From a virus: 64,000 nucleotides of DNA. Both the position numbers and the translations under genes were made by a program. The notes beneath the pieces were generated by a model. It did not search any database, was not told where the DNA came from, and saw only the letters and a list, made by a program, of their open reading frames with translations. The DNA is taken from positions 61,974-125,973 of IMG/VR virus record IMGVR_UViG_3300037010_001382; one strand, written 5' to 3'. The number at the start of each line of letters is the position of its first letter. Position 1 is the first letter of the stretch. Shown one piece after another: positions 1-64,000 of the stretch.

Positions 1-2
1 AG

Positions 3-815
3 ATATATGGTCCAGAATCGTCTGGAAAGACCACTCTAGCTATACATGTTATGGCGGAAGCTCAAAGACTTGGTGGGTTATGTGCAGTTATTGATGCTGA
101 GCATGCGTTTGATAAGGAATATGCACGATCTTTAGGTGTAGATGTTGATGAATTAGAGTTTTGCCAACCTGACAATGGAGACATTGGATTAGAAGTAGCA
201 GACAGATTAATTAGCTCTGGAGCTTATGATGTTGTACTTATTGATAGTGTTTCAGCCTTAGTACCTAAAGCAGAACTTGAAGGTGAAATGGGTGAAAGTA
301 AAATGGGTTTACATGCAAGATTAATGTCACAAGCATGTAGAAAAATAGTTGGTGCAACTGCTAAGACTGGTACTTTAGTTATCTTCATTAATCAACTTCG
401 AGAGAAGATTGGTGTAATGTTTGGTAGTCCTGAAACTACTACTGGCGGTAATGCGCTTAAGTTTTATGCATCTGTTCGTTTAGATGTTAGAAGATCATTA
501 ACAGCTGCAAATGCAGTTATGGATGGTGAACTTAAGATTGGTAATCAAACAACTGTTAAGGTCATAAAGAATAAAATTGCACCTCCTTTTGGAAAGTGTG
601 AATTTGATATTCTATATGGTAAAGGTGTAGATAAGTTAGGTGAGATACTAGAGATAGGAGTTGAGCTTGATATTATTAACAAAGCAGGTTCTTGGTTCAC
701 TTATGGAGATGCTTTTAGAATTCAAGGGAAAGAGGCTGTAAAGCAATTTCTTGCTGATAATGAAGGCTTATTACGTGAAATAGAGAATTCTATAAGAGCA
801 AGAATGATACATTGA
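3..815 (+). CDS. recA: RecA recombinase, 5'-truncated by the window edge
   Basis: Bacterial-type RecA, the ATP-dependent strand-exchange protein of homologous recombination. The reading frame is open from base 3, so the first methionine at base 51 is internal and roughly the first 65-70 residues lie outside the window. Bases 9-32 encode the Walker A motif GPESSGKT. Further on are the Walker B segment [10 protein letters not shown] and the L1/L2 DNA-binding stretch [13 protein letters not shown] followed by [15 protein letters not shown]. The C-terminal domain is short compared with ~350-aa bacterial RecA. The sequence reads as cellular RecA rather than UvsX/Sak4, which suggests acquisition from a bacterium (inference). 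The stop overlaps the TTG start of the next gene. Confidence 0.95.
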
Positions 816-1063
816 TATTAGAGAATTTAAAAGCATTATTTCCAAAAGCTTTTTCTCTTTATTTAAATAATGAACCATTAACAAGAGATACGATTATACA
901 ATTTCTTGATGATAATGATTTATTTGTTTGTGTATCTACAGATGCTGAAGGAATTAACTGGTTTGTGGAAATAAGCGGAATACCTTTGACATTCTGTAAT
1001 AGTAGAAATAATGCTATGGATTATGGAATATTAGAAGGATTATCAATTTTAGAAACGTTTTAG
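812..1063 (+). CDS. hypothetical protein, 83 aa
   Basis: Small soluble acidic protein of unknown function. It begins at a TTG that overlaps the recA stop codon by 4 nt and ends in a TAG overlapping the GTG start of the next gene, so it is translationally coupled on both sides within a recombination/nucleotide-metabolism operon. No transmembrane segment, Cys cluster or known motif is visible. No homolog is recognised. Tight coupling supports it being real. Confidence 0.7.
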
Positions 1064-1431
1064 TGATAGAAATAAGAAAAGAAGTAATACAAGATAAACC
1101 TGCATATCGTTTGAATGCAGGAAAAACAAGATTTGATTTGTTAGAACCTTTTGCAATTGAGCAACTTGCAAAAGTATTTACAGCAGGTGCTGCTAAATAT
1201 GCAGATCATAACTGGTTAAAAGGAGATGGGTTAAAATGGTCTGCCTATCTCTCGTCGCTACATAGGCATTTAAATGCTTTTGAACAAGGTGTGGATTATG
1301 ATGAAGAAACGAAGTTATTACATATGGCACATGTTGCATGGAATGCTATGGCGCTTGTATCTGGTACAAAATTGTTTCCAAAGAATGATGATCGCCTACA
1401 TAAGATCTTAGAAATACAGAATGAAACTTAA
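1063..1431 (+). CDS. dATP/dGTP diphosphohydrolase-like protein
   Basis: 122-aa protein resembling the phage dGTP/dATP diphosphohydrolase N-terminal family (Pfam dGTP_diPhyd_N), predicted to hydrolyse purine dNTPs and adjust the nucleotide pool. Family-like features are LNAGKTRFDLL near residue 18, a central FTAGAAKYADHNW, a helical segment with SLHRHLNAF, and a C-terminal acidic/His region with LLHMAHVAWNAM. The His and acidic residues of these helices are the expected metal and phosphate ligands. GTG start overlapping the upstream stop by one base; the 3' end overlaps the next gene by 11 nt. It sits in an operon with ThyX, which agrees with a dNTP-pool role. Function is inferred from the family only. 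Confidence 0.8.
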   Translation: MIEIRKEVIQDKPAYRLNAGKTRFDLLEPFAIEQLAKVFTAGAAKYADHNWLKGDGLKWSAYLSSLHRHLNAFEQGVDYDEETKLLHMAHVAWNAMALVSGTKLFPKNDDRLHKILEIQNET

Positions 1432-1630
1432 GAAGAAGGTTTATACCTATGAAGAGGTATTAGGACAATTTCAGGGACAGGTTGAACGCTTTAAAAATGA
1501 CTCAGCAAGAGTTCCTTCTAGGAATGCTTCTGCAGAGGACATTGAAAAGTATGCTGTCAAATTACACAGAGAAGAATTCAAAGATGCTCTTAATCCGAGC
1601 GTTATTGATCAATATAAAGCACACAAGTGA
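1421..1630 (+). CDS. hypothetical protein, 69 aa
   Basis: Highly charged, Lys/Glu-rich small protein of unknown function, probably mostly helical. ATG start lies inside the 3' end of the diphosphohydrolase gene (11-nt overlap). A longer reading frame at 1482-1700 crosses it but ends inside the next gene and has no family features, so this frame is preferred. No homolog recognised. Confidence 0.55.
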   Translation: MKLKKKVYTYEEVLGQFQGQVERFKNDSARVPSRNASAEDIEKYAVKLHREEFKDALNPSVIDQYKAHK

Positions 1631-1689
1631 TAATAACTTGGTTACTCTTACTAGTAGTAATTATTATAGTGAGAAAGAGGAGATGAAGA

Positions 1690-2106
1690 ATGGGATATAA
1701 GTTATTTCTTGACGATTATCGTCAACCTAAAGAATGTGCATTGTATATGTACAAGAGAATAGGTGCTGAAAATCTAATATATCTTGATAAGGACTGGGTA
1801 GTTGTAAAAAACTATCCAGACTTTATTGCTTATATAATGGATCATGGTATACCTGATCTCGTGTCGTTCGATCATGATTTGGCTGATGGTCATTATCATA
1901 AGAATATGCAAGAAGGGAAATTAAATTATGATGCAGAGAGTTTCAAAAGTGATGATTATAATAAAACAGGATATCACTGTGCGTTATGGTTAAGAAACTT
2001 ATGTTACTTTAATCTTGTTCCGTTACCAAAGTGGTATGTACATAGTGCTAATCCTGTTGGAACAGAAAATATAGTTGCATTATTAAAACAAAAGATGGAT
2101 GTTTGA
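1690..2106 (+). CDS. cREC (cyclic-phosphate processing receiver) domain protein
   Basis: 138-aa protein matching the cREC receiver-like domain, proposed in the literature to process or sense cyclic phosphates such as RNA 2',3'-cyclic ends. Diagnostic elements in order are LFLDDYRQP at residues 5-13 (paired acidic residues), DLVSFDHDLADG around residues 57-68 (Asp pocket), a Tyr/His/Cys segment, and WYVHSANPVGTENI near the C terminus. A purine-rich Shine-Dalgarno-like stretch (AGAGGAGA) precedes the ATG, unusual among these genes. Its neighbours are nucleotide-metabolism genes, and a tRNA plus PTH2-like gene lie 1.5 kb downstream. A role in RNA-end repair or in blunting RNA-cleaving host defence is possible but is inference. 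Confidence 0.75.
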   Translation: MGYKLFLDDYRQPKECALYMYKRIGAENLIYLDKDWVVVKNYPDFIAYIMDHGIPDLVSFDHDLADGHYHKNMQEGKLNYDAESFKSDDYNKTGYHCALWLRNLCYFNLVPLPKWYVHSANPVGTENIVALLKQKMDV

Positions 2107-2263
2107 TAAAATTGATATATCAAAATCACTGAGAGAAGATTTAATAGCTACATTAGAAAGTATGTTTGATAAATTTGATGAATATCAGTATTCAGAGGAT
2201 GGATTCGAAGATACTAAAGAATTTAATGAACTAAAAGTACATCTTAAGAAATTAAAAGAATAA
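2099..2263 (+). CDS. hypothetical protein, 54 aa
   Basis: Short frame starting at an ATG that overlaps the end of the cREC gene by 8 nt and stopping 3 nt before the thyX TTG start, so it fills the gap exactly as expected in this compact operon. The product is strongly acidic/basic and helical, with two FDK repeats, and no Cys or membrane segment. Function unknown. Confidence 0.6.
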   Translation: MFDKIDISKSLREDLIATLESMFDKFDEYQYSEDGFEDTKEFNELKVHLKKLKE

Positions 2264-2266
2264 TAT

Positions 2267-2908
2267 TTGAAGGTAGAATTAGTAGCTAAGACAGCTCCGT
2301 TAGTAGAAGGTGTTTCTACTGCAGAGTTTGCAGCTTATGTAGCCAGGATTGGCAAAATTAAGGAGAATCCAGAAAAGTTGATGAAGTACTTGGTTACTCA
2401 TAAACATTGGAGCCCATTTGAACATACGTTTTTTACGTTTAAGATACAAACAAGCATGTCAATAGGTGAGCAGTTACTTAGACATAGATCTTTTACGTTT
2501 CAGAAACAATCTGGAAGGTATGAGGAAATGAATGAGTTTGAACCTATAGAATTACGTAAACAAGCTGAAAAGAATAGACAATCATCTGAAGAGATAGTTG
2601 ATCCTATTCTTAAGTTAGGATCTGGACAGAAGGCATCTGCAGTCATAGATGCTTACTTGAGAGCAAGTCGTAATTTATATGAAATGCTTTTATCTGAAGG
2701 AGTTGCACGTGAATGTGCCCGATTAGTATTACCAGCATGTACATCTACAATGATGCTTATGAGCGGCTCCCTTCGATCATGGTTTCACTTCTTAGAAATA
2801 AGAGATGATGGACATGCTCAGAAAGAAGCACAAGAGATAGCTAGAGAAATAAAAGGAGTTTTGGCAAAAGAAATTCCTGGAATGTTTGTTAGTATCGAAA
2901 ATAAGTAG
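2267..2908 (+). CDS. thyX: FAD-dependent thymidylate synthase ThyX
   Basis: Makes dTMP from dUMP using methylene-tetrahydrofolate and reduced FAD. The ThyX signature RHR-x7-S is present: RHR at residues 72-74 and Ser at 82 within RHRSFTFQKQSGRY. N-terminal HWSPFEH (residues 47-53) and the C-terminal ARLVLPACTSTMMLMSGSLRSWFHFLEIR region, read in pieces, are typical. At 213 aa it is full length. TTG start, 3 nt after the preceding small gene. It supplies thymidine nucleotides for phage replication. Its last codons contain the -33 box of the next promoter. Confidence 0.95.
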   Translation: MKVELVAKTAPLVEGVSTAEFAAYVARIGKIKENPEKLMKYLVTHKHWSPFEHTFFTFKIQTSMSIGEQLLRHRSFTFQKQSGRYEEMNEFEPIELRKQAEKNRQSSEEIVDPILKLGSGQKASAVIDAYLRASRNLYEMLLSEGVARECARLVLPACTSTMMLMSGSLRSWFHFLEIRDDGHAQKEAQEIAREIKGVLAKEIPGMFVSIENK

Positions 2909-2916
2909 TATTTTTG
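2886..2916 (+). promoter_or_regulatory. Bacteroidota-type promoter for 2930-3488
   Basis: TTG at 2886-2888, a 20-nt spacer, then TATTTTTG (TAnnTTTG) at 2909-2916. The predicted transcript starts about 7 nt later, just ahead of the GTG at 2930. This is the only strong copy on the plus strand; the spacing is identical to five minus-strand copies. Confidence 0.7.
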
Positions 2917-2929
2917 TAAAATAAAAATA

Positions 2930-3199
2930 GTGAGTACAGAAGGATTAATAATATTAGGTATCATAAGTATTGTACTTATGGTAATGAGGGGATGGGTAAA
3001 GAACGAAATTAAAGTTATAAAGGTTTTGTGTGAACAGAATCAAGCAAGGAACGTATATAGTATTACAGCAGCTGAACAAGTTGCAACAAATGCTAGAGGT
3101 ATTGCAAGTAACGCATTGAGTTCAGCACAACGTGCAGATAGTAAGGTAGAAAAGTATTTAAACAGTAACAAAACAATAGAAGTAAGTAATAATGGGTAA
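2930..3199 (+). CDS. small membrane-anchored protein, 89 aa
   Basis: GTG start directly behind the promoter at 2886-2916. Residues 4-20 form one hydrophobic segment (GLIILGIISIVLMVM), followed by a polar, Ala/Ser-rich helical tail with coiled-coil character. Topology suggests an N-terminal membrane anchor with a cytoplasmic or periplasmic helix. No family recognised. The 3' end overlaps the next gene by 8 nt, so the two are probably made together. Confidence 0.65.
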   Translation: MSTEGLIILGIISIVLMVMRGWVKNEIKVIKVLCEQNQARNVYSITAAEQVATNARGIASNALSSAQRADSKVEKYLNSNKTIEVSNNG

Positions 3200-3488
3200 T
3201 CAATTCTTTTACGAGGTAGTAAGTATGGATCCTAAAGCACCTAAATCAACAGGTAGCTTTAATGTAGAGTGTGTAGTAAGAACAGCAGAATATGAACCAG
3301 GTCGTCTGATCGTATTGCTAAATGATTTTCATGAGGAAATCTCAAAGAAACCAAAGCAATCAGGTAAGAATGGTAATGTAGTAATGGAAACTGTTAGAGA
3401 AACGATTGCATCTCAGATTTTCATGAATGAAGCAGACTCGATTCGATATCGAGATATGTTTGAAGTGAAAGCTGTAGCAGTAGCATAA
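3192..3488 (+). CDS. hypothetical protein, 98 aa
   Basis: Soluble protein of unknown function with a central beta-rich stretch (FNVECVVRTAEYEPGRLIVLLND). It is the last gene before a strong intrinsic terminator at 3499-3530 and is translationally coupled to the membrane protein upstream by an 8-nt overlap. No motif recognised. Confidence 0.65.
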   Translation: MGNQFFYEVVSMDPKAPKSTGSFNVECVVRTAEYEPGRLIVLLNDFHEEISKKPKQSGKNGNVVMETVRETIASQIFMNEADSIRYRDMFEVKAVAVA

Positions 3489-3498
3489 TAAGTTTATA

Positions 3499-3530
3499 AG
3501 GGAGTGTATTAATTTACACTCCCTTTTTTT
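3499..3530 (+). terminator. intrinsic terminator
   Basis: Nine-base-pair stem GGGAGTGTA (3500-3508) with TACACTCCC (3515-3523), 6-nt loop, followed by seven T at 3524-3530. It ends the transcript from the promoter at 2886. The tRNA starts only 5 nt later, so that tRNA must be made by read-through or from a promoter hidden in this structure. Confidence 0.9.
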
Positions 3531-3534
3531 ATAA

Positions 3535-3611
3535 GGTCCTGTAGCTCAGTCAGACTAGAGCAGATGGTTTTCCGAGCCAGAAGGTCGGGGGTTTGAATCC
3601 CTCCAGGATCA
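3535..3611 (+). tRNA. tRNA, isotype uncertain (best fold gives anticodon TCC, Gly)
   Basis: Acceptor stem GGTCCTG pairs with CAGGATC (one G-U), D stem GCTC/GAGC, T stem GGGGG/CCCTC with loop TTTGAAT, discriminator A, no encoded CCA. The anticodon arm is the weak part: the best pairing (TGGT/GCCA) puts TCC at 34-36 but needs one extra base on each side and an outer A-G mismatch; CCG or TTC are alternatives in shifted loops. The unusual arm may mean a decaying or specialised tRNA. Confidence 0.75.
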
Positions 3612-3641
3612 CGAACGCAATTTAAAGCGTGTTTATTATGA

Positions 3642-3989
3642 AGCGGATCTAACGAACCGAAGCAAAAGCTTGTTACTGTAACAAGAAGAGATCTAAGCCC
3701 TGGGTATCAGGCTGTACAATCAACGCATGCAGCGATTGATTTTATATTTGAACATAATGATAGGGCTGGTCCTTGGCATGAGTCGAACTATTTAGTTCAA
3801 TTGGCTGTTGCTGACGAAAATGAACTTAATTTGTTGATAGAAAGATGTAGACTTTCCTATCTCACGTTAACAATTTTTCAAGAACCAGATTTAGGAAACC
3901 AAACAACTGCTATATGTATAGAACCATCTATTACAACGCAGAAATTAGTTAAAAAACTACCTCTACTATTTAATTATGCAAGGATATAA
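3642..3989 (+). CDS. peptidyl-tRNA hydrolase (PTH2)-like protein, start codon missing or frameshifted
   Basis: The open frame from 3642 encodes about 115 residues with PTH2-type features: KLVTVTRRDLSPGYQAVQ, then STHAAIDF (the QA-x-HA helix), SNYLVQLAV, and a C-terminal REPDLGNQ-like stretch leading to TAICIEP. PTH2 enzymes free tRNA from stalled peptidyl-tRNA. Between the in-frame stop at 3639-3641 and the domain there is no ATG, GTG, TTG or CTG; the first is TTG at 3801, far inside the domain. An ATG at 3638 is in another frame and reads MKRI then TAA; a +1 shift at that TAA would join it to the domain. It may be programmed shifting, a sequencing error, or a decayed gene. It lies 30 nt after a tRNA gene. 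Confidence 0.65.
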   Translation, partial: SGSNEPKQKLVTVTRRDLSPGYQAVQSTHAAIDFIFEHNDRAGPWHESNYLVQLAVADENELNLLIERCRLSYLTLTIFQEPDLGNQTTAICIEPSITTQKLVKKLPLLFNYARI

Positions 3990-4227
3990 AATTATTGATG
4001 AGAAAAGTCCTTTATTTGGACGAATTATATACAAGATTAATGAGTATGAAGTTATGATACTTGCAACTCCAACAATTGGCCACATGAGATATGGGCTTCA
4101 CCTGTTGAGATCGTATATAGTTGCAAATGCAGTACAAGAGATAAATCTGTTAGAAGAAAAATGGATTCATCCTCACCTGTTTAAACCTGTGAAAGATGAA
4201 CTTATTAAACTTTTAGGTAACGAGTAA
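3976..4227 (+). CDS. hypothetical protein, 83 aa
   Basis: Last gene of the left plus-strand block, overlapping the PTH2-like frame by 14 nt. Mixed alpha/beta composition, no Cys, no membrane segment, no recognised family. Ends 6 nt before the bidirectional terminator hairpin. Confidence 0.65.
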   Translation: MQGYKIIDEKSPLFGRIIYKINEYEVMILATPTIGHMRYGLHLLRSYIVANAVQEINLLEEKWIHPHLFKPVKDELIKLLGNE

Positions 4228-4232
4228 AAATG

Positions 4233-4276
4233 AGAAAGCCACTGTAACTTAATTGCTACAGTGGCTTCTTTCTTTT
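4233..4276. terminator. bidirectional terminator between convergent gene blocks
   Basis: Stem AGCCACTGTA (4237-4246) with TACAGTGGCT (4257-4266), 10-nt loop. On the plus strand it is followed by a T-rich run to 4277, on the minus strand by TTTCTCATTTTT. It separates the plus genes ending at 4227 from the minus block ending at 4337. Confidence 0.85.
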
Positions 4277-4277
4277 T

Positions 4278-4319
4278 ACCCCTTCGGGGTTGCGCTGGCG
4301 CGCCGATACCTTTTTTTTA
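4278..4319. other. GC-rich hairpin island at the convergence point
   Basis: ACCCC/GGGGT arms around TTC (4278-4290), then GCGC-TG-GCGC (4292-4301), overlapping the 8-bp palindrome GGCGCGCC (4297-4304) and a T-tract from 4311. It is very GC-rich for this AT-rich genome and carries no gene. It may reinforce termination in both directions; another function is unknown. Confidence 0.5.
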
Positions 4320-4336
4320 CTCGGATTGATGAATTT

Positions 4337-4579
4337 TTATGAGTTCTGCTCAGGTACAAATTCAGTAATTACACCTTTCTCTACATACTCTGCCATCTTT
4401 GCTTGACAAATAGTAAATGCTTCTGTCAATTTAATTATAGTAGGCACATCTAAAGAGGATACTACGAATTGGCTCAATGCTTGATTTAAAATGCTGAACT
4501 GTCTACCTGTTAGGACAATTTCATCATCTAATTTCCATTGCCATTGTTTACTTGGATCAAATTTTGTTACTTCTTCCAT
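4337..4579 (-). CDS. hypothetical protein, 80 aa
   Basis: Last gene of the long minus-strand block, with its own promoter at 4607-4637. Soluble, mostly helical, one Cys, no known motif. N-terminal residues WQWKLDDEIVLTGRQF are followed by two amphipathic helices. Function unknown; being a single-gene unit beside the lysis-like genes, it may be expressed separately from the virion operon. Confidence 0.7.
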   Translation of the reverse strand: MEEVTKFDPSKQWQWKLDDEIVLTGRQFSILNQALSQFVVSSLDVPTIIKLTEAFTICQAKMAEYVEKGVITEFVPEQNS

Positions 4580-4606
4580 TTCTTATTTTTATAAATTTAT
4601 ATAATG

Positions 4607-4637
4607 CAAAGATACGATATTATTTTTATTCTACCAA
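4607..4637 (-). promoter_or_regulatory. Bacteroidota-type promoter for 4337-4579
   Basis: On the minus strand TTG (4637-4635) within AATTTGGTAG, 20-nt spacer, then TATCTTTG (4614-4607). The -33 box lies inside the end of the upstream gene. Confidence 0.8.
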
Positions 4638-4915
4638 ATTATACTATAAGAAACACTAGTACTAATTGCTAAAGATTTACTGAATGTTATCTTTAGTTTA
4701 AATAATCTATGTGCATTTAGTAAATTTTCTATAATATGTTCTCTATATTTAGGATCTGAAGGTACAACTGTTACTTTGATTTCATTATCAAACTTATACA
4801 TTGTTATATGACCTTCAGGATCTGAATGCTTTAATGCAGCAAGTACAAATTCAAGATACATTTGATCTGAATCATGTAGTATTCTTGGAAAGCCTTGCTT
4901 CTTAATTGTTAACAT
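4631..4915 (-). CDS. hypothetical protein, 94 aa
   Basis: Small alpha/beta protein without recognised motif. Start codon directly abuts the stop of the spanin-like gene upstream, so it belongs to that operon. Beta-rich middle (TMYKFDNEIKVTVVPSD) and a helical region after it. No Cys or signal sequence. Function unknown. Confidence 0.65.
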   Translation of the reverse strand: MLTIKKQGFPRILHDSDQMYLEFVLAALKHSDPEGHITMYKFDNEIKVTVVPSDPKYREHIIENLLNAHRLFKLKITFSKSLAISTSVSYSIIW

Positions 4916-5629
4916 TTAGCGTTTTGATTTTATAGATACAAGATTGAATGTTACTCCTAATCCATATTGCATCTTTTGAGTGAATGGGTTATAGACGATA
5001 GAAGGTCCTAAAGATAGTAATACTTTTGGTTCCTTAACAATTAGTGCTTTACCCATATCAATATTAATATAAGGACTTTTATGCATAATTGTAACAGTGT
5101 CTTGATTGGCCCTTAATAGACGTTTGTGAACACCTATAACAACTGTGACAGTATCCTTCAACTTTAGGTCTATAGTGCCTAGTTTCGTCTTCAAATCGGC
5201 TTTACTGACGATATAGACATAATCATCTATCTTCGTTAATGTTACTGTATCTCCAACTTGAGTTACAGGTACATTTTTAAAAGTTGTATCTATATAAGGT
5301 ACATATTTTACTACCTCTTTAATTTCAGGATGTCCTTTTATAGATTTTCTAATTGAATCAGTAATTTGATTCATCTCTTTTTGAGTTAGATCTCTTGTTA
5401 CTACTTGTGTAAAAGTTGTTCCTTTATTATCGGTATAAGACTTGGTAGGTTCTAAAGATAGAGTTGGAACTGGTTTCGATTCATTAGCAGTTCTTTGGTA
5501 AAAAAAATAGATTCCTCCTAAGATACTTAAAATGAAAAATGCTACAATTAGCACTTTTTCAGATAATGATCTTTTATTAAAGATCTCAGTTTCTTTTTGT
5601 ACAGATTGTAGCATTTCTTCTTTGTTCAT
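4916..5629 (-). CDS. membrane-anchored protein, spanin-like candidate
   Basis: 237-aa protein with a cytoplasmic N-terminal stretch, one transmembrane helix at about residues 26-44 (VLIVAFFILSILGGIYFF), a Pro/Ser linker, a long charged helical region and a beta-rich C terminus ending GLGVTFNLVSIKSKR. This single-anchor periplasmic layout, next to a holin-like gene and downstream of the tail fibres, suits an inner-membrane spanin or other lysis/envelope protein of a phage of Gram-negative bacteria. No sequence family is firmly recognised; the C-terminal beta strands could instead reach the outer membrane. Confidence 0.55.
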   Translation of the reverse strand: MNKEEMLQSVQKETEIFNKRSLSEKVLIVAFFILSILGGIYFFYQRTANESKPVPTLSLEPTKSYTDNKGTTFTQVVTRDLTQKEMNQITDSIRKSIKGHPEIKEVVKYVPYIDTTFKNVPVTQVGDTVTLTKIDDYVYIVSKADLKTKLGTIDLKLKDTVTVVIGVHKRLLRANQDTVTIMHKSPYINIDMGKALIVKEPKVLLSLGPSIVYNPFTQKMQYGLGVTFNLVSIKSKR

Positions 5630-5641
5630 ATGTAATTAATA

Positions 5642-5929
5642 TTACTCTTCGTTAACTTTTAGCTCAATACGCATAATTCTATGTGAATGTTCATTAAGCT
5701 GATTAGAATGTTCGAACATTTGAGCAGATTGTGCAGCTTGATTATCCTGCAAAGATCTAATTGTGATCTCTTGTGTTGTTGTCACTCTTGTCAGAGCTTG
5801 TAATTCTGTGATTATACTGTCTAAGCGTTTTACTACTTGTTGAGTTACTAATTTTGCTATAAAAGATATGATTCCTATCAATCCCATCGTAGCAAAAGTT
5901 AGTATCCAAACTTGCATATTTGGATCCAT
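5642..5929 (-). CDS. single-TM coiled-coil protein, holin-like candidate
   Basis: 95-aa protein with one hydrophobic helix at residues 6-28 (QVWILTFATMGLIGIISFIAKL) followed by a long amphipathic, Gln/His-rich coiled coil to the C terminus. This resembles the XhlA-type phage haemolysin/holin partner layout (inference from architecture only). It is followed by the spanin-like gene 13 nt away, forming a possible lysis cassette, although the endolysin lies 41 kb upstream at 46.7 kb. Confidence 0.5.
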   Translation of the reverse strand: MDPNMQVWILTFATMGLIGIISFIAKLVTQQVVKRLDSIITELQALTRVTTTQEITIRSLQDNQAAQSAQMFEHSNQLNEHSHRIMRIELKVNEE

Positions 5930-5952
5930 ATTGGGGTATGTTTACTTAAATA

Positions 5953-6426
5953 TTAACTTAATACAACTAAATATTGACTTCCTGGTACTGATGTAACAGT
6001 TACGTTAGTGGTTAGAGCAGCAAGTGCTCCTGGACTTGAAATTACACCTGTTCCTTGAACAGTTGAATTAGTCATTGTCCTACCTGCGAATGAACTTACT
6101 GTAATTGCTACAGTTTCATTGAAATCGTAAGGCATAGGAACTATTAAATAGCCACCATTTGCTAATGTGCCTGTCCACTCGTAACCTGGGAAAGATATTG
6201 CAGTTATATTAGAAGCTGCAGTAGTATTACGAATCATAATATAAGATCCTGATCCTTGAGGAAGACCAGAGCAGCAGCTATTAGCTACTGCACTAGTAAT
6301 ATCCTTCCAACGACCTGAACCCTTAGGAATATGTTTTCTCCATATCGCGGAGTTAGCTATGGCTGTACCATCAGCTGCGAGGCGTATAAATAGCCTGTCT
6401 CTTCTCGAGCGTCCTTGATTATCCAT
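5953..6426 (-). CDS. putative tail-fibre/receptor-region protein, 157 aa
   Basis: Beta-rich protein, Ser/Thr/Gly/Val-heavy after a basic N terminus (RSRRDRLFIRLAADGT). Composition matches the neighbouring adhesin-like genes, and it ends with repeated short beta strands (TTNVTVTSVPGSQYLVVL). It lies in the tail-fibre operon downstream of the RNA polymerase module. No enzymatic motif. Role as fibre tip or decoration is inferred from composition and position. Confidence 0.55.
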   Translation of the reverse strand: MDNQGRSRRDRLFIRLAADGTAIANSAIWRKHIPKGSGRWKDITSAVANSCCSGLPQGSGSYIMIRNTTAASNITAISFPGYEWTGTLANGGYLIVPMPYDFNETVAITVSSFAGRTMTNSTVQGTGVISSPGALAALTTNVTVTSVPGSQYLVVLS

Positions 6427-6459
6427 TTTGGGTTTTTGTTTTTAAAAGTTAATAATAAA

Positions 6460-6909
6460 TTACGCTGTTACACTCTTCGTAACTGCAAATGTAAATACAG
6501 GTTGTTCAGTAGTTGTACCACCAGTTGTCATGAAGGTTACTTTGAAAGAACCAGCGGCAACTGCAGTAATAAATACTTGATACAAATCTGTACCTGATTT
6601 CTGACAGATATCAATAAGATCTGTAGCAGCTACTGTTGAATTTGTAACAGTAAATGATGCTGGTGTAGCAGAACCAGCTGCTGATACCAATGTAATAGAA
6701 CCTGTTACTTTGTTAATTGTAACACCTGTTGTTCTTGAAGTGATCTGAGTAACTGTGCCACCTGCACCAGTTGAATAACCTATACCTGCTGTAGCAGAAC
6801 TAGACGTTACCGCACCAGTCGATGCTATCGCTGGAGCCCCATTTGCTAATTCGTTCCTCTTCACATAATTGTCTTGTGTAGGGAAGTTGTTGTTGTTTGC
6901 TGTTGCCAT
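6460..6909 (-). CDS. phage structural protein, 149 aa (tail fibre/decoration type)
   Basis: Carries a widespread phage virion segment: TSRTTGVTINKVTGSITL, then SAAGSATPASFTVTNSTVAA, then VAAGSFKVTFMTTGGTTTE, read as separate strands of a beta-sandwich. N terminus is Asn-rich and flexible. It lies between two other beta-rich fibre-type genes. Likely a fibre or surface-decoration subunit; exact place in the particle is not known. The 6415-6597 plus-strand frame here is antisense noise. Confidence 0.65.
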   Translation of the reverse strand: MATANNNNFPTQDNYVKRNELANGAPAIASTGAVTSSSATAGIGYSTGAGGTVTQITSRTTGVTINKVTGSITLVSAAGSATPASFTVTNSTVAATDLIDICQKSGTDLYQVFITAVAAGSFKVTFMTTGGTTTEQPVFTFAVTKSVTA

Positions 6910-6930
6910 TTTTTATGTTGTTTTTAATTG

Positions 6931-8532
6931 TTAATTTACAAAAGTTGATGATGATTGCATACTGGAAGCATTTAATACTTTCCAATTAAGTGTATTTGAA
7001 GGAATGCCATTCCAAGTCCAAATTGTCTGTCCTAAAGAACTATCTATATCTGTAGCGGTAATGGGTCCTGAATTCTGGCTTGCGCCATAGTTTAATGTTA
7101 ATTTAGCTCTTGTACCTCCTATAGAAGATTTAAGATTAAATGGTAATGGTGTAGAAGAAGCTAGAATATTCATAGCATTAGTAATCGTATAAGTTTGTCC
7201 TGCTACGAGAGTTAATCCTCCAGCAAAAATATTAGTACTTGTAAGTGCCATAGTAGCACATGTAAATACACCGGTTCCTGCAAATGCTACAGCACCAGTA
7301 CCAAAAGATAATGTGCCGAGAATACTTAGATTGTTATTAAGAGTAGCTGTTCCTGCAGATAAGATAAAATCAGCGAAATTAATACCTGCTGGGCTCATAG
7401 TGCAGTTTGCTACTACAGAAAATGTAGTACCTGTAGTTATCATGGTTCCTGCGGTATAAGTAAATGTACCAACACCATAATTAATATCATTTAATGTTAC
7501 TGTTCCTGGAGAATTAATAGTAACATTTTGTCTAATAGTACCTACTGCTTGTAAGCCAGTAGAACTACTACTATTAAGACCACTTATTACAATATTGGTA
7601 GTTCCTGTACTAATAGCACCAGCTACCTGATTTCTAAATGAACCACCTACAATATAAAGAGTAAATCCATTCATAGTTATAGTGCCTGGACCCCATGCTG
7701 TACCATTTAATAGATACATATCACTTAGTAAAGTTATAGTACAAGTAGTACCACCACTAACTACCATTGGAAATGGTGTTATATTAGTAGCACTCATATC
7801 AAATGTTGTACTAGCATTGACAAACATTGTTATACCGCCTGCCATATTACCTGAAGTATAAGTCCAAGTGCCAGTATTATATTGAAATGTAGATCCTACA
7901 AATGTTACTGTTCCTGCGCCTGCATTTATCTTTACACTGCTCTTAAGGAAGCCTGTATTACAGGTAAGACTACCTGTTCCTGTTAGATTAATTAAAGTTG
8001 TACCTTGAGTTATAGTAGCACCATTACTAGTAAGTGTGTTAAATGTAAATCCCGCTTGACAGAATATGTTGTTACCATTTATAGATTGTGTGAGACTACT
8101 CACAGATGAACCAGTAGAACATAGCGCAGCAAATGTCCAGTTATCTGCTAACGTAACGGCTGAAGTAAAAGTAAAGAAAAACACAAACGGACAACCTACG
8201 ATATGTCCATTAGATGTAATTGTAGTACCTCCTGTAACACGAAATGAACCTGTACCAGTTGTTATTAATCCAGTTCCTAACGTTACTGCTCCAGAAGCTG
8301 TTAAAGGGATTGATGTTATAGTTAAAGTACCTGTATAAGTAGAAGCATGAAATGATAGACAGGCAGCACTTGTAGTAGCTATCAAACAAGTAGCAGGACT
8401 AGATGTATCAAATACGACATCATCTGCTGCAGTTGGTATACCTACACCACCTATACCACCTGTGGTGAGACTCCAAGAGTTTGTGTTATTCCAAGCAGAA
8501 GCTCCACCTGATACGTAGTATTTTGTTGCCAT
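6931..8532 (-). CDS. large beta-repeat adhesin/tail-fibre protein, 533 aa
   Basis: Thr/Gly/Ser/Ala-rich protein made of repeating short strands such as TGTGSF, TLTGTG and TITMNGFTLYIVGG, typical of beta-solenoid fibres. The N terminus YYVSGGASAWNNTNSWS followed by GIPTAADDVVFD resembles a module common in phage and Bacteroidota surface proteins. Few charged residues, scattered Cys. It overlaps its upstream neighbour by one base. Probably binds a host surface polysaccharide or receptor. The repetitive nature makes it a good candidate for recombination and host-range change. Confidence 0.65.
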   Translation of the reverse strand: MATKYYVSGGASAWNNTNSWSLTTGGIGGVGIPTAADDVVFDTSSPATCLIATTSAACLSFHASTYTGTLTITSIPLTASGAVTLGTGLITTGTGSFRVTGGTTITSNGHIVGCPFVFFFTFTSAVTLADNWTFAALCSTGSSVSSLTQSINGNNIFCQAGFTFNTLTSNGATITQGTTLINLTGTGSLTCNTGFLKSSVKINAGAGTVTFVGSTFQYNTGTWTYTSGNMAGGITMFVNASTTFDMSATNITPFPMVVSGGTTCTITLLSDMYLLNGTAWGPGTITMNGFTLYIVGGSFRNQVAGAISTGTTNIVISGLNSSSSTGLQAVGTIRQNVTINSPGTVTLNDINYGVGTFTYTAGTMITTGTTFSVVANCTMSPAGINFADFILSAGTATLNNNLSILGTLSFGTGAVAFAGTGVFTCATMALTSTNIFAGGLTLVAGQTYTITNAMNILASSTPLPFNLKSSIGGTRAKLTLNYGASQNSGPITATDIDSSLGQTIWTWNGIPSNTLNWKVLNASSMQSSSTFVN

Positions 8533-8771
8533 TAGAAGGTTACTAATATACCAATCGGTATTGTAATTGCGATATCAGCACAAGCTGTTTTAGCATCAAT
8601 CTTAGATTGCTCTGAGATTGCTCTATTAATAATGTTATTATTTATCTCTTCTAAAGAGTTAGGTCTGAAGTGAGTTATATCTAATGTTATTAGATCAGAA
8701 TCTAATCCCAGTTGAACAGATGTTATGATTGCGTCGTCTATTTGCGAAATTGCAAGAATTTTATAAGTCAT
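8532..8771 (-). CDS. hypothetical protein, 79 aa, in the fibre operon
   Basis: Small protein with an alpha/beta pattern (ILAISQIDDAIITSVQLGLD at the N terminus, AITIPIGILVTF at the C terminus). It is coupled to both neighbours (1-nt overlap and 1-nt gap), so it is probably a fibre accessory or chaperone; no family is recognised. Confidence 0.6.
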   Translation of the reverse strand: MTYKILAISQIDDAIITSVQLGLDSDLITLDITHFRPNSLEEINNNIINRAISEQSKIDAKTACADIAITIPIGILVTF

Positions 8772-8772
8772 G

Positions 8773-10113
8773 TTAAGCTACAGTTATTGAGAGAGTGATT
8801 TTAGTAAATGCTGTATTTGAATTTACTACAAATTCTATTATATCTCCTGTTGCAAGGCTTGTAGACCACCCTGTTAAAGTAGAACTTGTGTTCTTTTGAG
8901 CACTAGTTACTGTAGGTAGTGTAGATCCTGCTATAGAAGTAGTTGTAGGAAATGCAGCATATGTAGATCTTTTAACATCTATTATGATGGATCCTGTTAC
9001 ATCACCAACAATTGTCCAACTTGTTATTGTACCAGCTCTTGGCATAAACATGTAACCTTTTGATCCTGCAGATATAGTACCTCCATTACCTGATAGTGTA
9101 ACGCCAATTGTAATTACTGGAGTTACAGAAACATTTATTGTTGTACCAGACATTGATAAACCAGTACCTAATGTTATCTCTTGTACTGCTGTTGTTGTAC
9201 TAGAACTTCCTAATAATCTGGAAGTTGTAGAAACAGCTTGCATTTTAGCATAAGTAACAGCATTAGCTGCTATTGTAGTAACAAACGAACCTGTTCCTGA
9301 ACCTGTAACATTACCTGTTAAGGTAATTGTTTGATCTCCTGTATTTGTGCCTGATAGATTAGAAGCTGTAATAGATCTTATACCTAAAACTACATTTGAT
9401 GTAGCTCCTGTATAAGGTACGTATCCTGTAACAGATGGTATATCTGATAATCCAGCAATTGTAATATCTTTATCAGGTAAAGTATAAACTCTAGGAGCTG
9501 TAAGAGTTGCTAATTTTAAATCTCCATTAAAATTTGTTGTAAATCGTATCTGAGGTATACCTGCTATTTGTTGTAAAGCTAATCCATATCCTGTTGATTG
9601 ATCACTAAAACTAAGTGTATTTGACGCGAGATTAGCTATAAAACCGCCTCCTTGCACACTCATATTATTTGTAGTAGTACTATCTGCATCAGTAACAGAT
9701 TGTAGCGTTCCTCCAGTTACATCATCCAACATTGCAAATGTACCTGTTTTAGGAGGCAATGTCCAAATGTAATTTGCAGACATTGTTGCTGCAACAATAC
9801 CACCTTGATATCCTGATCCTATATTTTGAAATGATATAGCTGGATCACCATTAGCATCTAATATAAGTTGTCCTGTATCTGATGTATCACCAATACTAAT
9901 AGTTGAAGGTACTATTTTAGTAAACCTTGTTCCATCAATAACAGATATATCAGAACCTGTTCCTGTATAATTAAATACTACAGAATTAGTAGTAATATTA
10001 CCAGCATCAGTAATAGTTTGAAATGTACCACCTCCACCTCCAGGTGTATAACCTAAAGCAGCTAAAATACTTTGTGCATAAGTTAAAAATCCCGGACTAA
10101 AAGGATGAGGCAT
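8773..10113 (-). CDS. tail fibre protein, 446 aa
   Basis: Modular fibre. The N-terminal part has phage-fibre repeats including YIWTLPPKTGTFAMLDDV and RVYTLPDKDITIAGLSDI (the LPDKDGTI/ALTSDI type). The middle has the GTNTGDQTITLTGNVTGSGTG segment of trimeric fibres. The C terminus is a beta-sandwich (ITSWTIVGDVTGSIIIDVKR ... TGWSTSLATGDIIEFVV) of a kind seen at the ends of many phage fibres. Role: host recognition. It follows the short 124-aa fibre gene that starts this operon. Confidence is high for class, not for receptor. Confidence 0.8.
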   Translation of the reverse strand: MPHPFSPGFLTYAQSILAALGYTPGGGGGTFQTITDAGNITTNSVVFNYTGTGSDISVIDGTRFTKIVPSTISIGDTSDTGQLILDANGDPAISFQNIGSGYQGGIVAATMSANYIWTLPPKTGTFAMLDDVTGGTLQSVTDADSTTTNNMSVQGGGFIANLASNTLSFSDQSTGYGLALQQIAGIPQIRFTTNFNGDLKLATLTAPRVYTLPDKDITIAGLSDIPSVTGYVPYTGATSNVVLGIRSITASNLSGTNTGDQTITLTGNVTGSGTGSFVTTIAANAVTYAKMQAVSTTSRLLGSSSTTTAVQEITLGTGLSMSGTTINVSVTPVITIGVTLSGNGGTISAGSKGYMFMPRAGTITSWTIVGDVTGSIIIDVKRSTYAAFPTTTSIAGSTLPTVTSAQKNTSSTLTGWSTSLATGDIIEFVVNSNTAFTKITLSITVA

Positions 10114-10114
10114 A

Positions 10115-10489
10115 TTAAATTATAAAATAATTAGTACCATCAAATTGATATTGCTTTGATGTATTTAAAATAGAAATAACAGAATTAGCACTACCATCTA
10201 TCAATCCTGATGTAGGAACTACAGTTACTGTATTTACATCACTTGATATTTTCTTTATATTATATATCTTACCTTGTGATGCAACTGGTAAAGTTAATGT
10301 AATATTTCCTGCAGTTGTATCTACTAAAACTGTATAATCAACACTTTGAGCAGTATAATTTGCAGTAACAGTTTCTATAGGTAATGTTCCAGAATAAAAC
10401 TTTATATACTGTAACAGTTTCTTAAAAAACTTTATATCTTTAAATAGTTCAACTGTTTCTTTATAATTGTAATTAAATAATTCTGCCAT
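10115..10489 (-). CDS. short tail-fibre protein, 124 aa
   Basis: First gene of the fibre operon. The chosen start is the ATG at 10489 (MAELFNYNY); an ATG at 10507 would lie in the promoter -7 box. Residues 48 onward carry the typical fibre stretch VDYTVLVDTTAGNITLTLP followed by IYNIKKISSDVNTVTVVP and GTNYFII, a beta-sandwich found at fibre or baseplate tips. Likely a fibre subunit or adaptor attaching the 446-aa fibre. A palindrome overlaps its promoter, so it may be regulated. Confidence 0.7.
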   Translation of the reverse strand: MAELFNYNYKETVELFKDIKFFKKLLQYIKFYSGTLPIETVTANYTAQSVDYTVLVDTTAGNITLTLPVASQGKIYNIKKISSDVNTVTVVPTSGLIDGSANSVISILNTSKQYQFDGTNYFII

Positions 10490-10504
10490 AATATGTATAT
10501 TATG

Positions 10505-10550
10505 CAAAGGTACGCTAAATAGTTGGTTTTATCCAGTTTAGCGTACCTTT
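10505..10550 (-). promoter_or_regulatory. promoter with overlapping 14-bp palindrome (fibre operon)
   Basis: Perfect inverted repeat AAAGGTACGCTAAA (10506-10519) / TTTAGCGTACCTTT (10537-10550) with a 17-nt spacer. The proximal arm contains the minus-strand -7 box TACCTTTG (10512-10505). A good TTG -33 box is missing. The symmetry and overlap suggest an operator, or a hairpin at the transcript boundary. Confidence 0.65.
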
Positions 10551-10565
10551 TTACAATATTATAAG

Positions 10566-10582
10566 CGCATTATATAGCATTA
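10566..10582. repeat. 17-bp repeated motif, copy 1
   Basis: CGCATTATATAGCATTA on the plus strand, identical to 53159-53175. It begins exactly 61 nt upstream (relative to transcription) of the -7 box start, as does the other copy. Possible activator or polymerase recognition site. Confidence 0.6.
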
Positions 10583-10601
10583 TTATATTATCTCTTGTTG
10601 C

Positions 10602-13600
10602 TTATTTAGCTAGCTTCTTATTACCAACTTGTATACCTAATTCCTTTGCTAAATCAGGCATTAACACTGATATATAACTAGGAAATTGAGCTGATACAGG
10701 TAACATTTTCATAGCATATTTTGCTGGATGTGCATTCTTTACTTTTTCTTCATCATTCAATAATTTACCTAATCCATAATCTGCAAAACTACCACTAAAT
10801 CTAGCAGCATCTGTAAGTAATCCTAAAGTAGGAAATAATGAACCATTTACTATATTCTGCATTGAAATAGGATTATAATATAAGTTAATTTCCTCATAAG
10901 ATCGTTCTAGTACTCTTTCTGTAAAAGCATAATAACCTTTTTTATCTTTATCAGCATCATGTGCAACAGCAATTAATCCTGCAAGAGCACTCGCTAATAA
11001 CATCATACAAGCTATTTCTTTTGTTTGCTGAGCTATGTTTTTTCTTACTAAATCATAGAATTGCTCTTTAGTCATATCAAACTTTCCACCTCTTTCTTTT
11101 TCAAAATCAGCTTTCTTTTGTTCATATAACTTTTCCATTAAACCTATTCCTTTATCTGTAACTCTATACATTGATGTCATATCAGAAATAGAAGATAATC
11201 CATTTTCAACTATTAATTTACCCATCATCCTAATACGACCCCATTTGTATTCTTGTATAGATTCACTATGCTTTAAATCTACAAATCTAGTATCTATCAT
11301 ACCAAAGATCCAGTTGTGAAACATTGATAACTGACGACCTAAAACTGTCATTCTTAAGCGAGATTCATTTTCTGTAGAGATGTTACCTGATACTTTGCGA
11401 CCAATAGTTCTTACTAAACCTTTAAATTGAGCAACAGTAGCATTATCCATATCAAGACCATCTATCTTTAGCTTACCATCTACCATAGAAGCTTTATTTA
11501 TAAGACCATGTTGTTCTACTAGTTCTTTTACTCTATTTTCTAAATTAGAAGCTATTTCATCTCTTTCAGATTTAGATTTTGTTAAATCATATCTAGCTTG
11601 ACCATCAAGCATTCTTTGATACTTATAAGCATTATGTATTTTTCCATCTATTATAATTGTATTATCAAGCATTGCGCCAAAGTTTACATACTGAACGTAA
11701 TCATGCGCTCGTTTAATCATACCCATTAAGAAATCTGAAGCGGATTGGTTCGTGAGATGAGATAGCGACAATGCATTCATTTCATGTTGCATTTGACCAT
11801 CTACAGGCCAGAAATGCTTCAGTAATGCAATATGTAATTCAGCATTACCTTTGTAGAACTGCAGTTGAGTATGTCTCAATTCATGTGCAAAGTAATCTTT
11901 TGTACTATAATATTCTCCTGCGCCTATTAATCCTTGAATATTTGTACTTAAAAAACGATAAGTAGAAGCTCCAACATTTATACCTAGAACTTTTATCTGC
12001 TGTATTGTTTTCATTGCTTCAAGCGTCTTCATAAATGAAAAGTGACGTTGACCATTCAATTCAGGCATTATTTCAAATCCAAGACGTTTGTTCATCTTTT
12101 CTCTTATATTATTCCAAGTATCATTAATAGCTTTTCTTGATGCTATGTCTGTATACCTACTTTTAACATAAGATTGATCATATAGTTGATTTTGTACGAA
12201 ATCTTTTAATAATTGATAATTTTGATCATTATCACGTTTAGGATCTGCACCTTCAATTAAATTACCAAATATATTAGCTTGCAAAGATTCTTTATTCTTT
12301 TCAGCCCATAATAGCAATTTTGTAGATTCTTCTATCTTACTTTTACCATCATATTCCATTACTTTAGCAGTATATAGTGCTAAGTTTTTAACTATATCAT
12401 CAGATACATTAGAATGATCTATATAAGTTTTACCATCTGTACCTACTACTTCTTTACCGAAATCATTTGTAAAGTATTTTACTAAAGAATCTACCTGATC
12501 ATTTGCAAGTCTATCATATTTACCAAAATCTATATCAGTACGTCCTACAGTTAATGAATTAACAATAGAATCCATAAATGAATACTTACCACCAAATACA
12601 ACTTTATCTGCTAGGCTCTTGTGTAAGAAAGGTAAGAATGTTGTCATTCTATCATACTCGAGATAGCCTGAGGAAGTTGCAATTCTGTTTATCTTTTGTG
12701 CATAATTATATAATGCTAATACAGGAGCATTTTCTGGTTTGTCTACCAAATTCTTATATTCATCACTTCTCCATGTTTCTTTCTTAGGAAACTTTCTTAT
12801 CTCTGGTTTGAAGTATATCTCAGAACCATTAATATCGTATTCTGTACCCTTTTTCTCCTCATACTGAGCTTGAAAGTATGGATCTTGAATGTTATCTCTT
12901 GAGTATTTATAAGCCTTAGTTTTCTCTTCTATTGCCCATTTCTTGACAGCTTCTGTATCAATATTTTCCTTTATCCACTTAAGATTCTCAGCATTCTTTT
13001 CTTTCTGTTTATCTCCTAAGGTAGTATAAAATTCTTTCTTATATTCTCTTACTAATCTATTAGCATAATGACCTTTCTCATCTTTCTGCTTAATAGCATC
13101 TAATAAATCTTTATTAGAACGACCTTTCAACCAACCTTGTACACCTTCATAAACAGTATTAAGCTCATTAAGATGTTCTCTTGTTCTATTTTGATACTGA
13201 TTACGTGTATTTTCCATCATGCGTGTAAACACATAATGCGCTTTTGTTGTAGCTTCAGTAAATGGTTGTGCATTACCTTCATACCAACCTACTGTCTTTT
13301 CTGGTAATAGTAAATTCTCTATACCATATTTAGTTGCAAGTTTATCTTGTACAAATTCACGCTTAACTTCATCTAATCTATGTAATGCTTCTAATGCATG
13401 AACAGATGCATTTTTCAAATTATCAAATAGTTTCTTTTCAGAAGGACTAGGATTATCATAGAAGTCTTTGTATCTCAAGTACATATCACTGAAGGTACGT
13501 AATTGATCTGATAGTTTATTTAATTTAGACGATTCAGCTGCAAAATCTGCTTCTGTAAAATCAGCAACAGGTTTTGTTCTGACATCTCTTATAAAATTAG

Positions 13601-15068
13601 AAACAATAATATCAGAAGATTTAGCACTCATTTCAATTAGATTGATAAGTGGTGGAATACCTTTCTGATTCTGTACAGCACGTATGGTCCTTCTGATGCC
13701 TTTCATAGCTTCAGAATTCTCATCACTATATTTCTGATTGTCTTTAGATTTATAAACATCTATTAAGCTTTGTATCAACTTATCAGTTTGTTCATTACCT
13801 GAAGATTGATCCCATGTTGGTACTGGATCTATACTTTTTCTGTTATTTGATGCACTGTTAAATCCATCCCAGTTTGCAGCAGTTATACTAATTTTATTTA
13901 CTGCTATATACATTGGAACAACTTCACTTTTATCAAATTGTTTTATTCCATATGCATTCTTTAGAATACCTTTTGTCTGATTAAGATAATCAAGCATTAA
14001 TTCCTGATCTTTAGGACGAACATCTCTAGGACCTTCTTGATGAATAGGTTTCCAGTTACCTTCTCCTATAACATCAAATGAGAATATATCAGCTTTACCA
14101 TTTGGTTTTAAAGCTAAGAAATCTACACGAGATGCTTTATCATAAGTTTGATTATAAACAGGTTTATTATAAATAAATCTTGTATTTATAGGATATGATT
14201 CTACTCTTTGTTTTAGAGCAGATTCCATCATACTATAAACAGCAGGAAATTTACCATCCTTACCTTCTTCTAAAGGTTCAATAGTATCTCTCATGCGACC
14301 ATTCTTATCTACTAGACGATCCATTATATGCTCCATGTGATCATGTAATTGCATTGCGAGACGTCTACCCACTTCTGTTTGAATTCCTACTGATTCATCA
14401 TTAGTTTTATTTTTTACTATATGACCATCTTTAGTTTCATATGTAGAAGTTAGCTTACCATCTTTTAACTTTTGTATCAGTTTAACTTCACTTCCTACTT
14501 GTTGCAACTTTGCAAACTTTTCATCTACATCTTTTTCTATCTTAGGATCCATAGGAGCAGGATTCTCTATATGAGGATCTGCTGTTACAGATGTTAGAGT
14601 ATGTCCTGGTTTACCTTGAAAAGATACTGTACTACCAGCGACAGGAGATAAAGCATCAAATAATGGAGTTGAAAAGGCAGTAGTAGCTGCACCATTACCT
14701 GCAGATCCTGTAGTTAAATTAGGATTACCATTAGGCACAGAATCACCAAAGCGATCTATTCCTGAAGGTTCTTGTGTTGCATAAAAAGTTTCTACGTAAT
14801 GATCATAATATTTATCTACTAATTTAGCACTAGGATTTATAGTAACGGAATGACCGTCAGAGTGTTGTTCTCTGACGGCTATATCCTCTTTATACTCTTT
14901 ATTAATTTTTCTAACAAGCGACTCAGCTACTTTATAAGCTCCACCTTTAGGATAATCACTCTCTCGTACAAAGAGAGTGTTATCATCTATTTTCCTAATG
15001 GTATCTCTTGTTTCTTGACGCATAATATACTTTATTATGCTTTTTTCTGTGTCTACTTTACACTTCAT
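10602..15068 (-). CDS. very large virion-associated protein downstream of the RNA polymerase, 1488 aa
   Basis: Starts one base after the stop of the 3454-aa polymerase gene and is co-expressed with it. Mostly helical and charged, with many Lys/Glu stretches. A hydrophobic helix is visible at about residues 1345-1365 (IACMMLLASALAGLIAVAH). In crAss-like genomes the giant genes next to the polymerase encode proteins packaged in the head and injected with DNA; this one is probably a polymerase partner or ejection protein (inference from position and size). No catalytic motif was recognised. The last gene before the fibre operon; an intergenic region with a palindrome follows. Confidence 0.7.
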   Translation of the reverse strand: MKCKVDTEKSIIKYIMRQETRDTIRKIDDNTLFVRESDYPKGGAYKVAESLVRKINKEYKEDIAVREQHSDGHSVTINPSAKLVDKYYDHYVETFYATQEPSGIDRFGDSVPNGNPNLTTGSAGNGAATTAFSTPLFDALSPVAGSTVSFQGKPGHTLTSVTADPHIENPAPMDPKIEKDVDEKFAKLQQVGSEVKLIQKLKDGKLTSTYETKDGHIVKNKTNDESVGIQTEVGRRLAMQLHDHMEHIMDRLVDKNGRMRDTIEPLEEGKDGKFPAVYSMMESALKQRVESYPINTRFIYNKPVYNQTYDKASRVDFLALKPNGKADIFSFDVIGEGNWKPIHQEGPRDVRPKDQELMLDYLNQTKGILKNAYGIKQFDKSEVVPMYIAVNKISITAANWDGFNSASNNRKSIDPVPTWDQSSGNEQTDKLIQSLIDVYKSKDNQKYSDENSEAMKGIRRTIRAVQNQKGIPPLINLIEMSAKSSDIIVSNFIRDVRTKPVADFTEADFAAESSKLNKLSDQLRTFSDMYLRYKDFYDNPSPSEKKLFDNLKNASVHALEALHRLDEVKREFVQDKLATKYGIENLLLPEKTVGWYEGNAQPFTEATTKAHYVFTRMMENTRNQYQNRTREHLNELNTVYEGVQGWLKGRSNKDLLDAIKQKDEKGHYANRLVREYKKEFYTTLGDKQKEKNAENLKWIKENIDTEAVKKWAIEEKTKAYKYSRDNIQDPYFQAQYEEKKGTEYDINGSEIYFKPEIRKFPKKETWRSDEYKNLVDKPENAPVLALYNYAQKINRIATSSGYLEYDRMTTFLPFLHKSLADKVVFGGKYSFMDSIVNSLTVGRTDIDFGKYDRLANDQVDSLVKYFTNDFGKEVVGTDGKTYIDHSNVSDDIVKNLALYTAKVMEYDGKSKIEESTKLLLWAEKNKESLQANIFGNLIEGADPKRDNDQNYQLLKDFVQNQLYDQSYVKSRYTDIASRKAINDTWNNIREKMNKRLGFEIMPELNGQRHFSFMKTLEAMKTIQQIKVLGINVGASTYRFLSTNIQGLIGAGEYYSTKDYFAHELRHTQLQFYKGNAELHIALLKHFWPVDGQMQHEMNALSLSHLTNQSASDFLMGMIKRAHDYVQYVNFGAMLDNTIIIDGKIHNAYKYQRMLDGQARYDLTKSKSERDEIASNLENRVKELVEQHGLINKASMVDGKLKIDGLDMDNATVAQFKGLVRTIGRKVSGNISTENESRLRMTVLGRQLSMFHNWIFGMIDTRFVDLKHSESIQEYKWGRIRMMGKLIVENGLSSISDMTSMYRVTDKGIGLMEKLYEQKKADFEKERGGKFDMTKEQFYDLVRKNIAQQTKEIACMMLLASALAGLIAVAHDADKDKKGYYAFTERVLERSYEEINLYYNPISMQNIVNGSLFPTLGLLTDAARFSGSFADYGLGKLLNDEEKVKNAHPAKYAMKMLPVSAQFPSYISVLMPDLAKELGIQVGNKKLAK

Positions 15069-15069
15069 A

Positions 15070-18000
15070 TTAGCAGTTATTTTCCTCTGTTAAATCTATT
15101 GGTGGCAAACCATCTGGTTCTACTTTATTAGGATCTTTATTACCTATCAGTTTTTCGTACTTTTCAAGTACATCTTTTCTGATACCAGAATCTGCAGATA
15201 ATTCAGCTCCCATATTGCTTTCTGCCATTGTAAATATACGACCATCATTTGTTACAGCATACTTAATTCCATTCTTAGCTTCAACAAGCTTATGTGGTAA
15301 GAATCCTGATTTTAACAAAGCTTTGTTGATTAGTTTCTTATCCTTAACTGGATCTAACTGATCTCCTGTAGTTTTATTATAAACTTGTCCTGTTGGAGTA
15401 ACACTTAATGACCAATCAGATTTATCATCTTTCTTGACTGTTACTTCTACATTCTTTGGTGTATTATCTGGTTCTACAAAGTTACCACTTTTTTCTGGTT
15501 CTACCAAATTCTCTTTTGGCTTTAAAAAACCATCTTCATCAAGTTCTTGAAAATTACCTTCTTCGTCAGTAACACCTTGCTTCTTTAGCGACTCGTGATA
15601 TTCACGCATATCATCATAGAATTCTTGTATTCCTTCTATAATAGCACTATGTGGTATTTCTGCAGGCACTTGATAACCATCTGTTCTTAGAACTGACATT
15701 GGACTATCTGGAGTATGCTCTTCGAGTAAACGACCATCGCCCTTTGTAGAAATTGGAACATATAAGTACCATTCTTGACCACCTTCTTGAATAGTAAATT
15801 CTTTACCATCTTTACCACGTACTTTCTGTAAGAAGTAACTTGGATCTTTTACTACTGGATCTAAATCTTGTGATCTAGCTATAGCATTAGAAATACTTTC
15901 TGCATGTAAAGTTATGAAATCATATTGTGCAGACAAGTTATCAAGAGGTAATTTAAAAGGTATATAATCTTGGTATGGTCTGTAAGCAAACTCTACCTTA
16001 TCATTAGGATCATACATATCCCTCTTTGTTAAACCAATTGTTTTCTTTGTAGTATTACCAGTTTTATTTATAATCTTAGTGGCATTATCTACAGCTTCTT
16101 TTTTGGTAGCTCCTCGAGATATCTCTCGTCCTGTTTTATCATTAATAACAGCAAATTGTCCATCTTCAGTTTCATGAACCATAAGCTTCAACTTAGGATG
16201 ATCTTCACTTGTGATACGATTACCTTTAATTGCAGTTTCAGCTCTTTTTCTTCCTATTACTTTCTTTGTAGATTCTTCTTCTTCAGAATTAATCTTTAAA
16301 TCTGCAACTGGATGATATTCATTTACTGTCTTAGCAGTTTTCTCAGCATAAGGAACACTCCAACTCTCATTAGCACGTTCTCTTATTGATTTGAAAACTT
16401 CAGCAATGTCTGGAGAAACTCTATACTTAGATTTACCAGAACCATCTTCGTTCATGTCCCATATTTCTTTTTCTTGTGGAACAATCTTTTTATCTTGCCA
16501 CTTATTTCTGAAAAAGTCTTTAGAATCATAAAACTTCTGAAGCATTTCTTCACTATTTACTTTACCATTATTATCAACTAATTCATTGATTGCTGGCGAT
16601 ACTATCTTAGCATAATCTTCAGCTGGCATATACTTGCCAAATGATATATCAGAGTTAGCTAATCCTGATTGTAAAAACGATGCAATTAATATATCATTGT
16701 ACAAATCTTTATATTTCAAAGGAATTGTAGAATCTCTAAATTCACGCATTGCATCTGTTAGAACATCAATAGAGAATGAATCTGTTGGTTTAGAAGATAA
16801 GAAGATATTTTTAATATCTGCAACATTCTTCTTTGTTTTAACAACTAATCTCTTTAAGAATAAACTATTTGCAATATCACTATTTGAATCATTCTTAAGA
16901 TCTTTTCTTAATTGCTTGATACGTGCTGATATACTTGTTTTCTTATCAATAAGTAATTCATGTATACGTTCATTGTATCTCTTGTCAGTAACACCTTCAT
17001 ATTCTTTTCTACTTAAAGCATTAAGATCTGAATTTTGTACTAAGAAGCTTATTAAGTTTTCTTCTACAGCTTGAGCAGCTCTTTGATAATTATCACCACT
17101 CATTCTTGAAGGTAACATATTAAGAATACCTTTTACGTATGTTCTAACTATAGGATGTCCTATTTTGAACATTGATTCGTTAATAGCGACTGAAGATTGA
17201 CCAACATGTTTCATTAAGTTTTCTAAATGATTAGCTTGCAAAAGCTCATCTATAGATGAAATTATGATACTTGTTCTAGCTTTTTCTACTATATCTCTTT
17301 TACGAAGTTGCATATTAGGTTCAGCCATTGATTTAGTATCCCATGTAGAAGCTTCTTGCATTACAAACATATGATCTGATATAACTTTATATTTCAGGAA
17401 TTCCTGTAATATTGCATGTTGTTCCAGATTCTTTTCTTTAGAAGACAATTGTCCATCTTTATAGAATGATCTGATATTTTCTGGCAAAGCTCCTAAGAAT
17501 TGAGGATTATCAAATCCTTCCTTCATACGTTCATTAATAGCTTTCTGCATATTAATAGACCAAGCTTTCTTTTCAACAGCAGTTCTATTTGGAATATCTA
17601 CAGGAAACATATCAAATAATGACCTTCTTTCTGTAGAATCTACTCTTTTCAGCATAAATGTACTATCATTCTTAGCGAGCATTTTTACGAATTCTCTTAT
17701 GATAGGTTGGTTAGTAAATAACCCTGCTGTTTCTGGATCTATGCCCATTTTCAACATTGTAAAATAAGTCGAACTTATCATGTGATGTTGTATGATGTTC
17801 ATTATCCATGCACCTTTCGCAACGTCAGCATAACCATCTATACCTTGTGATATGTTATCTGATATCACTTGTTTTTTATTATCTGTTACTCCTGAAAAAG
17901 TAGGCAAAGCACGTCCTTGTTCAAATGGAACTTTTTCTAATGCACCAGCTTGTGCATTCCATCTATATGTATAATTTACTGTTGTTTTGTTATGTGGTAA

Positions 18001-21000
18001 TAATATTTTTGTATCACCTATAAATGTTTGCTCAATCTTTGATAATCTAGATTTAAACAATGGTTCAATAACAACTTGTGCTAATTGATTGATTGAGTGA
18101 TTCTTTTGATTATTAGCAGCAATAGATAAATCTTGTTTACCAGTGATAAATGCGTGTCTTGCTTCTGACATGAACATAGGATCTAAAACAGATCCAGTCT
18201 TATCTGCAGTGAATTCATTTGGAGCCAATTTTTCCAACATTTTAGAAATACCTTTCAGTAGTTCTGCATTATTTGGTTTAACTAATCTTTCATAGTTTTC
18301 TGGATCTAAAATCATTTCACTTAGAGAGTCATAATATGCATTTTGCAATGATTGCTTATACAACTTTTGAGCATAGCTTTCAATCTTTTCAGCTTCTGAA
18401 GCATTAGCATTTTCAAGCGCTTCTACTTCTTCTTCTGTCATTTCTTCAGAAGGTAAATCTATTACATCTTTAGAAACTTCTTCTTGTTTAAGAGTCTTCT
18501 TAAGTTCAGTAGCAATCTCTCTAAATTGACTTAAAGCAGCTTCACCTGTGCCTAAATATGGAACAGCTTTTGCATTACCATCTTTATCAAGATAAACATT
18601 CTTTAAGTATGTATTCAATTTATCGACGTCAAAGTCAGAACCAGCTTTTGCTGTAATAGCTTCTGGAACTACTATTGAATCCCCCATATATTCTGGTAAG
18701 AAACCTTTGATAACAAATGCTTCTAAAGAGTTCATTTCCTGTGTAGGAATACGAAAACCTATACCATGTAATAATTCAGGGTTTTCATTAAGATGTAGCA
18801 TTATTTCTTCATCTGTAGCATCTTTCCAACGTTCATGACTACGCATTTGTTTTGGAACTTCAGAAGTTATAATAACTTCCATACGTGATACAGACTTTCT
18901 CTGACCAGCTTTCTTATGACCTTCTGGATAATATTCTGCTTCATAGAACTTAAGTCCATCAGATACTAATCTTGATTGACCTGTATAATTACCATCCTTA
19001 TCTTTGACTTGAACAGTTCTTATTTCTTTTCCATTAACGCTACCAACCATTATACCAGGAATCATGATCTTTGGACCACCATTCTGCTTAGGCTTAGCAA
19101 TTGATTTATCTACATAAGAGAAGATAATATCCTTAATTTGCTTATAGTTAGATATTGCTTCTAATGGAGTATTCCATGTTCCTGATTCTTCATTAAAAGA
19201 TAAAGCATCTTTTAAGTTCTGAGATACATCTCTTCTGAGTAATTCTTCTCTTAAAAGAGCTTCTATCTTAGGCATATTTTCTCTAGGAATAGAAAATCCA
19301 CCACCTGTTTCAGCATTATCAACTATACCTAATTTCTTAAGTAATTCTGTATAACCATGATCTTGCATTGCTTTAAGCAAATTGCAATTATGATCAAATT
19401 TACGATATCTTTCTGAATGTTTGATTTTATCCGCTTCAGATAGCTTACGCCAATCACCTATTTTCTTATCGAAATCTGTAGGAGCAGCATTATCAAATGT
19501 ATTAAGATTAACCAATGTTGAAGCCTGTGTACCAAAAGAGTTATCATGGTGATTACCTGCAGTTTCAGTTTGTATACCTAAGTATTTGAAACTCAAATCA
19601 TTCCTTGTGTTATCTTTAGGACTTTCTTCATTTAAAGTACCATCTTCATTATAAATATCATGCAATTTATTTTTACCAATCTTACGACCTGAATCTGCAA
19701 CAGCATAATGAACACCTTCTTCAACCATATGTAAGAATAACTTCTCTAATGGTGTACCTCTAACTATTTCATAAGTCATTGGCGCAAGAGAATATTTATC
19801 TAATACAAGATTACCAGTCTGATCAACACCTGAATAAATTGGTTTCAAGATATTCAATGTACGATCAACGTTCATTTTCTTTATGCGTTTCTCATCATAA
19901 GCTTTTATTTCTGGACGATAATAATTCTTAGCATTAGCATCTTCAGTCTGCAAATGTCCATCTTGATACATCAACTGTCTGTCTTTAGCTAAAACATAAT
20001 CATACATTTTATCATGTGCGATAGTACCACGTCCACTCTTATAAACTATTTCTCTATGACCTGTTAAAGTAATGAAACCTGAACCATCTGTAGGATTTAT
20101 AGATTTATAAGCATCTTGTAAGATTTCACGAGCTTTAGCATTTCCAGCTAATAGACGTGCATCTTCTGTTATACCTACAAAACTATTAGCTCCGTGAGAT
20201 ACCTGTACTACATCTTGGTCTCTAAAGTTAACAGTCTTTAATACATCTGTATACTTTCTGTATCCATAGTCACCTTCTCGTAATGTAATAACTTTATCAA
20301 CAACTTCATCTTGCCCACTCTCAAGATCATTTGTAAGCTCTAATGTCTTACCAACTTTAATCTTGTTTAATGTTTCATTTAATGTATTGTTGAACTTTGG
20401 ATCATCGTATATCATTGTTTCACGTGGAGACATGAATGACTTGATACGTTTTAGTGGATCCTTAATAGCAGCTACATCACCAAAATAAATCTTGAACATT
20501 TCTATATTGTTTATCATATAGTTTGTGTTCCTGAACTTTAATAACTTCTTAAGATTGTCTTCTGTAAATAGAGCATTCTTATCTTTACGTTGCAATTCAT
20601 TAGATGCAACAAATTCCATATTGAAGTTCTTTATACGATAATATTCACTACCTTCAGCTTTAGTAATAGAACCTGCTTTAACAAGATACTGAAGCATTAC
20701 ATCAGCATCATCATCTAATTTCTTGATGAATTCATCTTTGTTAAGATTTTCATCTGCATATCCACCAGCTAAATCATGCATTAATGATTTATATTTAGGA
20801 TCTATTTTACCATCTATACCTGTAGCAATTCCTTTTTCTACTTGATAGTAATTATTGAATATATCATAGATTGTATCATTAACGCCTTCTTCGTGGAATG
20901 ACTTCCAAGGTACTATATGTTCCATTTTAAGTGTCCATTCTGTCTTGGAATCTGCTGGTACTAGTATGTAATATAACTTGCTTAAATTGGCATTTATTTC

Positions 21001-24000
21001 AAACATCAACCTTTCAGGATGACTCATCTCAGCAACAGTTTTATTATCTTCACCTGTTCTGTTATCAATGCGACCTTGTATATAACTTGGTTTTAATGTC
21101 TTAGAAGCAATACGCTTGTCACCATCAAATAAGATGCTATTTAAATAAATAGAACCTTGTCTAAATGGTTGTGCCATATGAGGCAATCTCTGTAAGAAAT
21201 TGTCCTTAGAAGTAGAATTGTTCAAATCATTACTGATAGTATGAACAAAGTTAGGACCTACTTCTTGTGATTGTTGTTTGTTATCTATATTATAAAATGT
21301 AGATTCTGCTTCACCTGAAGCCTTAAGATACAATTCAGCTAATGTTCTTAAACGACCAGCAACCTTAAGATTACCAGCAGTGATTTCATTAACATTTATT
21401 TTACCTAAATTGTCAAATAATGCACGAGTTGCTGTTACAAACTTATCAAGATCTGATTCAGACTGATTAGCTTCTTTAACAGTAGACAACTTATCTCTAA
21501 GATCTCTAGTGAAATCTATACCAAGACTATTCAAGAACTCAATTTGATTAGTAATTGCTTCTTCTTTATCTTTACTACTAATCTTTACATCACCATAAGC
21601 ATCCTTGAAACGATCACCATTAAATGTATATTGACCTTCTTCACCAGGAACATTACTCTCTTGTATAGGACTTCCTTTCTCACCAACTGTACCCTTAAGA
21701 GTATCAAGCCATATAGCTACTCTCTTAATTGTAGAAGCATTTAAGTTCTGTGGAGAGAAATTGGTATTATTATCTTCATGTATGTACATAGTAATAGCTT
21801 CTGGACGTTGCTTTCCAAATACATTATTGAATGCAGCTCTAATTTTAACTTCATCTCCTGACCAAACATCTTTCATCTGACCAAGACGTTCTACTACCTT
21901 AACGATATTAGGATCGAATTTAGCCATAAATTCAAGATGCTCCATCTTTTCTGGAAGTGTATTAAACTCTGTAAGTTCAGAACGTACATAGTTTACTAAC
22001 TTACTAAAATTAACAGGTATAGGCATATTAGTAGAAGGATCAAGTTTCTCACGTAATACCTGAGTTACATTACCTTCTTCATCTACTTCATCAACCCACT
22101 TTTGTTCAACAATAGTAGAGAATAACAACTTCATAGAAGCTGACATACTCTTATTATTATCAACACTGAATACGTCTTGGAAATCTCTATTATTAGCTAC
22201 TTCTGTTTCGTTTTCAGAATCATGTTTAATGCCCATTCCCTTAAGATACTCCTTAACAAGAGAATCTTTATTAGTTGCAATTTCATCCCAGTGAGCATCA
22301 ATGTTATTCCACATTCTCAGATGTTGTTCATACTGATCCTGAGTGATAAGATTGTCCTGATATTGTGATTCTATAGAATTAGGATCTGATTCTTCATAAG
22401 ATAAAGGATATTCCTTCCCTTCTGTATCCCATCCTACATTTACGAAGTCACTCTTCATTCTTCTACGTACTGTCTCTAGTAGATCTTTAGCGTTATATTT
22501 CTTAACATCAAATTCTATTAGCGACTTAGAATCAGCAAATAATTGCTGAATAAGACGTGAAGTTACACCTTTAACAACCATTGAACTATCTTGTATAGAT
22601 AATGGCCCTATTGTCATTTTTCTTGCTTCGCCTGTACCTGTATATTCATTCAGACGAGGAGCTGTTTTATAATAACCTATATTGATATTCTTGAAGTAAT
22701 TCTTAATACTACCATCAAATAATCCTTTTACAAAGTTTACAAAATCTTCGAACATTCTTGCAATGAAATTAGACTTAGTACTCTTAGGAGCTGAATAAAA
22801 TTTGTTATCAAGTACATAATGACCTAATTCTTCTGCAAGTTGTTCTTTCAGTTCATAATCTGAAGCATCAGCATATTTAATAATACGATCATCTTCATGA
22901 TGGCGGAATTCACCCTTTCTAGATCTGAATTCTTCCATTATCTGAGCACGCTCTTTAGCAGCTGTAAATGAAGCCCATATACCTTCAAATGCTTCATGTT
23001 CAATAGTACCACGCTTAGCATTTTCATACCATTCAGCATGTGTACCAACGTATTGACCAAATGCAAGTCCACCATCTGTAAGTTTTATAATTGTCTTAAG
23101 ACGTTCTCCAGGAAATGGAACATTAGCATTAAACCAAGCTTCTGACGTACCTATATCATGTAGAGCAAATTCTAATTCATTAGAGTTCATTCTACGTGCA
23201 TTACCTTTATTACCACCACCTCTACGCTTTGCAGGAGCAGCAGGTTTTGGTTCTTCTTCTTTTGCTTTATCTGATTCTTCTACTTTAGCTGCAACTTGTG
23301 CATCTTCTGCAGGAGTATTAGATACTTTTTTAGCTTGTTCAGCCATATTAAGTTCATATTGACCTATCATTGTGGTCATGAACTTTTCTACTTTCTCTTG
23401 TAAACTCTTTACTGTTTCATCTGGTCCTGCAGATACGAGTTGTAGCATTACAGGTACAGCAACAGGATTAGTAGGATTTTGTAAATTATGCATCAGATTC
23501 TTCATATCTTCAGCGTTAATTACAACCTTACCATCTTCTATTTTATACTTTAATTTAGTATTGTTCAAATCAAGAACAGGAGCACTAAATTCTTTTTCAG
23601 CAACAATAGCAGGATCTTTAGTAGCTTCTGGTTTCTTTGTAGCAGCAGCTTCTTTAGCACTCTTAACAAACATATAGCTACCTTCTTCTTTATTACGAAG
23701 CTTAGCATAACGTCCTTGCATATTAGTTGAATATTCACCTTGTCCCTTCATATTAACAGAAGTTCTAAAAGGAATTTCATCTACATGTCTTTGTTCTTTA
23801 TCGTTACCATTTCTTAAATCATAATGATCAGACAAGAGATAATGCTGATAAGTTTTCCATTCACGTGTTTGAATAGTTATTTTACCTTTATCATCTGCTT
23901 TTGTGTACATTTCTTGAAATGGTTCATTTGCAATAAGTAAACCACTATTTGCATTTGTATACAATTCAGCAAGACGAGCTTTGAATTCAGCTATTTGATT

Positions 24001-25434
24001 ATTTGGATTATCTTCGTTAAAAGTTTCTTCTGTAAATGGAAATCTATAAGGATAACCTGCTTTATTTTCACCTATCAGTAATTCACTACCTTTAAGATAT
24101 AACTGATTCTTATTACCTCTAAAGTCCTTACCTGTTGATCTAGGATCATTAGTACGACCATAATAAATAACACCTTGTAAATATTGTGTTAATTTAGTAA
24201 GTTGATCTTTAAATGAGTCTCTTTCAGCTTTTTGTTTCTCATCTGTAGTTTTAAAACTAATACCATGAATATCATCAAATAATTTAGCAGATTGTTTCAG
24301 AATATGAAACATGTCTTCTACTTGTGTTGTTGATAATTTACGGTTATTTAAGAATTGTAATGTACCGCCTTGTTCCAAATAAACAGCACCCACTTTAGCA
24401 GGTATATTCTCACCTTGATGAGTAATACCTGATGGATCTGTTGCTATCTTAACAAGACCTAAGTCATATAAGTCACCTCTTTCGACAAGAGACCCTACAG
24501 TGGGATTTTGTTTCCACTTAGTTGGATCTTTAGGATCTGGAGTTCTTTTTGGATGACCACGCGATACATCAAAATTAAATAATATTGGTTGTGTACCATC
24601 ATTAGCTAACATTTCTGCTCTCTTACCTTTCCACTGATCTATATATTGCTTTTGTTCAGCTTCAGTTGTACCTGCTGGAAATCTACTTCTACCTGTCCTA
24701 ACAGATGTTGGAGAAGGAGTTGGTAATGTATTGATAACCAAATCATGTGCTGTAGGATTCTCTATACGTTCTCCTTTTACATTCAGGAAATGATATTTAC
24801 CTTTAGGATTACCTTGTCCATTATTATGAGTAGGATCCCATTCTACAGCAACTGTAGCAATAGTTTTGTCATCAGGATTAGTCTGATCATAAGCACGTCT
24901 ATCAGGAGTACCAGTCTCTTCTAATTCTTTCTCTGAAGTATTAATATTCAGAAAATCAATTAGAGAATGTTGACCATATTCTCCTGCAAGTGTACCTTGC
25001 CATACTTTATCAAGTCCTAATTTAGCAACATTGTTAGATGTCACTACAAGCATTTGTAAAGAAGAATTTTCTCTTCCTTTCTGCTTAAGCATAGTACTTC
25101 TAATCTGATTGAAATTACTAAAGAACTGCTGCGTTCTAGCTACACGACTTTCATCAAATGCACTAGTTGGAGGAGTTATAGTACTACCAAATACAAAAGG
25201 AGCAGGCTTGAGTTTACCATTTTCTTCTATATCAATCTGCCTTTCAAGTCTAGATAAAGGTTCAGAAATAGCACGTTTTGCGATCACTTCTTTAAACTTA
25301 TCTAATAACTTCTCAGCTTCCTCTATAGTAGGTATTTTCTCGTCATTTAATTTAAATGCAGCTAACGCTTCACCTTTACCAAACTTCTCAATCAAATCCT
25401 TATATTCTTGTAAATTCTTGTTGGGACAACCCAT
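15070..25434 (-). CDS. giant crAss-like virion DNA-dependent RNA polymerase / polyprotein, 3454 aa
   Basis: One uninterrupted 10.4-kb gene. Residues 2267-2271 are DFDVD within KAGSDFDVDKLN, the metal-binding motif of the double-psi beta-barrel RNA polymerases of crAss-like phages and YonO-type enzymes. Shortly before it, FRIPTQEMNSLEAFVIKGFLP matches in pattern the RQPTLHR region of the beta' family. Such enzymes are carried in the virion and transcribe early genes after injection (known for the family; inferred here). Around residue 813, HEAFE followed by a QLAEELGHYVL segment resembles a zincin-like polyvalent-protein domain with the second His replaced by Glu. A low-complexity Ala/Pro/Lys linker with RRGGGNKGNARR lies just before it, near residue 745. 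The length suggests several fused domains and possible proteolytic maturation. Confidence 0.85.
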   Translation of the reverse strand: MGCPNKNLQEYKDLIEKFGKGEALAAFKLNDEKIPTIEEAEKLLDKFKEVIAKRAISEPLSRLERQIDIEENGKLKPAPFVFGSTITPPTSAFDESRVARTQQFFSNFNQIRSTMLKQKGRENSSLQMLVVTSNNVAKLGLDKVWQGTLAGEYGQHSLIDFLNINTSEKELEETGTPDRRAYDQTNPDDKTIATVAVEWDPTHNNGQGNPKGKYHFLNVKGERIENPTAHDLVINTLPTPSPTSVRTGRSRFPAGTTEAEQKQYIDQWKGKRAEMLANDGTQPILFNFDVSRGHPKRTPDPKDPTKWKQNPTVGSLVERGDLYDLGLVKIATDPSGITHQGENIPAKVGAVYLEQGGTLQFLNNRKLSTTQVEDMFHILKQSAKLFDDIHGISFKTTDEKQKAERDSFKDQLTKLTQYLQGVIYYGRTNDPRSTGKDFRGNKNQLYLKGSELLIGENKAGYPYRFPFTEETFNEDNPNNQIAEFKARLAELYTNANSGLLIANEPFQEMYTKADDKGKITIQTREWKTYQHYLLSDHYDLRNGNDKEQRHVDEIPFRTSVNMKGQGEYSTNMQGRYAKLRNKEEGSYMFVKSAKEAAATKKPEATKDPAIVAEKEFSAPVLDLNNTKLKYKIEDGKVVINAEDMKNLMHNLQNPTNPVAVPVMLQLVSAGPDETVKSLQEKVEKFMTTMIGQYELNMAEQAKKVSNTPAEDAQVAAKVEESDKAKEEEPKPAAPAKRRGGGNKGNARRMNSNELEFALHDIGTSEAWFNANVPFPGERLKTIIKLTDGGLAFGQYVGTHAEWYENAKRGTIEHEAFEGIWASFTAAKERAQIMEEFRSRKGEFRHHEDDRIIKYADASDYELKEQLAEELGHYVLDNKFYSAPKSTKSNFIARMFEDFVNFVKGLFDGSIKNYFKNINIGYYKTAPRLNEYTGTGEARKMTIGPLSIQDSSMVVKGVTSRLIQQLFADSKSLIEFDVKKYNAKDLLETVRRRMKSDFVNVGWDTEGKEYPLSYEESDPNSIESQYQDNLITQDQYEQHLRMWNNIDAHWDEIATNKDSLVKEYLKGMGIKHDSENETEVANNRDFQDVFSVDNNKSMSASMKLLFSTIVEQKWVDEVDEEGNVTQVLREKLDPSTNMPIPVNFSKLVNYVRSELTEFNTLPEKMEHLEFMAKFDPNIVKVVERLGQMKDVWSGDEVKIRAAFNNVFGKQRPEAITMYIHEDNNTNFSPQNLNASTIKRVAIWLDTLKGTVGEKGSPIQESNVPGEEGQYTFNGDRFKDAYGDVKISSKDKEEAITNQIEFLNSLGIDFTRDLRDKLSTVKEANQSESDLDKFVTATRALFDNLGKINVNEITAGNLKVAGRLRTLAELYLKASGEAESTFYNIDNKQQSQEVGPNFVHTISNDLNNSTSKDNFLQRLPHMAQPFRQGSIYLNSILFDGDKRIASKTLKPSYIQGRIDNRTGEDNKTVAEMSHPERLMFEINANLSKLYYILVPADSKTEWTLKMEHIVPWKSFHEEGVNDTIYDIFNNYYQVEKGIATGIDGKIDPKYKSLMHDLAGGYADENLNKDEFIKKLDDDADVMLQYLVKAGSITKAEGSEYYRIKNFNMEFVASNELQRKDKNALFTEDNLKKLLKFRNTNYMINNIEMFKIYFGDVAAIKDPLKRIKSFMSPRETMIYDDPKFNNTLNETLNKIKVGKTLELTNDLESGQDEVVDKVITLREGDYGYRKYTDVLKTVNFRDQDVVQVSHGANSFVGITEDARLLAGNAKAREILQDAYKSINPTDGSGFITLTGHREIVYKSGRGTIAHDKMYDYVLAKDRQLMYQDGHLQTEDANAKNYYRPEIKAYDEKRIKKMNVDRTLNILKPIYSGVDQTGNLVLDKYSLAPMTYEIVRGTPLEKLFLHMVEEGVHYAVADSGRKIGKNKLHDIYNEDGTLNEESPKDNTRNDLSFKYLGIQTETAGNHHDNSFGTQASTLVNLNTFDNAAPTDFDKKIGDWRKLSEADKIKHSERYRKFDHNCNLLKAMQDHGYTELLKKLGIVDNAETGGGFSIPRENMPKIEALLREELLRRDVSQNLKDALSFNEESGTWNTPLEAISNYKQIKDIIFSYVDKSIAKPKQNGGPKIMIPGIMVGSVNGKEIRTVQVKDKDGNYTGQSRLVSDGLKFYEAEYYPEGHKKAGQRKSVSRMEVIITSEVPKQMRSHERWKDATDEEIMLHLNENPELLHGIGFRIPTQEMNSLEAFVIKGFLPEYMGDSIVVPEAITAKAGSDFDVDKLNTYLKNVYLDKDGNAKAVPYLGTGEAALSQFREIATELKKTLKQEEVSKDVIDLPSEEMTEEEVEALENANASEAEKIESYAQKLYKQSLQNAYYDSLSEMILDPENYERLVKPNNAELLKGISKMLEKLAPNEFTADKTGSVLDPMFMSEARHAFITGKQDLSIAANNQKNHSINQLAQVVIEPLFKSRLSKIEQTFIGDTKILLPHNKTTVNYTYRWNAQAGALEKVPFEQGRALPTFSGVTDNKKQVISDNISQGIDGYADVAKGAWIMNIIQHHMISSTYFTMLKMGIDPETAGLFTNQPIIREFVKMLAKNDSTFMLKRVDSTERRSLFDMFPVDIPNRTAVEKKAWSINMQKAINERMKEGFDNPQFLGALPENIRSFYKDGQLSSKEKNLEQHAILQEFLKYKVISDHMFVMQEASTWDTKSMAEPNMQLRKRDIVEKARTSIIISSIDELLQANHLENLMKHVGQSSVAINESMFKIGHPIVRTYVKGILNMLPSRMSGDNYQRAAQAVEENLISFLVQNSDLNALSRKEYEGVTDKRYNERIHELLIDKKTSISARIKQLRKDLKNDSNSDIANSLFLKRLVVKTKKNVADIKNIFLSSKPTDSFSIDVLTDAMREFRDSTIPLKYKDLYNDILIASFLQSGLANSDISFGKYMPAEDYAKIVSPAINELVDNNGKVNSEEMLQKFYDSKDFFRNKWQDKKIVPQEKEIWDMNEDGSGKSKYRVSPDIAEVFKSIRERANESWSVPYAEKTAKTVNEYHPVADLKINSEEEESTKKVIGRKRAETAIKGNRITSEDHPKLKLMVHETEDGQFAVINDKTGREISRGATKKEAVDNATKIINKTGNTTKKTIGLTKRDMYDPNDKVEFAYRPYQDYIPFKLPLDNLSAQYDFITLHAESISNAIARSQDLDPVVKDPSYFLQKVRGKDGKEFTIQEGGQEWYLYVPISTKGDGRLLEEHTPDSPMSVLRTDGYQVPAEIPHSAIIEGIQEFYDDMREYHESLKKQGVTDEEGNFQELDEDGFLKPKENLVEPEKSGNFVEPDNTPKNVEVTVKKDDKSDWSLSVTPTGQVYNKTTGDQLDPVKDKKLINKALLKSGFLPHKLVEAKNGIKYAVTNDGRIFTMAESNMGAELSADSGIRKDVLEKYEKLIGNKDPNKVEPDGLPPIDLTEENNC

Positions 25435-25437
25435 ATA

Positions 25438-28400
25438 TTATAAACAGTTTAAACTATCAATTATTTCGGCTTTACTCAAACCTTTTGCATCCATTAAATC
25501 TACTACTTTTCTTGCGTCTTTAGTAAACTCATCAAGACTTTCTTCTCTATTTTCTATTGCATCATAAATGTCTTTAATCTCTAAATCATCTATAATCTTA
25601 TCTGCAGTTTCTGTAGTACCTGTTTCTTCTTCATGAATAACATTTTCTACAGTTTTATATTTTGAATTTGTCAATGCTTCCTTTTCGTTATATTCTTCTA
25701 CAAAGTTATTTAATTCTTGTCTTTCTGGAGCATCTACTATCTCTTGTGGAGTTTCTGTTGCTATGTGATTAGCTAATAAAGCAGGATCTATATGATAAGT
25801 TTTTCCATCTTCTGTTTTAACTTCTATATTTCCACGTCCATCTAATTCTCTACCAGTGATCGTTACTGTTCCAAGTTCCTTAGCAAATGTCTCAGCATCT
25901 TTAGTCGCTTCTACTTCTGCTTCTTCTTTACTCTTAAATATCTTAGTAGCATTTATTCCACCCCAATAATCCTTAGTAAAGAACTTTGATATACCTTTTG
26001 TGTCTTTAGATTCTGTTACTTTAGGTATTTCCATACCTTTCTGTAATACATATTTATGACCTGTTTGGTAACTCTTTTCTCCAGCTTGTACTATATTTGC
26101 AACAGTACCTTTTTCTTTTGCTTCTTGTAATTGACGTTTACCTTCTGATGCTAGGAATACTTTAGTATCCATCCATTCTTTAAAGCCTTTCTCTGTATAT
26201 AAGTGATTTATCAGGGCATTTGCATCATTGATATCTGATTTAAGATTATCTATATCAAATCCTTTTTGCAACAATCCTTCATCACCAACTATATCCGAAG
26301 TTTCAACATCAATTCTTTCAGCAGAAGGATCTCTACCATTCATTTCAAAACTTGCTAAAGATTGAAAGATTTCTGCTTGTTGAGCAAGATTAGCTTTCTT
26401 TTCATTTACATCTTTAACATATCTTTCAATATTTCCTATATGAGTATCAAGCGTTGCTCTTTCTTTTCTTATTTCAGTACGTCTGTCTGCTGTACCTTTA
26501 GCATGTCCAAGTTCTTCTTGTTCCTTAAACAGTTCAGTACTTCTTTCAGAATATTGTTTCTTTAAACTTTCAAGACCGCCATAAGTAGTAACACTGTGTA
26601 CTATATCTGGGGTTAATCTTTCATGAGTTTTAAAGATAGATTCTGCTATATCATTTAAACGTGATTTTCTATCATTTATTGCATACTTTGATTTTATAAG
26701 ATCTTCTTTTGTACTTTCATACGCGAGATAGTATTCAGTCATTGCTTTTCCTTCTTCATCTCTAGCGTCAGGACGATATTGGAAATTATTTGTAAATACT
26801 TTACTTATGCCCTCATGATAAGTTTTAAGCAAATCAGCATGATTCATCATTTTATCAACAAGTGCATGTTTTTGTGCCATTGTTGTGTCATTGTTGATGT
26901 CACCCATTAATTTGTTAACTTCTTCTTCAGGTAATTCTTTGATCATTTTTAGTTGTTCTTTTACAACATCAAAACGATTACTTTTTATACCTGTAAGAAT
27001 CATATCGACAAACTGTTCAGCTTGTAAATTCTTATATTCAAATATATCTCCTGTTTCTACAGCTTTTTTCATTCCTTCAGAATGACTAAGCCCGTTTGCT
27101 ATACTTGTGTATTGATCAGAAAATAAACCTGTTATACTATTTTTTCTAAGATTTTCTAAAGCGACTTGAGATGCTTTCTCTGGACTTAATCTTCCAGCTT
27201 TTTTGGCCATCGCTTCACTTATTCCATGTTCTATTGGTCCTACAAATAAACCTGTTAAAGCACCAGTAAGCATCGATTCTAAACCTTCAGTAGTGCCAAA
27301 AGTAGAAGATAATCCTTCCATTGTAGAACCAAATAAATCACCTGCTCCTTCGTAATCTGGATTATTATATTTTCTTCTATAGTAAGCTTTAGTACCAACG
27401 TCTGTGCCATGTACAGCCCCCATTACAATTGCTTGGGTTCCTATGCTTGTAGGTTTAACCCACTTTCCAAATTGAGCTAATCTCGACTGAGGAGTTAGCT
27501 TTAAATTGTTAATATCTTGTATAGTTTTAACTTCAGTAGATGCCAATCCTATTTCACCAGCTTGTTCAAGTGTAGTAGCTGCTAACCCTGTTTTAATGCC
27601 ATTTTTAGCTGCACTAAAGCCCTTCATTACATTAGGGAATACAATTGCATTCTGAAGTGTAAAAGCGACGAAATCAAGGCCATATTTAGTATTTGCAGAT
27701 GCATGAGCATATTGCTCAATTGTTGCTAAATCATCTTTATCTGTAGGAGCATAACCATGTTCTTTGATATACTCTTTCTCAAGTTCATCTTTAGTAGATT
27801 TGTATGATTCTCTAGCACCTTGAGCTGCCATCATATTAGATGACGAAGCTAGTGTTAGACCATATTGTACATTAGATATTACTTTAACTCCTGCAGCTGC
27901 TTCTTCTAATCTTTTTGCATTCCTAAATGCATCACCTGTTACTTTAGAAGCTTCTAAGAATTGTTCGAATTTACTTCCACCTGTTGCTAATTTAGATATT
28001 CTTAAAGCACTACGACCAAAGATCCTAGAGATAGTATTAGCTTCAGCGCCTAATGCTGCAATATTACCTAATCCTTCTGTAGTAGCTGCTAATGCAGCAT
28101 TTTCTACAACTGCTCCTGCTAATGTACCTACAACAAGACCTGAACCTTTAAATATCTTATCAAACCAAAAGTTAGCAGAACCACTTGTAAATGGTATAGC
28201 TGCTCTTAATGGATGATTAAGTTCATCTTGTGTGTAATAGTTAACAAAAGTATTTTCTATATTACTTTGGAAATCTTCTAATGTTTTAGCTACTGGATTA
28301 TCATAAATAGCACTTACACCTTTAGAAGCACTACCATTAGCTATAGCAGATGAAGCGCCATGAATCAAATCTGGAATTGACATTAATGTCTCCAGAAATG

Positions 28401-28797
28401 CAGTACCTGCACCAACAGCAAATTTAGCTGTATCATTTCCTAATTTAGAAAAGATACCTTGATTTTGTGCTGCTATTTCTTCATTATTCTGCCAAGGATT
28501 AAATTGTCCAGATTGATGATATCTTTTAGCTTCTTCTTGTGGTGTATAAATAGAAGAATAATCATCAAGTGGTTTTACTTGTAGATTGGATAAGTAATCA
28601 TCTAATCCTACTTTAGCTACATTTTCATTCTCAGGACGATATTCATTCGGATCTGCTATAGATGGAACATATATATCAGGAGCTCCATGACCAGGTACTA
28701 TTGCAGTATTATGTGCTGGAACAATACCAGCAGCATTAGGATCTGTAGGAGCAAGATATGGAAATGGCGATTGTGGATTAAAATTTGTACTGTCCAT
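25438..28797 (-). CDS. large internal virion protein, 1119 aa (ejection/cargo type)
   Basis: Located between the polymerase gene and an 816-aa helical protein, 3 nt from each. The first half has Ala/Gly-rich, weakly hydrophobic segments (VGAGTAFLETLMSIPDLIHG, GLVVGTLAGAVVENAALAA and GALTGLFVGPIEHG), which could insert in membrane. The second half is highly charged and coiled-coil-like. This pattern fits head-internal or ejection proteins that help DNA or the polymerase cross the envelope. No lytic-transglycosylase or protease motif was seen. Assignment is by architecture and gene order. Confidence 0.6.
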   Translation of the reverse strand: MDSTNFNPQSPFPYLAPTDPNAAGIVPAHNTAIVPGHGAPDIYVPSIADPNEYRPENENVAKVGLDDYLSNLQVKPLDDYSSIYTPQEEAKRYHQSGQFNPWQNNEEIAAQNQGIFSKLGNDTAKFAVGAGTAFLETLMSIPDLIHGASSAIANGSASKGVSAIYDNPVAKTLEDFQSNIENTFVNYYTQDELNHPLRAAIPFTSGSANFWFDKIFKGSGLVVGTLAGAVVENAALAATTEGLGNIAALGAEANTISRIFGRSALRISKLATGGSKFEQFLEASKVTGDAFRNAKRLEEAAAGVKVISNVQYGLTLASSSNMMAAQGARESYKSTKDELEKEYIKEHGYAPTDKDDLATIEQYAHASANTKYGLDFVAFTLQNAIVFPNVMKGFSAAKNGIKTGLAATTLEQAGEIGLASTEVKTIQDINNLKLTPQSRLAQFGKWVKPTSIGTQAIVMGAVHGTDVGTKAYYRRKYNNPDYEGAGDLFGSTMEGLSSTFGTTEGLESMLTGALTGLFVGPIEHGISEAMAKKAGRLSPEKASQVALENLRKNSITGLFSDQYTSIANGLSHSEGMKKAVETGDIFEYKNLQAEQFVDMILTGIKSNRFDVVKEQLKMIKELPEEEVNKLMGDINNDTTMAQKHALVDKMMNHADLLKTYHEGISKVFTNNFQYRPDARDEEGKAMTEYYLAYESTKEDLIKSKYAINDRKSRLNDIAESIFKTHERLTPDIVHSVTTYGGLESLKKQYSERSTELFKEQEELGHAKGTADRRTEIRKERATLDTHIGNIERYVKDVNEKKANLAQQAEIFQSLASFEMNGRDPSAERIDVETSDIVGDEGLLQKGFDIDNLKSDINDANALINHLYTEKGFKEWMDTKVFLASEGKRQLQEAKEKGTVANIVQAGEKSYQTGHKYVLQKGMEIPKVTESKDTKGISKFFTKDYWGGINATKIFKSKEEAEVEATKDAETFAKELGTVTITGRELDGRGNIEVKTEDGKTYHIDPALLANHIATETPQEIVDAPERQELNNFVEEYNEKEALTNSKYKTVENVIHEEETGTTETADKIIDDLEIKDIYDAIENREESLDEFTKDARKVVDLMDAKGLSKAEIIDSLNCL

Positions 28798-28799
28798 TA

Positions 28800-31250
28800 T
28801 TACTTAACTTGATTTAATGAGTTTAATATGTCTACTCTTGTTTGTTTCTGAGACATCATTTCAACTTTTTGTCTTATTTCATCTTTACTAGCAGAAACAG
28901 TATTAGTCATAATCGGACGTCCACCTGTTCCTAAAATCCATAATCTATATCCTGCATCATCTTTTACAAGCTGATAACTTAATAGATTGTTTTTTGTATG
29001 TAAAGCATAATAAGGATCTGTTGATGTTTTACCTGTTGTAGCTACTTCCCAATCAATGTCTTCACTTGTATTGACAGGTATAACTTTATCTGTTTGTATA
29101 TTAGGAGTTACATCAAACGGTTTATTCTTGTGATCCAATCCTGTAACATGAAGCTTACCTTGATCATCACGGTAAGCGTGCGTAACTTTAATGCCTCTAT
29201 TGTCTCCTTCACCTAATTCTAATTTATTGTCTGTCATTCCAAGAACAGCTGTTGAAAGTTGTTCCTTTTCATTTTTATCAACTATTAGTTTACCTACATA
29301 ATTGACATTTTGTCCTACACTTTTAAGTTTATCATTAATGTAAGCTCTTTGTTTATTACGAATATCTAATTGAGGAGCTATAATATTAGCATAAGCTTGT
29401 GGAGTTCCACCAGAAACTTCATGATCGATTATTGCTTTAAGATTACCATAATAAGGATTTCCTCTAAACTTTTCAAGAGCAGCTTTTTTAATATCATTCA
29501 TTCTATTAGTTGATATTACTGTACCCTTTGTTTCTGGATCATGTTCTAAAGACATTACTTTATGAACTTCAGATTGAATATCGAAATATAAATCTGTCAT
29601 TGTGCCTATAAAAGCTTTATCTCTTTTAGGATCAATTATCATAGTGTTAATTACTCGTCCAGTAGAATCCTTATAAGGAGCTATTGGTAAATTAACTTTA
29701 TTAGGTAAAGAAGATTCTACGTTAAATAAAGCAGAAGCTTCATTTTCTAATCTATCAGTAATTGATTGAAGAGCATTTTGCTTTCTTATGATAGGGTCAT
29801 ATTTTTGTCTCCAACTATTAAATATTGGATCTACTAAAGGATTACCTTTTTCGTCTGTACTATTATCTGCGTAAGCTTTCTTTTGATTTTCTATATATTT
29901 AGCAAAATCTGCATCAGATCCATTTTTATTAGCGTTTTGCCAAGCAGATCTTAATTCTGGTACTGCTTGCACTCTATATTGTTCATCTAACATTGCAAGA
30001 CGAGAAGCTTGTGCATTCATATCATAACTTCCACTTGCTGGCGTATTATCTATTGCTACTTTTGTACTAGAGATAGAGGATGGATTATTTGCATCATAGT
30101 TCATTTGATCTATTTTTTGCTTCCAATTAAATTCTCTATCTTGTCTATCTTCTTTACGAATGTTTAATAAATAATTTCTATCTCTATCTTTTTGTTCTAA
30201 AGCAAATTTAGCTCCTTCATTTACAACAAGAGATAAGTCTAGGTCTTGTTTTGTATATTTTTGTATAAGATTAGCTTGAGCGCTTTTCATTTGTAATGAT
30301 ACTTTAGCGCCTGTTAAATTGCCATTTTCAGCCATTTCTTTTACATTCTGATAATATTGACCTGTAGGAACCCATTTATTAAATTCATTAAGAACTTGCA
30401 TCTTTTGTGATGCCCAGTACTCTGCATGTCCTTGTGTATCAGTTTTAGCTTTAGCATCTATAGCATCAAGCATTTGTTTATATCCGCCAACAATTGAATT
30501 AGTTTCTATATTCAACATTTGTGACATTTGTTGTGGAGCAGTTATATTTCTATAATTAAACTCACCTAACATTTGAAAATGTTTACCAATTCTTGGATCA
30601 TTTTGGATCTGTGAATCAATTATAGCTTGAATTTGTGCTGGAGTTCTACTTGTAAGCTTACTCTTTTGCAATTGTATTTGACCATAATTGTCTAAGCTAA
30701 CTTGTTCATCAGGAGCTTTCTCCTTAATTGCAGCAGCTAATGCTCCAAGACCATCATATGCTTCTGTAGCTTTAGAAGGACCTTGATAACTATGATTTAA
30801 GTTATTACTACCTAAGTAGTCAACAACTCCCTGATTATCATACCATCTTTCTAGATCAGTATATTTACCAGCTTTTTCTTTCACAGCTTGATCTGCTGTT
30901 AAGCTTCTTATTTGTTGAGTTGATATAAGAGCATTTTGAATCTTTTCATCTTTAGCTATTTGAGGAGCTAAACTCATCGCTTGTCCTACAAGAGATTGAT
31001 TAGAAAAGTCACCACCAGCCATTGTATTAAGCTTAGATGACATATCAGATAATTTAGATTGAAGATATTCTTTTGCGAGAGGGTGCATGATATCAAGTCC
31101 TGCAACTTGATCTATACTACCTTGAACACGAGCAACACCTTGATTATATTGTTGTTGTTTATAATCTAAAGTGCCTGCATATAAATTTAAGTCCACTTTT
31201 GGAGTGTACTGAGTTAAATATGCTTGTGGTGAATCAGTAAATGATGCCAT
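28800..31250 (-). CDS. internal virion (cargo) protein, 816 aa
   Basis: Helical, Gln/Lys-rich protein. The N terminus YLTQYTPKVDLNLYAGTL followed by a KQQQYNQGVARVQGSID helix resembles the head of crAss-like cargo proteins that accompany the polymerase genes. Central residues are rich in charged helices (DRDRNYLLNIRKEDRQDR). The C terminus is mixed alpha/beta. It has its own strong promoter at 31269-31299, which also drives the 1119-aa gene, the polymerase and its partner. Role as packaged cargo is inferred. Confidence 0.65.
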   Translation of the reverse strand: MASFTDSPQAYLTQYTPKVDLNLYAGTLDYKQQQYNQGVARVQGSIDQVAGLDIMHPLAKEYLQSKLSDMSSKLNTMAGGDFSNQSLVGQAMSLAPQIAKDEKIQNALISTQQIRSLTADQAVKEKAGKYTDLERWYDNQGVVDYLGSNNLNHSYQGPSKATEAYDGLGALAAAIKEKAPDEQVSLDNYGQIQLQKSKLTSRTPAQIQAIIDSQIQNDPRIGKHFQMLGEFNYRNITAPQQMSQMLNIETNSIVGGYKQMLDAIDAKAKTDTQGHAEYWASQKMQVLNEFNKWVPTGQYYQNVKEMAENGNLTGAKVSLQMKSAQANLIQKYTKQDLDLSLVVNEGAKFALEQKDRDRNYLLNIRKEDRQDREFNWKQKIDQMNYDANNPSSISSTKVAIDNTPASGSYDMNAQASRLAMLDEQYRVQAVPELRSAWQNANKNGSDADFAKYIENQKKAYADNSTDEKGNPLVDPIFNSWRQKYDPIIRKQNALQSITDRLENEASALFNVESSLPNKVNLPIAPYKDSTGRVINTMIIDPKRDKAFIGTMTDLYFDIQSEVHKVMSLEHDPETKGTVISTNRMNDIKKAALEKFRGNPYYGNLKAIIDHEVSGGTPQAYANIIAPQLDIRNKQRAYINDKLKSVGQNVNYVGKLIVDKNEKEQLSTAVLGMTDNKLELGEGDNRGIKVTHAYRDDQGKLHVTGLDHKNKPFDVTPNIQTDKVIPVNTSEDIDWEVATTGKTSTDPYYALHTKNNLLSYQLVKDDAGYRLWILGTGGRPIMTNTVSASKDEIRQKVEMMSQKQTRVDILNSLNQVK

Positions 31251-31268
31251 AGGTTATTAATGAATTTA

Positions 31269-31299
31269 CAAAGATACATAAAAATAATGAGACTACCAA
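31269..31299 (-). promoter_or_regulatory. Bacteroidota-type promoter for the polymerase operon
   Basis: Minus strand: TTG (31299-31297) in ATTTGGTAG, 20-nt spacer, TATCTTTG (31276-31269). Predicted leader is only about 12 nt before the ATG at 31250. The -33 box lies in the loop of the preceding terminator hairpin. Confidence 0.85.
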
Positions 31300-31345
31300 A
31301 TATAATTCAGTAGTCTCACAAATTAATCTAATGATAAACATTAGA
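31288..31345 (-). terminator. tandem hairpins ending the upstream operon
   Basis: A 9-bp stem TGAGACTAC (31288-31296) / GTAGTCTCA (31310-31318) is followed on the minus strand by TTATTTTT. A second 7-bp hairpin TCTAATG/CATTAGA lies at 31327-31345, right after the stop codon. It overlaps the next promoter. Confidence 0.8.
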
Positions 31346-31353
31346 CACGATAA

Positions 31354-34300
31354 TTAAGAATTAAACATATTGCCCCATTTAGCAGTAGCAGCGCTCATAG
31401 ACTTCTTTTTACGACTATCATCTTCCCATTTACCAGTATCTTTGTTAAATTTCTGTTGATATTCCCAACTTTGATCCGAACCATTGCTTGTACCTGAACC
31501 GTAAGGATTAAATGCTGCAGCTGGACCTTGATATTCCATCTGTTGTGTATCAGGATTATATCTGAAACCTGATCTCTGTTCTACCATATGAATGTTCATG
31601 TTTTCATATCTATTCTTAGCGAGCTTGTCAGATATAGAAGCTAATGCTTGAGCTTTTTGTGCATCTGTATTAGATTTAGCTTGAGATTGTCTAACATATT
31701 GTTGGTCTTTCAATCCTATATTCATCTTATTAGCATCATTTAAAGTATTATAATTTTGATTTGTAATCTGACTATATATACCTTGATTAGTTCTAAATTC
31801 TTCTGCATTGACAGAATTGTCTTGTTCATATTTCTGTCCTGCTAAAGCTGCTAGAGATGCTGCTGAAGCACTTCCTTGTAACTGTCTAGCTACTTCATTG
31901 AAAGTAGATTGGTTTTGATTTCTTCTATCTTGAAAAGATACTTGATAAGGATCCTGCAGATAAGGTTTATATTGCTGACCAACTACTTGTTGCGGTTGCT
32001 TAGATAGATAATTAAATTCACCTAAGAAATCTGTTATACCTAAGTTATTACTATCTGCTAAAGATGTATATTTCTTAGCAACAGCTGGCTTCATGGGAAT
32101 TTGTTCATTTGTCAATGAATTGTAATGAACTTTATCAGGATTAGAAATGTAATCATTTACCACGCCTGTATCTGTAGGATTATACGTTGAAGGTCCTGCA
32201 GTTGGATCTGGCATTTCAGTTGGATTGTTTGGATCTCCCATAGATTGTTTAAAACTAATACCTTTTGGAGTATCATCTGCAGCTTTCTTAGCTACATAAT
32301 CCTTTACATATCTTGTACGAGGACCATCTAAACCATCATCAAATCTACCAGCTTTAGGTTGTCCATACTTATCTAATGCCTCTTTAACCCAATCTGGATG
32401 CTCTTTAAGCATCTTTTCTTGATCATCCTTAATAGATCCACCTTTCTTAAAAGATGCACCATTCTTAGCGAATATAGAGTGTGCTTTAGAGTAATCTACT
32501 CCTTTATCATCTGCTTCTTGCTGCATCATCTCTTGTATCTGACCTAGATGTTCTTTTTGATTTGATAAAGCCGCAGAACGCATTTTAAATGCACTATCCA
32601 TAGCAGCTGCAGATCCTAGTTTAAGACTATCAAATTTGTTATGAGGATTATAATTCTCATTAATAGTAGCTGCTGGAATTGCTAATCTTTTAGTATTCTT
32701 TTCTTCATCTTTAGCGATACTCTTTGCTAATGATTGAAATGTCTTACCCGCTAAACCCTTAGTTTCTGGACCAAGATTAGGCATCTTCATAGCACCAAAC
32801 ACTCTTGTAGAACCATCATCAGATACATGAACTCCTTCACCTCCTTGTATCTCTGCATTCTGATCTCCTACACGTATTGGCATTCCACCATTATCATGAG
32901 AAGGTCCTTGAGATACCATCATAGGATTTGAGTAAGGATTAACACCCATTGGTTGTATTGAACCAGGTCCCAACATCTGAATCCCTTGAGTAGCTTCGTC
33001 GAAATCATTGAAATCACCAAAGTCTTCCATCTCACCACCATCTTCGTACTTACGCATTTTCATGCCATAACGACCTGTATCATCACTATTATTAGAACCT
33101 TGCTTCCTAACAGCATCTATTGAATACTCTTGTTGACCATCAGAATCTGATTCTTGATAAGCTCCATGAGTACCCCAACCTTTAGCTGGAGTTTTTGCCA
33201 TTGGAGTAGGCTGTGGATCTATTGGTTGAACTGCGTTATGACTATAAGTTTGATTGAAACCAGACGAAGTATCTTCTTGTTTAGATACTGAACCATCCAT
33301 AGCAACACCATCATTATTAGATGTCCAGTTCTTAGGACCTCCTGTAGATCCTGACGCAAGATCATTCCATTCAGATTGACTTAAAGGGTTACTACCAGCA
33401 TCCTTTAACATGGTTTGAGAACCATCTCTATTCTGTTTTAAGTATTGATATTGTGTATATTGTTGTTGTGATGTCTTATGACCATAGAAATCATCTACTT
33501 CAGATAATCCTTCAGAACTATTTTGAATCCTTCCAGGAGCTGTCTTAGACATATTCTGGAAGTCTTGCTGATAAGCTGATAATCTTGTAGGATCAACGCC
33601 ATGAGCTTTCATAAAATCAACTCCAGGAGTCTTATTATGATCATCCCCTTTATAGCCTGATTGATAAGCTGCAACTTGCATCTTAGACCAAGCATCACGT
33701 TCTTGTGGACTTATAGGTTGTACTTGACCGCCTTCTGCGAAATTAATACCAAACTTTCCTATTGCTGATGTACCATCTCCATTTGGACGAGGATTATACA
33801 TCATAGGCATTTTGTTCTGATTATCATGTATTGGTCTATTTTTAATAAGCGCATTAGCACCCATTAAAGCACCTTTCACGATATCTGTAGTATCAAATGA
33901 GAAGTTAGCTGTAAACTTTCTAGGAGCTCTAGTTTGAGCATTAGGGTCTTGAGCTTCATCACCATCATTATCTCCTGGCTCTTGAATTGGAGCATCTTCA
34001 GGTTTTGGATTAGCCTGCCAAGGATCTGGACGTCCGTCTGGTGGTAATTGATCTGGTGTTCCCAAACCTGGAGGATTATCGCCACTTACTGGTGGCCTTG
34101 GATCTTCATCACCTACTACACCACCATCCAGAAAACGCCTACCAAATTGAGCTTTGATAGGCATTATCTTATTCATCACCTTCTTAGGTGTTTTTCTATT
34201 AGCTTTCATATTAATTTCTCCTCCTTCTTTCAATTTTCCTAAAGTAACTCCTGTGCCTTGTTTATAACCATTATTGGCAAACCAATTAGCTTTATCTTCA

Positions 34301-34590
34301 GAATCAAAAGGAATAGCAGTTTTATTTTTCAATGCATAATCAAAAGCATCATCTCCTAAATATTTAAGTTGACCATTGACATTTTGAATTGTAGGATATG
34401 CATAATTTGTACCATCTGCTTCTGCAGATTCCATTAAGTGTGTTGAAACACCTTGCTGACCAGGCACCTGAATTGTTTTGGGCTTCTGTTCATATAGACG
34501 TTTAACCCACTCTAGATTTTTATTAGCATCTAGAGTGCTATCGACAAATGCAGCCTTATTTGTTTTAAATAGATTTGTTTTCTTTGGCAT
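31354..34590 (-). CDS. large virion protein with disordered linkers, 1078 aa
   Basis: Start chosen at the ATG at 34590 (MPKKTNLFK), 1 nt after the upstream stop; an ATG 36 nt earlier would overlap that gene. The N-terminal 100 residues are alpha/beta. A Pro/Asp/Gly-rich disordered part follows (PPVSGDNPPGLGTPDQLPP), then a His/Gly region GPSHDNGGMPIRVGDQNAE with IQGGEGVHV, a sequence type that recurs in crAss-like and other Bacteroidota phages. The C terminus is Gln/Asn-rich. It is probably a packaged or tail-internal protein. Last gene of the operon that starts at 41.5 kb. Confidence 0.6.
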   Translation of the reverse strand: MPKKTNLFKTNKAAFVDSTLDANKNLEWVKRLYEQKPKTIQVPGQQGVSTHLMESAEADGTNYAYPTIQNVNGQLKYLGDDAFDYALKNKTAIPFDSEDKANWFANNGYKQGTGVTLGKLKEGGEINMKANRKTPKKVMNKIMPIKAQFGRRFLDGGVVGDEDPRPPVSGDNPPGLGTPDQLPPDGRPDPWQANPKPEDAPIQEPGDNDGDEAQDPNAQTRAPRKFTANFSFDTTDIVKGALMGANALIKNRPIHDNQNKMPMMYNPRPNGDGTSAIGKFGINFAEGGQVQPISPQERDAWSKMQVAAYQSGYKGDDHNKTPGVDFMKAHGVDPTRLSAYQQDFQNMSKTAPGRIQNSSEGLSEVDDFYGHKTSQQQYTQYQYLKQNRDGSQTMLKDAGSNPLSQSEWNDLASGSTGGPKNWTSNNDGVAMDGSVSKQEDTSSGFNQTYSHNAVQPIDPQPTPMAKTPAKGWGTHGAYQESDSDGQQEYSIDAVRKQGSNNSDDTGRYGMKMRKYEDGGEMEDFGDFNDFDEATQGIQMLGPGSIQPMGVNPYSNPMMVSQGPSHDNGGMPIRVGDQNAEIQGGEGVHVSDDGSTRVFGAMKMPNLGPETKGLAGKTFQSLAKSIAKDEEKNTKRLAIPAATINENYNPHNKFDSLKLGSAAAMDSAFKMRSAALSNQKEHLGQIQEMMQQEADDKGVDYSKAHSIFAKNGASFKKGGSIKDDQEKMLKEHPDWVKEALDKYGQPKAGRFDDGLDGPRTRYVKDYVAKKAADDTPKGISFKQSMGDPNNPTEMPDPTAGPSTYNPTDTGVVNDYISNPDKVHYNSLTNEQIPMKPAVAKKYTSLADSNNLGITDFLGEFNYLSKQPQQVVGQQYKPYLQDPYQVSFQDRRNQNQSTFNEVARQLQGSASAASLAALAGQKYEQDNSVNAEEFRTNQGIYSQITNQNYNTLNDANKMNIGLKDQQYVRQSQAKSNTDAQKAQALASISDKLAKNRYENMNIHMVEQRSGFRYNPDTQQMEYQGPAAAFNPYGSGTSNGSDQSWEYQQKFNKDTGKWEDDSRKKKSMSAATAKWGNMFNS

Positions 34591-34591
34591 A

Positions 34592-37500
34592 TTATTTATA
34601 ACTTGGTACTGTTGGAGACAGAACAAATTTAGATATTAATCTTACATCACTTTTATCATCAAGTATATGTCTTATTTTAACATCCTTTGCTCTTATTTGT
34701 GCTTTCTTATGAGTTCTAAGACTATAATCCATATTGATTTGATTTAAGTCTTTATCTTGTTTATTCATATCACATCCTGTTATCCAAGCAGGTATAGATT
34801 TACTTTTTATGATATCCCAAAACATGTTATAATTATAGAAATTATCTGATTTTGTTACTATGATATCTTTAGAATCTATATTGTATTTTGGATACGTGAG
34901 ATAAGATGCAAGATTATTAAGCGGTTTTGGTATAAGATTTAATATACCTGTGTTCTGTTGACCGTTATAGATGATTGCTTTATTGAAATAAATTGTTTCA
35001 TCTGGTTCATAGAACGTAAGATAATCTAAATACTTTCTTACTGTAGTAAAATCTTTTATACTTTGTAATATCTCATCTTGCATTTTGTATGCATATGGAT
35101 ATTCTAATATATAAGGTTCTTGTTTACCAAAGAAATTATTGAATTTAGTTACATTATAACTATGATCCCATGTTTGTTCTAACGCATTATTACCAGCCTG
35201 AAAATGTGAATAAAAAGTAATGTAGTAATCTGGAATATAAGAGTGAAATGAAACCCAAGATTGAGTCTTAAATGAATAACTTAATGTCCATGATTTGTTA
35301 CAAAAGAACTTTTCATCTGTTAATTCAACTAGCATTAATGTCATATAATTAGATAATGAAGGACAGTTTACTGGCTTAACTACAGAATCAGGATTAACAG
35401 AGTTTACGCACAATCCAGTATGATTTAAATTGTATCCATCTGGACAGCAAACTCTTGTACCTTGATTGTTTATGAACTGTACAAGACCTTGATCTGTTGC
35501 ATTTTGCTCTGCATAGAACTTACCATTTGTATACTTAATATTATCTGTAATTGGTTCATAATCTTTCTTTGTAATAAGAATTCTATCGAAATATGGATCA
35601 TATGTTCCTGTTATACCTATACCATTAAACGAGTTATCGATATTGATATCAGGAAAGTAATCCAGTATTTTGAATGGTAAGTTTTGATACATCCATTTAG
35701 TAACACCTTTATCTTCTAGATTACCTACTGTAGTACCTTGTAATATAGCTACTTCACCTCTTTTAGCATCAACAAATATAACACCAGCATCTGTTTTAAG
35801 TAACATACTATGTTGTGAACCTACATTTCCTGTATCTGTATGAGATAAATCTAATGGAGGACTATTAAATAGCTCCATATTGCCTATATAAGCAGCAGGT
35901 CCTGCAGATACCTGTAGTGTAGTAAGTGCATTATAGATTTGAGATCTATTTTCAAACCTTACTAAGATCTGATTATTAGATAAATTATCGATATTCTGTA
36001 ATTTACCATATCCTTTTGGTAGATCTTTAGTATTATTAGGTCTGTATACAAGCCAATTATTACGTGTTTCTTCTAAATTAGATTTATCAGACCAGATTGC
36101 TCTGTTATTAAACACTGTAAAACATGGATTATAAGGACTCCAATCCTTTCTTAATAGTCCGAAGTATGTTTCTTTGTTCTGTTTACTATATGTTTTGTTA
36201 TAAACGTATGTATTATCAAAGATTATTGGTACATTTGTCTCTTGTAACCAGTCATCAGGAATATCTGAAGCTACTTGTGGATAGAAATTACCCTCCAAGT
36301 AGTTAGTTGCCTGACGCATATCTACATTTACTTCAGATTCACAGAAATAATAAGGTACTCCATAAGCATATAAGTACGCTTGACCTCTTTCGTGTAGCTC
36401 ATCTAGATTAGATGACTCTAGATTTGTGATCTTAATACCTAATGTCTTTAATAAACCATCAGTTATAAGTCCTATAAGTAACTGTAAAGCAGATAAAAAG
36501 ATAGGTATACCTAATGTTAGTAAAGAAAATGCCCAGTTCTGTAATGCATTTGTTAAATTGACAATACCAGCATGTAAAAGACCACCATCTACATCAGCTC
36601 TAACATTACTAGTAGAATAATACCAAATAGGATATCCTACATTACCTGTGTTAGTACTGGAATAAGCATCTTGATTATAATCAACATCTGTTCCATCAGG
36701 AAAGTTCACTGACTTCTTTAAGAAGAAAGAATGCTTTCTTTTTATTGCGAATCTGTTGATAAATATATCACCACCAAAAATAGTAGGTAAAGAATGAATG
36801 CGATTACCATCGTCATCTATAAGTTTAGAATAAAATCCTGTATCAACAGGTACATATGAAAATACTTCACCCCATTGTCCTGGTAAGAATCTCTTAATAG
36901 AAGCATAATAAGATGCTATATTTCTATAGAATACAACACTAGACTCAGGTACACCAGCTTCTCTAGCAGTAGTCCTAGAGTTATCTGAAGGAACACCAGC
37001 ATAGATTTGATCGTTAATAGGTAAAAATGAACCATTTGTACTTACATAAACAGATGTTTCTCTATCTGTATTGTTAATAGCATGATCATCCCCAAATGTT
37101 CCTTGTAATCCAGAAGCTAAATAACCACCATATTCAATACCTCTTATCTTATTACCACTATTAGGAATAGGAGTATAATTGCCATAATAACCTACACCAT
37201 TGTATTGCCAACCATAATTTACATATGGCATCAATTTATCCAAAAGATCAAGAGTGGTATTGAAAGCAGGAAAGAAATTCTCAGCATGAAAACTAGGTGA
37301 TATTTCATTTGTTACACCATATACATCACCAATAGTAGTAGATACACTACCTGATACTCCAATTGTTGAAGTAATAGCAGCTACAAATGCAATCGTCAGA
37401 TCTTTAGTTGTTCTAAGTTTCTGTCTAGCATTATCTTTTACTGGTACAAAATGTGCTTTTGCCTGTCCATACTCTACAGTTTCTAGCTTCAAGAATGAAC

Positions 37501-39457
37501 CTTGAATGCCAAATGGTTTATAGAATGATGTGTCAGGCGAATGAAATGTAAACCTATTGGTTTGAAAATCGTTAAGTCTATTTCCTAAATTAGCTCCTGA
37601 TTTATCTTCCACAAAGTGACTAGAGATAAATGAATCAGGATGTGTATCATTGAAAGGATAATTAGGATAATAATATGTACTAGTATCTTTTGTATACTTA
37701 CCACAGTTATATAATAATCCTTTTGCAATAATAGAAGTATTATTTGTTCTATCGCCACGCATTATTTTAAATCCTACTATCTGACTTTTTTGTTCAGGAG
37801 ATAGATCTGGAGAGTTTTGTATTGCGTTATATAAAGTATCGACATCAACTTTAAATCCTATTGGATTAATATTATGTTCAAAGTTTGTATAGTTATCTCC
37901 TGTAGTATAATTCTCATTATGAATATGTACAATAGAGTTGTCAGGAAACTTATGGTGTCTTATTGGTTTACCTGCTAACGAACCCCATATTGCAGGAGTA
38001 TTAGGATACTTCATTTCAGACTCCCAATATGCCATGTTACCATGTAAATGAGGACCTTTATAACATGTATCTAAAGGTGTATATCCAGGATATGTTCCTG
38101 TTATACTACCTGTATTGTAAACTTTCCATCTTGGTTTACCAACAGTATCTGGATGACATGGATTTACTGAGTTAGAAGCTTGTGAATCTGCATTTGCAAC
38201 TATATCTAAATCAGTTGGTAAGGCAGCACGACCAGGAATGTGTCCACGTGTCGTTTGCTTGCCATTTGCGAGGATAAAACAACCTTCTAAGGGGTATACC
38301 TCATCTCGCATATAACCCTGTAGATTCGCACAATTAGTGCCATTAAAGTAACCTTCAGATTCGTTGTAAGGTATCTGCCAAGTTTCCCAACCTACAGCTA
38401 CTTGGTTCCATATCTTCTGATAACTAATATCATCTTCCTTAACAAGATCTGCCCATACAAGTACATTATCTACTTGTGTGAGATCTCCTGCTAAATCATA
38501 ATAATCTACCTTATTAAAGATGTCTGTAATAGTTAGATTGATATTTGCAAGAGAATGCTCTGTACCTGAATAATTAAAATTATAAGTAGGACCAGTGATA
38601 TCATAAGTACCTATTAGTTCTACAGATGCAATGTCATTAACTGTCTTAATTACAGCAATATTAAAATATTGATATAATCCTGATGTATCAAGATTACTAA
38701 CTGTTACATTGATAGACTTGTTAGTTGTTTCATTGAAATTAGGAGATGTCTTATGATCTAAGAATATTCTAACTTTATTAGTAACAGAATAAAATGATGT
38801 ATATCCATTACTTAAAATATCAGAATATTGAATAGCAAATTGATAATCTCCTTCTATGAGACTGCCACCTATATTAACTTCATTAGCTTGTAGAGCAGGA
38901 ACTTTAAAGTTCGGCTGTACAAGCATATTATTAATATCAATTTGACCTATTTGTGGTGTAATAACACCAGCTATAATAACATCTTTCCAAGGTAAGTTAT
39001 TAAGATCTAGAAATCTTCTAGGATTAAATTTATCTGTCCAATATAACTGTGTTGAGCAGTTAGTTGTTTTTACTTCTATTTTAAATATTGGATGATCAAT
39101 GCTAAAATTTAGCGAATCGCTTCCAGCGATAGAATCATCCAGTAAAGGATAAAAAGTACAAGAGTTCAATGTACTATAACCTATCATAGAATGACCTGAA
39201 GATGGATTTGTAATGAAATAGTAGATTGTATCAATTGATGTTACATTCTTTGTTCCAATTACTTTATATCCTTCAGGAAAAGTAACACATAAATCACTAC
39301 CCTGTTCATTCTGATAAGTTACACTTGAACCATCAAAACCTTCTACCATTGCATTAAGTGCATACGTAAGTTGACCAGGTTGTACCTGATTAATTACAGA
39401 CTCTAGATTGAGTCCTATAGTAGCTTGAGTTGGATTTAAATTCTGTTGTTCTGCCAT
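34592..39457 (-). CDS. large tail-tip/muzzle-type protein, 1621 aa
   Basis: Beta-rich protein, many Tyr/Asn/Asp, opening with NPTQATIGLNLESVINQVQ and YALNAMVEGFDG. A hydrophobic stretch near residue 980 (LLTLGIPIFLSALQLLIGLI) is unusual for a soluble tail protein and may meet the membrane. Near residue 1330 is a Cys module CCPDGYNLNHTGLCV like those in the 251-aa gene. By size, beta content and place just before the cargo genes it corresponds to the crAss-like muzzle/stabilisation protein closing the tail. Assignment inferred from synteny with crAss-like phages. Confidence 0.65.
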   Translation of the reverse strand: MAEQQNLNPTQATIGLNLESVINQVQPGQLTYALNAMVEGFDGSSVTYQNEQGSDLCVTFPEGYKVIGTKNVTSIDTIYYFITNPSSGHSMIGYSTLNSCTFYPLLDDSIAGSDSLNFSIDHPIFKIEVKTTNCSTQLYWTDKFNPRRFLDLNNLPWKDVIIAGVITPQIGQIDINNMLVQPNFKVPALQANEVNIGGSLIEGDYQFAIQYSDILSNGYTSFYSVTNKVRIFLDHKTSPNFNETTNKSINVTVSNLDTSGLYQYFNIAVIKTVNDIASVELIGTYDITGPTYNFNYSGTEHSLANINLTITDIFNKVDYYDLAGDLTQVDNVLVWADLVKEDDISYQKIWNQVAVGWETWQIPYNESEGYFNGTNCANLQGYMRDEVYPLEGCFILANGKQTTRGHIPGRAALPTDLDIVANADSQASNSVNPCHPDTVGKPRWKVYNTGSITGTYPGYTPLDTCYKGPHLHGNMAYWESEMKYPNTPAIWGSLAGKPIRHHKFPDNSIVHIHNENYTTGDNYTNFEHNINPIGFKVDVDTLYNAIQNSPDLSPEQKSQIVGFKIMRGDRTNNTSIIAKGLLYNCGKYTKDTSTYYYPNYPFNDTHPDSFISSHFVEDKSGANLGNRLNDFQTNRFTFHSPDTSFYKPFGIQGSFLKLETVEYGQAKAHFVPVKDNARQKLRTTKDLTIAFVAAITSTIGVSGSVSTTIGDVYGVTNEISPSFHAENFFPAFNTTLDLLDKLMPYVNYGWQYNGVGYYGNYTPIPNSGNKIRGIEYGGYLASGLQGTFGDDHAINNTDRETSVYVSTNGSFLPINDQIYAGVPSDNSRTTAREAGVPESSVVFYRNIASYYASIKRFLPGQWGEVFSYVPVDTGFYSKLIDDDGNRIHSLPTIFGGDIFINRFAIKRKHSFFLKKSVNFPDGTDVDYNQDAYSSTNTGNVGYPIWYYSTSNVRADVDGGLLHAGIVNLTNALQNWAFSLLTLGIPIFLSALQLLIGLITDGLLKTLGIKITNLESSNLDELHERGQAYLYAYGVPYYFCESEVNVDMRQATNYLEGNFYPQVASDIPDDWLQETNVPIIFDNTYVYNKTYSKQNKETYFGLLRKDWSPYNPCFTVFNNRAIWSDKSNLEETRNNWLVYRPNNTKDLPKGYGKLQNIDNLSNNQILVRFENRSQIYNALTTLQVSAGPAAYIGNMELFNSPPLDLSHTDTGNVGSQHSMLLKTDAGVIFVDAKRGEVAILQGTTVGNLEDKGVTKWMYQNLPFKILDYFPDINIDNSFNGIGITGTYDPYFDRILITKKDYEPITDNIKYTNGKFYAEQNATDQGLVQFINNQGTRVCCPDGYNLNHTGLCVNSVNPDSVVKPVNCPSLSNYMTLMLVELTDEKFFCNKSWTLSYSFKTQSWVSFHSYIPDYYITFYSHFQAGNNALEQTWDHSYNVTKFNNFFGKQEPYILEYPYAYKMQDEILQSIKDFTTVRKYLDYLTFYEPDETIYFNKAIIYNGQQNTGILNLIPKPLNNLASYLTYPKYNIDSKDIIVTKSDNFYNYNMFWDIIKSKSIPAWITGCDMNKQDKDLNQINMDYSLRTHKKAQIRAKDVKIRHILDDKSDVRLISKFVLSPTVPSYK

Positions 39458-39459
39458 TA

Positions 39460-40338
39460 TTAATGATTATAGGAGTTATCTCCTGGTAATCTATATTTGT
39501 TAAAACGTTCGTAAGACTTTCTAATTTGTCTTAACTTATCATGTGTTGTCTGCTTTTTAAGTTCAGTTTCTGCAACTATGAATGCTATCTCTTGTTCCTG
39601 TTTAGCTTCTGCTTTCTTATGAACAATTTGATTAAACGATTCATCAGTTATAATATTAGATAACTTAGAAAAGCATTTAAAGATAATATACTTACGTATA
39701 AAATCTTGTATCCACCAATTATCAGGTATCATCTGATCACCCTCTAAAGATGGATCTGAATAGTAAACTAAATGAACTATTCCTTCATTAAAATTAGTTA
39801 ATAGATTTCCGTTCTCTACATCAAATGAATAAGGAGATGAAGCACCTAGATTTATACAGGTTTCTTCACATCTATTTCGTGCTCTTATAGTTCCAGGAGT
39901 AAGTAAATAAGTTCTCTTAAATGAAAATTGATATACTCCTGTTACTTTATGTACTACATTATAATCTGTAGTACAACTGTTAGCACCATCTGCACAAGGC
40001 CCACATCCATCAGTTGATACAGGATCTATTCTGCAGTCCTGCTGATAATATTGTGCTGTTGCAGATTGATAAAGTGGAGATACAAACTCATTACATGCCC
40101 AAGCTTCTCGAACTCCCTCAAACCCATCAGGCAAACAAGCCTTAAAATCTTTCACTCTTAGAACAATCTGTTCTATCTTAAAAGCGCTCTTACGAAACCT
40201 CTTAAGGCAATCTTCTGTCCATTTAGGGAACATTACGTCATCAATTGCTCCAGACGCAAAATAAGAACTCAACTCTTCCTTTACCTCCGCAAATAGCGGA
40301 TCCGGAGAAGTGAATTCTTGTTTGTAATAAGTTGACAT
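39460..40338 (-). CDS. crAss-like connector/ring-type structural protein, 292 aa
   Basis: N terminus FTSPDPLFAEVKEELSSYF, middle with several Cys (QQDCRIDPVSTDGCGPCADG) and C terminus a long charged helix (ELKKQTTHDKLRQIRKSYER). It is expressed from the promoter at 41529 with the 224- and 163-aa genes. In crAss-like phages such proteins form rings between portal and tail (inference). No enzymatic motif. High confidence as a gene, moderate as a ring component. Confidence 0.65.
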   Translation of the reverse strand: MSTYYKQEFTSPDPLFAEVKEELSSYFASGAIDDVMFPKWTEDCLKRFRKSAFKIEQIVLRVKDFKACLPDGFEGVREAWACNEFVSPLYQSATAQYYQQDCRIDPVSTDGCGPCADGANSCTTDYNVVHKVTGVYQFSFKRTYLLTPGTIRARNRCEETCINLGASSPYSFDVENGNLLTNFNEGIVHLVYYSDPSLEGDQMIPDNWWIQDFIRKYIIFKCFSKLSNIITDESFNQIVHKKAEAKQEQEIAFIVAETELKKQTTHDKLRQIRKSYERFNKYRLPGDNSYNH

Positions 40339-40343
40339 ATGTG

Positions 40344-40835
40344 TTATTTGGTTCTAGGATATTCTCGATATAAATCTTTGTATTTAGAGTTAGGTTTCTT
40401 AAGATAGGTTTTAAGTAATCTACTATTTACACGTGCCATTTCGAATTTCCAGATATATGAAAATTTCATGCGCGTCTTCCAGTAATTCCACATCCAATAG
40501 TATTTATAACCATCACTATGTGCATTCATGTAATAGACGTACTTACCTTCTTTTTTTGTTTCTTGCCAGTTAATAGGCAAATTACTGTATTCTGTACCAT
40601 CTGGAGCTATTTTATAACGTTTAGGTTTATACTTGTTAACTACAAGTTCTCCTAGCCCAAATGGCATCTTAATCTTATCTCCTGTCTCTAAGAGATGAGC
40701 TACTAAAGATGCATTATATGTATATAATATCTTTTTATAATCTTCAAAAGATAAGTTTAAAGAAGGATTGTTTGTACAAAATTCATTATAACTTTCTTTT
40801 GATCCTGTTCTGTATCCTATTTTAGGTCTACTCAT
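40344..40835 (-). CDS. structural protein, 163 aa (ring/connector region)
   Basis: Basic protein with an IHF-like-looking segment (IKMPFGLGELVVNKYKPKRY at residues 56-75), where GLGELVV and the basic tail recall the beta arm of small DNA-binding proteins. A Trp/Tyr-rich C terminus follows (YYWMWNYWKTRM). One-base overlap with its upstream neighbour. crAss-like genomes encode IHF-like proteins near the head genes, so DNA bending is possible; a purely structural role is equally possible. Confidence 0.5.
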   Translation of the reverse strand: MSRPKIGYRTGSKESYNEFCTNNPSLNLSFEDYKKILYTYNASLVAHLLETGDKIKMPFGLGELVVNKYKPKRYKIAPDGTEYSNLPINWQETKKEGKYVYYMNAHSDGYKYYWMWNYWKTRMKFSYIWKFEMARVNSRLLKTYLKKPNSKYKDLYREYPRTK

Positions 40836-41509
40836 TATTTACTCTGATCGTTGTTATCTGCGGTTTTATCTTCTTGTGACTGCTTATAATCTCTTGCAAT
40901 CATATCTCTTGCCATATTAACAACATCAGCTTCTAAATAACCTGGACATTTAAATTCTAAATCAGTAGGATTATCAGGACATTCTTGAGAACCATCACAA
41001 CTAAAGTTTCCTAAAGTAAAATCTTCTTCAAAGAATGCTGCTAAATCAACCATTTCAATCTTTGGATCTGTAATGTATAAATAACCGTTACGTAACCAGA
41101 AATATCTAAGACCTTTATTTTTAGGATATAACTTTAACAAATTAGCATATCTATCAGGATCTGCATAATCAAAACGTACCCCTCTATCAATAGAATAAAC
41201 TCCTTGTATCAGTGGACCATAGACATTCTCTGCAATTCTCGGAAGTTTTAATTTAGACTTCGCAATCATACATGGAGACCTGTAGTCACAACATTCAGAC
41301 AGTGGTACTTCTACCATTTCTAAACAAGGAATGTCAGTGAAAATGTTATCTGAAGAGAATAATCTCCTCTTATCTGTTTGTTGTTTAATTAACTTTATAG
41401 CAGCCGCACGAAGCTCATCTGCCACAACACGATTAGTTATCGTATTGTCCGCATCAATAAGTTTGAATGCAGAACGAACTCTGCTTATCATATCTCCAAG
41501 ACTTGCCAT
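40835..41509 (-). CDS. crAss-like connector/ring-type structural protein, 224 aa
   Basis: Begins MASLGDMISRVRSAFKL, then a helical segment, then a Cys-containing centre (LSECCDYRSPCM) and beta-rich part ending near SCDGSQECPDNPTDL. It is the first gene of the transcription unit driven by the promoter at 41529-41559, with a predicted leader of only about 13 nt. The helix followed by a beta domain resembles tail-adaptor proteins. Role in the head-tail connector is inferred from position before the 292-aa and 1621-aa genes. Confidence 0.65.
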   Translation of the reverse strand: MASLGDMISRVRSAFKLIDADNTITNRVVADELRAAAIKLIKQQTDKRRLFSSDNIFTDIPCLEMVEVPLSECCDYRSPCMIAKSKLKLPRIAENVYGPLIQGVYSIDRGVRFDYADPDRYANLLKLYPKNKGLRYFWLRNGYLYITDPKIEMVDLAAFFEEDFTLGNFSCDGSQECPDNPTDLEFKCPGYLEADVVNMARDMIARDYKQSQEDKTADNNDQSK

Positions 41510-41528
41510 TATATAGTATTGCTTTTTG

Positions 41529-41559
41529 CAAAGATAACGTATTTATTCGACATTGCCAA
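41529..41559 (-). promoter_or_regulatory. Bacteroidota-type promoter for connector/tail genes
   Basis: Minus strand: TTG (41559-41557) in AAATTTGGCAA, 20-nt spacer, TATCTTTG (41536-41529). It sits in the gap between the holin-like gene and the 224-aa gene. Confidence 0.85.
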
Positions 41560-41561
41560 AT

Positions 41562-41837
41562 TTATTTTTCTTCTTCAGGTTTAATTTCCTCTATAGGATC
41601 CTGTGGTTTAATTGTTATTGTATCTTTAGGATCTGCAGTTACTGATTTACGACCTGCACTGTTTCCCCAGTAAAAGCCACATATCAACATACAGATACCA
41701 AACAGACCCTGAGTAATCTGGGTCTGCATGGATTCTGTACCTTTGAATATGCCACTTGCTGCAAAGAAGAAGAATAATATTCCTCCTAAGCTCCACATGA
41801 TAGCTAGAGCTGCTTCTAAGTGTGTATTTTTATTCAT
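41562..41837 (-). CDS. two-TM protein, holin-like candidate, 91 aa
   Basis: Short N terminus, hydrophobic helices at about residues 10-31 (ALAIMWSLGGILFFFFAASGI) and 43-60 (GLFGICMLICGFYWG), then a polar acidic tail with Pro/Lys/Glu. Two helices in a ~90-aa protein is a class II holin layout. It sits directly behind the collar/tail cluster and 5 kb downstream of the M15 endolysin in the same direction. Holin is the best guess, but a virion membrane protein is possible; the other candidate lies at 5642. Confidence 0.55.
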   Translation of the reverse strand: MNKNTHLEAALAIMWSLGGILFFFFAASGIFKGTESMQTQITQGLFGICMLICGFYWGNSAGRKSVTADPKDTITIKPQDPIEEIKPEEEK

Positions 41838-41850
41838 AAGTTATATTTTA

Positions 41851-43713
41851 TTAAGCTACTATAATACCTGTTGGTCCAGCATACTTTGCATTTTCCCAAG
41901 TTGCACTATCACTATATACTAATGTACCATTAACTGTAGCACCTATTCTATAAAGGATATGATAAGTTCCTGTAGGAACTGCTTGGAAACCAGCTGTAGG
42001 TGAAGATGAATTAGTTGTTGCTGTACTTACAACAGCACTCGTAGTAGTATTTACTAATGTATATTCTACATATTGACAAGTAACTAATGGATTAGTTGTA
42101 ACTGATACTACGTGAGATGCTACTGAAGCAGTCATGTTAGGCATTACATCAGCAAATTGTACCCATTCGTATAAGTTAGAAGAAGATGTGCCAGATGTAC
42201 AGTTTGTATCAACTTGAAATTGATAAACTGTATTCATGTTAAGTTTTAGTACTTTAGCACCATTATTAGTTCCATCTTGTGGATTAGCTGGATCAAGATT
42301 AAAATTAGTAACCCATGAACCTGTATCTCTCTGTCGATACTTACCTATTTGTGATACAGCAGATGGATTAGGGGTCCATTGCATAAGAAATGAACCTAAT
42401 ACAAATTCTACTACTAAATCAGATATAGCATCACAAACTGAAGACGAACCACAAGTTGCAACTAATGCACAAAATCTAGCCATAAGAATTGGATCATCTG
42501 CTATGTAATCAAACAAAGCATTAACAAAAGTATCACCTTCTATAGCTGTACTCATTTCTACTTGAGCTCCAGTCTTAATAGGATTAACTTTCATACCCCA
42601 AGCAGGATACTGAGAACCTAAAATCTTATCATATAAATAACCAGCAGTTGCATTATCTTCATCGTCTTGATCTATTGCAACCTTGTGATCACTAGTGTTA
42701 GCAACGCCAGTATTAGTTACTACTAATTTACCTGAAACTATTGCTATATCAATGCCATCTCCTGGCTGTAATATTTGATCAAGGTAATCTGCAGTACTTA
42801 CTGGATCATATTGTAATCCAACTCTATAAAGAGGTGCATAATTAGGATCAATAGATACTCCAGCTCCACTATACGAATCAGTACCACCATGTTGATTATA
42901 TAAAATACCATTATGACCTTCATTGACACTATGGTCAAGTAAATATCCAGAAATGGTAGTCAATGCTTGTATTACACTTTGTAAATCTGTTGGACTATAT
43001 CCATTAGTAGGTCCTTTTGTATATGTATTAATGTTAAAAGTAGGTACACTATTACACAAGAATTTTATGATGTAGTATATAGTAGATATAACAGTATTAT
43101 GCTGACCACCACCTACTGTACTAAGACAGTTTAATGAATTATTATAAGGACCTTGTGTATCATCATACATGTCTCTATTAATAAAACTTACAGTATCTTT
43201 AGTATCATCTAATATTGCAATTAATGTATTAAATGCTGTTACAATATCAGTAGCATCACTAACACCTAATGTACTCCAGTTAGCTGCATCAGGTTTAATA
43301 GAATTGATAATTCCTGTAAATCCTGTAAACATCTTAGCGTAAACTTGTGTTAATGTGTCTACGTTTGTTATGCTAAATGGACTATAAACCAATGCTGGAG
43401 CTTGCAGACCAGTGATAGCTGTTGCTATAACTCCTTGATTTGTTGCATATGTACTTGTAAATGCTGTATAATCAGTCTTTAGCTGACAGAACATTTTACT
43501 TATGCCTTCTGCAAAGTTTTGTGTGTTAGTAGGGTGTGTAGTATTATCTGTTTGCTTTACGCAGAATAGATTATACCCAGAGTAATCTGGAGTAGCACTT
43601 GAATTTGATATCGCTGTGTCTATCAAACCAAGTATCAATTGCAGATTTGTATTTGGGGTTACTGGAATATGTGTTAACGGCAGTCCTGTATATAGGATTT
43701 GTGTTGCGTCCAT
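41851..43713 (-). CDS. tail/fibre structural protein, 620 aa
   Basis: Beta-rich Ser/Thr/Asn-heavy protein. The N terminus MDATQILYTGLPLTHIPVTP resembles that of the 397-aa collar gene (both carry a YTG-PLP/PIP motif). The middle contains LQPGDGIDIAIVSGKLVVTN, a fibre-type repeat, and the C terminus has an Ig-like segment (SPTAGFQAVPTGTYHILYR). Likely part of the tail appendages in the Cys-rich cluster. No enzymatic motif. Confidence 0.6.
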   Translation of the reverse strand: MDATQILYTGLPLTHIPVTPNTNLQLILGLIDTAISNSSATPDYSGYNLFCVKQTDNTTHPTNTQNFAEGISKMFCQLKTDYTAFTSTYATNQGVIATAITGLQAPALVYSPFSITNVDTLTQVYAKMFTGFTGIINSIKPDAANWSTLGVSDATDIVTAFNTLIAILDDTKDTVSFINRDMYDDTQGPYNNSLNCLSTVGGGQHNTVISTIYYIIKFLCNSVPTFNINTYTKGPTNGYSPTDLQSVIQALTTISGYLLDHSVNEGHNGILYNQHGGTDSYSGAGVSIDPNYAPLYRVGLQYDPVSTADYLDQILQPGDGIDIAIVSGKLVVTNTGVANTSDHKVAIDQDDEDNATAGYLYDKILGSQYPAWGMKVNPIKTGAQVEMSTAIEGDTFVNALFDYIADDPILMARFCALVATCGSSSVCDAISDLVVEFVLGSFLMQWTPNPSAVSQIGKYRQRDTGSWVTNFNLDPANPQDGTNNGAKVLKLNMNTVYQFQVDTNCTSGTSSSNLYEWVQFADVMPNMTASVASHVVSVTTNPLVTCQYVEYTLVNTTTSAVVSTATTNSSSPTAGFQAVPTGTYHILYRIGATVNGTLVYSDSATWENAKYAGPTGIIVA

Positions 43714-43722
43714 TTAAGTAAA

Positions 43723-44478
43723 TTATTTTAATTTGAAATTAATAACAGGGCTTGTTAAGAAATAAGGTAAGAATGAATTCAATTTTCCATTATCTGTTAA
43801 TTTGAAATCTTGAGCTTCACAATCTGTACATGTTTTCTCATATGGATTGAAATGAAATGTTACTGGTAATCCACTATTAGCACATCCAATACATGGTTTA
43901 GGCACTATAATAGGTATATCACAAGTATAAAATAGTCCAACAGGATCTTTATAACAGAAAGAATTTGTTGTTGCTACAATTCTACTTCCATCAGGTTGTT
44001 GATTTCCTAAGTCCATACTTTGTAAACACATCTTTATAGATGCTAATGTTCCATCAGGTTGGACTGTAGAAGGAAAATACATATCTTGTGCTGTACCATC
44101 TGCCAAAACTACTGGGCATGTGCCACCTATAGATTGAATTGTCCAACAAGGAACATCTGTCATATTAGGATCTGGAGCACAATTACATGGAATACATAAT
44201 GTTGTAGGAACTTGATTATTGTAGTTAACTTGATCTACACACATGTCCATGAAATTACTATAAATAAATCCTGGAGGACAGCATGGACAATCTGTATATG
44301 GATCAGATGCTGATATAGCTAAGTTCTGTATAATAAATCCACATTGATCATGTACTACATAAGCATTTAGAATTGTTCCAGATCCTAAAATTGGATCGCT
44401 ATAATTACCAGTGCTGTCTATCCAAACGTATTTGGGCGGACAGCATGGTGTAAATGTAGTTGAGGAAGTACCAGCCAT
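43723..44478 (-). CDS. Cys-rich tail protein, 251 aa
   Basis: Unusually Cys-rich for a phage of a cytoplasm-assembled particle. It carries CCPPKYVWID near residue 13, CPCCPPGFIYSNFMDMC near residue 64, further CIPCNC, and a CIGCANSG ... CTDCEAQD region in the C-terminal third. The CCPxG[FY] module recurs in the 1621-aa tail protein. Paired Cys spacing suggests metal binding or structural knots. Function unknown; likely a tail component. Confidence 0.6.
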   Translation of the reverse strand: MAGTSSTTFTPCCPPKYVWIDSTGNYSDPILGSGTILNAYVVHDQCGFIIQNLAISASDPYTDCPCCPPGFIYSNFMDMCVDQVNYNNQVPTTLCIPCNCAPDPNMTDVPCWTIQSIGGTCPVVLADGTAQDMYFPSTVQPDGTLASIKMCLQSMDLGNQQPDGSRIVATTNSFCYKDPVGLFYTCDIPIIVPKPCIGCANSGLPVTFHFNPYEKTCTDCEAQDFKLTDNGKLNSFLPYFLTSPVINFKLK

Positions 44479-44481
44479 ATA

Positions 44482-45675
44482 TTATATATATCTTTGTATG
44501 AAATGAAATGCGATGTAAGGCTGTCTATTTTCGTGTGGAATGTTCTTGCCTTCTTGACTTACTGTTGCTGGTAGTCCAGGATTAGGAAAATTACCTACTA
44601 AAGGAATTGTAGCATTTGGAGCAGAAGGACAAGGAGTAGAAGTGCCACCACCATCACAAGCATAACCCATTGTATTATCACCTGTTGATGCGTGTTTACG
44701 TGACACAGTATAATAACCTAATGAACCCATTACAACACCATTAATTGGAGTATATACTGCGTGTGCGTGTTGTGCAAGTTCTGGAACTGTTAGTTGATGT
44801 AAAGCTTGTCCACCTTTATTACCTATTGAATAAGCTACAGAAGGTGATGCAGTTGAATTAGTAGGATTTGCAGGATCAACAGTAGCATCTAAAGCGCCAC
44901 CGCCCATACCAGCAATTGTACATACAGGAACTCGTCCTCTTGCGTCTTGACGACCATTGTTACCATTTAATAATCTCCAACCACACATTGGTGTATTAGG
45001 TAGACCATTACCATTAGTATCAAAATAAGATAAAGAACCTTCATACATTATGATACCACCTATTGGTGTGAATCCTCTAAATTCTATATTTGCACTTGCA
45101 CCTGTTCCTGTCTTTATGATATTTCCACTAGAGCAACTAGAGATAGCATTGAGCAAGAAGTTGCCTATTGTTGTTGGCAATCCTATAGTCAAGTTATTCA
45201 CTTGAGTTTGCAAATTGTTAACCTGAGTTTGTAAGAGACAGTACTGGTTAATTAATTGCTGTATAATTTGATTTAGAGTAGGGTTGTTGCCCAGTCCTGT
45301 TAAACAACCAGTATTATATGGTCCATTTAATAGAGCATCTACAAGCGCCTGTAAATCAGTAAAATCGGTATATAGTGTACATAGTGATTCAAATATAATT
45401 TTCATTAAACAGTCTAACTCATCACAACCATTGCAACAAGTGACGTAATCAACGAATAATCCACAAGCTGACAAATCAATGTCTGGTATATGAATACCTT
45501 TACCTGTAGAGAAGTTTACTATATTTTGTAAGATTACTGCTTCTATTTCAGCTAAGGTATCTCCTGTACAAATACCTAAACTAGGTATTGGTGGACCTGT
45601 ATAAATTACAGTCTTGTCTGATATATTCTTTTGAAACAGGTAAGAAGATGTATTAGTTGTGCATCCAGATCCCAT
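44482..45675 (-). CDS. phage tail collar-domain protein, 397 aa
   Basis: Residues ~210-397 form a phage tail-collar (gp12-like/microcystin-type) domain: IGGIIMYEGSLSYFD, then CGWRLLNGNNGRQDARGRVPV, GNKGGQALHQLTVPELAQHAH and a C-terminal RQPYIAFHFIQRYI. The N-terminal half has Cys pairs (CCNGCDELDC) and a short coiled coil (LLQTQVNNLQTQVNNL), which may trimerise it. It likely binds host surface or joins fibres to the tail. Confident domain call. Confidence 0.85.
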   Translation of the reverse strand: MGSGCTTNTSSYLFQKNISDKTVIYTGPPIPSLGICTGDTLAEIEAVILQNIVNFSTGKGIHIPDIDLSACGLFVDYVTCCNGCDELDCLMKIIFESLCTLYTDFTDLQALVDALLNGPYNTGCLTGLGNNPTLNQIIQQLINQYCLLQTQVNNLQTQVNNLTIGLPTTIGNFLLNAISSCSSGNIIKTGTGASANIEFRGFTPIGGIIMYEGSLSYFDTNGNGLPNTPMCGWRLLNGNNGRQDARGRVPVCTIAGMGGGALDATVDPANPTNSTASPSVAYSIGNKGGQALHQLTVPELAQHAHAVYTPINGVVMGSLGYYTVSRKHASTGDNTMGYACDGGGTSTPCPSAPNATIPLVGNFPNPGLPATVSQEGKNIPHENRQPYIAFHFIQRYI

Positions 45676-45676
45676 A

Positions 45677-45952
45677 TTATTTTATTAGTTTTTTAAGTTT
45701 TGAAACAATCATTAGTAAGAACTGATCTGTTAGACAGTTACATCCTAATAGTTTATCGAGCAGTATTTTTTTATATATAAGTAAGTCTTCGTACTTCTCA
45801 ATGTCTACTGGTTGTACAAAGCCGAACCTCACATTATTATATTGAACAACTGCCATTTCTAATATCTTATGATCTATCTTTTCAATTAAATCATTTAATT
45901 GTTCTGTAGTAGAATAATTATTAGTTAAGTGAGGGGCTATACAATACAGCAT
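45677..45952 (-). CDS. hypothetical protein, 91 aa
   Basis: Helical small protein between the collar gene and a tiny Cys-rich gene, 1-2 nt from each. It has a CNCLTD motif near the C terminus, as in the surrounding Cys-rich products. No family recognised. Probably an assembly factor or minor tail protein. Confidence 0.6.
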   Translation of the reverse strand: MLYCIAPHLTNNYSTTEQLNDLIEKIDHKILEMAVVQYNNVRFGFVQPVDIEKYEDLLIYKKILLDKLLGCNCLTDQFLLMIVSKLKKLIK

Positions 45953-45954
45953 TA

Positions 45955-46101
45955 TTAAGGAGTTTTAGGAGTGTTTGCAAATTGTGCCTCTGCTGCTTTT
46001 TGCTTTTCATAGCAGCTTGGACATTTACCATTTATCAATTGACATGCTTTCATACTCACACTACAAGTAGGAGTAGAACATTTAGTTACTGAGCAACCCA
46101 T
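45955..46101 (-). CDS. tiny Cys-rich protein, 48 aa
   Basis: Starting at the ATG at 46101 (MGCSVTKCSTP), 20 nt after the upstream stop, gives a 48-aa protein with six Cys within 31 residues (C-x4-C-x4-C-x6-C-x7-C-x2-C), a zinc-ribbon-like or small knot pattern. A longer start at 46158 would overlap the upstream gene by 37 nt and is less likely. It keeps company with three other Cys-rich genes. Confidence 0.55.
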   Translation of the reverse strand: MGCSVTKCSTPTCSVSMKACQLINGKCPSCYEKQKAAEAQFANTPKTP

Positions 46102-46121
46102 ATTATTTATTTTTTTAATTG

Positions 46122-46721
46122 TTATTGACATGAAGGACAAGAGAATACTTCTGTGCAAGTCATTCCAAAATCACAACATAATTTATCTAGCATTGAATCT
46201 GCTTTACTGTACAATCTGTATGCCATAACAGAATTACATTCATTAGCTGCAGCAACACTTCCTGCAATCATCATATCTATTTCTTTCAAAACATGTTTAT
46301 ATTGCTTCTGAGTATCATTTCCACAGTTACAATCTAAGTCTATCTTAGAGAACATATTTTGAAACTTACACATAATTTGATCTACTTTAATAAAAGTTTG
46401 ATCAATAGATGTAGAAGAAGAATAGTTAATGTTAGAATTTGGAGTCGACACTGTGTATATTACACTATAGATACCATCTGGTAAAGGACAACAATCTGTT
46501 GGTCCACAAGAGATACCTAAGTCAGCACATTTATAAACATTGACACTGCCAGGATTAAATATTACATTTACAGTTTCAAAACCTGGTGCAGTAATTTGCA
46601 TTGATAATTCTGAAGATGTAGGTAGTATTGCATAAGAGGATAAGTCTATGATTGCAAAGGCTTGTTGTTCTCTCATATCAAAGAGACTCAATTTGAGATT
46701 TGGTAGTACTACTGATATCAT
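46122..46721 (-). CDS. Cys-rich structural protein, 199 aa
   Basis: N-terminal beta domain followed by a Cys-rich segment (CGPTDCCPLPDG at about residue 73), a beta strand, a helical bundle with CNCGND, and a C terminus with CCDFGMTCTE and CPSCQ. It belongs to the head-tail operon between the endolysin and collar genes. Likely a tail or connector protein whose fold depends on metal or disulfides. No homolog recognised. Confidence 0.6.
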   Translation of the reverse strand: MISVVLPNLKLSLFDMREQQAFAIIDLSSYAILPTSSELSMQITAPGFETVNVIFNPGSVNVYKCADLGISCGPTDCCPLPDGIYSVIYTVSTPNSNINYSSSTSIDQTFIKVDQIMCKFQNMFSKIDLDCNCGNDTQKQYKHVLKEIDMMIAGSVAAANECNSVMAYRLYSKADSMLDKLCCDFGMTCTEVFSCPSCQ

Positions 46722-46733
46722 TATTTAGAATTA

Positions 46734-47216
46734 TTATAAGTTTACGTAGCCCTGAGCGTCTACTTGCTTAGCGTTGACCATTTTAAATAGATCCTGCCAT
46801 GTCTTACCGAATGTATATTGGAAGTGTGGTTTATCTTTAATTGTATGCCAATCACCACCCCATTCCAGATTATATTTTTTAGCTATTGGATCCAATTTAC
46901 CATTATCAAAATCCCATAAGATTTCTTTTGAATCTCCATCATGATCTGAATCTTCAGCATCAACTCTACAGAGATCAATTGCTAGACCGTAATTATGAAA
47001 AGATGATCCACCTTTAGCATTTGTCACTATTTTTCCTGGAGATGTTCTACCTTGAGTATACAGTGCATTCTGTTCAGATATTGTTCTGAATACAGGCAAC
47101 ATTATTCTTAATGTAATATTAAATGTAGTTTCACACTCTTCTATGAACTTAGTGAATATCTCTTGTACCTTAGGATGTAATTGTTTAATACGTTCTACTG
47201 AAATACTATCTTTCAT
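46734..47216 (-). CDS. M15-family peptidase endolysin
   Basis: 160-aa peptidoglycan endopeptidase of the VanY/L-Ala-D-Glu type. The zinc-binding motif SFHNYGLAIDL gives H74 and D81, and the second His is in KPHFQ (H131). The catalytic acidic region lies at EWGGDW (residues 119-123). Full length for the T5-endolysin group. No signal peptide, so holin-dependent release is expected. It is encoded inside the structural operon after the terminator at 47228-47267, far from the spanin-like gene. It could also be a virion-associated lysin. Confidence 0.85.
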   Translation of the reverse strand: MKDSISVERIKQLHPKVQEIFTKFIEECETTFNITLRIMLPVFRTISEQNALYTQGRTSPGKIVTNAKGGSSFHNYGLAIDLCRVDAEDSDHDGDSKEILWDFDNGKLDPIAKKYNLEWGGDWHTIKDKPHFQYTFGKTWQDLFKMVNAKQVDAQGYVNL

Positions 47217-47227
47217 ATATTTTTAAA

Positions 47228-47267
47228 TAAAAAAGAGAGGAATCAGGGAGAACCCCAATCCCTCTCT
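47228..47267 (-). terminator. intrinsic terminator after the 366-aa gene
   Basis: Stem AGAGAGG (47234-47240) / CCTCTCT (47261-47267) with an inner GGGA/TCCC pairing, followed on the minus strand by a T6 run. It lies between the 366-aa structural gene and the endolysin gene, so downstream genes rely on partial read-through. Confidence 0.85.
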
Positions 47268-47287
47268 AGGTTAGTAATTAATTAAAT

Positions 47288-48388
47288 TTATGCACTTTCA
47301 TCTATCGGTGTACCTAAGAAGGTAGTTAATAGTGCGATAGTAGTTGCATTTTGACCTGTAGGATTCAGTAAGATAACTGACTCATCCTGTGCTACACTAG
47401 CTACCCAAGGTAACTTACGTGGATTAGCATACTTTAAGTAGTAGAAATCGTAGAATGTACCATCAACTACTTCTGATGTATAAGCACCATTGAAGTTAAC
47501 ATTGGTCCAAAGTCTCTTAGCTATTTGAGCTGTATTGTTACTCCAGAAGTTCTTCTCAAGTTGCTTAGCTTGCTTAGAATCACCATTGATAAATGTTGAC
47601 GTTTGAGTAGTTGTTACAGTAGCCCAAGGATCGCAACCATCAGGAGCACTAATAAAGTCTTGAGATGTAGCTGGACCTTTATAAGCAAACCCCCAGAAGT
47701 ACAGACGATCATACTGATAAGAGAATGCAGTCAAGTCAGGAGTTGTTGGTTCAGCAGCAAGTGGCTTACCAGTTACAATCAATGTTCTTGCGCCAGTTGT
47801 ACCACCACGTGTAGCAGTTACATAAGAACTAATACTATTAGCATTTCTTGATGTAAAACCTAAAGCGTTATTACCATTGATATTTGTTTCATTAATCTTA
47901 TCAATGAAGTCATCAATTAAACTTACAATCTGAGCATCGTTCAAATTAGAACAAGGATCGTCACCACAATTGCAACAAGGTGTTGATAAAGTATAAGACT
48001 GTGTCTTACCATTAAAATAACCTGTATCAATGTAGAAAGACTTAAGTCTCAAAGTAATTGTTACATCTTCACCACAAGCACTTGTGTCGAAGGCAGAGAA
48101 TGTTACTATCTGTGGAAGTACAGTGCTATTCGCAGTTACTTTATACCACTCGGTAACATTAGACAATATAATCTTGTCTGATTTCTTAGTACCTACACCT
48201 GGATAATTTTGCTGCCTACCCTGCGCTAGCATGATATATGGCAATGCACTGATTGTTCCGGTTGTAGCAGGAGTATAGTCTGGCTTAAATACACCGAACT
48301 GACCAGCAGTTAAGTTAGCAGTACTACCTGTTGTAGGGAGCGTATTACTCGCAGGCAATACGTAAAGGGTTGTTAATGAAAAATCCAT
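47288..48388 (-). CDS. abundant structural protein, 366 aa (head/tail)
   Basis: Beta-rich N-terminal half (SLTTLYVLPASNTLPTTGS), a central CCNCGDDPC cluster, then a helical part and an aromatic C terminus (FYDFYYLKYANPRKLPWV). It is followed by a strong terminator of its own, as often seen for highly expressed virion genes. No known domain recognised. Capsid auxiliary, head fibre or tail tube are all possible. Confidence 0.6.
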   Translation of the reverse strand: MDFSLTTLYVLPASNTLPTTGSTANLTAGQFGVFKPDYTPATTGTISALPYIMLAQGRQQNYPGVGTKKSDKIILSNVTEWYKVTANSTVLPQIVTFSAFDTSACGEDVTITLRLKSFYIDTGYFNGKTQSYTLSTPCCNCGDDPCSNLNDAQIVSLIDDFIDKINETNINGNNALGFTSRNANSISSYVTATRGGTTGARTLIVTGKPLAAEPTTPDLTAFSYQYDRLYFWGFAYKGPATSQDFISAPDGCDPWATVTTTQTSTFINGDSKQAKQLEKNFWSNNTAQIAKRLWTNVNFNGAYTSEVVDGTFYDFYYLKYANPRKLPWVASVAQDESVILLNPTGQNATTIALLTTFLGTPIDESA

Positions 48389-48416
48389 TTAGTAGGAATT
48401 TTAATTGTGATTGTTA

Positions 48417-49136
48417 TTATTCGTTGTTCTTGTTTCTAATTTCGTTAGCTTGTACTACAGGAGTATTCTCTGTATCTAATGCTAATTCTAGGATAGCTAA
48501 GTCAAGCAATTCATCTTCAAGATAATCTGCTAGTTCACAGTTTTGGTCTATAGAAGCTGTACCGTCAAAGTTTATATAACCAGCAGCATCAATCTTTTTA
48601 GGATATCTTATGTAAGAGATATTAAATTTATCTACTACAAATGTGCCATCTGTATATGTTATTATTTTGTCTGAAGACATTACTGCAAATGTTTCTTGCC
48701 ATTCAAATGAGGGAGCATAGTGTGTATTAAACATTAAAGTAGATATATCACCATGCTTTACAAGCTTAGATAAATAAACTATTCTATTTCTACAATTTCC
48801 TCTTGAGCAAGTTGCATACATATCTAAAGGAAACATAAACTTATTATGTAACATATTTACATCTGCCTGATATGCTGAGTATGCATCTGCAGTCGCAGTT
48901 ACATTTAATGGTTCAAATTGAACTATTAGATCCTGAAGATCCTCATAGCGTTTCTTAAAAGAATCAAGTCCTAATCCGTATATATTGTTAGTACCTAACT
49001 TCTTCTTTATAAGCTGTATTTGCGCCTCATTAAGAGCTAGTATCTTGTCTTCCAAAGGTATACTCTGGTGCTCGTTAGAAGCCTTCTTGTTGAGCTTTAA
49101 ATCGAGCTTATAAAGAAGCTGAAAGGTGAGTATCAT
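48417..49136 (-). CDS. tail/connector structural protein, 239 aa
   Basis: Helical N-terminal half (ILALNEAQIQLIKKKLGTNNI) and an alpha/beta C-terminal half with SYIRYPKKIDAAGYINFDG. Overlaps the 323-aa gene by one base. The overall helix-then-beta layout is like head-tail adaptors and ring proteins in crAss-like phages. No motif-level evidence, so the role is inferred from position. Confidence 0.55.
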   Translation of the reverse strand: MILTFQLLYKLDLKLNKKASNEHQSIPLEDKILALNEAQIQLIKKKLGTNNIYGLGLDSFKKRYEDLQDLIVQFEPLNVTATADAYSAYQADVNMLHNKFMFPLDMYATCSRGNCRNRIVYLSKLVKHGDISTLMFNTHYAPSFEWQETFAVMSSDKIITYTDGTFVVDKFNISYIRYPKKIDAAGYINFDGTASIDQNCELADYLEDELLDLAILELALDTENTPVVQANEIRNKNNE

Positions 49137-50107
49137 TATATTTCTATGGATTTAGCATTATCTATTTTCTTCTGCAATGCCATATACTGATCTTGATTCT
49201 TTGGTGTTGAGAAATATTCAATCAGATCATTTTCATCATCTGCAATTGGAGTTTCTCCTTCATAAATCTTTCCACCTTTACCTGTACGATAAACATTGAA
49301 ATCCATCGCTTCCTTTATCCTAAATCTCATGTCAAGATTTTCATCTTCCATTAGAGCAATAGTATTAAAGTTTGTAACATTAGAAGATCTACGACCCTTA
49401 GTATCTGTATTCTTTATATAAGTAGTTAACTCATTATATATAGCTTCAGGCTTACTGTTATATGATACAGGCAATGTAAGCAATTTAGCAACCTTAAGCT
49501 GCCTTGTAGGACTCATATTGATAAGTGAGTTAACAGCCTTGTCAACCAACATATTCTGCTTGTATGCAACTTCTGTCTGGAAATCAACGTCATCAACGAA
49601 GAACTGACAAGAAGATATAACTGGACAACGTACACTAGAGATACCTCTCTCCCAAGCATTATACGTAGGTGCGATCTCAGGATGAACCCTCAACCATGCA
49701 AACGTAATAGCTTGCTGGGCAATTGATAGATTAAATACATTCGGCTGATCTTGCAGCTTAACATACTGTGCGCGTTCTGTATCACTAAAGTGATTGTCGA
49801 ACATCTTAGCGTAATAGTCACTCTTAGGACTCAGATCCAAACCTGTTACAGCTGTGATCTCATCGAACATTGCTTGAACGCGTACTTTTTCTATCTCAGC
49901 TTCCTCTGCAGGCATTGCTTTAATGTACAAAGCGTTAGGATTTAAACCTGTGCGATATTCACCATTCTTTTCTTTATAAGGAACCATTCCTTTTAAAGTA
50001 CCAGGAAACATTGACATACCTTTCTCAGCTAGAGAACTTGCTAATGACTGACCTGAGGCTTTTGAATATTCCCTCTTAATAGGACTAATTCTACCTATCT
50101 TACCCAT
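49136..50107 (-). CDS. head-region structural protein, 323 aa
   Basis: First gene after the capsid gene and a structured 126-nt intergenic region. Basic N terminus (GKIGRISPIKREYSKASG) and mixed alpha/beta body with two Cys. A head-auxiliary or portal-associated protein is likely by gene order; no domain recognised. It is transcribed from upstream of MCP, since no promoter motif is present in the gap. Confidence 0.55.
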   Translation of the reverse strand: MGKIGRISPIKREYSKASGQSLASSLAEKGMSMFPGTLKGMVPYKEKNGEYRTGLNPNALYIKAMPAEEAEIEKVRVQAMFDEITAVTGLDLSPKSDYYAKMFDNHFSDTERAQYVKLQDQPNVFNLSIAQQAITFAWLRVHPEIAPTYNAWERGISSVRCPVISSCQFFVDDVDFQTEVAYKQNMLVDKAVNSLINMSPTRQLKVAKLLTLPVSYNSKPEAIYNELTTYIKNTDTKGRRSSNVTNFNTIALMEDENLDMRFRIKEAMDFNVYRTGKGGKIYEGETPIADDENDLIEYFSTPKNQDQYMALQKKIDNAKSIEI

Positions 50108-50233
50108 ATTGTAGTTGTATTATTGTTTTTAAAATTATAGCGCGGAAACCAGTCGTGAGCTAATAGGATTCTAAATCGTCCCGCAAGTGTGGGAGTCTAT
50201 ATTACAAGACTCCCATTTTATTAGTTATTAATA
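50108..50233 (-). other. structured intergenic region after MCP with competing hairpins
   Basis: No gene here. Hairpin A: TGGGAGTCT (50190-50198) / AGACTCCCA (50207-50215), 9 bp. Hairpin B: CCCGC (50180-50184) / GTGGG (50189-50193). They share 50190-50193, so only one can form. There is no T-tract on the minus strand, so neither is a plain terminator. It may set MCP message stability or partial read-through. Confidence 0.6.
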
Positions 50234-51784
50234 TTAGTACTGTGGATTTTCTTCTATCAGAACCATTCTTGACAAATCTTCTACGAAGATATCTGAACGA
50301 TCTTCCATCCAAACTGAAGCTGCTGGATCCATAGAGCTAGAGATCATACCCTGAGCGCCCATTGCACCTGCATTCCATTTAGTACGACCATTGATGTAAC
50401 CCCAAGTCATTGCTGGAGCTTCCTTCATACGTACTTCACGTACGTTATTGGCTGGTGTACCATTACCATCTGGAGAGATATCAAATACCATAAAGATTGG
50501 TGTTGATTTCTTGTTCTGACCATATTCCTGATTGGTTTGTGGCAAGTCAAGCTCCTTAAGATGGATAAGTTCGATTGGACCGGTATCCAATGTAATAAGT
50601 CTATTAAATCTGTAGTTAACAGTCATATTCTGACCTTCACCTTGAATGAACTTATCATTAGTACCTGCTACGATATTCAAACCTGAACCAAGCATATCTT
50701 TCTTCAATGCTTCAGAGAAGATTTCCATACCAGCTTCGTTAGTGTAAACACGAACTTTTCTGTCTGCAATATCTACTCTACGATAGAACAAGTCACCGTA
50801 AACTGAACGCATCAAATTGATAGTAAAGTCACCACGGTTATAAGTAACACGATTACCATAGTTACGCATCTTCCAGTATAGACCTTCTACACCTTTCTTG
50901 ATCTCTTGGAATTCACCTGCAGATTTCGCTGTACCAGGTTTGCTCCAGATGAAACGATTCACCTTAGTATCAAGCATCCATTTACGCATTTCTGATTCAA
51001 TGAATGTTTCCCACTGCATACCCATAAGCTCACGCTTACCAAGATCGTTCACACGATACTTCGAATATGCCATTAGATTAAGTGCCTTACCATTACCATC
51101 CTTCATAGACATCTGTTGTGCCCACTTGGTGATTTTGTGCTGGATACCATAAGCTGCAGACATTGTTTCATACAGAGTGATGGTTTGAGCCAGTTCAGGC
51201 AGACCAGAAAGTTCTTGATCGAACTCACCAATCATGTTGTCTATTCTCTGCATATTCAGACCAACTTGCAACCAAGCAGAATCTACATATTCAGTAAGAG
51301 GTGATTGTGACTTAAGAGTCAATTTGTACTTCCAACCAGCATTATAAGGCTGTGGATCATCCAATACATAGAACTCAGGAGCATACCTACGGTCTGCAGT
51401 GATAGTATCATGTATGAAGAATGCCTTTCTATCAAGTACGATTTCGAAAGGTTGACCATCAATACCTGGAGTAGACAGCGATGCTGTACTTGCAGGAATT
51501 TCTATGATCTGTGGGAAACGATAGGGAACGCCTATTTTCCATTGCCAGAAGTCTGTGTCAGTCCAATAAGTAGAAGACTGATTGATCATCTGCAGGAAAT
51601 CATTGCTATAAAGCGAAGTCTGTGTATACAAACTTATGATTTTCTTGTCGTACTCACTTGGTTCCATTTGATGGAGTGTGTACATGTGATTGGTGTCAGT
51701 AAACTTACCTATCGCACGGTTATCGAAAGAAGAAACTCTCGTTGCTTCATAACCAATAAAACCAGGGATGTTAGATAAAGCCAT
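50234..51784 (-). CDS. major capsid protein
   Basis: 516-aa protein in the canonical place after portal and scaffold-like genes. Start MALSNIPGFIGYEATRVS, followed by SLYTQTSLYSNDFLQMIN and a beta-rich body with GVPYRFPQIIEIPAS and KVRVYTNEAGMEIFSEALKK near the C-terminal third. The length and gene order match the crAss-like HK97-fold major capsid protein. It is followed by a structured intergenic region and no promoter of its own; expression is from the promoter at 53098. Assigned by order, size and resemblance to crAss-like capsid proteins. Confidence 0.8.
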   Translation of the reverse strand: MALSNIPGFIGYEATRVSSFDNRAIGKFTDTNHMYTLHQMEPSEYDKKIISLYTQTSLYSNDFLQMINQSSTYWTDTDFWQWKIGVPYRFPQIIEIPASTASLSTPGIDGQPFEIVLDRKAFFIHDTITADRRYAPEFYVLDDPQPYNAGWKYKLTLKSQSPLTEYVDSAWLQVGLNMQRIDNMIGEFDQELSGLPELAQTITLYETMSAAYGIQHKITKWAQQMSMKDGNGKALNLMAYSKYRVNDLGKRELMGMQWETFIESEMRKWMLDTKVNRFIWSKPGTAKSAGEFQEIKKGVEGLYWKMRNYGNRVTYNRGDFTINLMRSVYGDLFYRRVDIADRKVRVYTNEAGMEIFSEALKKDMLGSGLNIVAGTNDKFIQGEGQNMTVNYRFNRLITLDTGPIELIHLKELDLPQTNQEYGQNKKSTPIFMVFDISPDGNGTPANNVREVRMKEAPAMTWGYINGRTKWNAGAMGAQGMISSSMDPAASVWMEDRSDIFVEDLSRMVLIEENPQY

Positions 51785-51808
51785 GTTTATGTTTGTTGTT
51801 TAAATTTA

Positions 51809-53062
51809 TTATAAATTGTCTAAGAATGATTTTGGAGACATTGAGTTCAGAGTTTGTGTTCTCTTAACTTGTGCCTCGCGCTTTACTAGGTTATCAAATA
51901 CTCGATTAGATTCCTGAGTAACAGCTTTTGATTTTATTTTAGTAAGATCTAACTTATTCTTTAATAGAAGAGCTAGTTTTACTTTTAGTTCATGATTTTT
52001 AGGATCACGTAATTCTAATATATCCTTGTCGAAATCTGTAAGCTTTTCACCTGAAGGTAATACCCACTTTTCGGACGTGAGATAATCATAGGTTTCTCTT
52101 GCAACTTTATCAGTAACTGGTATACCGTCGAACTCTCTTTCCTTTAATTTCTGACCAAAGATCAGATTCAAGTTATTTGCATATTGAGCTTTCTGTTCTC
52201 TCTTAGCTTGTTCAGCCTCTTGAGCTTCAGCAAGTTTGAAATTCATATCTTCTCTTTCTTGCTTAACTATAATCTCATGCAAATCTTTAGTTTCATCTTC
52301 TAGATCACCATAGTCAATTGTCCTCTGAAGTTTCTTTTCAATCTTATCTTCAGGCATTCCTTGTCTGCGATAAGCTTCTCTAAATACTTTCTTTTGATTA
52401 TCTTCGACTGACAGATCAAGATTTTCCATTGTCTGTAACTGATCGAATTTAGCTAAGTAATCTTTTGGTGGAATTCCTTTAACAAAAATAGCATCAAATG
52501 CTTCAACTCCGTCTTCACCATGTTTGGATAATATGAAATTGTAAATATCACTATTTGCTTTCTCTTGTGTTTCTCTTACAAAGCGATCTCTTAATGATTC
52601 ACCATCCTTGATAGGATTTGTTGAATCTTCATCTCGTTCTTTAAAGATACCTATTTTAACAAGTTCTTTAGCTATATCTGAGAATGTAGAGTGTTCTTCT
52701 GCTTCTGTGATTGCATCTTGACCGCTCGGAGTTAGTTTAGTAACTGGAACTGGTTGATCATCATCTGTAGGAGCTTCTAGTGAGTTAAAGATTTCATCTG
52801 CAGTTAGTTTTTCATCTAACTCTTTTGGTTGTCTATTAACATGCACATCAGGATCTAAATCGTCGTCATCATCTTCATGTTCTATTGGTTGTACTGTAGG
52901 CTTCTTCTTAAGCTTCTGAACAGGAGCTATACTAGAAGGATCTGCACTTACACTACCTCCTCCGAAGATTAAGTCTGCAGTTTCGTCCGATATAACAGAT
53001 GCCTGTTGAATACCAAATGATTGCGTACCTCCTGAAAGGAAATTGCTTCCTATATTATCCAT
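51809..53062 (-). CDS. scaffold-like protein, 417 aa
   Basis: Acidic, highly charged, helical protein between portal and capsid genes. The N terminus is disordered with an EDDDDDLDPD acidic run at about residues 62-71. The rest is coiled-coil-like (QEREDMNFKLAEAQEAEQAK), ending in a helix with LVKREAQVKRTQ. Position and composition are typical of an internal scaffold. No protease catalytic triad is visible. First gene of the unit driven from 53098-53127. Confidence 0.65.
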   Translation of the reverse strand: MDNIGSNFLSGGTQSFGIQQASVISDETADLIFGGGSVSADPSSIAPVQKLKKKPTVQPIEHEDDDDDLDPDVHVNRQPKELDEKLTADEIFNSLEAPTDDDQPVPVTKLTPSGQDAITEAEEHSTFSDIAKELVKIGIFKERDEDSTNPIKDGESLRDRFVRETQEKANSDIYNFILSKHGEDGVEAFDAIFVKGIPPKDYLAKFDQLQTMENLDLSVEDNQKKVFREAYRRQGMPEDKIEKKLQRTIDYGDLEDETKDLHEIIVKQEREDMNFKLAEAQEAEQAKREQKAQYANNLNLIFGQKLKEREFDGIPVTDKVARETYDYLTSEKWVLPSGEKLTDFDKDILELRDPKNHELKVKLALLLKNKLDLTKIKSKAVTQESNRVFDNLVKREAQVKRTQTLNSMSPKSFLDNL

Positions 53063-53097
53063 ATTTGTAGTTGTATTATTATTAATTGAATTCTATG

Positions 53098-53127
53098 CAA
53101 AAGTACGACGAATGTTTGAGATGACAA
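53098..53127 (-). promoter_or_regulatory. promoter for the scaffold-MCP operon
   Basis: Minus strand: TTG (53127-53125), 19-nt spacer, TACTTTTG (53105-53098). Spacer one shorter than the other copies, and the -33 context is not the ATTTGGTA type. The 17-bp motif lies upstream at 53159. Confidence 0.7.
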
Positions 53128-53158
53128 AGGATTTATGTCTCAAACACTCTATTATTGT

Positions 53159-53175
53159 CGCATTATATAGCATTA
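53159..53175. repeat. 17-bp repeated motif, copy 2
   Basis: CGCATTATATAGCATTA, identical to 10566-10582. Its start is 61 nt from the -7 box start at 53098, the same as at 10505. It lies in the 150-nt gap between portal and scaffold genes, where AACTGTT/AACAGTT arms (53173-53197) also form a hairpin. Confidence 0.6.
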
Positions 53176-53213
53176 ACTGTTTATCTTTTTTAACAGTTTT
53201 TATTAGATTGTGA

Positions 53214-55820
53214 TTATTTCTTAGCCGAAGGCTTCGGTTTTGCAGCCCTATTCTCCTTAGCTATTTTGTATTGTGTATCAACTTTATGCTTTTCCATTCT
53301 AAGTTTCTCTCTTTGTAACTCATGATCCTTAGCTGAAGCATTCTGATCTGAACCAATCTTCTGTCTTTCATGTTCAATCTTCTGCAGATCAAGTTGGTAT
53401 TGTCTATCAGCTTTCTGTTGTTCAAGAGATAACTTAGCATAATCATGTTCTATTCCTGAAGTATCTTCTTCTTGTACTGGAACTTCTGATTTCTTCATAG
53501 CAGCAATTCTCTCAGCAGATTGTCTATCAAGATCATTCTGATTAGCATTAAACTCTTGATCAGCTTGGTGTACTTGCATTTGTACTTGTTGAGCTTGTTC
53601 AAACTGAGCTTGTTGTTGTTCGAGTTGTTGTTGCTTCTGCTGTTGTTCTTGTTGTTGAAATTGATCTTGTTGCTCCTTAAGATTCTTATATATCTCTTGC
53701 ATCTTACGCATAGATTTAGTAGCGTATAAAACAGATATCTCATAAGGTGAAGCTCCATTCTGTAACATTGCTTGTGATAACTGACGGAACTCTTTAAAGT
53801 TCTGTGCATCTTCAGCTCTACTAGTTACAAATACTCCTAACTCTCTTAACTTAAGATCTGAACCATTAATTTTTACAAAACAATTCTCACCTTCTGTAGT
53901 AATATAAGATATTGTACTTTCTGGTTTAGATGATTCTATATACAGTGCAGCATCAAGTAATGCTTGATATAATTTATTAAGTGTGTATTCATGCTGAGCA
54001 AACAATGGTTCTGTTTGTGCATATGATTGAGTCAATGCACTATTGATACCTGTTGCTGTCTCAGTTGCTTTCATTTCACCAAGACGTTGTTCACTAATAC
54101 CAACAAGCTTCCAACACTCACTACGCATTTGAACTGCTAAGTTATAACGTGCTTGAATCTCTGCTGTACGTGACAAATCTTGACTAGAGAACTGATTAAA
54201 CGATGATGTACCTTTTACATTCTCTGGAGAATCATCTACAAAGATAACACCTTTCTCACGAGCTTCATTTTCCCATACTTCTAATGCATCTTGATAATCA
54301 CCATCTTTAGGTACAGGTATATGACGAATACTCATTACCATCACTCGTCCCATATCTTTCTCAAGTAATCTGAACAATTGATTCATTGCTACATTATATA
54401 GCATCTGAAATGGTTTCATTTGATCTATAAGAGAAGGTACACGAGGTACATTCTTATTCTCATATAAAGCACCTATAATAGGACAGTAATCAACAAACTC
54501 TAAAGGTTTAACATTATATATATCCATACCTATCTTAAGTCCCTGATACCATTGATTGATCCAACCCCATTCAAGTGATTGTTGGGTTGGATGCATTCCA
54601 CTCTTATATGATTCATCAACAAGCATTGTTTGTAATATACCTTGTTCATCAATGAAAGAGAGCTTACCTATTTTCTTTTTGCTACACCAGTATGCTCTTA
54701 CTACTAAGAACTTATTACCAAATACAGCGGCCGAACTTGTGAGGCCAAGCAAATCTTTTAACTCATCCTTATTCTCTTGCATTTCACCTTCAAGCATTTG
54801 TCTATACTGAAGTACTGCAGGATCATAAGTATCATATTGTACTGAATCCCAACCAGCTTTTACTGGAGCTACTAAGTTTGATTTACGTCCAGACAAGAGA
54901 TAGCCTTGTTGAGCTATGTCTCTCATATGTTCTATCTCATCCTTACTAAGCTTAAATTTATTAATAATCTCTGAAAATTCCATTATATGAACTGTTCCAC
55001 ATGCGTATGCACCAGCATTTGCATCTAAAGGATCAGACATATATCTCTCGTCCATACGAGTAAGATACCATACATTTCTTGGATTAAGTACTTCTACATT
55101 GAATCCAAATTGAGAGTTATCTTCATAAATGTGAAAGAACTGTTTACCTGCTATTAGTAAATCTCTAAATGCATCCTCTGATTTTTCCTTCAGATTGAAT
55201 CGCATCTTCATAAGTTCTAACACACGAGATCCCCATTTCTCAGCTAGAGATGTATAGTTACCTATGTCTTCTTTAGCCTTTTCTTGAGTCATCTGCTCAA
55301 GTTTATCTTGGTCATCCATTTGAATACCTTGTTGAGCAGCTTTAACTTGTAATTGCTGTCTAACAGTATCCATTATTAGTTTCTGAAGAACCTCAGTTTT
55401 AAACTGTAATTCTTCTGATTGAGATTCTGCATCAAACGCTTTAACAAAAGCATTATCAGGTCTCTTTGATAGTTCACCTACTAAATCATTGATAACAGGA
55501 GTGAGAATAGAATAATGCTTTACAAATGCAGGCAAATCCTCATTTCTCATTATTGTTTCTGTAAACGTTCTCACTTCATCTGAATCTTCAGAATAAAAGT
55601 CAGAGCGTCTTAAGATACCCTTAACCAATTCATAGTTAGGAACTATATGTTTCTTATTATATGAATACTGTTGTATAGATACATTGTACCAGTAATCCAT
55701 ATTAATCTTCCACCAATCCTCTGACTGTTTCACCTTCTCAGTTACAAACTGATCAGGATAACGCTTCAACAGAGCAAAATCTGGTGAGCTATATTTCTTT
55801 GTAAATAGTATAATTGCCAT
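53214..55820 (-). CDS. portal protein with long Gln-rich C-terminal coiled coil
   Basis: 868-aa portal protein, located directly after TerL as in other tailed phages. The N-terminal two-thirds carry the portal-type alpha/beta body (KRYPDQFVTEKVKQSEDWW at the start, LNPRNVWYLTRMDERYMSDP further on, and a GISEQRLGEMKATETATG helix). The final ~150 residues are a highly repetitive Gln/Glu/Lys helix (QQQEQQQKQQQLEQQQAQ) with no portal counterpart in standard families. It forms the dodecameric DNA channel at the capsid vertex. Role confident; the tail is unexplained. Confidence 0.85.
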   Translation of the reverse strand: MAIILFTKKYSSPDFALLKRYPDQFVTEKVKQSEDWWKINMDYWYNVSIQQYSYNKKHIVPNYELVKGILRRSDFYSEDSDEVRTFTETIMRNEDLPAFVKHYSILTPVINDLVGELSKRPDNAFVKAFDAESQSEELQFKTEVLQKLIMDTVRQQLQVKAAQQGIQMDDQDKLEQMTQEKAKEDIGNYTSLAEKWGSRVLELMKMRFNLKEKSEDAFRDLLIAGKQFFHIYEDNSQFGFNVEVLNPRNVWYLTRMDERYMSDPLDANAGAYACGTVHIMEFSEIINKFKLSKDEIEHMRDIAQQGYLLSGRKSNLVAPVKAGWDSVQYDTYDPAVLQYRQMLEGEMQENKDELKDLLGLTSSAAVFGNKFLVVRAYWCSKKKIGKLSFIDEQGILQTMLVDESYKSGMHPTQQSLEWGWINQWYQGLKIGMDIYNVKPLEFVDYCPIIGALYENKNVPRVPSLIDQMKPFQMLYNVAMNQLFRLLEKDMGRVMVMSIRHIPVPKDGDYQDALEVWENEAREKGVIFVDDSPENVKGTSSFNQFSSQDLSRTAEIQARYNLAVQMRSECWKLVGISEQRLGEMKATETATGINSALTQSYAQTEPLFAQHEYTLNKLYQALLDAALYIESSKPESTISYITTEGENCFVKINGSDLKLRELGVFVTSRAEDAQNFKEFRQLSQAMLQNGASPYEISVLYATKSMRKMQEIYKNLKEQQDQFQQQEQQQKQQQLEQQQAQFEQAQQVQMQVHQADQEFNANQNDLDRQSAERIAAMKKSEVPVQEEDTSGIEHDYAKLSLEQQKADRQYQLDLQKIEHERQKIGSDQNASAKDHELQREKLRMEKHKVDTQYKIAKENRAAKPKPSAKK

Positions 55821-55822
55821 AT

Positions 55823-57850
55823 TTAAAATAGTCTACGCTTTCCTTTTGAAAATAGATTACTTCCACCTCCAAATAATGTATTACCGATCTTTCGTTTTTT
55901 ACTGAATAATTCTGCTAATCTTCCATCCTCTTCGCCTGAAGATGCCTTTAGGATAGGATCAAGATGCATTGCTAAAGCTATTGCTAACTCAGCAGCTATC
56001 ACTCGGTCAAAGTTATCATCATCATTAAATTTAGATATTTCTTCAAGTAACATAATATCTCTTACTTGATACACACCTAATACTTCTCTAATAACAGACC
56101 CTTCTTCATCTTTCTCTATTGATAGTTTCTGATTAAGATATGTTTTAAGACAACCATGTAGATGCTCACGTATTCTTTCTGCAGATCGATGTATACCAAA
56201 CTCACGATTAACCTGAGTAGTAGGAACTATCTCCTTCAACCAACCTGGCTGCTTCTCAAGATATCTTGAGTCGCCTTGAGCCTTCATGTATTCAATGAAT
56301 GACATTTCATCATTCTCACAAAGTGTGCGAGCGTTGTAGAACTTGATAAGCAATCTAGCTTGTTCGTTCCACTTGTCTTTGTCTTCTGGGCGAGCCACAT
56401 AAGAAGCAACAAACGTATCTTGAAATTCTTCACCGAGTATATTATGAATTCGTTTATAAATATATACACTTCCAAGTGAATCTGAAAACGCTGAATTGGC
56501 TTGACGGTAAGGATCGACTCCTGCAACATACAGTCCAAATGGTGGACTCTTTATTGGGAACTCCCATACAATAATAGGAGCATCCTTATCGTCAGATGGC
56601 TTAGCTGGATAATGACTAATTGCTTTCTTGTCTACAAATTCATGTTTAATAGTATCTCCATCATGATATAAGAAAATACTAGATCCTTCAATATTATTAT
56701 CAAATAATCTTTGCTGTTGAGCTTTTGCAGCTCTAGCATTAAATATATTATTTGATTGAGTTAGGAAACATTCCTCTTCACTAAGAGGATAATACATTAT
56801 GGCCTTGAGATACTTAGTCTGATCAGGGTCACTTTTAAGTAACTCTCTTTCTTGTTTGATAGTTCTCTCTGCTAATTCTTTATCAGCAACAAGGATAATT
56901 ATCTTATTAAGTTCATCTGAAGATTTCTCTATTCGACCTTCTTGTTGTAAGTAATCTCCTAGTCCAATAGGATGCTTAAAATCTTGTCTATAAACACCAG
57001 ACATAAATAAACATGTCTCTTTACCAGCAGCATTCTTAAACGCTAAGAATTTATTAGCTGTAGGACTATAAAATAGATTTTCAGCATCTTTACCTTTATC
57101 AAATGAACCACCTGTACCAACTAAGATAGGTATAGCACGCCATCCCATAGGAGATAAGAATGCTGGTTTAGCAGCTTCGAATGCAGACGCAAAAGGGTAC
57201 TTACCAACCTCATCCATTATATAGGACTTAGCGGTAGTACCTGCTGCAGTTTCTGTATTCTTACCATCATCAGCATTACGAATAATAATAGAAGACCAAA
57301 TCTGATCTTCACCACTCTTAAGCTTAAACCCTAAATTGATCTTAGAACCTCTCCATGTTTTGTCTAGACGTGGAATAGCAATGCCTTCCCATAAACGTTT
57401 AAGACCAAAATCTATCTTATCTTTCAATAGACCTAGATCCGCATCATTACCACCTACAATAACATTCTGAGAATCCTTAAACATGATAGCATTATATGCA
57501 CAGAAAGATGCTTCAAGCTCTGATTTACCTCCCTGACGTAATCCTATCTCTAGGTAACCTAATTGATCTATTCTACATTGTTCTAATGCAAGAGCACGAA
57601 TCAATTCATTATCTCTCAAGTCTGGTAAAGAAACTATACGACCAATATTACCATGATCGTCTTTCTTATCCACACGAATGTACCAGTGATTGGTATGCCA
57701 ATAGAGCCATCCAGGTATATGAAAGCCATCGATGGTAACACCACCCATACATCTTTCAATTTCTATATTTACTAGCTCATCGAAATCTTTAGTACCTTTT
57801 GGAGGCAAATTCTTTCTATTCTTGAAGAGCTGATCTACTGTTATATTCAT
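55823..57850 (-). CDS. terL: terminase large subunit
   Basis: 675-aa packaging motor and nuclease. Walker A is GLRQGGKS (residues 103-110); Walker B with catalytic Glu is SYIMDEVG (209-216). The RNase H-like nuclease has VAGVDPYRQ with its metal-binding Asp near residue 442 and further acidic residues in ENDEMSFIEYM. It cuts and pumps phage DNA into the prohead through the portal. It overlaps the upstream 105-aa gene by one base and ends 2 nt before the portal gene. Confidence 0.93.
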   Translation of the reverse strand: MNITVDQLFKNRKNLPPKGTKDFDELVNIEIERCMGGVTIDGFHIPGWLYWHTNHWYIRVDKKDDHGNIGRIVSLPDLRDNELIRALALEQCRIDQLGYLEIGLRQGGKSELEASFCAYNAIMFKDSQNVIVGGNDADLGLLKDKIDFGLKRLWEGIAIPRLDKTWRGSKINLGFKLKSGEDQIWSSIIIRNADDGKNTETAAGTTAKSYIMDEVGKYPFASAFEAAKPAFLSPMGWRAIPILVGTGGSFDKGKDAENLFYSPTANKFLAFKNAAGKETCLFMSGVYRQDFKHPIGLGDYLQQEGRIEKSSDELNKIIILVADKELAERTIKQERELLKSDPDQTKYLKAIMYYPLSEEECFLTQSNNIFNARAAKAQQQRLFDNNIEGSSIFLYHDGDTIKHEFVDKKAISHYPAKPSDDKDAPIIVWEFPIKSPPFGLYVAGVDPYRQANSAFSDSLGSVYIYKRIHNILGEEFQDTFVASYVARPEDKDKWNEQARLLIKFYNARTLCENDEMSFIEYMKAQGDSRYLEKQPGWLKEIVPTTQVNREFGIHRSAERIREHLHGCLKTYLNQKLSIEKDEEGSVIREVLGVYQVRDIMLLEEISKFNDDDNFDRVIAAELAIALAMHLDPILKASSGEEDGRLAELFSKKRKIGNTLFGGGSNLFSKGKRRLF

Positions 57851-58167
57851 TATGTACCACTTTGCATTCTATGTGGTATATCGGAATCACCACGTGCTTC
57901 TTTCTTCTTTTCTTCTATTTCACGCATCTTATTAACTTGTTCAAGCAACAAGAGATACTCCTTCATAGTATCGCGTATGCATTTTATCTGTGCTTCCATT
58001 GAAGCTATTACCATTGGTAATGCTCCACCTTTAGATGTTGGTTTCCACTCTATACGATCTTTAAGACCTGCAATAGGATTGTTATCAACATACTCTCTCC
58101 ATTCATGGAGTTTTTCCTCAGCCCATTCTAATTCAGCTGATATATATATTTCTTTCTTAGCTGCCAT
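57850..58167 (-). CDS. small coiled-coil protein upstream of TerL, 105 aa
   Basis: Charged helical protein, one base overlap with terL. Contains EWAEEKLHEWREYVDNNPIAG and a C-terminal coiled coil. Its place directly before TerL suits a small terminase subunit or packaging accessory, but no helix-turn-helix is visible, so this is a guess. Confidence 0.6.
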   Translation of the reverse strand: MAAKKEIYISAELEWAEEKLHEWREYVDNNPIAGLKDRIEWKPTSKGGALPMVIASMEAQIKCIRDTMKEYLLLLEQVNKMREIEEKKKEARGDSDIPHRMQSGT

Positions 58168-58528
58168 TAAATAATTTATTTGTTATTTCATCACTGATAA
58201 TCATACCTGTTTTCATCATGATGTCAATTTCTTTATTCCTTTCTTCTCTCTTAGAATCATAGATTAATTCATCCCACGAATCATTCCAAATTACTTTAAA
58301 ACGTTCCTGTTGTTCTTGATAGGAACCATATCCATGATTAGGTTGATAGGGTATACATTTAGTTCTAGTACCATCTGGATCAATAAAATCCTTTCTCAAT
58401 TGCTTCTGACCTAAATCAGACCAAAAATTATACTCTGGCATTTCAAAGAACTTATCTATAGCATGCTGTATTTTAACTGTAGCTATTTTCTGATTTAGCT
58501 CTTGGTCTTCTATACTAATATTATTCAT
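58157..58528 (-). CDS. hypothetical protein, 123 aa, packaging region
   Basis: Start chosen at the ATG at 58528 (MNNISIEDQEL); an ATG at 58552 would overlap the upstream gene more. Contains FFEMPEYNFWSDLGQKQLRKDFIDPDG and a Tyr/Pro-rich stretch, YQPNHGYGSYQEQQERFKV. Overlaps both neighbours by about 8-11 nt. No family recognised. The small-subunit function may reside in one of these three genes. Confidence 0.6.
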   Translation of the reverse strand: MNNISIEDQELNQKIATVKIQHAIDKFFEMPEYNFWSDLGQKQLRKDFIDPDGTRTKCIPYQPNHGYGSYQEQQERFKVIWNDSWDELIYDSKREERNKEIDIMMKTGMIISDEITNKLFNGS

Positions 58529-58805
58529 ATTCTTCGTCATCATACAAATCATCTGAAGTTAAATTCATTGACTCTTTATAGATCTGATCGAGATCTTCTT
58601 CTTTTGTTAATGGTGTAGTGTCTAGTTCTTTCTCACATCTATACTTCTCAAGTATGAAGTAGAACTCTTTGTCTGATATACCATCAAAATTTAAGTAGTC
58701 AGAAAGAGCTATAGACAAGTGAGTAGATAGCAGTTGGTTAGGATATTGTTTAGCTAACGCTTTCAGTACTATCAGGATCTCCTGTTTGTAGTTTGTTATT
58801 TTCAT
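58521..58805 (-). CDS. hypothetical acidic protein, 94 aa
   Basis: Start overlaps the preceding gene by 56 nt, a long overlap even here, but the frame is clean and no later ATG is useful. Helical N terminus (KQEILIVLKALAKQYP) and an acidic C terminus (LTSDDLYDDEEYE). No motif. It may be a DNA-mimic-like acidic protein or a packaging accessory; unresolved. Confidence 0.55.
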   Translation of the reverse strand: MKITNYKQEILIVLKALAKQYPNQLLSTHLSIALSDYLNFDGISDKEFYFILEKYRCEKELDTTPLTKEEDLDQIYKESMNLTSDDLYDDEEYE

Positions 58806-59112
58806 TCTGTATTTGTTTTTCTATATTGTAACGCTCTTCATCTGTTGCTATTGCTTCCCATTTACCTAATGGACAAGTTGAAGATAAAGATTTTGATTTG
58901 GCAGCTAAATGACATCCGCAACTTGTGCAATGTAAATCTGTTCTATAACCTTTATATGTTCCTGCTTCTTTGGCATTCTTTGATTGAAAAGGACAGCCAC
59001 TACAGATAGATAATCTGTGCTCTGATACTTCATCAATTAAGTTTACCAATTCTAATGGTGGAACTAAATGATTATGCCAACCTTCTATAATCTCTTTGAA
59101 ATTTAATCTCAT
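58750..59112 (-). CDS. zinc-binding small protein with CPLGKW motif, 120 aa
   Basis: Carries a Cys-based metal site: CSGC near residue 38, CTSCGC near residue 62 and STCPLGKW near residue 79. The pattern CxxC...CxxCxC...CPLGKW is seen in small uncharacterised phage proteins encoded near terminase. Four or more of the Cys can bind zinc. N-terminal helix EIIEGWHNHLVPPLELVNLI. Function unknown, possibly a packaging cofactor or regulator. Overlaps the upstream gene by 4 nt (ATGA). Confidence 0.65.
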   Translation of the reverse strand: MRLNFKEIIEGWHNHLVPPLELVNLIDEVSEHRLSICSGCPFQSKNAKEAGTYKGYRTDLHCTSCGCHLAAKSKSLSSTCPLGKWEAIATDEERYNIEKQIQNENNKLQTGDPDSTESVS

Positions 59113-59441
59113 ATTTTTGATTCTAAATAAGCTTTTTCATCTACAAACTGTTCTAACATTTTTAAGTACTTTACTTTTAACTTGTCAGTTATGTTTCCAT
59201 CTTGTAGTTGTAAATTGATCCAGTCGATCTTAAAGTTCATCTTTGCAAGTTTATTGATTACTACCCTATCTCTTGTAGAAAACTTTCCTAATCCTGAATC
59301 TTCTATTGTTGTATGTAAGTACTGTGCTTCATACACAGACTTCCATTTATGCTTTATTACTATCTCTACTATACTCTCTGGTATATTAAGTTGTACTGCT
59401 GTCTTACGTGTGATAAGATCTATAATACTAAGCTGTGCCAT
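59109..59441 (-). CDS. HU/IHF-like candidate, 110 aa
   Basis: N-terminal helices (IPESIVEIVIKHKWKSVYEAQ) are followed by IEDSGLGKFSTRDR, which resembles the helix-turn-strand core ending in GFGTF of HU/IHF proteins. crAss-like phages often encode IHF-like proteins. The C-terminal charged helix differs. If correct, it bends DNA in packaging or regulation; the alternative is a small packaging subunit. Overlaps the wHTH gene by 14 nt. Confidence 0.45.
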   Translation of the reverse strand: MAQLSIIDLITRKTAVQLNIPESIVEIVIKHKWKSVYEAQYLHTTIEDSGLGKFSTRDRVVINKLAKMNFKIDWINLQLQDGNITDKLKVKYLKMLEQFVDEKAYLESKI

Positions 59442-59793
59442 TTTCCTTTAACATTTTGATTACTAATATAATATCTGTATGTTGAGCAAAATCTGGCAAT
59501 ATAACAGGATTGATTCTTATCTTGTTTTCTCTATCCTTAATTAAGATGTTAAGCTTCTTAAGCTTACCAATGATATTATAAACAGATGCTGATGGAACAT
59601 CGAACTGTTCACAGAACTGTTGCTTGATAGGAGGTGTTGATAATGTACCATTAACTGCAGAGAAGGCAACAAGATTAATTTCATTCTTTGTAAGATGAAT
59701 ATCATTCAATGTAAAAATTATTGTATAATATTTCTTAGCGATATCAAACTCTGTTATATATGTTTTAGCTATTCGCTGAAAATTTGCTTCCAT
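59428..59793 (-). CDS. winged-helix transcriptional regulator candidate, 121 aa
   Basis: First gene of the packaging/portal operon. Residues ~35-95 look like a winged helix: LTKNEINLVAFSAVNG, a helix with PIKQQFCEQFDVPSASVYN as turn and recognition helix (IGKLKKLNILIKDRENKIRI), and a beta wing. A near-palindromic site covers its own -7 box, which suggests autoregulation. MarR-like or replication-initiator-like wHTH domains are both possible. Confidence 0.6.
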   Translation of the reverse strand: MEANFQRIAKTYITEFDIAKKYYTIIFTLNDIHLTKNEINLVAFSAVNGTLSTPPIKQQFCEQFDVPSASVYNIIGKLKKLNILIKDRENKIRINPVILPDFAQHTDIILVIKMLKENGTA

Positions 59794-59809
59794 TCCCTAT
59801 TTGTATTTA

Positions 59810-59858
59810 GTACCTATATGTAGTAAGATAAACTTACTTCACCTTACTACAAAGGTAC
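59810..59858 (-). promoter_or_regulatory. promoter with nested inverted repeats before the winged-helix gene
   Basis: The minus-strand -7 box TACCTTTG (59857-59850) is embedded in outer arms GTACCT (59810-59815) / AGGTAC (59853-59858) and inner arms GTAGTAAG (59820-59827) / CTTACTAC (59843-59850). No TTG -33 box at the expected place. It looks like an operator controlling the promoter. Confidence 0.65.
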
Positions 59859-59886
59859 AACAATAAATTAAAATAAAAAAACGTAT

Positions 59887-59904
59887 AACGCTATATTATG
59901 CGCC
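59887..59904. repeat. third, inverted and diverged copy of the GC-(A/T)8-GC motif
   Basis: AACGCTATATTATGCGCC matches the reverse complement of the 10565-10582 copy at 15 of 18 positions. It overlaps the stop codon of the 59896 gene and lies upstream of the operator-bearing promoter at 59850. Confidence 0.4.
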
Positions 59905-60240
59905 ATTAGTTTTATAATACTCATCTATTTTTTCCTGTAGATCATTCAGACCACCAACAATTGATAGCTGAATTCCATCTTCAAGACATAAATCTACTGA
60001 ATCAAAATGTGGATCTTCTGGATTGTTTGCCATTTCTTCTAATGAATAAGATTCAATTGCCATAATAATCCTCTTAGGATCTACAAATACTCTTGAAGGA
60101 TATGTCTTAGGAATCATTGGTTCTTCAATGTCCTTCTTCCACTCATTACCTTCTTCTTCTGAATCTTCTTGTGATTTGAAGTAAGCCTTATACTCTTTAC
60201 CTAAATAAGTTCTTGCTTCCAACTCTATTAAATGTCTCAT
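59896..60240 (-). CDS. hypothetical acidic protein, 114 aa
   Basis: Single-gene unit between the tRNA cluster and the packaging operon. Mixed acidic/basic helical N terminus, MIPKTYPSRVFVDPKRIIMA in the middle, and a C terminus rich in Asp/Glu. No motif or family recognised. Its stop codon lies in the third copy of a repeated motif; a promoter with a weak -33 box is at 60264. Confidence 0.65.
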   Translation of the reverse strand: MRHLIELEARTYLGKEYKAYFKSQEDSEEEGNEWKKDIEEPMIPKTYPSRVFVDPKRIIMAIESYSLEEMANNPEDPHFDSVDLCLEDGIQLSIVGGLNDLQEKIDEYYKTNGA

Positions 60241-60263
60241 CTAATTATTTTTATTAATTTGTA

Positions 60264-60294
60264 CAAAGATACAAATGTTTTATTACATTTCCTA
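60264..60294 (-). promoter_or_regulatory. promoter (weak -33) for 59896-60240
   Basis: Minus strand TATCTTTG -7 box (60271-60264) 24 nt ahead of the start codon. At 20 nt upstream the -33 triplet is TAG instead of TTG. Weaker copy of the consensus. Confidence 0.6.
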
Positions 60295-60309
60295 ATTTAT
60301 TTAATTAAA

Positions 60310-60335
60310 TAAAAAAAGACAGCACAAGGCTGTCT
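60310..60335 (-). terminator. intrinsic terminator of the tRNA cluster
   Basis: AGACAGC (60317-60323) / GCTGTCT (60329-60335), 7 bp, 5-nt loop, followed on the minus strand by T7-8 (60317-60310). It ends the tRNA transcript after tRNA-Gln. Confidence 0.9.
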
Positions 60336-60344
60336 AATTAAAAG

Positions 60345-60415
60345 TAGTTCTACCAGGACTCGAACCTAGAATAAGGGAGTCAAAGGCCCTTGTGTTACCA
60401 TTACACCATAGAACT
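60345..60415 (-). tRNA. tRNA-Gln (TTG)
   Basis: Minus strand, 71 nt. Acceptor AGTTCTA/TAGAACT, anticodon loop CTTTGAC with TTG at 34-36, T loop TTCGAGT, discriminator A. The 31-39 pair is mismatched. Last tRNA before the terminator. Confidence 0.85.
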
Positions 60416-60424
60416 ATATATGTG

Positions 60425-60496
60425 TGGAGAAGAAAGGAATTGAACCTTCTACGCAAGCCTCTTCAGAGCTTCACTCTACCGATGAGCTACATCTCC
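60425..60496 (-). tRNA. tRNA-Phe (GAA)
   Basis: Minus strand, 72 nt. Acceptor GGAGATG/CTTCTCC has a T-T mismatch at pair 6. D stem GCTC/GAGT, anticodon loop CTGAAGA (GAA), anticodon stem AAGCT/GGCTT, T stem GAAGG/CCTTT, discriminator A. Confidence 0.85.
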
Positions 60497-60501
60497 AGTA
60501 G

Positions 60502-60574
60502 CAGTCCATACGAGATTCGAACTCGCTCCGCCGACCGTGACAAGGTGGCATCTTAACCATTTGACCTATGGACT
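60502..60574 (-). tRNA. tRNA-Asp (GTC)
   Basis: Minus strand, 73 nt. Acceptor AGTCCAT/ATGGACT, anticodon loop TTGTCAC (GTC), T loop TTCGAAT, discriminator G as usual for Asp. The 28-42 position is a C-C mismatch in the anticodon stem. Confidence 0.85.
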
Positions 60575-60620
60575 AGGTATGCTGTTCATACTTGGTAACG
60601 ATTATACAGCAAACTAAGAT

Positions 60621-60697
60621 GTCTAGGTAACCGGATTCGAACCGATGAACACTCGCTTCCAATGCGAGGAAGTATAGCCATCTGCATGACACCTAGA
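60621..60697 (-). tRNA. tRNA-Pro (TGG)
   Basis: Minus strand, 77 nt. Acceptor TCTAGGT/ACCTAGA, anticodon stem CTCGC/GCGAG, loop ATTGGAA (TGG), T stem ATCGG/CCGGT. The D arm folds poorly. Flanked upstream by a terminator-like hairpin. Confidence 0.8.
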
Positions 60698-60701
60698 TAT
60701 A

Positions 60702-60737
60702 ATAAAAATCCCTCTAACAAATAAATGCTAGAGGGAT
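60702..60737 (-). terminator. terminator-like hairpin between tRNAs
   Basis: Minus strand ATCCCTCTA (60737-60729) / TAGAGGGAT (60716-60708), 9 bp, 12-nt loop, then TTTTTAT. It may stop part of the transcripts after the initiator tRNA, giving different levels of the five tRNAs. Confidence 0.75.
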
Positions 60738-60779
60738 AGTTGGAACTTTAAAGAAACGTTCACATTACAACATACCCTC

Positions 60780-60836
60780 TCCCTTATCAGGTTGATCCTG
60801 AAATATGCAAGGGAAAAAAGTAAAAGTAAAAGTAAT
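60780..60836 (-). other. hairpin with repeated TTACTTTT tract (candidate small RNA)
   Basis: TCCCTT (60780-60785) / AAGGGA (60809-60814) outer stem, inner TCAGG/CCTGA at 60787-60801, and three TACTTTT repeats at 60816-60836. It follows the initiator tRNA in the same transcript, with a terminator-like hairpin downstream at 60702. No gene is present between 60698 and 60859. Confidence 0.4.
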
Positions 60837-60859
60837 GTTTGTCATTTGTATGTTTGTTG

Positions 60860-60931
60860 TAGCGAGACTGGAGATCGAACCCAGGACCTTCGGGTTATGA
60901 GCCCAACGAGCTACCGCTGCTCCACCTCGCG
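60860..60931 (-). tRNA. initiator tRNA-fMet (CAT)
   Basis: Minus strand, 72 nt. First tRNA of the cluster, just behind its own promoter. Initiator features: C1 opposite U72 (no Watson-Crick pair at the end of CGCGAGG/TCTCGCT), three G-C pairs GGG/CCC at the base of the anticodon loop (TTGGG CTCATAA CCCGA), and an A11-U24 pair in GAGC/GCTC. It closely resembles bacterial tRNA-fMet. Phage initiator tRNAs are uncommon. Confidence 0.9.
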
Positions 60932-60941
60932 ATATATTTTA

Positions 60942-60972
60942 CAAAGGTAAATCAATTATTTGATATTACCAA
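60942..60972 (-). promoter_or_regulatory. Bacteroidota-type promoter of the tRNA cluster
   Basis: Minus strand TTG (60972-60970) in AATTTGGTAA, 20-nt spacer, TACCTTTG (60949-60942). The -7 box ends 11 nt before the tRNA-fMet 5' end, so transcription starts almost at the tRNA. Confidence 0.9.
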
Positions 60973-61060
60973 ATTTATTTTTAATTATTTTTAAAGAGGG
61001 ATTACTTGGTAGATTTAGAGTAGCACGTCTTCATGTACCAAGGTTCCTTTATGTCAGTAC

Positions 61061-61384
61061 TTACTTAATCTTCATTACAGGCTCTGGTTCACTCATCATT
61101 AAATATGTATCTAACATGAAAACCAATTTCTTTCCTGAGAAAGGTGAGAACATCACTCTATCTCCTGCTGCTAACGTTTTACATTCAGGTCCTACAGATA
61201 CGATTGTGCCAGTAGGTGGTTCTATATCTTCCATTCTTTGTAAACCATCACCATTATTTGTAATCTGTTTACCTGATGCTGTAACTAACCCACCTGTAGT
61301 AACGATCTCATGTACTGCTACTGGATCTGGTTTAATCAATATTCTATTTCCTAGTAATTCTATTTGTTCTATTCGTATGTTCAT
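61061..61384 (-). CDS. GroES-like co-chaperonin, 107 aa
   Basis: Short GroES-type protein. The N terminus LLGNRILIKPDPVAVHEIVTT resembles the start of GroES (I/VKP). The middle TGTIVSVGPECKTLAAGDRV and FSPFSGKKL correspond to the GroES core and roof, and the C terminus is EPEPVMKI. It is about 10 residues longer than GroES. T4 gp31-type phage co-chaperonins let GroEL fold capsid proteins; a similar capsid-folding role is expected. No GroEL is seen here, so it would use the host GroEL. Last of the PhoH operon. Confidence 0.8.
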   Translation of the reverse strand: MNIRIEQIELLGNRILIKPDPVAVHEIVTTGGLVTASGKQITNNGDGLQRMEDIEPPTGTIVSVGPECKTLAAGDRVMFSPFSGKKLVFMLDTYLMMSEPEPVMKIK

Positions 61385-61388
61385 TATC

Positions 61389-61562
61389 TTACATTAATAT
61401 TTTTAAACTACTCTCAACATATTGCTCTTTCATTTTTGCCATATCAATTATTAATACATGACCAATATCTTTACTTAGAGCTTCTATCATTTCTTCTTTA
61501 ACTATATTATATGCTTTTTGTTTCTCAATCATATCAGTATATATTTCATTTACATTACGCAT
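61389..61562 (-). CDS. hypothetical protein, 57 aa
   Basis: Short helical frame starting at the ATG at 61562, overlapping the end of the PhoH gene by 8 nt and ending 4 nt before the co-chaperonin gene. Product MRNVNEIYTDMIEKQKA onward is amphipathic, with many Lys/Glu and Ile/Met. Coupled overlap on one side supports a real gene. Function unknown. Confidence 0.6.
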   Translation of the reverse strand: MRNVNEIYTDMIEKQKAYNIVKEEMIEALSKDIGHVLIIDMAKMKEQYVESSLKILM

Positions 61563-62358
61563 TTTTTCTATTTGGTGTTAGTTCTCCTGCTTGTTCAAGA
61601 GTATCATAATTCTTAAGTATTAATTTTACCATATCATCTCTCATGTTATCATCTTCTGTAAATTCAAACTGAGCTACATTAGGAACACCTGTTAGAATCT
61701 TCTTTAGAACATTTACAGCTACATACTTCTTAGCAATGTCATTCTGTTTGATATCACCACAAAAGATAAACTTAGCATTCTTCTTTCCTATACGCGTCAC
61801 AATAGCCATTAAAGTCTTAATGTCGAAGCTCTGAAACTCATCTATGATAACTATTGAGTTTTTAATTGTACGTCCTCTAACAAACTGTGAAGCCTTATAC
61901 TGAAGCTCTTTAGCACTAACCATGTCATGAATTGTTTTATCATCTACAAGATCTTCAAATACATCATTAAAGTTCTCCATGTAAACAGCTAGCTTTTCTT
62001 CTACTGTACCAGGAGTAAATCCTAATTCTGAATCACCCACTATCTCTGTAGGTTTTGTTATGATAATCTTATTATAATCCTTTGTATCAGCAAACAATTT
62101 AAGAGCTGCATAAGCAGCACAAAATGTCTTAGCTGTACCTGCTGGACCTGTAATTACCGTAACCTTATTTTCATTAATTAACTTAACAACTTCTTTTTGT
62201 TTAGGTGTTAATTTAATATCATCATTGAAATTTATAAAAATTGCATTAGACACATCTTCCTGATTACTAAAAGCATTATAAAAAGGATACTGCTTTCTCT
62301 TATCTTCTTCTTGTTCTAACTGTACGTACTTTGAAACTTTCTGTTTACTTCTACCCAT
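61555..62358 (-). CDS. phoH: PhoH-like ATPase
   Basis: 267-aa P-loop ATPase of the PhoH family, common in phages and predicted to act on RNA or in stress and nucleotide metabolism. Walker A GPAGTAKT at residues 71-78, Walker B with VIIDEFQSF near 173, and a CGDIKQND motif further on, typical for PhoH. N-terminal charged extension of about 40 residues. It overlaps the 61-aa gene upstream (8 nt) and the 57-aa gene downstream (8 nt). Exact substrate unknown for this phage. Confidence 0.85.
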   Translation of the reverse strand: MGRSKQKVSKYVQLEQEEDKRKQYPFYNAFSNQEDVSNAIFINFNDDIKLTPKQKEVVKLINENKVTVITGPAGTAKTFCAAYAALKLFADTKDYNKIIITKPTEIVGDSELGFTPGTVEEKLAVYMENFNDVFEDLVDDKTIHDMVSAKELQYKASQFVRGRTIKNSIVIIDEFQSFDIKTLMAIVTRIGKKNAKFIFCGDIKQNDIAKKYVAVNVLKKILTGVPNVAQFEFTEDDNMRDDMVKLILKNYDTLEQAGELTPNRKNA

Positions 62359-62536
62359 TAGTTTGATTATGTATATTTATTTTGAGTTTGTTTACGTCTT
62401 GACGTAACTTAATTACTTCATCTAAAATAGGAATCATTTTTGACATCTCGCTATTAGGATTCAATCCTATCTCCTGTCTAAACTTCTGAATCTTATTAAA
62501 GATCTCATCTATCTGTTGTATATCTTTATTTTCCAT
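62351..62536 (-). CDS. hypothetical protein, 61 aa
   Basis: Helical, mostly polar small protein (EIFNKIQKFRQEIGLNPNSEM), overlapping both neighbours by 8-11 nt in the PhoH operon. Likely a coiled coil. No known family. Confidence 0.6.
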   Translation of the reverse strand: MENKDIQQIDEIFNKIQKFRQEIGLNPNSEMSKMIPILDEVIKLRQDVNKLKINIHNQTNG

Positions 62537-62732
62537 TGCGCACTAGAGATAAGTAATACTTGTTTCTATTCACTATATACATCTTAGTATCAACTGGTGA
62601 ATATTCAATATCTGCTATTGAATCCAAGAGATCCTTCTGATCCTTAGTAATGTACATCTTTATTCCTGTCTTATAATCTTCTAATATGTAATCCATTATT
62701 GTCTGCTTAATATTATGTAACGATACTTTCAT
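62526..62732 (-). CDS. hypothetical protein, 68 aa, first gene of the PhoH operon
   Basis: Start at the ATG at 62732 (MKVSLHNIKQ), since an ATG at 62771 would overlap the promoter. Contains short alternating strands (KMYITKDQKDLLDSIADIEY) and ends SLVRNGK. It heads an operon with PhoH and the GroES-like gene, transcribed from the promoter at 62741-62771. Function unknown. Confidence 0.65.
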   Translation of the reverse strand: MKVSLHNIKQTIMDYILEDYKTGIKMYITKDQKDLLDSIADIEYSPVDTKMYIVNRNKYYLSLVRNGK

Positions 62733-62740
62733 TATTAATA

Positions 62741-62771
62741 CAAAGGTATAACTACTTTTTGAATCTACCAA
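62741..62771 (-). promoter_or_regulatory. Bacteroidota-type promoter for the PhoH operon
   Basis: Minus strand TTG (62771-62769) in AATTTGGTAG, 20-nt spacer, TACCTTTG (62748-62741). It opens the minus-strand side of the divergent region. Confidence 0.9.
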
Positions 62772-63044
62772 ATTTATTTTATAATTTTTAGGTACTTAAA
62801 TTTTACATATCCCCCTATCTTATCTCCTGTAACTTATACCCCCTATACTTTTTATTTTTGGAATCTTTTTATGTGTATGTATAGTGGGACCACATCATCC
62901 CAACACCCCCTATAAGGTTTAGCGGGTGCCAGCCATCCCGTAGTGCATGTGTTGATATACATCCTTGTTGTTCAGCACAGTTCGTACTGTCCTTCAACAA
63001 TTGTAACCAAAACAGTGTGTGCCTACTATAGTGGCAATCATATC
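62772..63044. other. divergent non-coding region with CCCCCTAT repeats and hairpins
   Basis: About 270 nt without a convincing gene. CCCCCTAT occurs at 62811, 62839 and 62906. Hairpins: TGGGA/TCCCA (62884-62901), GCGGG..CCCGT near 62922-62941, and a nested one TTGTTG (62965-62970)/CAACAA (62995-63000) with ACAGT/ACTGT inside (62977-62990). It lies between oppositely oriented gene sets. Origin of replication or a control region is a reasonable guess. Confidence 0.5.
63001..63029 (+). promoter_or_regulatory. possible sigma-70-like promoter
   Basis: TTGTAA at 63001-63006, 17-nt spacer, TACTAT at 63024-63029, with an ATG at 63045. It differs from the Bacteroidota promoters used elsewhere, so chance is possible. 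It is the only promoter candidate for the right plus-strand genes. Confidence 0.3.
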
Positions 63045-63290
63045 ATGTTATATTTAATCTATTTGCTCGACACAACTCTTGCTGTAACTGGATTTACAGG
63101 TGATGCCATGCAGCGTATTGCGACTAAACATCGTGATGAATGGATTGCACGTATCAATGTGCAAATCATCATCACAACGCAAGCATGGAAGGATGCAGGT
63201 GCTATTGCTTACAATGCATTGCATGACCGTATTATCAGCTACAAGAAGATGCTGACATTAGTAACTAATGCACAGATTGAAGTAGCATAG
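63045..63290 (+). CDS. hypothetical protein, 81 aa, right plus-strand block
   Basis: Start chosen at the ATG at 63045; the frame is open back to 62943, but that part overlaps strong hairpins and reads as non-coding. The N terminus is hydrophobic (MLYLIYLLDTTLAVTGF), perhaps a membrane anchor; the rest is helical with AWKDAGAIAYNALHDRI. Codon use (GCG, CGT, CGC) differs somewhat from the minus-strand genes. No family recognised. Confidence 0.5.
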   Translation: MLYLIYLLDTTLAVTGFTGDAMQRIATKHRDEWIARINVQIIITTQAWKDAGAIAYNALHDRIISYKKMLTLVTNAQIEVA

Positions 63291-63311
63291 CTCATATCAT
63301 TATTATAAGAC

Positions 63312-63410
63312 GTTTAGGTTAGAGCCTTGAGGTGTTGCAACGCCAATGGGTTCTAATCTCATATCATTTGTTTCTTTTAATCTAAACCGTTCGCTCACGA
63401 TACGAGCACA
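63312..63410 (+). other. structured RNA leader before 63417
   Basis: GGTTAGAGCC (63317-63326) / GGTTCTAATC (63349-63358) encloses GGTGTT-GC-AACGCC (63331-63344). An alternative pairing uses GTTTAGGTT (63312-63320) with AATCTAAAC (63379-63387), sharing bases 63317-63320. A GCTC/GAGC hairpin lies at 63393-63407, just ahead of the start codon. It resembles a two-state leader or attenuator; no known riboswitch class was recognised. Confidence 0.45.
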
Positions 63411-63416
63411 ACTAAT

Positions 63417-63914
63417 GTGAAGACATCTAATCTTACATTGAAGACAGCTGCATTAGGTAGCATTGTTGCATTACAAGGCATTGACCTTGTTACATTACGT
63501 TTCATCAGTGAACGTCGTGAGAACAATTACAAAACAGATAATACTGATGTGATACATGATTATACTATCGCTGGTCTTGAACTAGAGATATTGAATCCTG
63601 ATGATGTTGATGAACTATTGCGTCAGCGTGGCACTCGTACATCTATTTATCAACTAATGGTTGAGATAGCCGAGAAGCAGAAGCCTATGCTTGATGAACT
63701 GCAACAAGAGATAGAGAATGAATTTGTAACAGTTCGTTGTCTTAATTTCATTGGTGTTGTTACATGTGATGAGGCAATAGCTTATACTAAAGCTGTAGCA
63801 TCTGTAGTCGCTGAACAAAACAAAGCGATGTTTCAATCATTACCATCATCAGAGAAGTTCATGGATACTATCATGAACATTGGTAAGAAACCTGTAGCTG
63901 AACAAAAAGCGTAA
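63417..63914 (+). CDS. hypothetical protein, 165 aa, right plus-strand block
   Basis: GTG start directly after the structured leader. N terminus SNLTLKTAALGSIVALQG may be a weak membrane or signal-like segment, followed by an acidic, helical, Glu-rich middle (DDVDELLRQRGTRTSIYQ) and a C-terminal helical part ending KKPVAEQKA. No recognised family. It is the last complete gene in the window. Confidence 0.6.
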   Translation: MKTSNLTLKTAALGSIVALQGIDLVTLRFISERRENNYKTDNTDVIHDYTIAGLELEILNPDDVDELLRQRGTRTSIYQLMVEIAEKQKPMLDELQQEIENEFVTVRCLNFIGVVTCDEAIAYTKAVASVVAEQNKAMFQSLPSSEKFMDTIMNIGKKPVAEQKA

Positions 63915-64000
63915 TCATGTAATGCCTCACGTACGAGTGCATGATATTATAAATACATTAAAGGTGAGCAAGCGACCTGAACGGCTACGTAATCTAATTG
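63914..64000 (+). other. intergenic end of window with hairpin
   Basis: ATCAT (63914-63918) / ATGAT (63941-63945) with inner GC/GC and CTC/GAG pairs around ACGTAC, right after the stop codon of 63417-63914. The CTCACG(A)TACGAG sequence also occurs just before that gene (63395-63406). No T-tract. Nothing else is recognised up to the window edge. Confidence 0.4.

Follow-up and report, generated by a model that had tools for sequence, protein, structure and literature searches.

An initiator tRNA gene behind a Bacteroidota-type promoter heads the tRNA array of a crAss-like phage

Introduction

Why would a phage carry a tRNA that serves only to start proteins? Phage tRNAs are commonly put down to codon usage or to resistance against anticodon nucleases, and initiation is a rate-limiting step of translation. 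The question arises from a 64,000-nucleotide stretch of viral DNA (the window; bases 61974-125973 of a 125,973-base IMG/VR virus record), in which an earlier note, made from the sequence alone, had described an initiator tRNA gene with its own promoter at the head of a tRNA cluster. We have asked what this gene is, where it came from, how it would be expressed and what the phage may gain from it.

Results

Judged by its genes, the record is that of a bacterial virus and a distant relative of crAssphage: the terminase large subunit (TerL), portal and major head protein genes lie in that order and all match crAss-type families (phrog), and TerL is 36.5% identical to that of phage Lbo-JY46, 31% to that of Cellulophaga phi4:1 and 22-28% to those of Crassvirales records (tblastn). 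The listed host of Lbo-JY46 (L133, PP438436.1), whose TerL is crAss-like, is cyanobacterial (Leptolyngbya). An IMG/VR search with the single TerL protein returned no relative; a TerL alignment search of the same collection returned 80. Two features, the promoter type and the likeness of the tRNA, point to a Bacteroidota host. The 126-kb record holds 12 tRNA genes, among which tRNA-fMet is the sole Met tRNA; the tRNA at L010:3986-4059 (record position 23986-24059) has an anticodon loop of six bases, and no amino acid is assigned to it. The features of the locus are listed in Table 1.

Table 1. Features of the tRNA locus and of related RNAs in other phages; positions are those of the window unless a locus is named.
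Feature	Position	Strand	Basis
Bacteroidota (sigma-ABfr type) promoter, TTTG-N20-TACCTTTG	60942..60973	-	exact match; spacer-20 enrichment in record
10-nt stretch between -7 element and tRNA-fMet; probable transcription start and short leader	60932..60941	-	sequence
Initiator tRNA-fMet gene (CAU), CCA not encoded	60860..60931	-	ARAGORN, Rfam RF00005, marks read from fold
Structured RNA: outer stem, middle stem with 5' bulge, apical hairpin, small hairpin	60742..60838	-	fold z-scores
AGAGGG, possible antiterminator strand, complementary to terminator 5' arm	60775..60780	-	nascent-RNA fold
Intrinsic terminator, 12-bp stem and T-run, between fMet and tRNA-Pro	60708..60737	-	
tRNA-Pro (UGG)	60621..60696	-	ARAGORN
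tRNA-Asp (GUC)	60501..60574	-	ARAGORN
tRNA-Phe (GAA)	60424..60496	-	ARAGORN
tRNA-Gln (UUG)	60344..60415	-	ARAGORN
Terminator closing tRNA array	60317..60335	-	
TerL, crAss-like; used for finding relatives	55823..57850	-	phrog_6681 E = 5e-84, tblastn
tRNA-like RNA, examples	L310:2411-2473, L344:2410-2469, L355:2413-2469, L141:18264-18324	+	
tRNA-like RNA, then start of initiator tRNA	L350:1866-1924 and 1927; L353:385-443 and 446; L371:2333-2391 and 2394		

ARAGORN, with which the earlier note had proposed to check the gene, calls a tRNA-Met(CAT) on the minus strand at 60859-60931, and the Rfam tRNA model RF00005 agrees (50.5 bits, cut-off 29, E = 1.6e-8). The RNA reads, 5' to 3', CGCGAGG UG GAGC AGCGGUA GCUC G UUGGG CUCAUAA CCCGA AGGUC CUGGG UUCGAUC UCCAG UCUCGC U A. 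Bacterial initiators are marked by the absence of a 1-72 pair, by a purine 11 - pyrimidine 24 pair and by three G:C pairs at 29-31/39-41; for an elongator tRNA-Met, Y11-R24 and a paired acceptor end are expected. All three initiator marks, which the earlier note had named, are present in the fold: C1 and U72 form no Watson-Crick pair, A11-U24 lies in the D-stem GAGC/GCUC as a purine-pyrimidine pair, and in the anticodon arm UUGGG-CUCAUAA-CCCGA the pairs G29-31:C39-41 stand as three consecutive G:C pairs beside the CAU loop. These marks rule out an elongator tRNA-Met or a tRNA-Ile2, the assignments that the earlier note had held would overturn its reading, and the fold confirms that 60860-60931 encodes an intact and genuine bacterial-type initiator tRNA. 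The discriminator is A73 and no CCA is encoded; the T stem has G53-U61 where G53-C61 is usual, which may weaken the tRNA slightly.

The consensus of the Bacteroidota primary sigma factor consists of TTTG near -33 and TANNTTTG near -7 (PMC7366714). An exact match, with a spacer of 20, lies at 60973-60942 and ends 10 nt before the tRNA, and because TTTG-N20-TANNTTTG is enriched across the record at this spacer (19 occurrences, vs 0-4 at any other length between 10 and 30), the phage does use this class of promoter. A scan for the E. coli sigma-70 promoter found 26 sites vs 29 expected from shuffles, none of them just upstream of tRNA-fMet. The promoter that had been proposed for the gene is thus an exact match, although of the Bacteroidota type rather than sigma-70.

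The position ascribed to the gene also holds, as tRNA-fMet heads an array of five tRNAs read leftwards, in the order fMet, Pro, Asp, Phe, Gln (ARAGORN). A GroES-like (Cpn10) gene (61061-61384, minus strand) and a PhoH-like gene (61555-62358, minus strand) lie directly upstream of the array. The Pro, Asp, Phe and Gln tRNAs show no full promoter match of their own, and since a terminator separates them from tRNA-fMet, it is plausible that the latter is the most abundant phage tRNA, as had been claimed without this reason.

For the origin of the gene, we compared it with initiator tRNAs from 395 genomes of the phylum to which a Chitinophagaceae MAG belongs; a first, over-strict pattern gave zero matches. 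The nearest cellular initiators, L271 and L268, are each identical to the phage tRNA at 66/72 positions (92%), with a short D loop common to all, and the best phage relative, that of L157, at 61/75. Because these Chitinophagales-like cellular genes are closer than the gene of any relative phage, capture from a Bacteroidota host is likely. L271 also has C1xU72, a mismatch that is ordinary among Bacteroidota initiators, and the anticodon arm is identical to that of L268. Among the nearest cellular genes, several stand alone as single-gene units, each with a similar promoter 3-12 nt before the tRNA and a terminator immediately after it, which suggests, as the simplest reading, that the gene was captured together with its promoter.

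Phage-borne initiator tRNAs are already known, recurrent in the relatives of this phage and common in phages generally. They are present in phi4:1, Bohxovirus, L143, L151, L157, L162, L167 and others; 220 phage records match the tRNA by blastn, and a pattern scan of IMG/VR gave many initiator-type matches, some of which, among the matches listed, are host genes beside prophages. The statement of the earlier note that most phage tRNA-Met genes are elongators did not hold in the relatives' loci, many of them retrieved via a neighbouring gene, where at least 13 distinct initiator-type tRNAs were counted vs 5 clear elongators. Among 206 non-redundant tRNAs of Bacteroidota-type phages, a promoter lies directly upstream of 7/24 initiators vs 0/182 other tRNAs, five of these 7 belonging to a group of loci (L469-L475) that had been selected for the promoter; without this group the figures are 2/18 and 0/120 (p = 0.016). 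The four records of L469-L475 that were tested show no TerL similarity, and since promoters lie directly before the initiators in this unrelated-looking group as well, the arrangement probably arose more than once. Many relatives' loci, partial contigs among them, have no detectable initiator tRNA, which argues that it is not essential in the lineage. A search of the whole records of 27 relatives with the 72-nt tRNA gave no match, with a sensitivity so low that the known initiators of L353 and L354 were missed.

Some of these initiators vary in the anticodon arm. Those at L151:17928, L300:2406 and L302:1084 have the loop UUCAUAC, in which C32 is replaced by U and A38 by C, vs the cellular CUCAUAA, and in those at L143:14842, L162:15576, L350:1927, L372:2393 and L134:4349 one of the three anticodon-stem G:C pairs is A:U. 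In L094, L095 and L109 (also L087 and L113), a host-type tRNA-fMet with a Bacteroidota promoter lies near the edge of the viral contig; these are probably prophages integrated at the host gene.

Downstream of the major capsid gene, before the gene that follows, many relatives carry an RNA of 46-63 nt that resembles a tRNA and has no D arm. Its parts are an acceptor-like stem of 7 bp, a single hairpin that varies and a hairpin like a T arm, whose loop is mostly UUCRAU. The RNA covaries, with changes on both sides in 18/18 pairs. A model from 23 sequences detects it in 55/58 loci of one set, including loci outside the model such as L320 and L352, and also matches eight loci of the TerL set; it has no match in the window. 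In a search of six loci, among them five in which the model detects this RNA, Rfam gave no match at its position. In L350, L353, L354, L371 and L372 it stands 2-3 nt ahead of a complete initiator tRNA, an arrangement that resembles a tandem tRNA transcript, and in L143, L151 and L162 the slot holds only an initiator tRNA. Processing of the late mRNA by RNase P/Z at this RNA would be our guess. HNH-endonuclease-like reading frames lie between it and the next gene in L146, L149, L159, L320, L326 and L350.

The interval between tRNA-fMet and tRNA-Pro, of about 160 nt and ending in the 12-bp terminator, is itself structured: its fold has z = -5.6, lower than 100/100 control windows of the same strand. 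L157, whose TerL is 50% identical to that of the window phage, keeps the order promoter, fMet, structured RNA, terminator and tRNA array; its interval has z = -5.7, and its alignment with that of the window phage is better than those of 2000 shuffled pairs. In the predicted fold of both nascent RNAs, the RNA made before the terminator 3' arm pairs the terminator 5' arm upstream, a duplex that was reached by 16/500 shuffles for the window and 3/500 for L157, and a mutually exclusive terminator and antiterminator are predicted in these two sequences. Such alternative pairings suggest an attenuator. It is conceivable, and we propose it tentatively, that the array is an attenuated operon, in which fMet would always be made and Pro, Asp, Phe and Gln only when 60742-60838 flips the terminator into the antiterminator. 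The absence of full promoter matches before these four tRNAs, the terminator in front of them, the fold of the interval, its conservation in L157, the upstream pairing and a sub-threshold resemblance to the Rfam PyrR attenuator are all consistent with this. However, two sequences are too few for covariation, the shared signal comes partly from the terminator itself (z = -2.4 without it in the window, -3.7 in L157), the PyrR-binding hexaloop is absent, and the same interval could be an sRNA or a decaying spacer with a leaky terminator.

The PyrR attenuator proper (RF00515) was rejected, with 31 bits vs a cut-off of 54 and the loop GAUCAA in place of the binding hexaloop. The RNA behind fMet in L471 has no unusual fold (z = -1.7), and an IMG/VR pattern scan for the structured RNA gave 71 places, with tRNAs nearby only at that of L157. 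The broader proposal, that the window phage and L157 both have a tRNA operon led by a constitutively made initiator tRNA, with the other members gated by a cis-acting RNA switch that lies between it and the next tRNA, is one that we regard as doubtful; we found no such arrangement described for phages, and the possible switch is the less ordinary part of the locus. If the RNA is a switch, phages could regulate parts of one tRNA array separately.

Discussion

What, then, would the phage do with this gene? We consider it likely that a crAss-like phage of a Bacteroidota host carries here a host-derived initiator tRNA which leads an array of five tRNAs, has a host-type promoter of its own and feeds the pool used for initiation. 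The tRNA would be transcribed from that promoter as the first gene of the array and matured by RNase P and the host CCA-adding enzyme; host MetRS would charge it and the host formyltransferase would formylate it, a dependence on host enzymes that we infer since searches of the record for MetRS, formyltransferase and deformylase found none of them. Late in infection, when tRNA supply from the host chromosome may have ceased or host tRNA-fMet may be depleted, the tRNA would then join the pool that initiates phage mRNAs, to the presumed benefit of the phage. It may raise initiation, or replace a host tRNA under attack, as the earlier note had suggested. T5 and SP15 overexpress tRNA-Tyr from a strong promoter, from which the unmutated tRNA-Tyr of E. 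coli is effective as well (PMC11555353). By analogy, the best-supported mechanism is that the phage supplies initiator tRNA from a promoter dedicated to it, and it is plausible that this supplements host tRNA-fMet.

A more specific reading is that of counter-defence, in which the initiator tRNA of infected cells would be degraded by a host nuclease, VapC-like or of another kind, and the phage would supply tRNA-fMet for that very reason. Enteric bacteria and Leptospira have VapC toxins that cleave initiator tRNA, according to work cited in PMC10264068; a retron that depletes tRNA-Tyr is overcome when an unmutated tRNA is supplied from a strong promoter (PMC11555353); and in our phage set a promoter directly before a tRNA is seen only for initiators. 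However, the resistance proposed for phage tRNAs is a mutation, relative to the host tRNA, at the cleavage site in the anticodon loop (PMC10264068), and no such mutation is found in the phage anticodon arm when compared with L268, which is the nearest cellular gene and not necessarily that of the host. Since the loop is unmutated, nothing points to nuclease resistance; a nuclease cutting the loop CUCAUAA in the host tRNA would likely cut that of the phage too. In addition, the RNA ligase PF09414 was not found in the record (a search for the PF09511 ligase matched neither the record nor any control, so that it carries no information), and Shigella phages generally avoid tRNA-fMet, the VapC target (PMC10264068). 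We therefore hold counter-defence to be rather unlikely.

It is quite improbable that the gene is a neutral passenger, recently captured from a host with its promoter and kept without function. Its close identity to cellular genes (92%) and its sporadic presence among relatives would fit such a history, but the fold is intact with all initiator marks kept, L157 has the same layout despite the divergence of its TerL, and initiators are carried repeatedly across lineages. That the tRNA is a remnant of an attachment site, as might be thought from the Bacteroidota prophages that appear at the host tRNA-fMet gene (L094, L095, L109), is extremely improbable, since the gene is complete and heads a tRNA array, and the tyrosine integrase PF00589, which was matched in 14/14 control genomes, was not found in the record.

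An initiator tRNA that is unmutated and host-like, has its own promoter and recurs in Bacteroidota phages is not well explained by either codon usage or nuclease resistance, and points to the supply of initiator tRNA as a phage strategy. The comparison with known systems shows both similarities and differences: (i) The tRNA-Met genes of Mycobacterium, Caulobacter and Prevotella Lak phages and of Cellulophaga phi4:1 also match this initiator tRNA; in phi4:1, a distant relative by TerL, the initiator-like tRNA nonetheless sits in the middle of an array and lacks the Bacteroidota promoter. (ii) T5 and SP15 (PMC11555353) resemble our phage in having a tRNA with its own promoter, although there it is an elongator, tRNA-Tyr, tested in phages of E. 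coli, whereas here it is an initiator behind a Bacteroidota promoter, as known from the sequence. (iii) The RNA behind tRNA-fMet resembles the PyrR attenuator in its predicted order of anti-antiterminator, antiterminator and terminator, but the binding loop is not kept and no pyr genes were noted near the phage element. (iv) A further parallel is provided by the solo initiator genes of Chitinophagales-like cells (L271-L280), with which the phage shares not only a tRNA up to 92% identical but also the type of promoter and its spacing; in these cells the terminator comes right after the tRNA, whereas in the phage about 120 nt of RNA follow and then more tRNAs.
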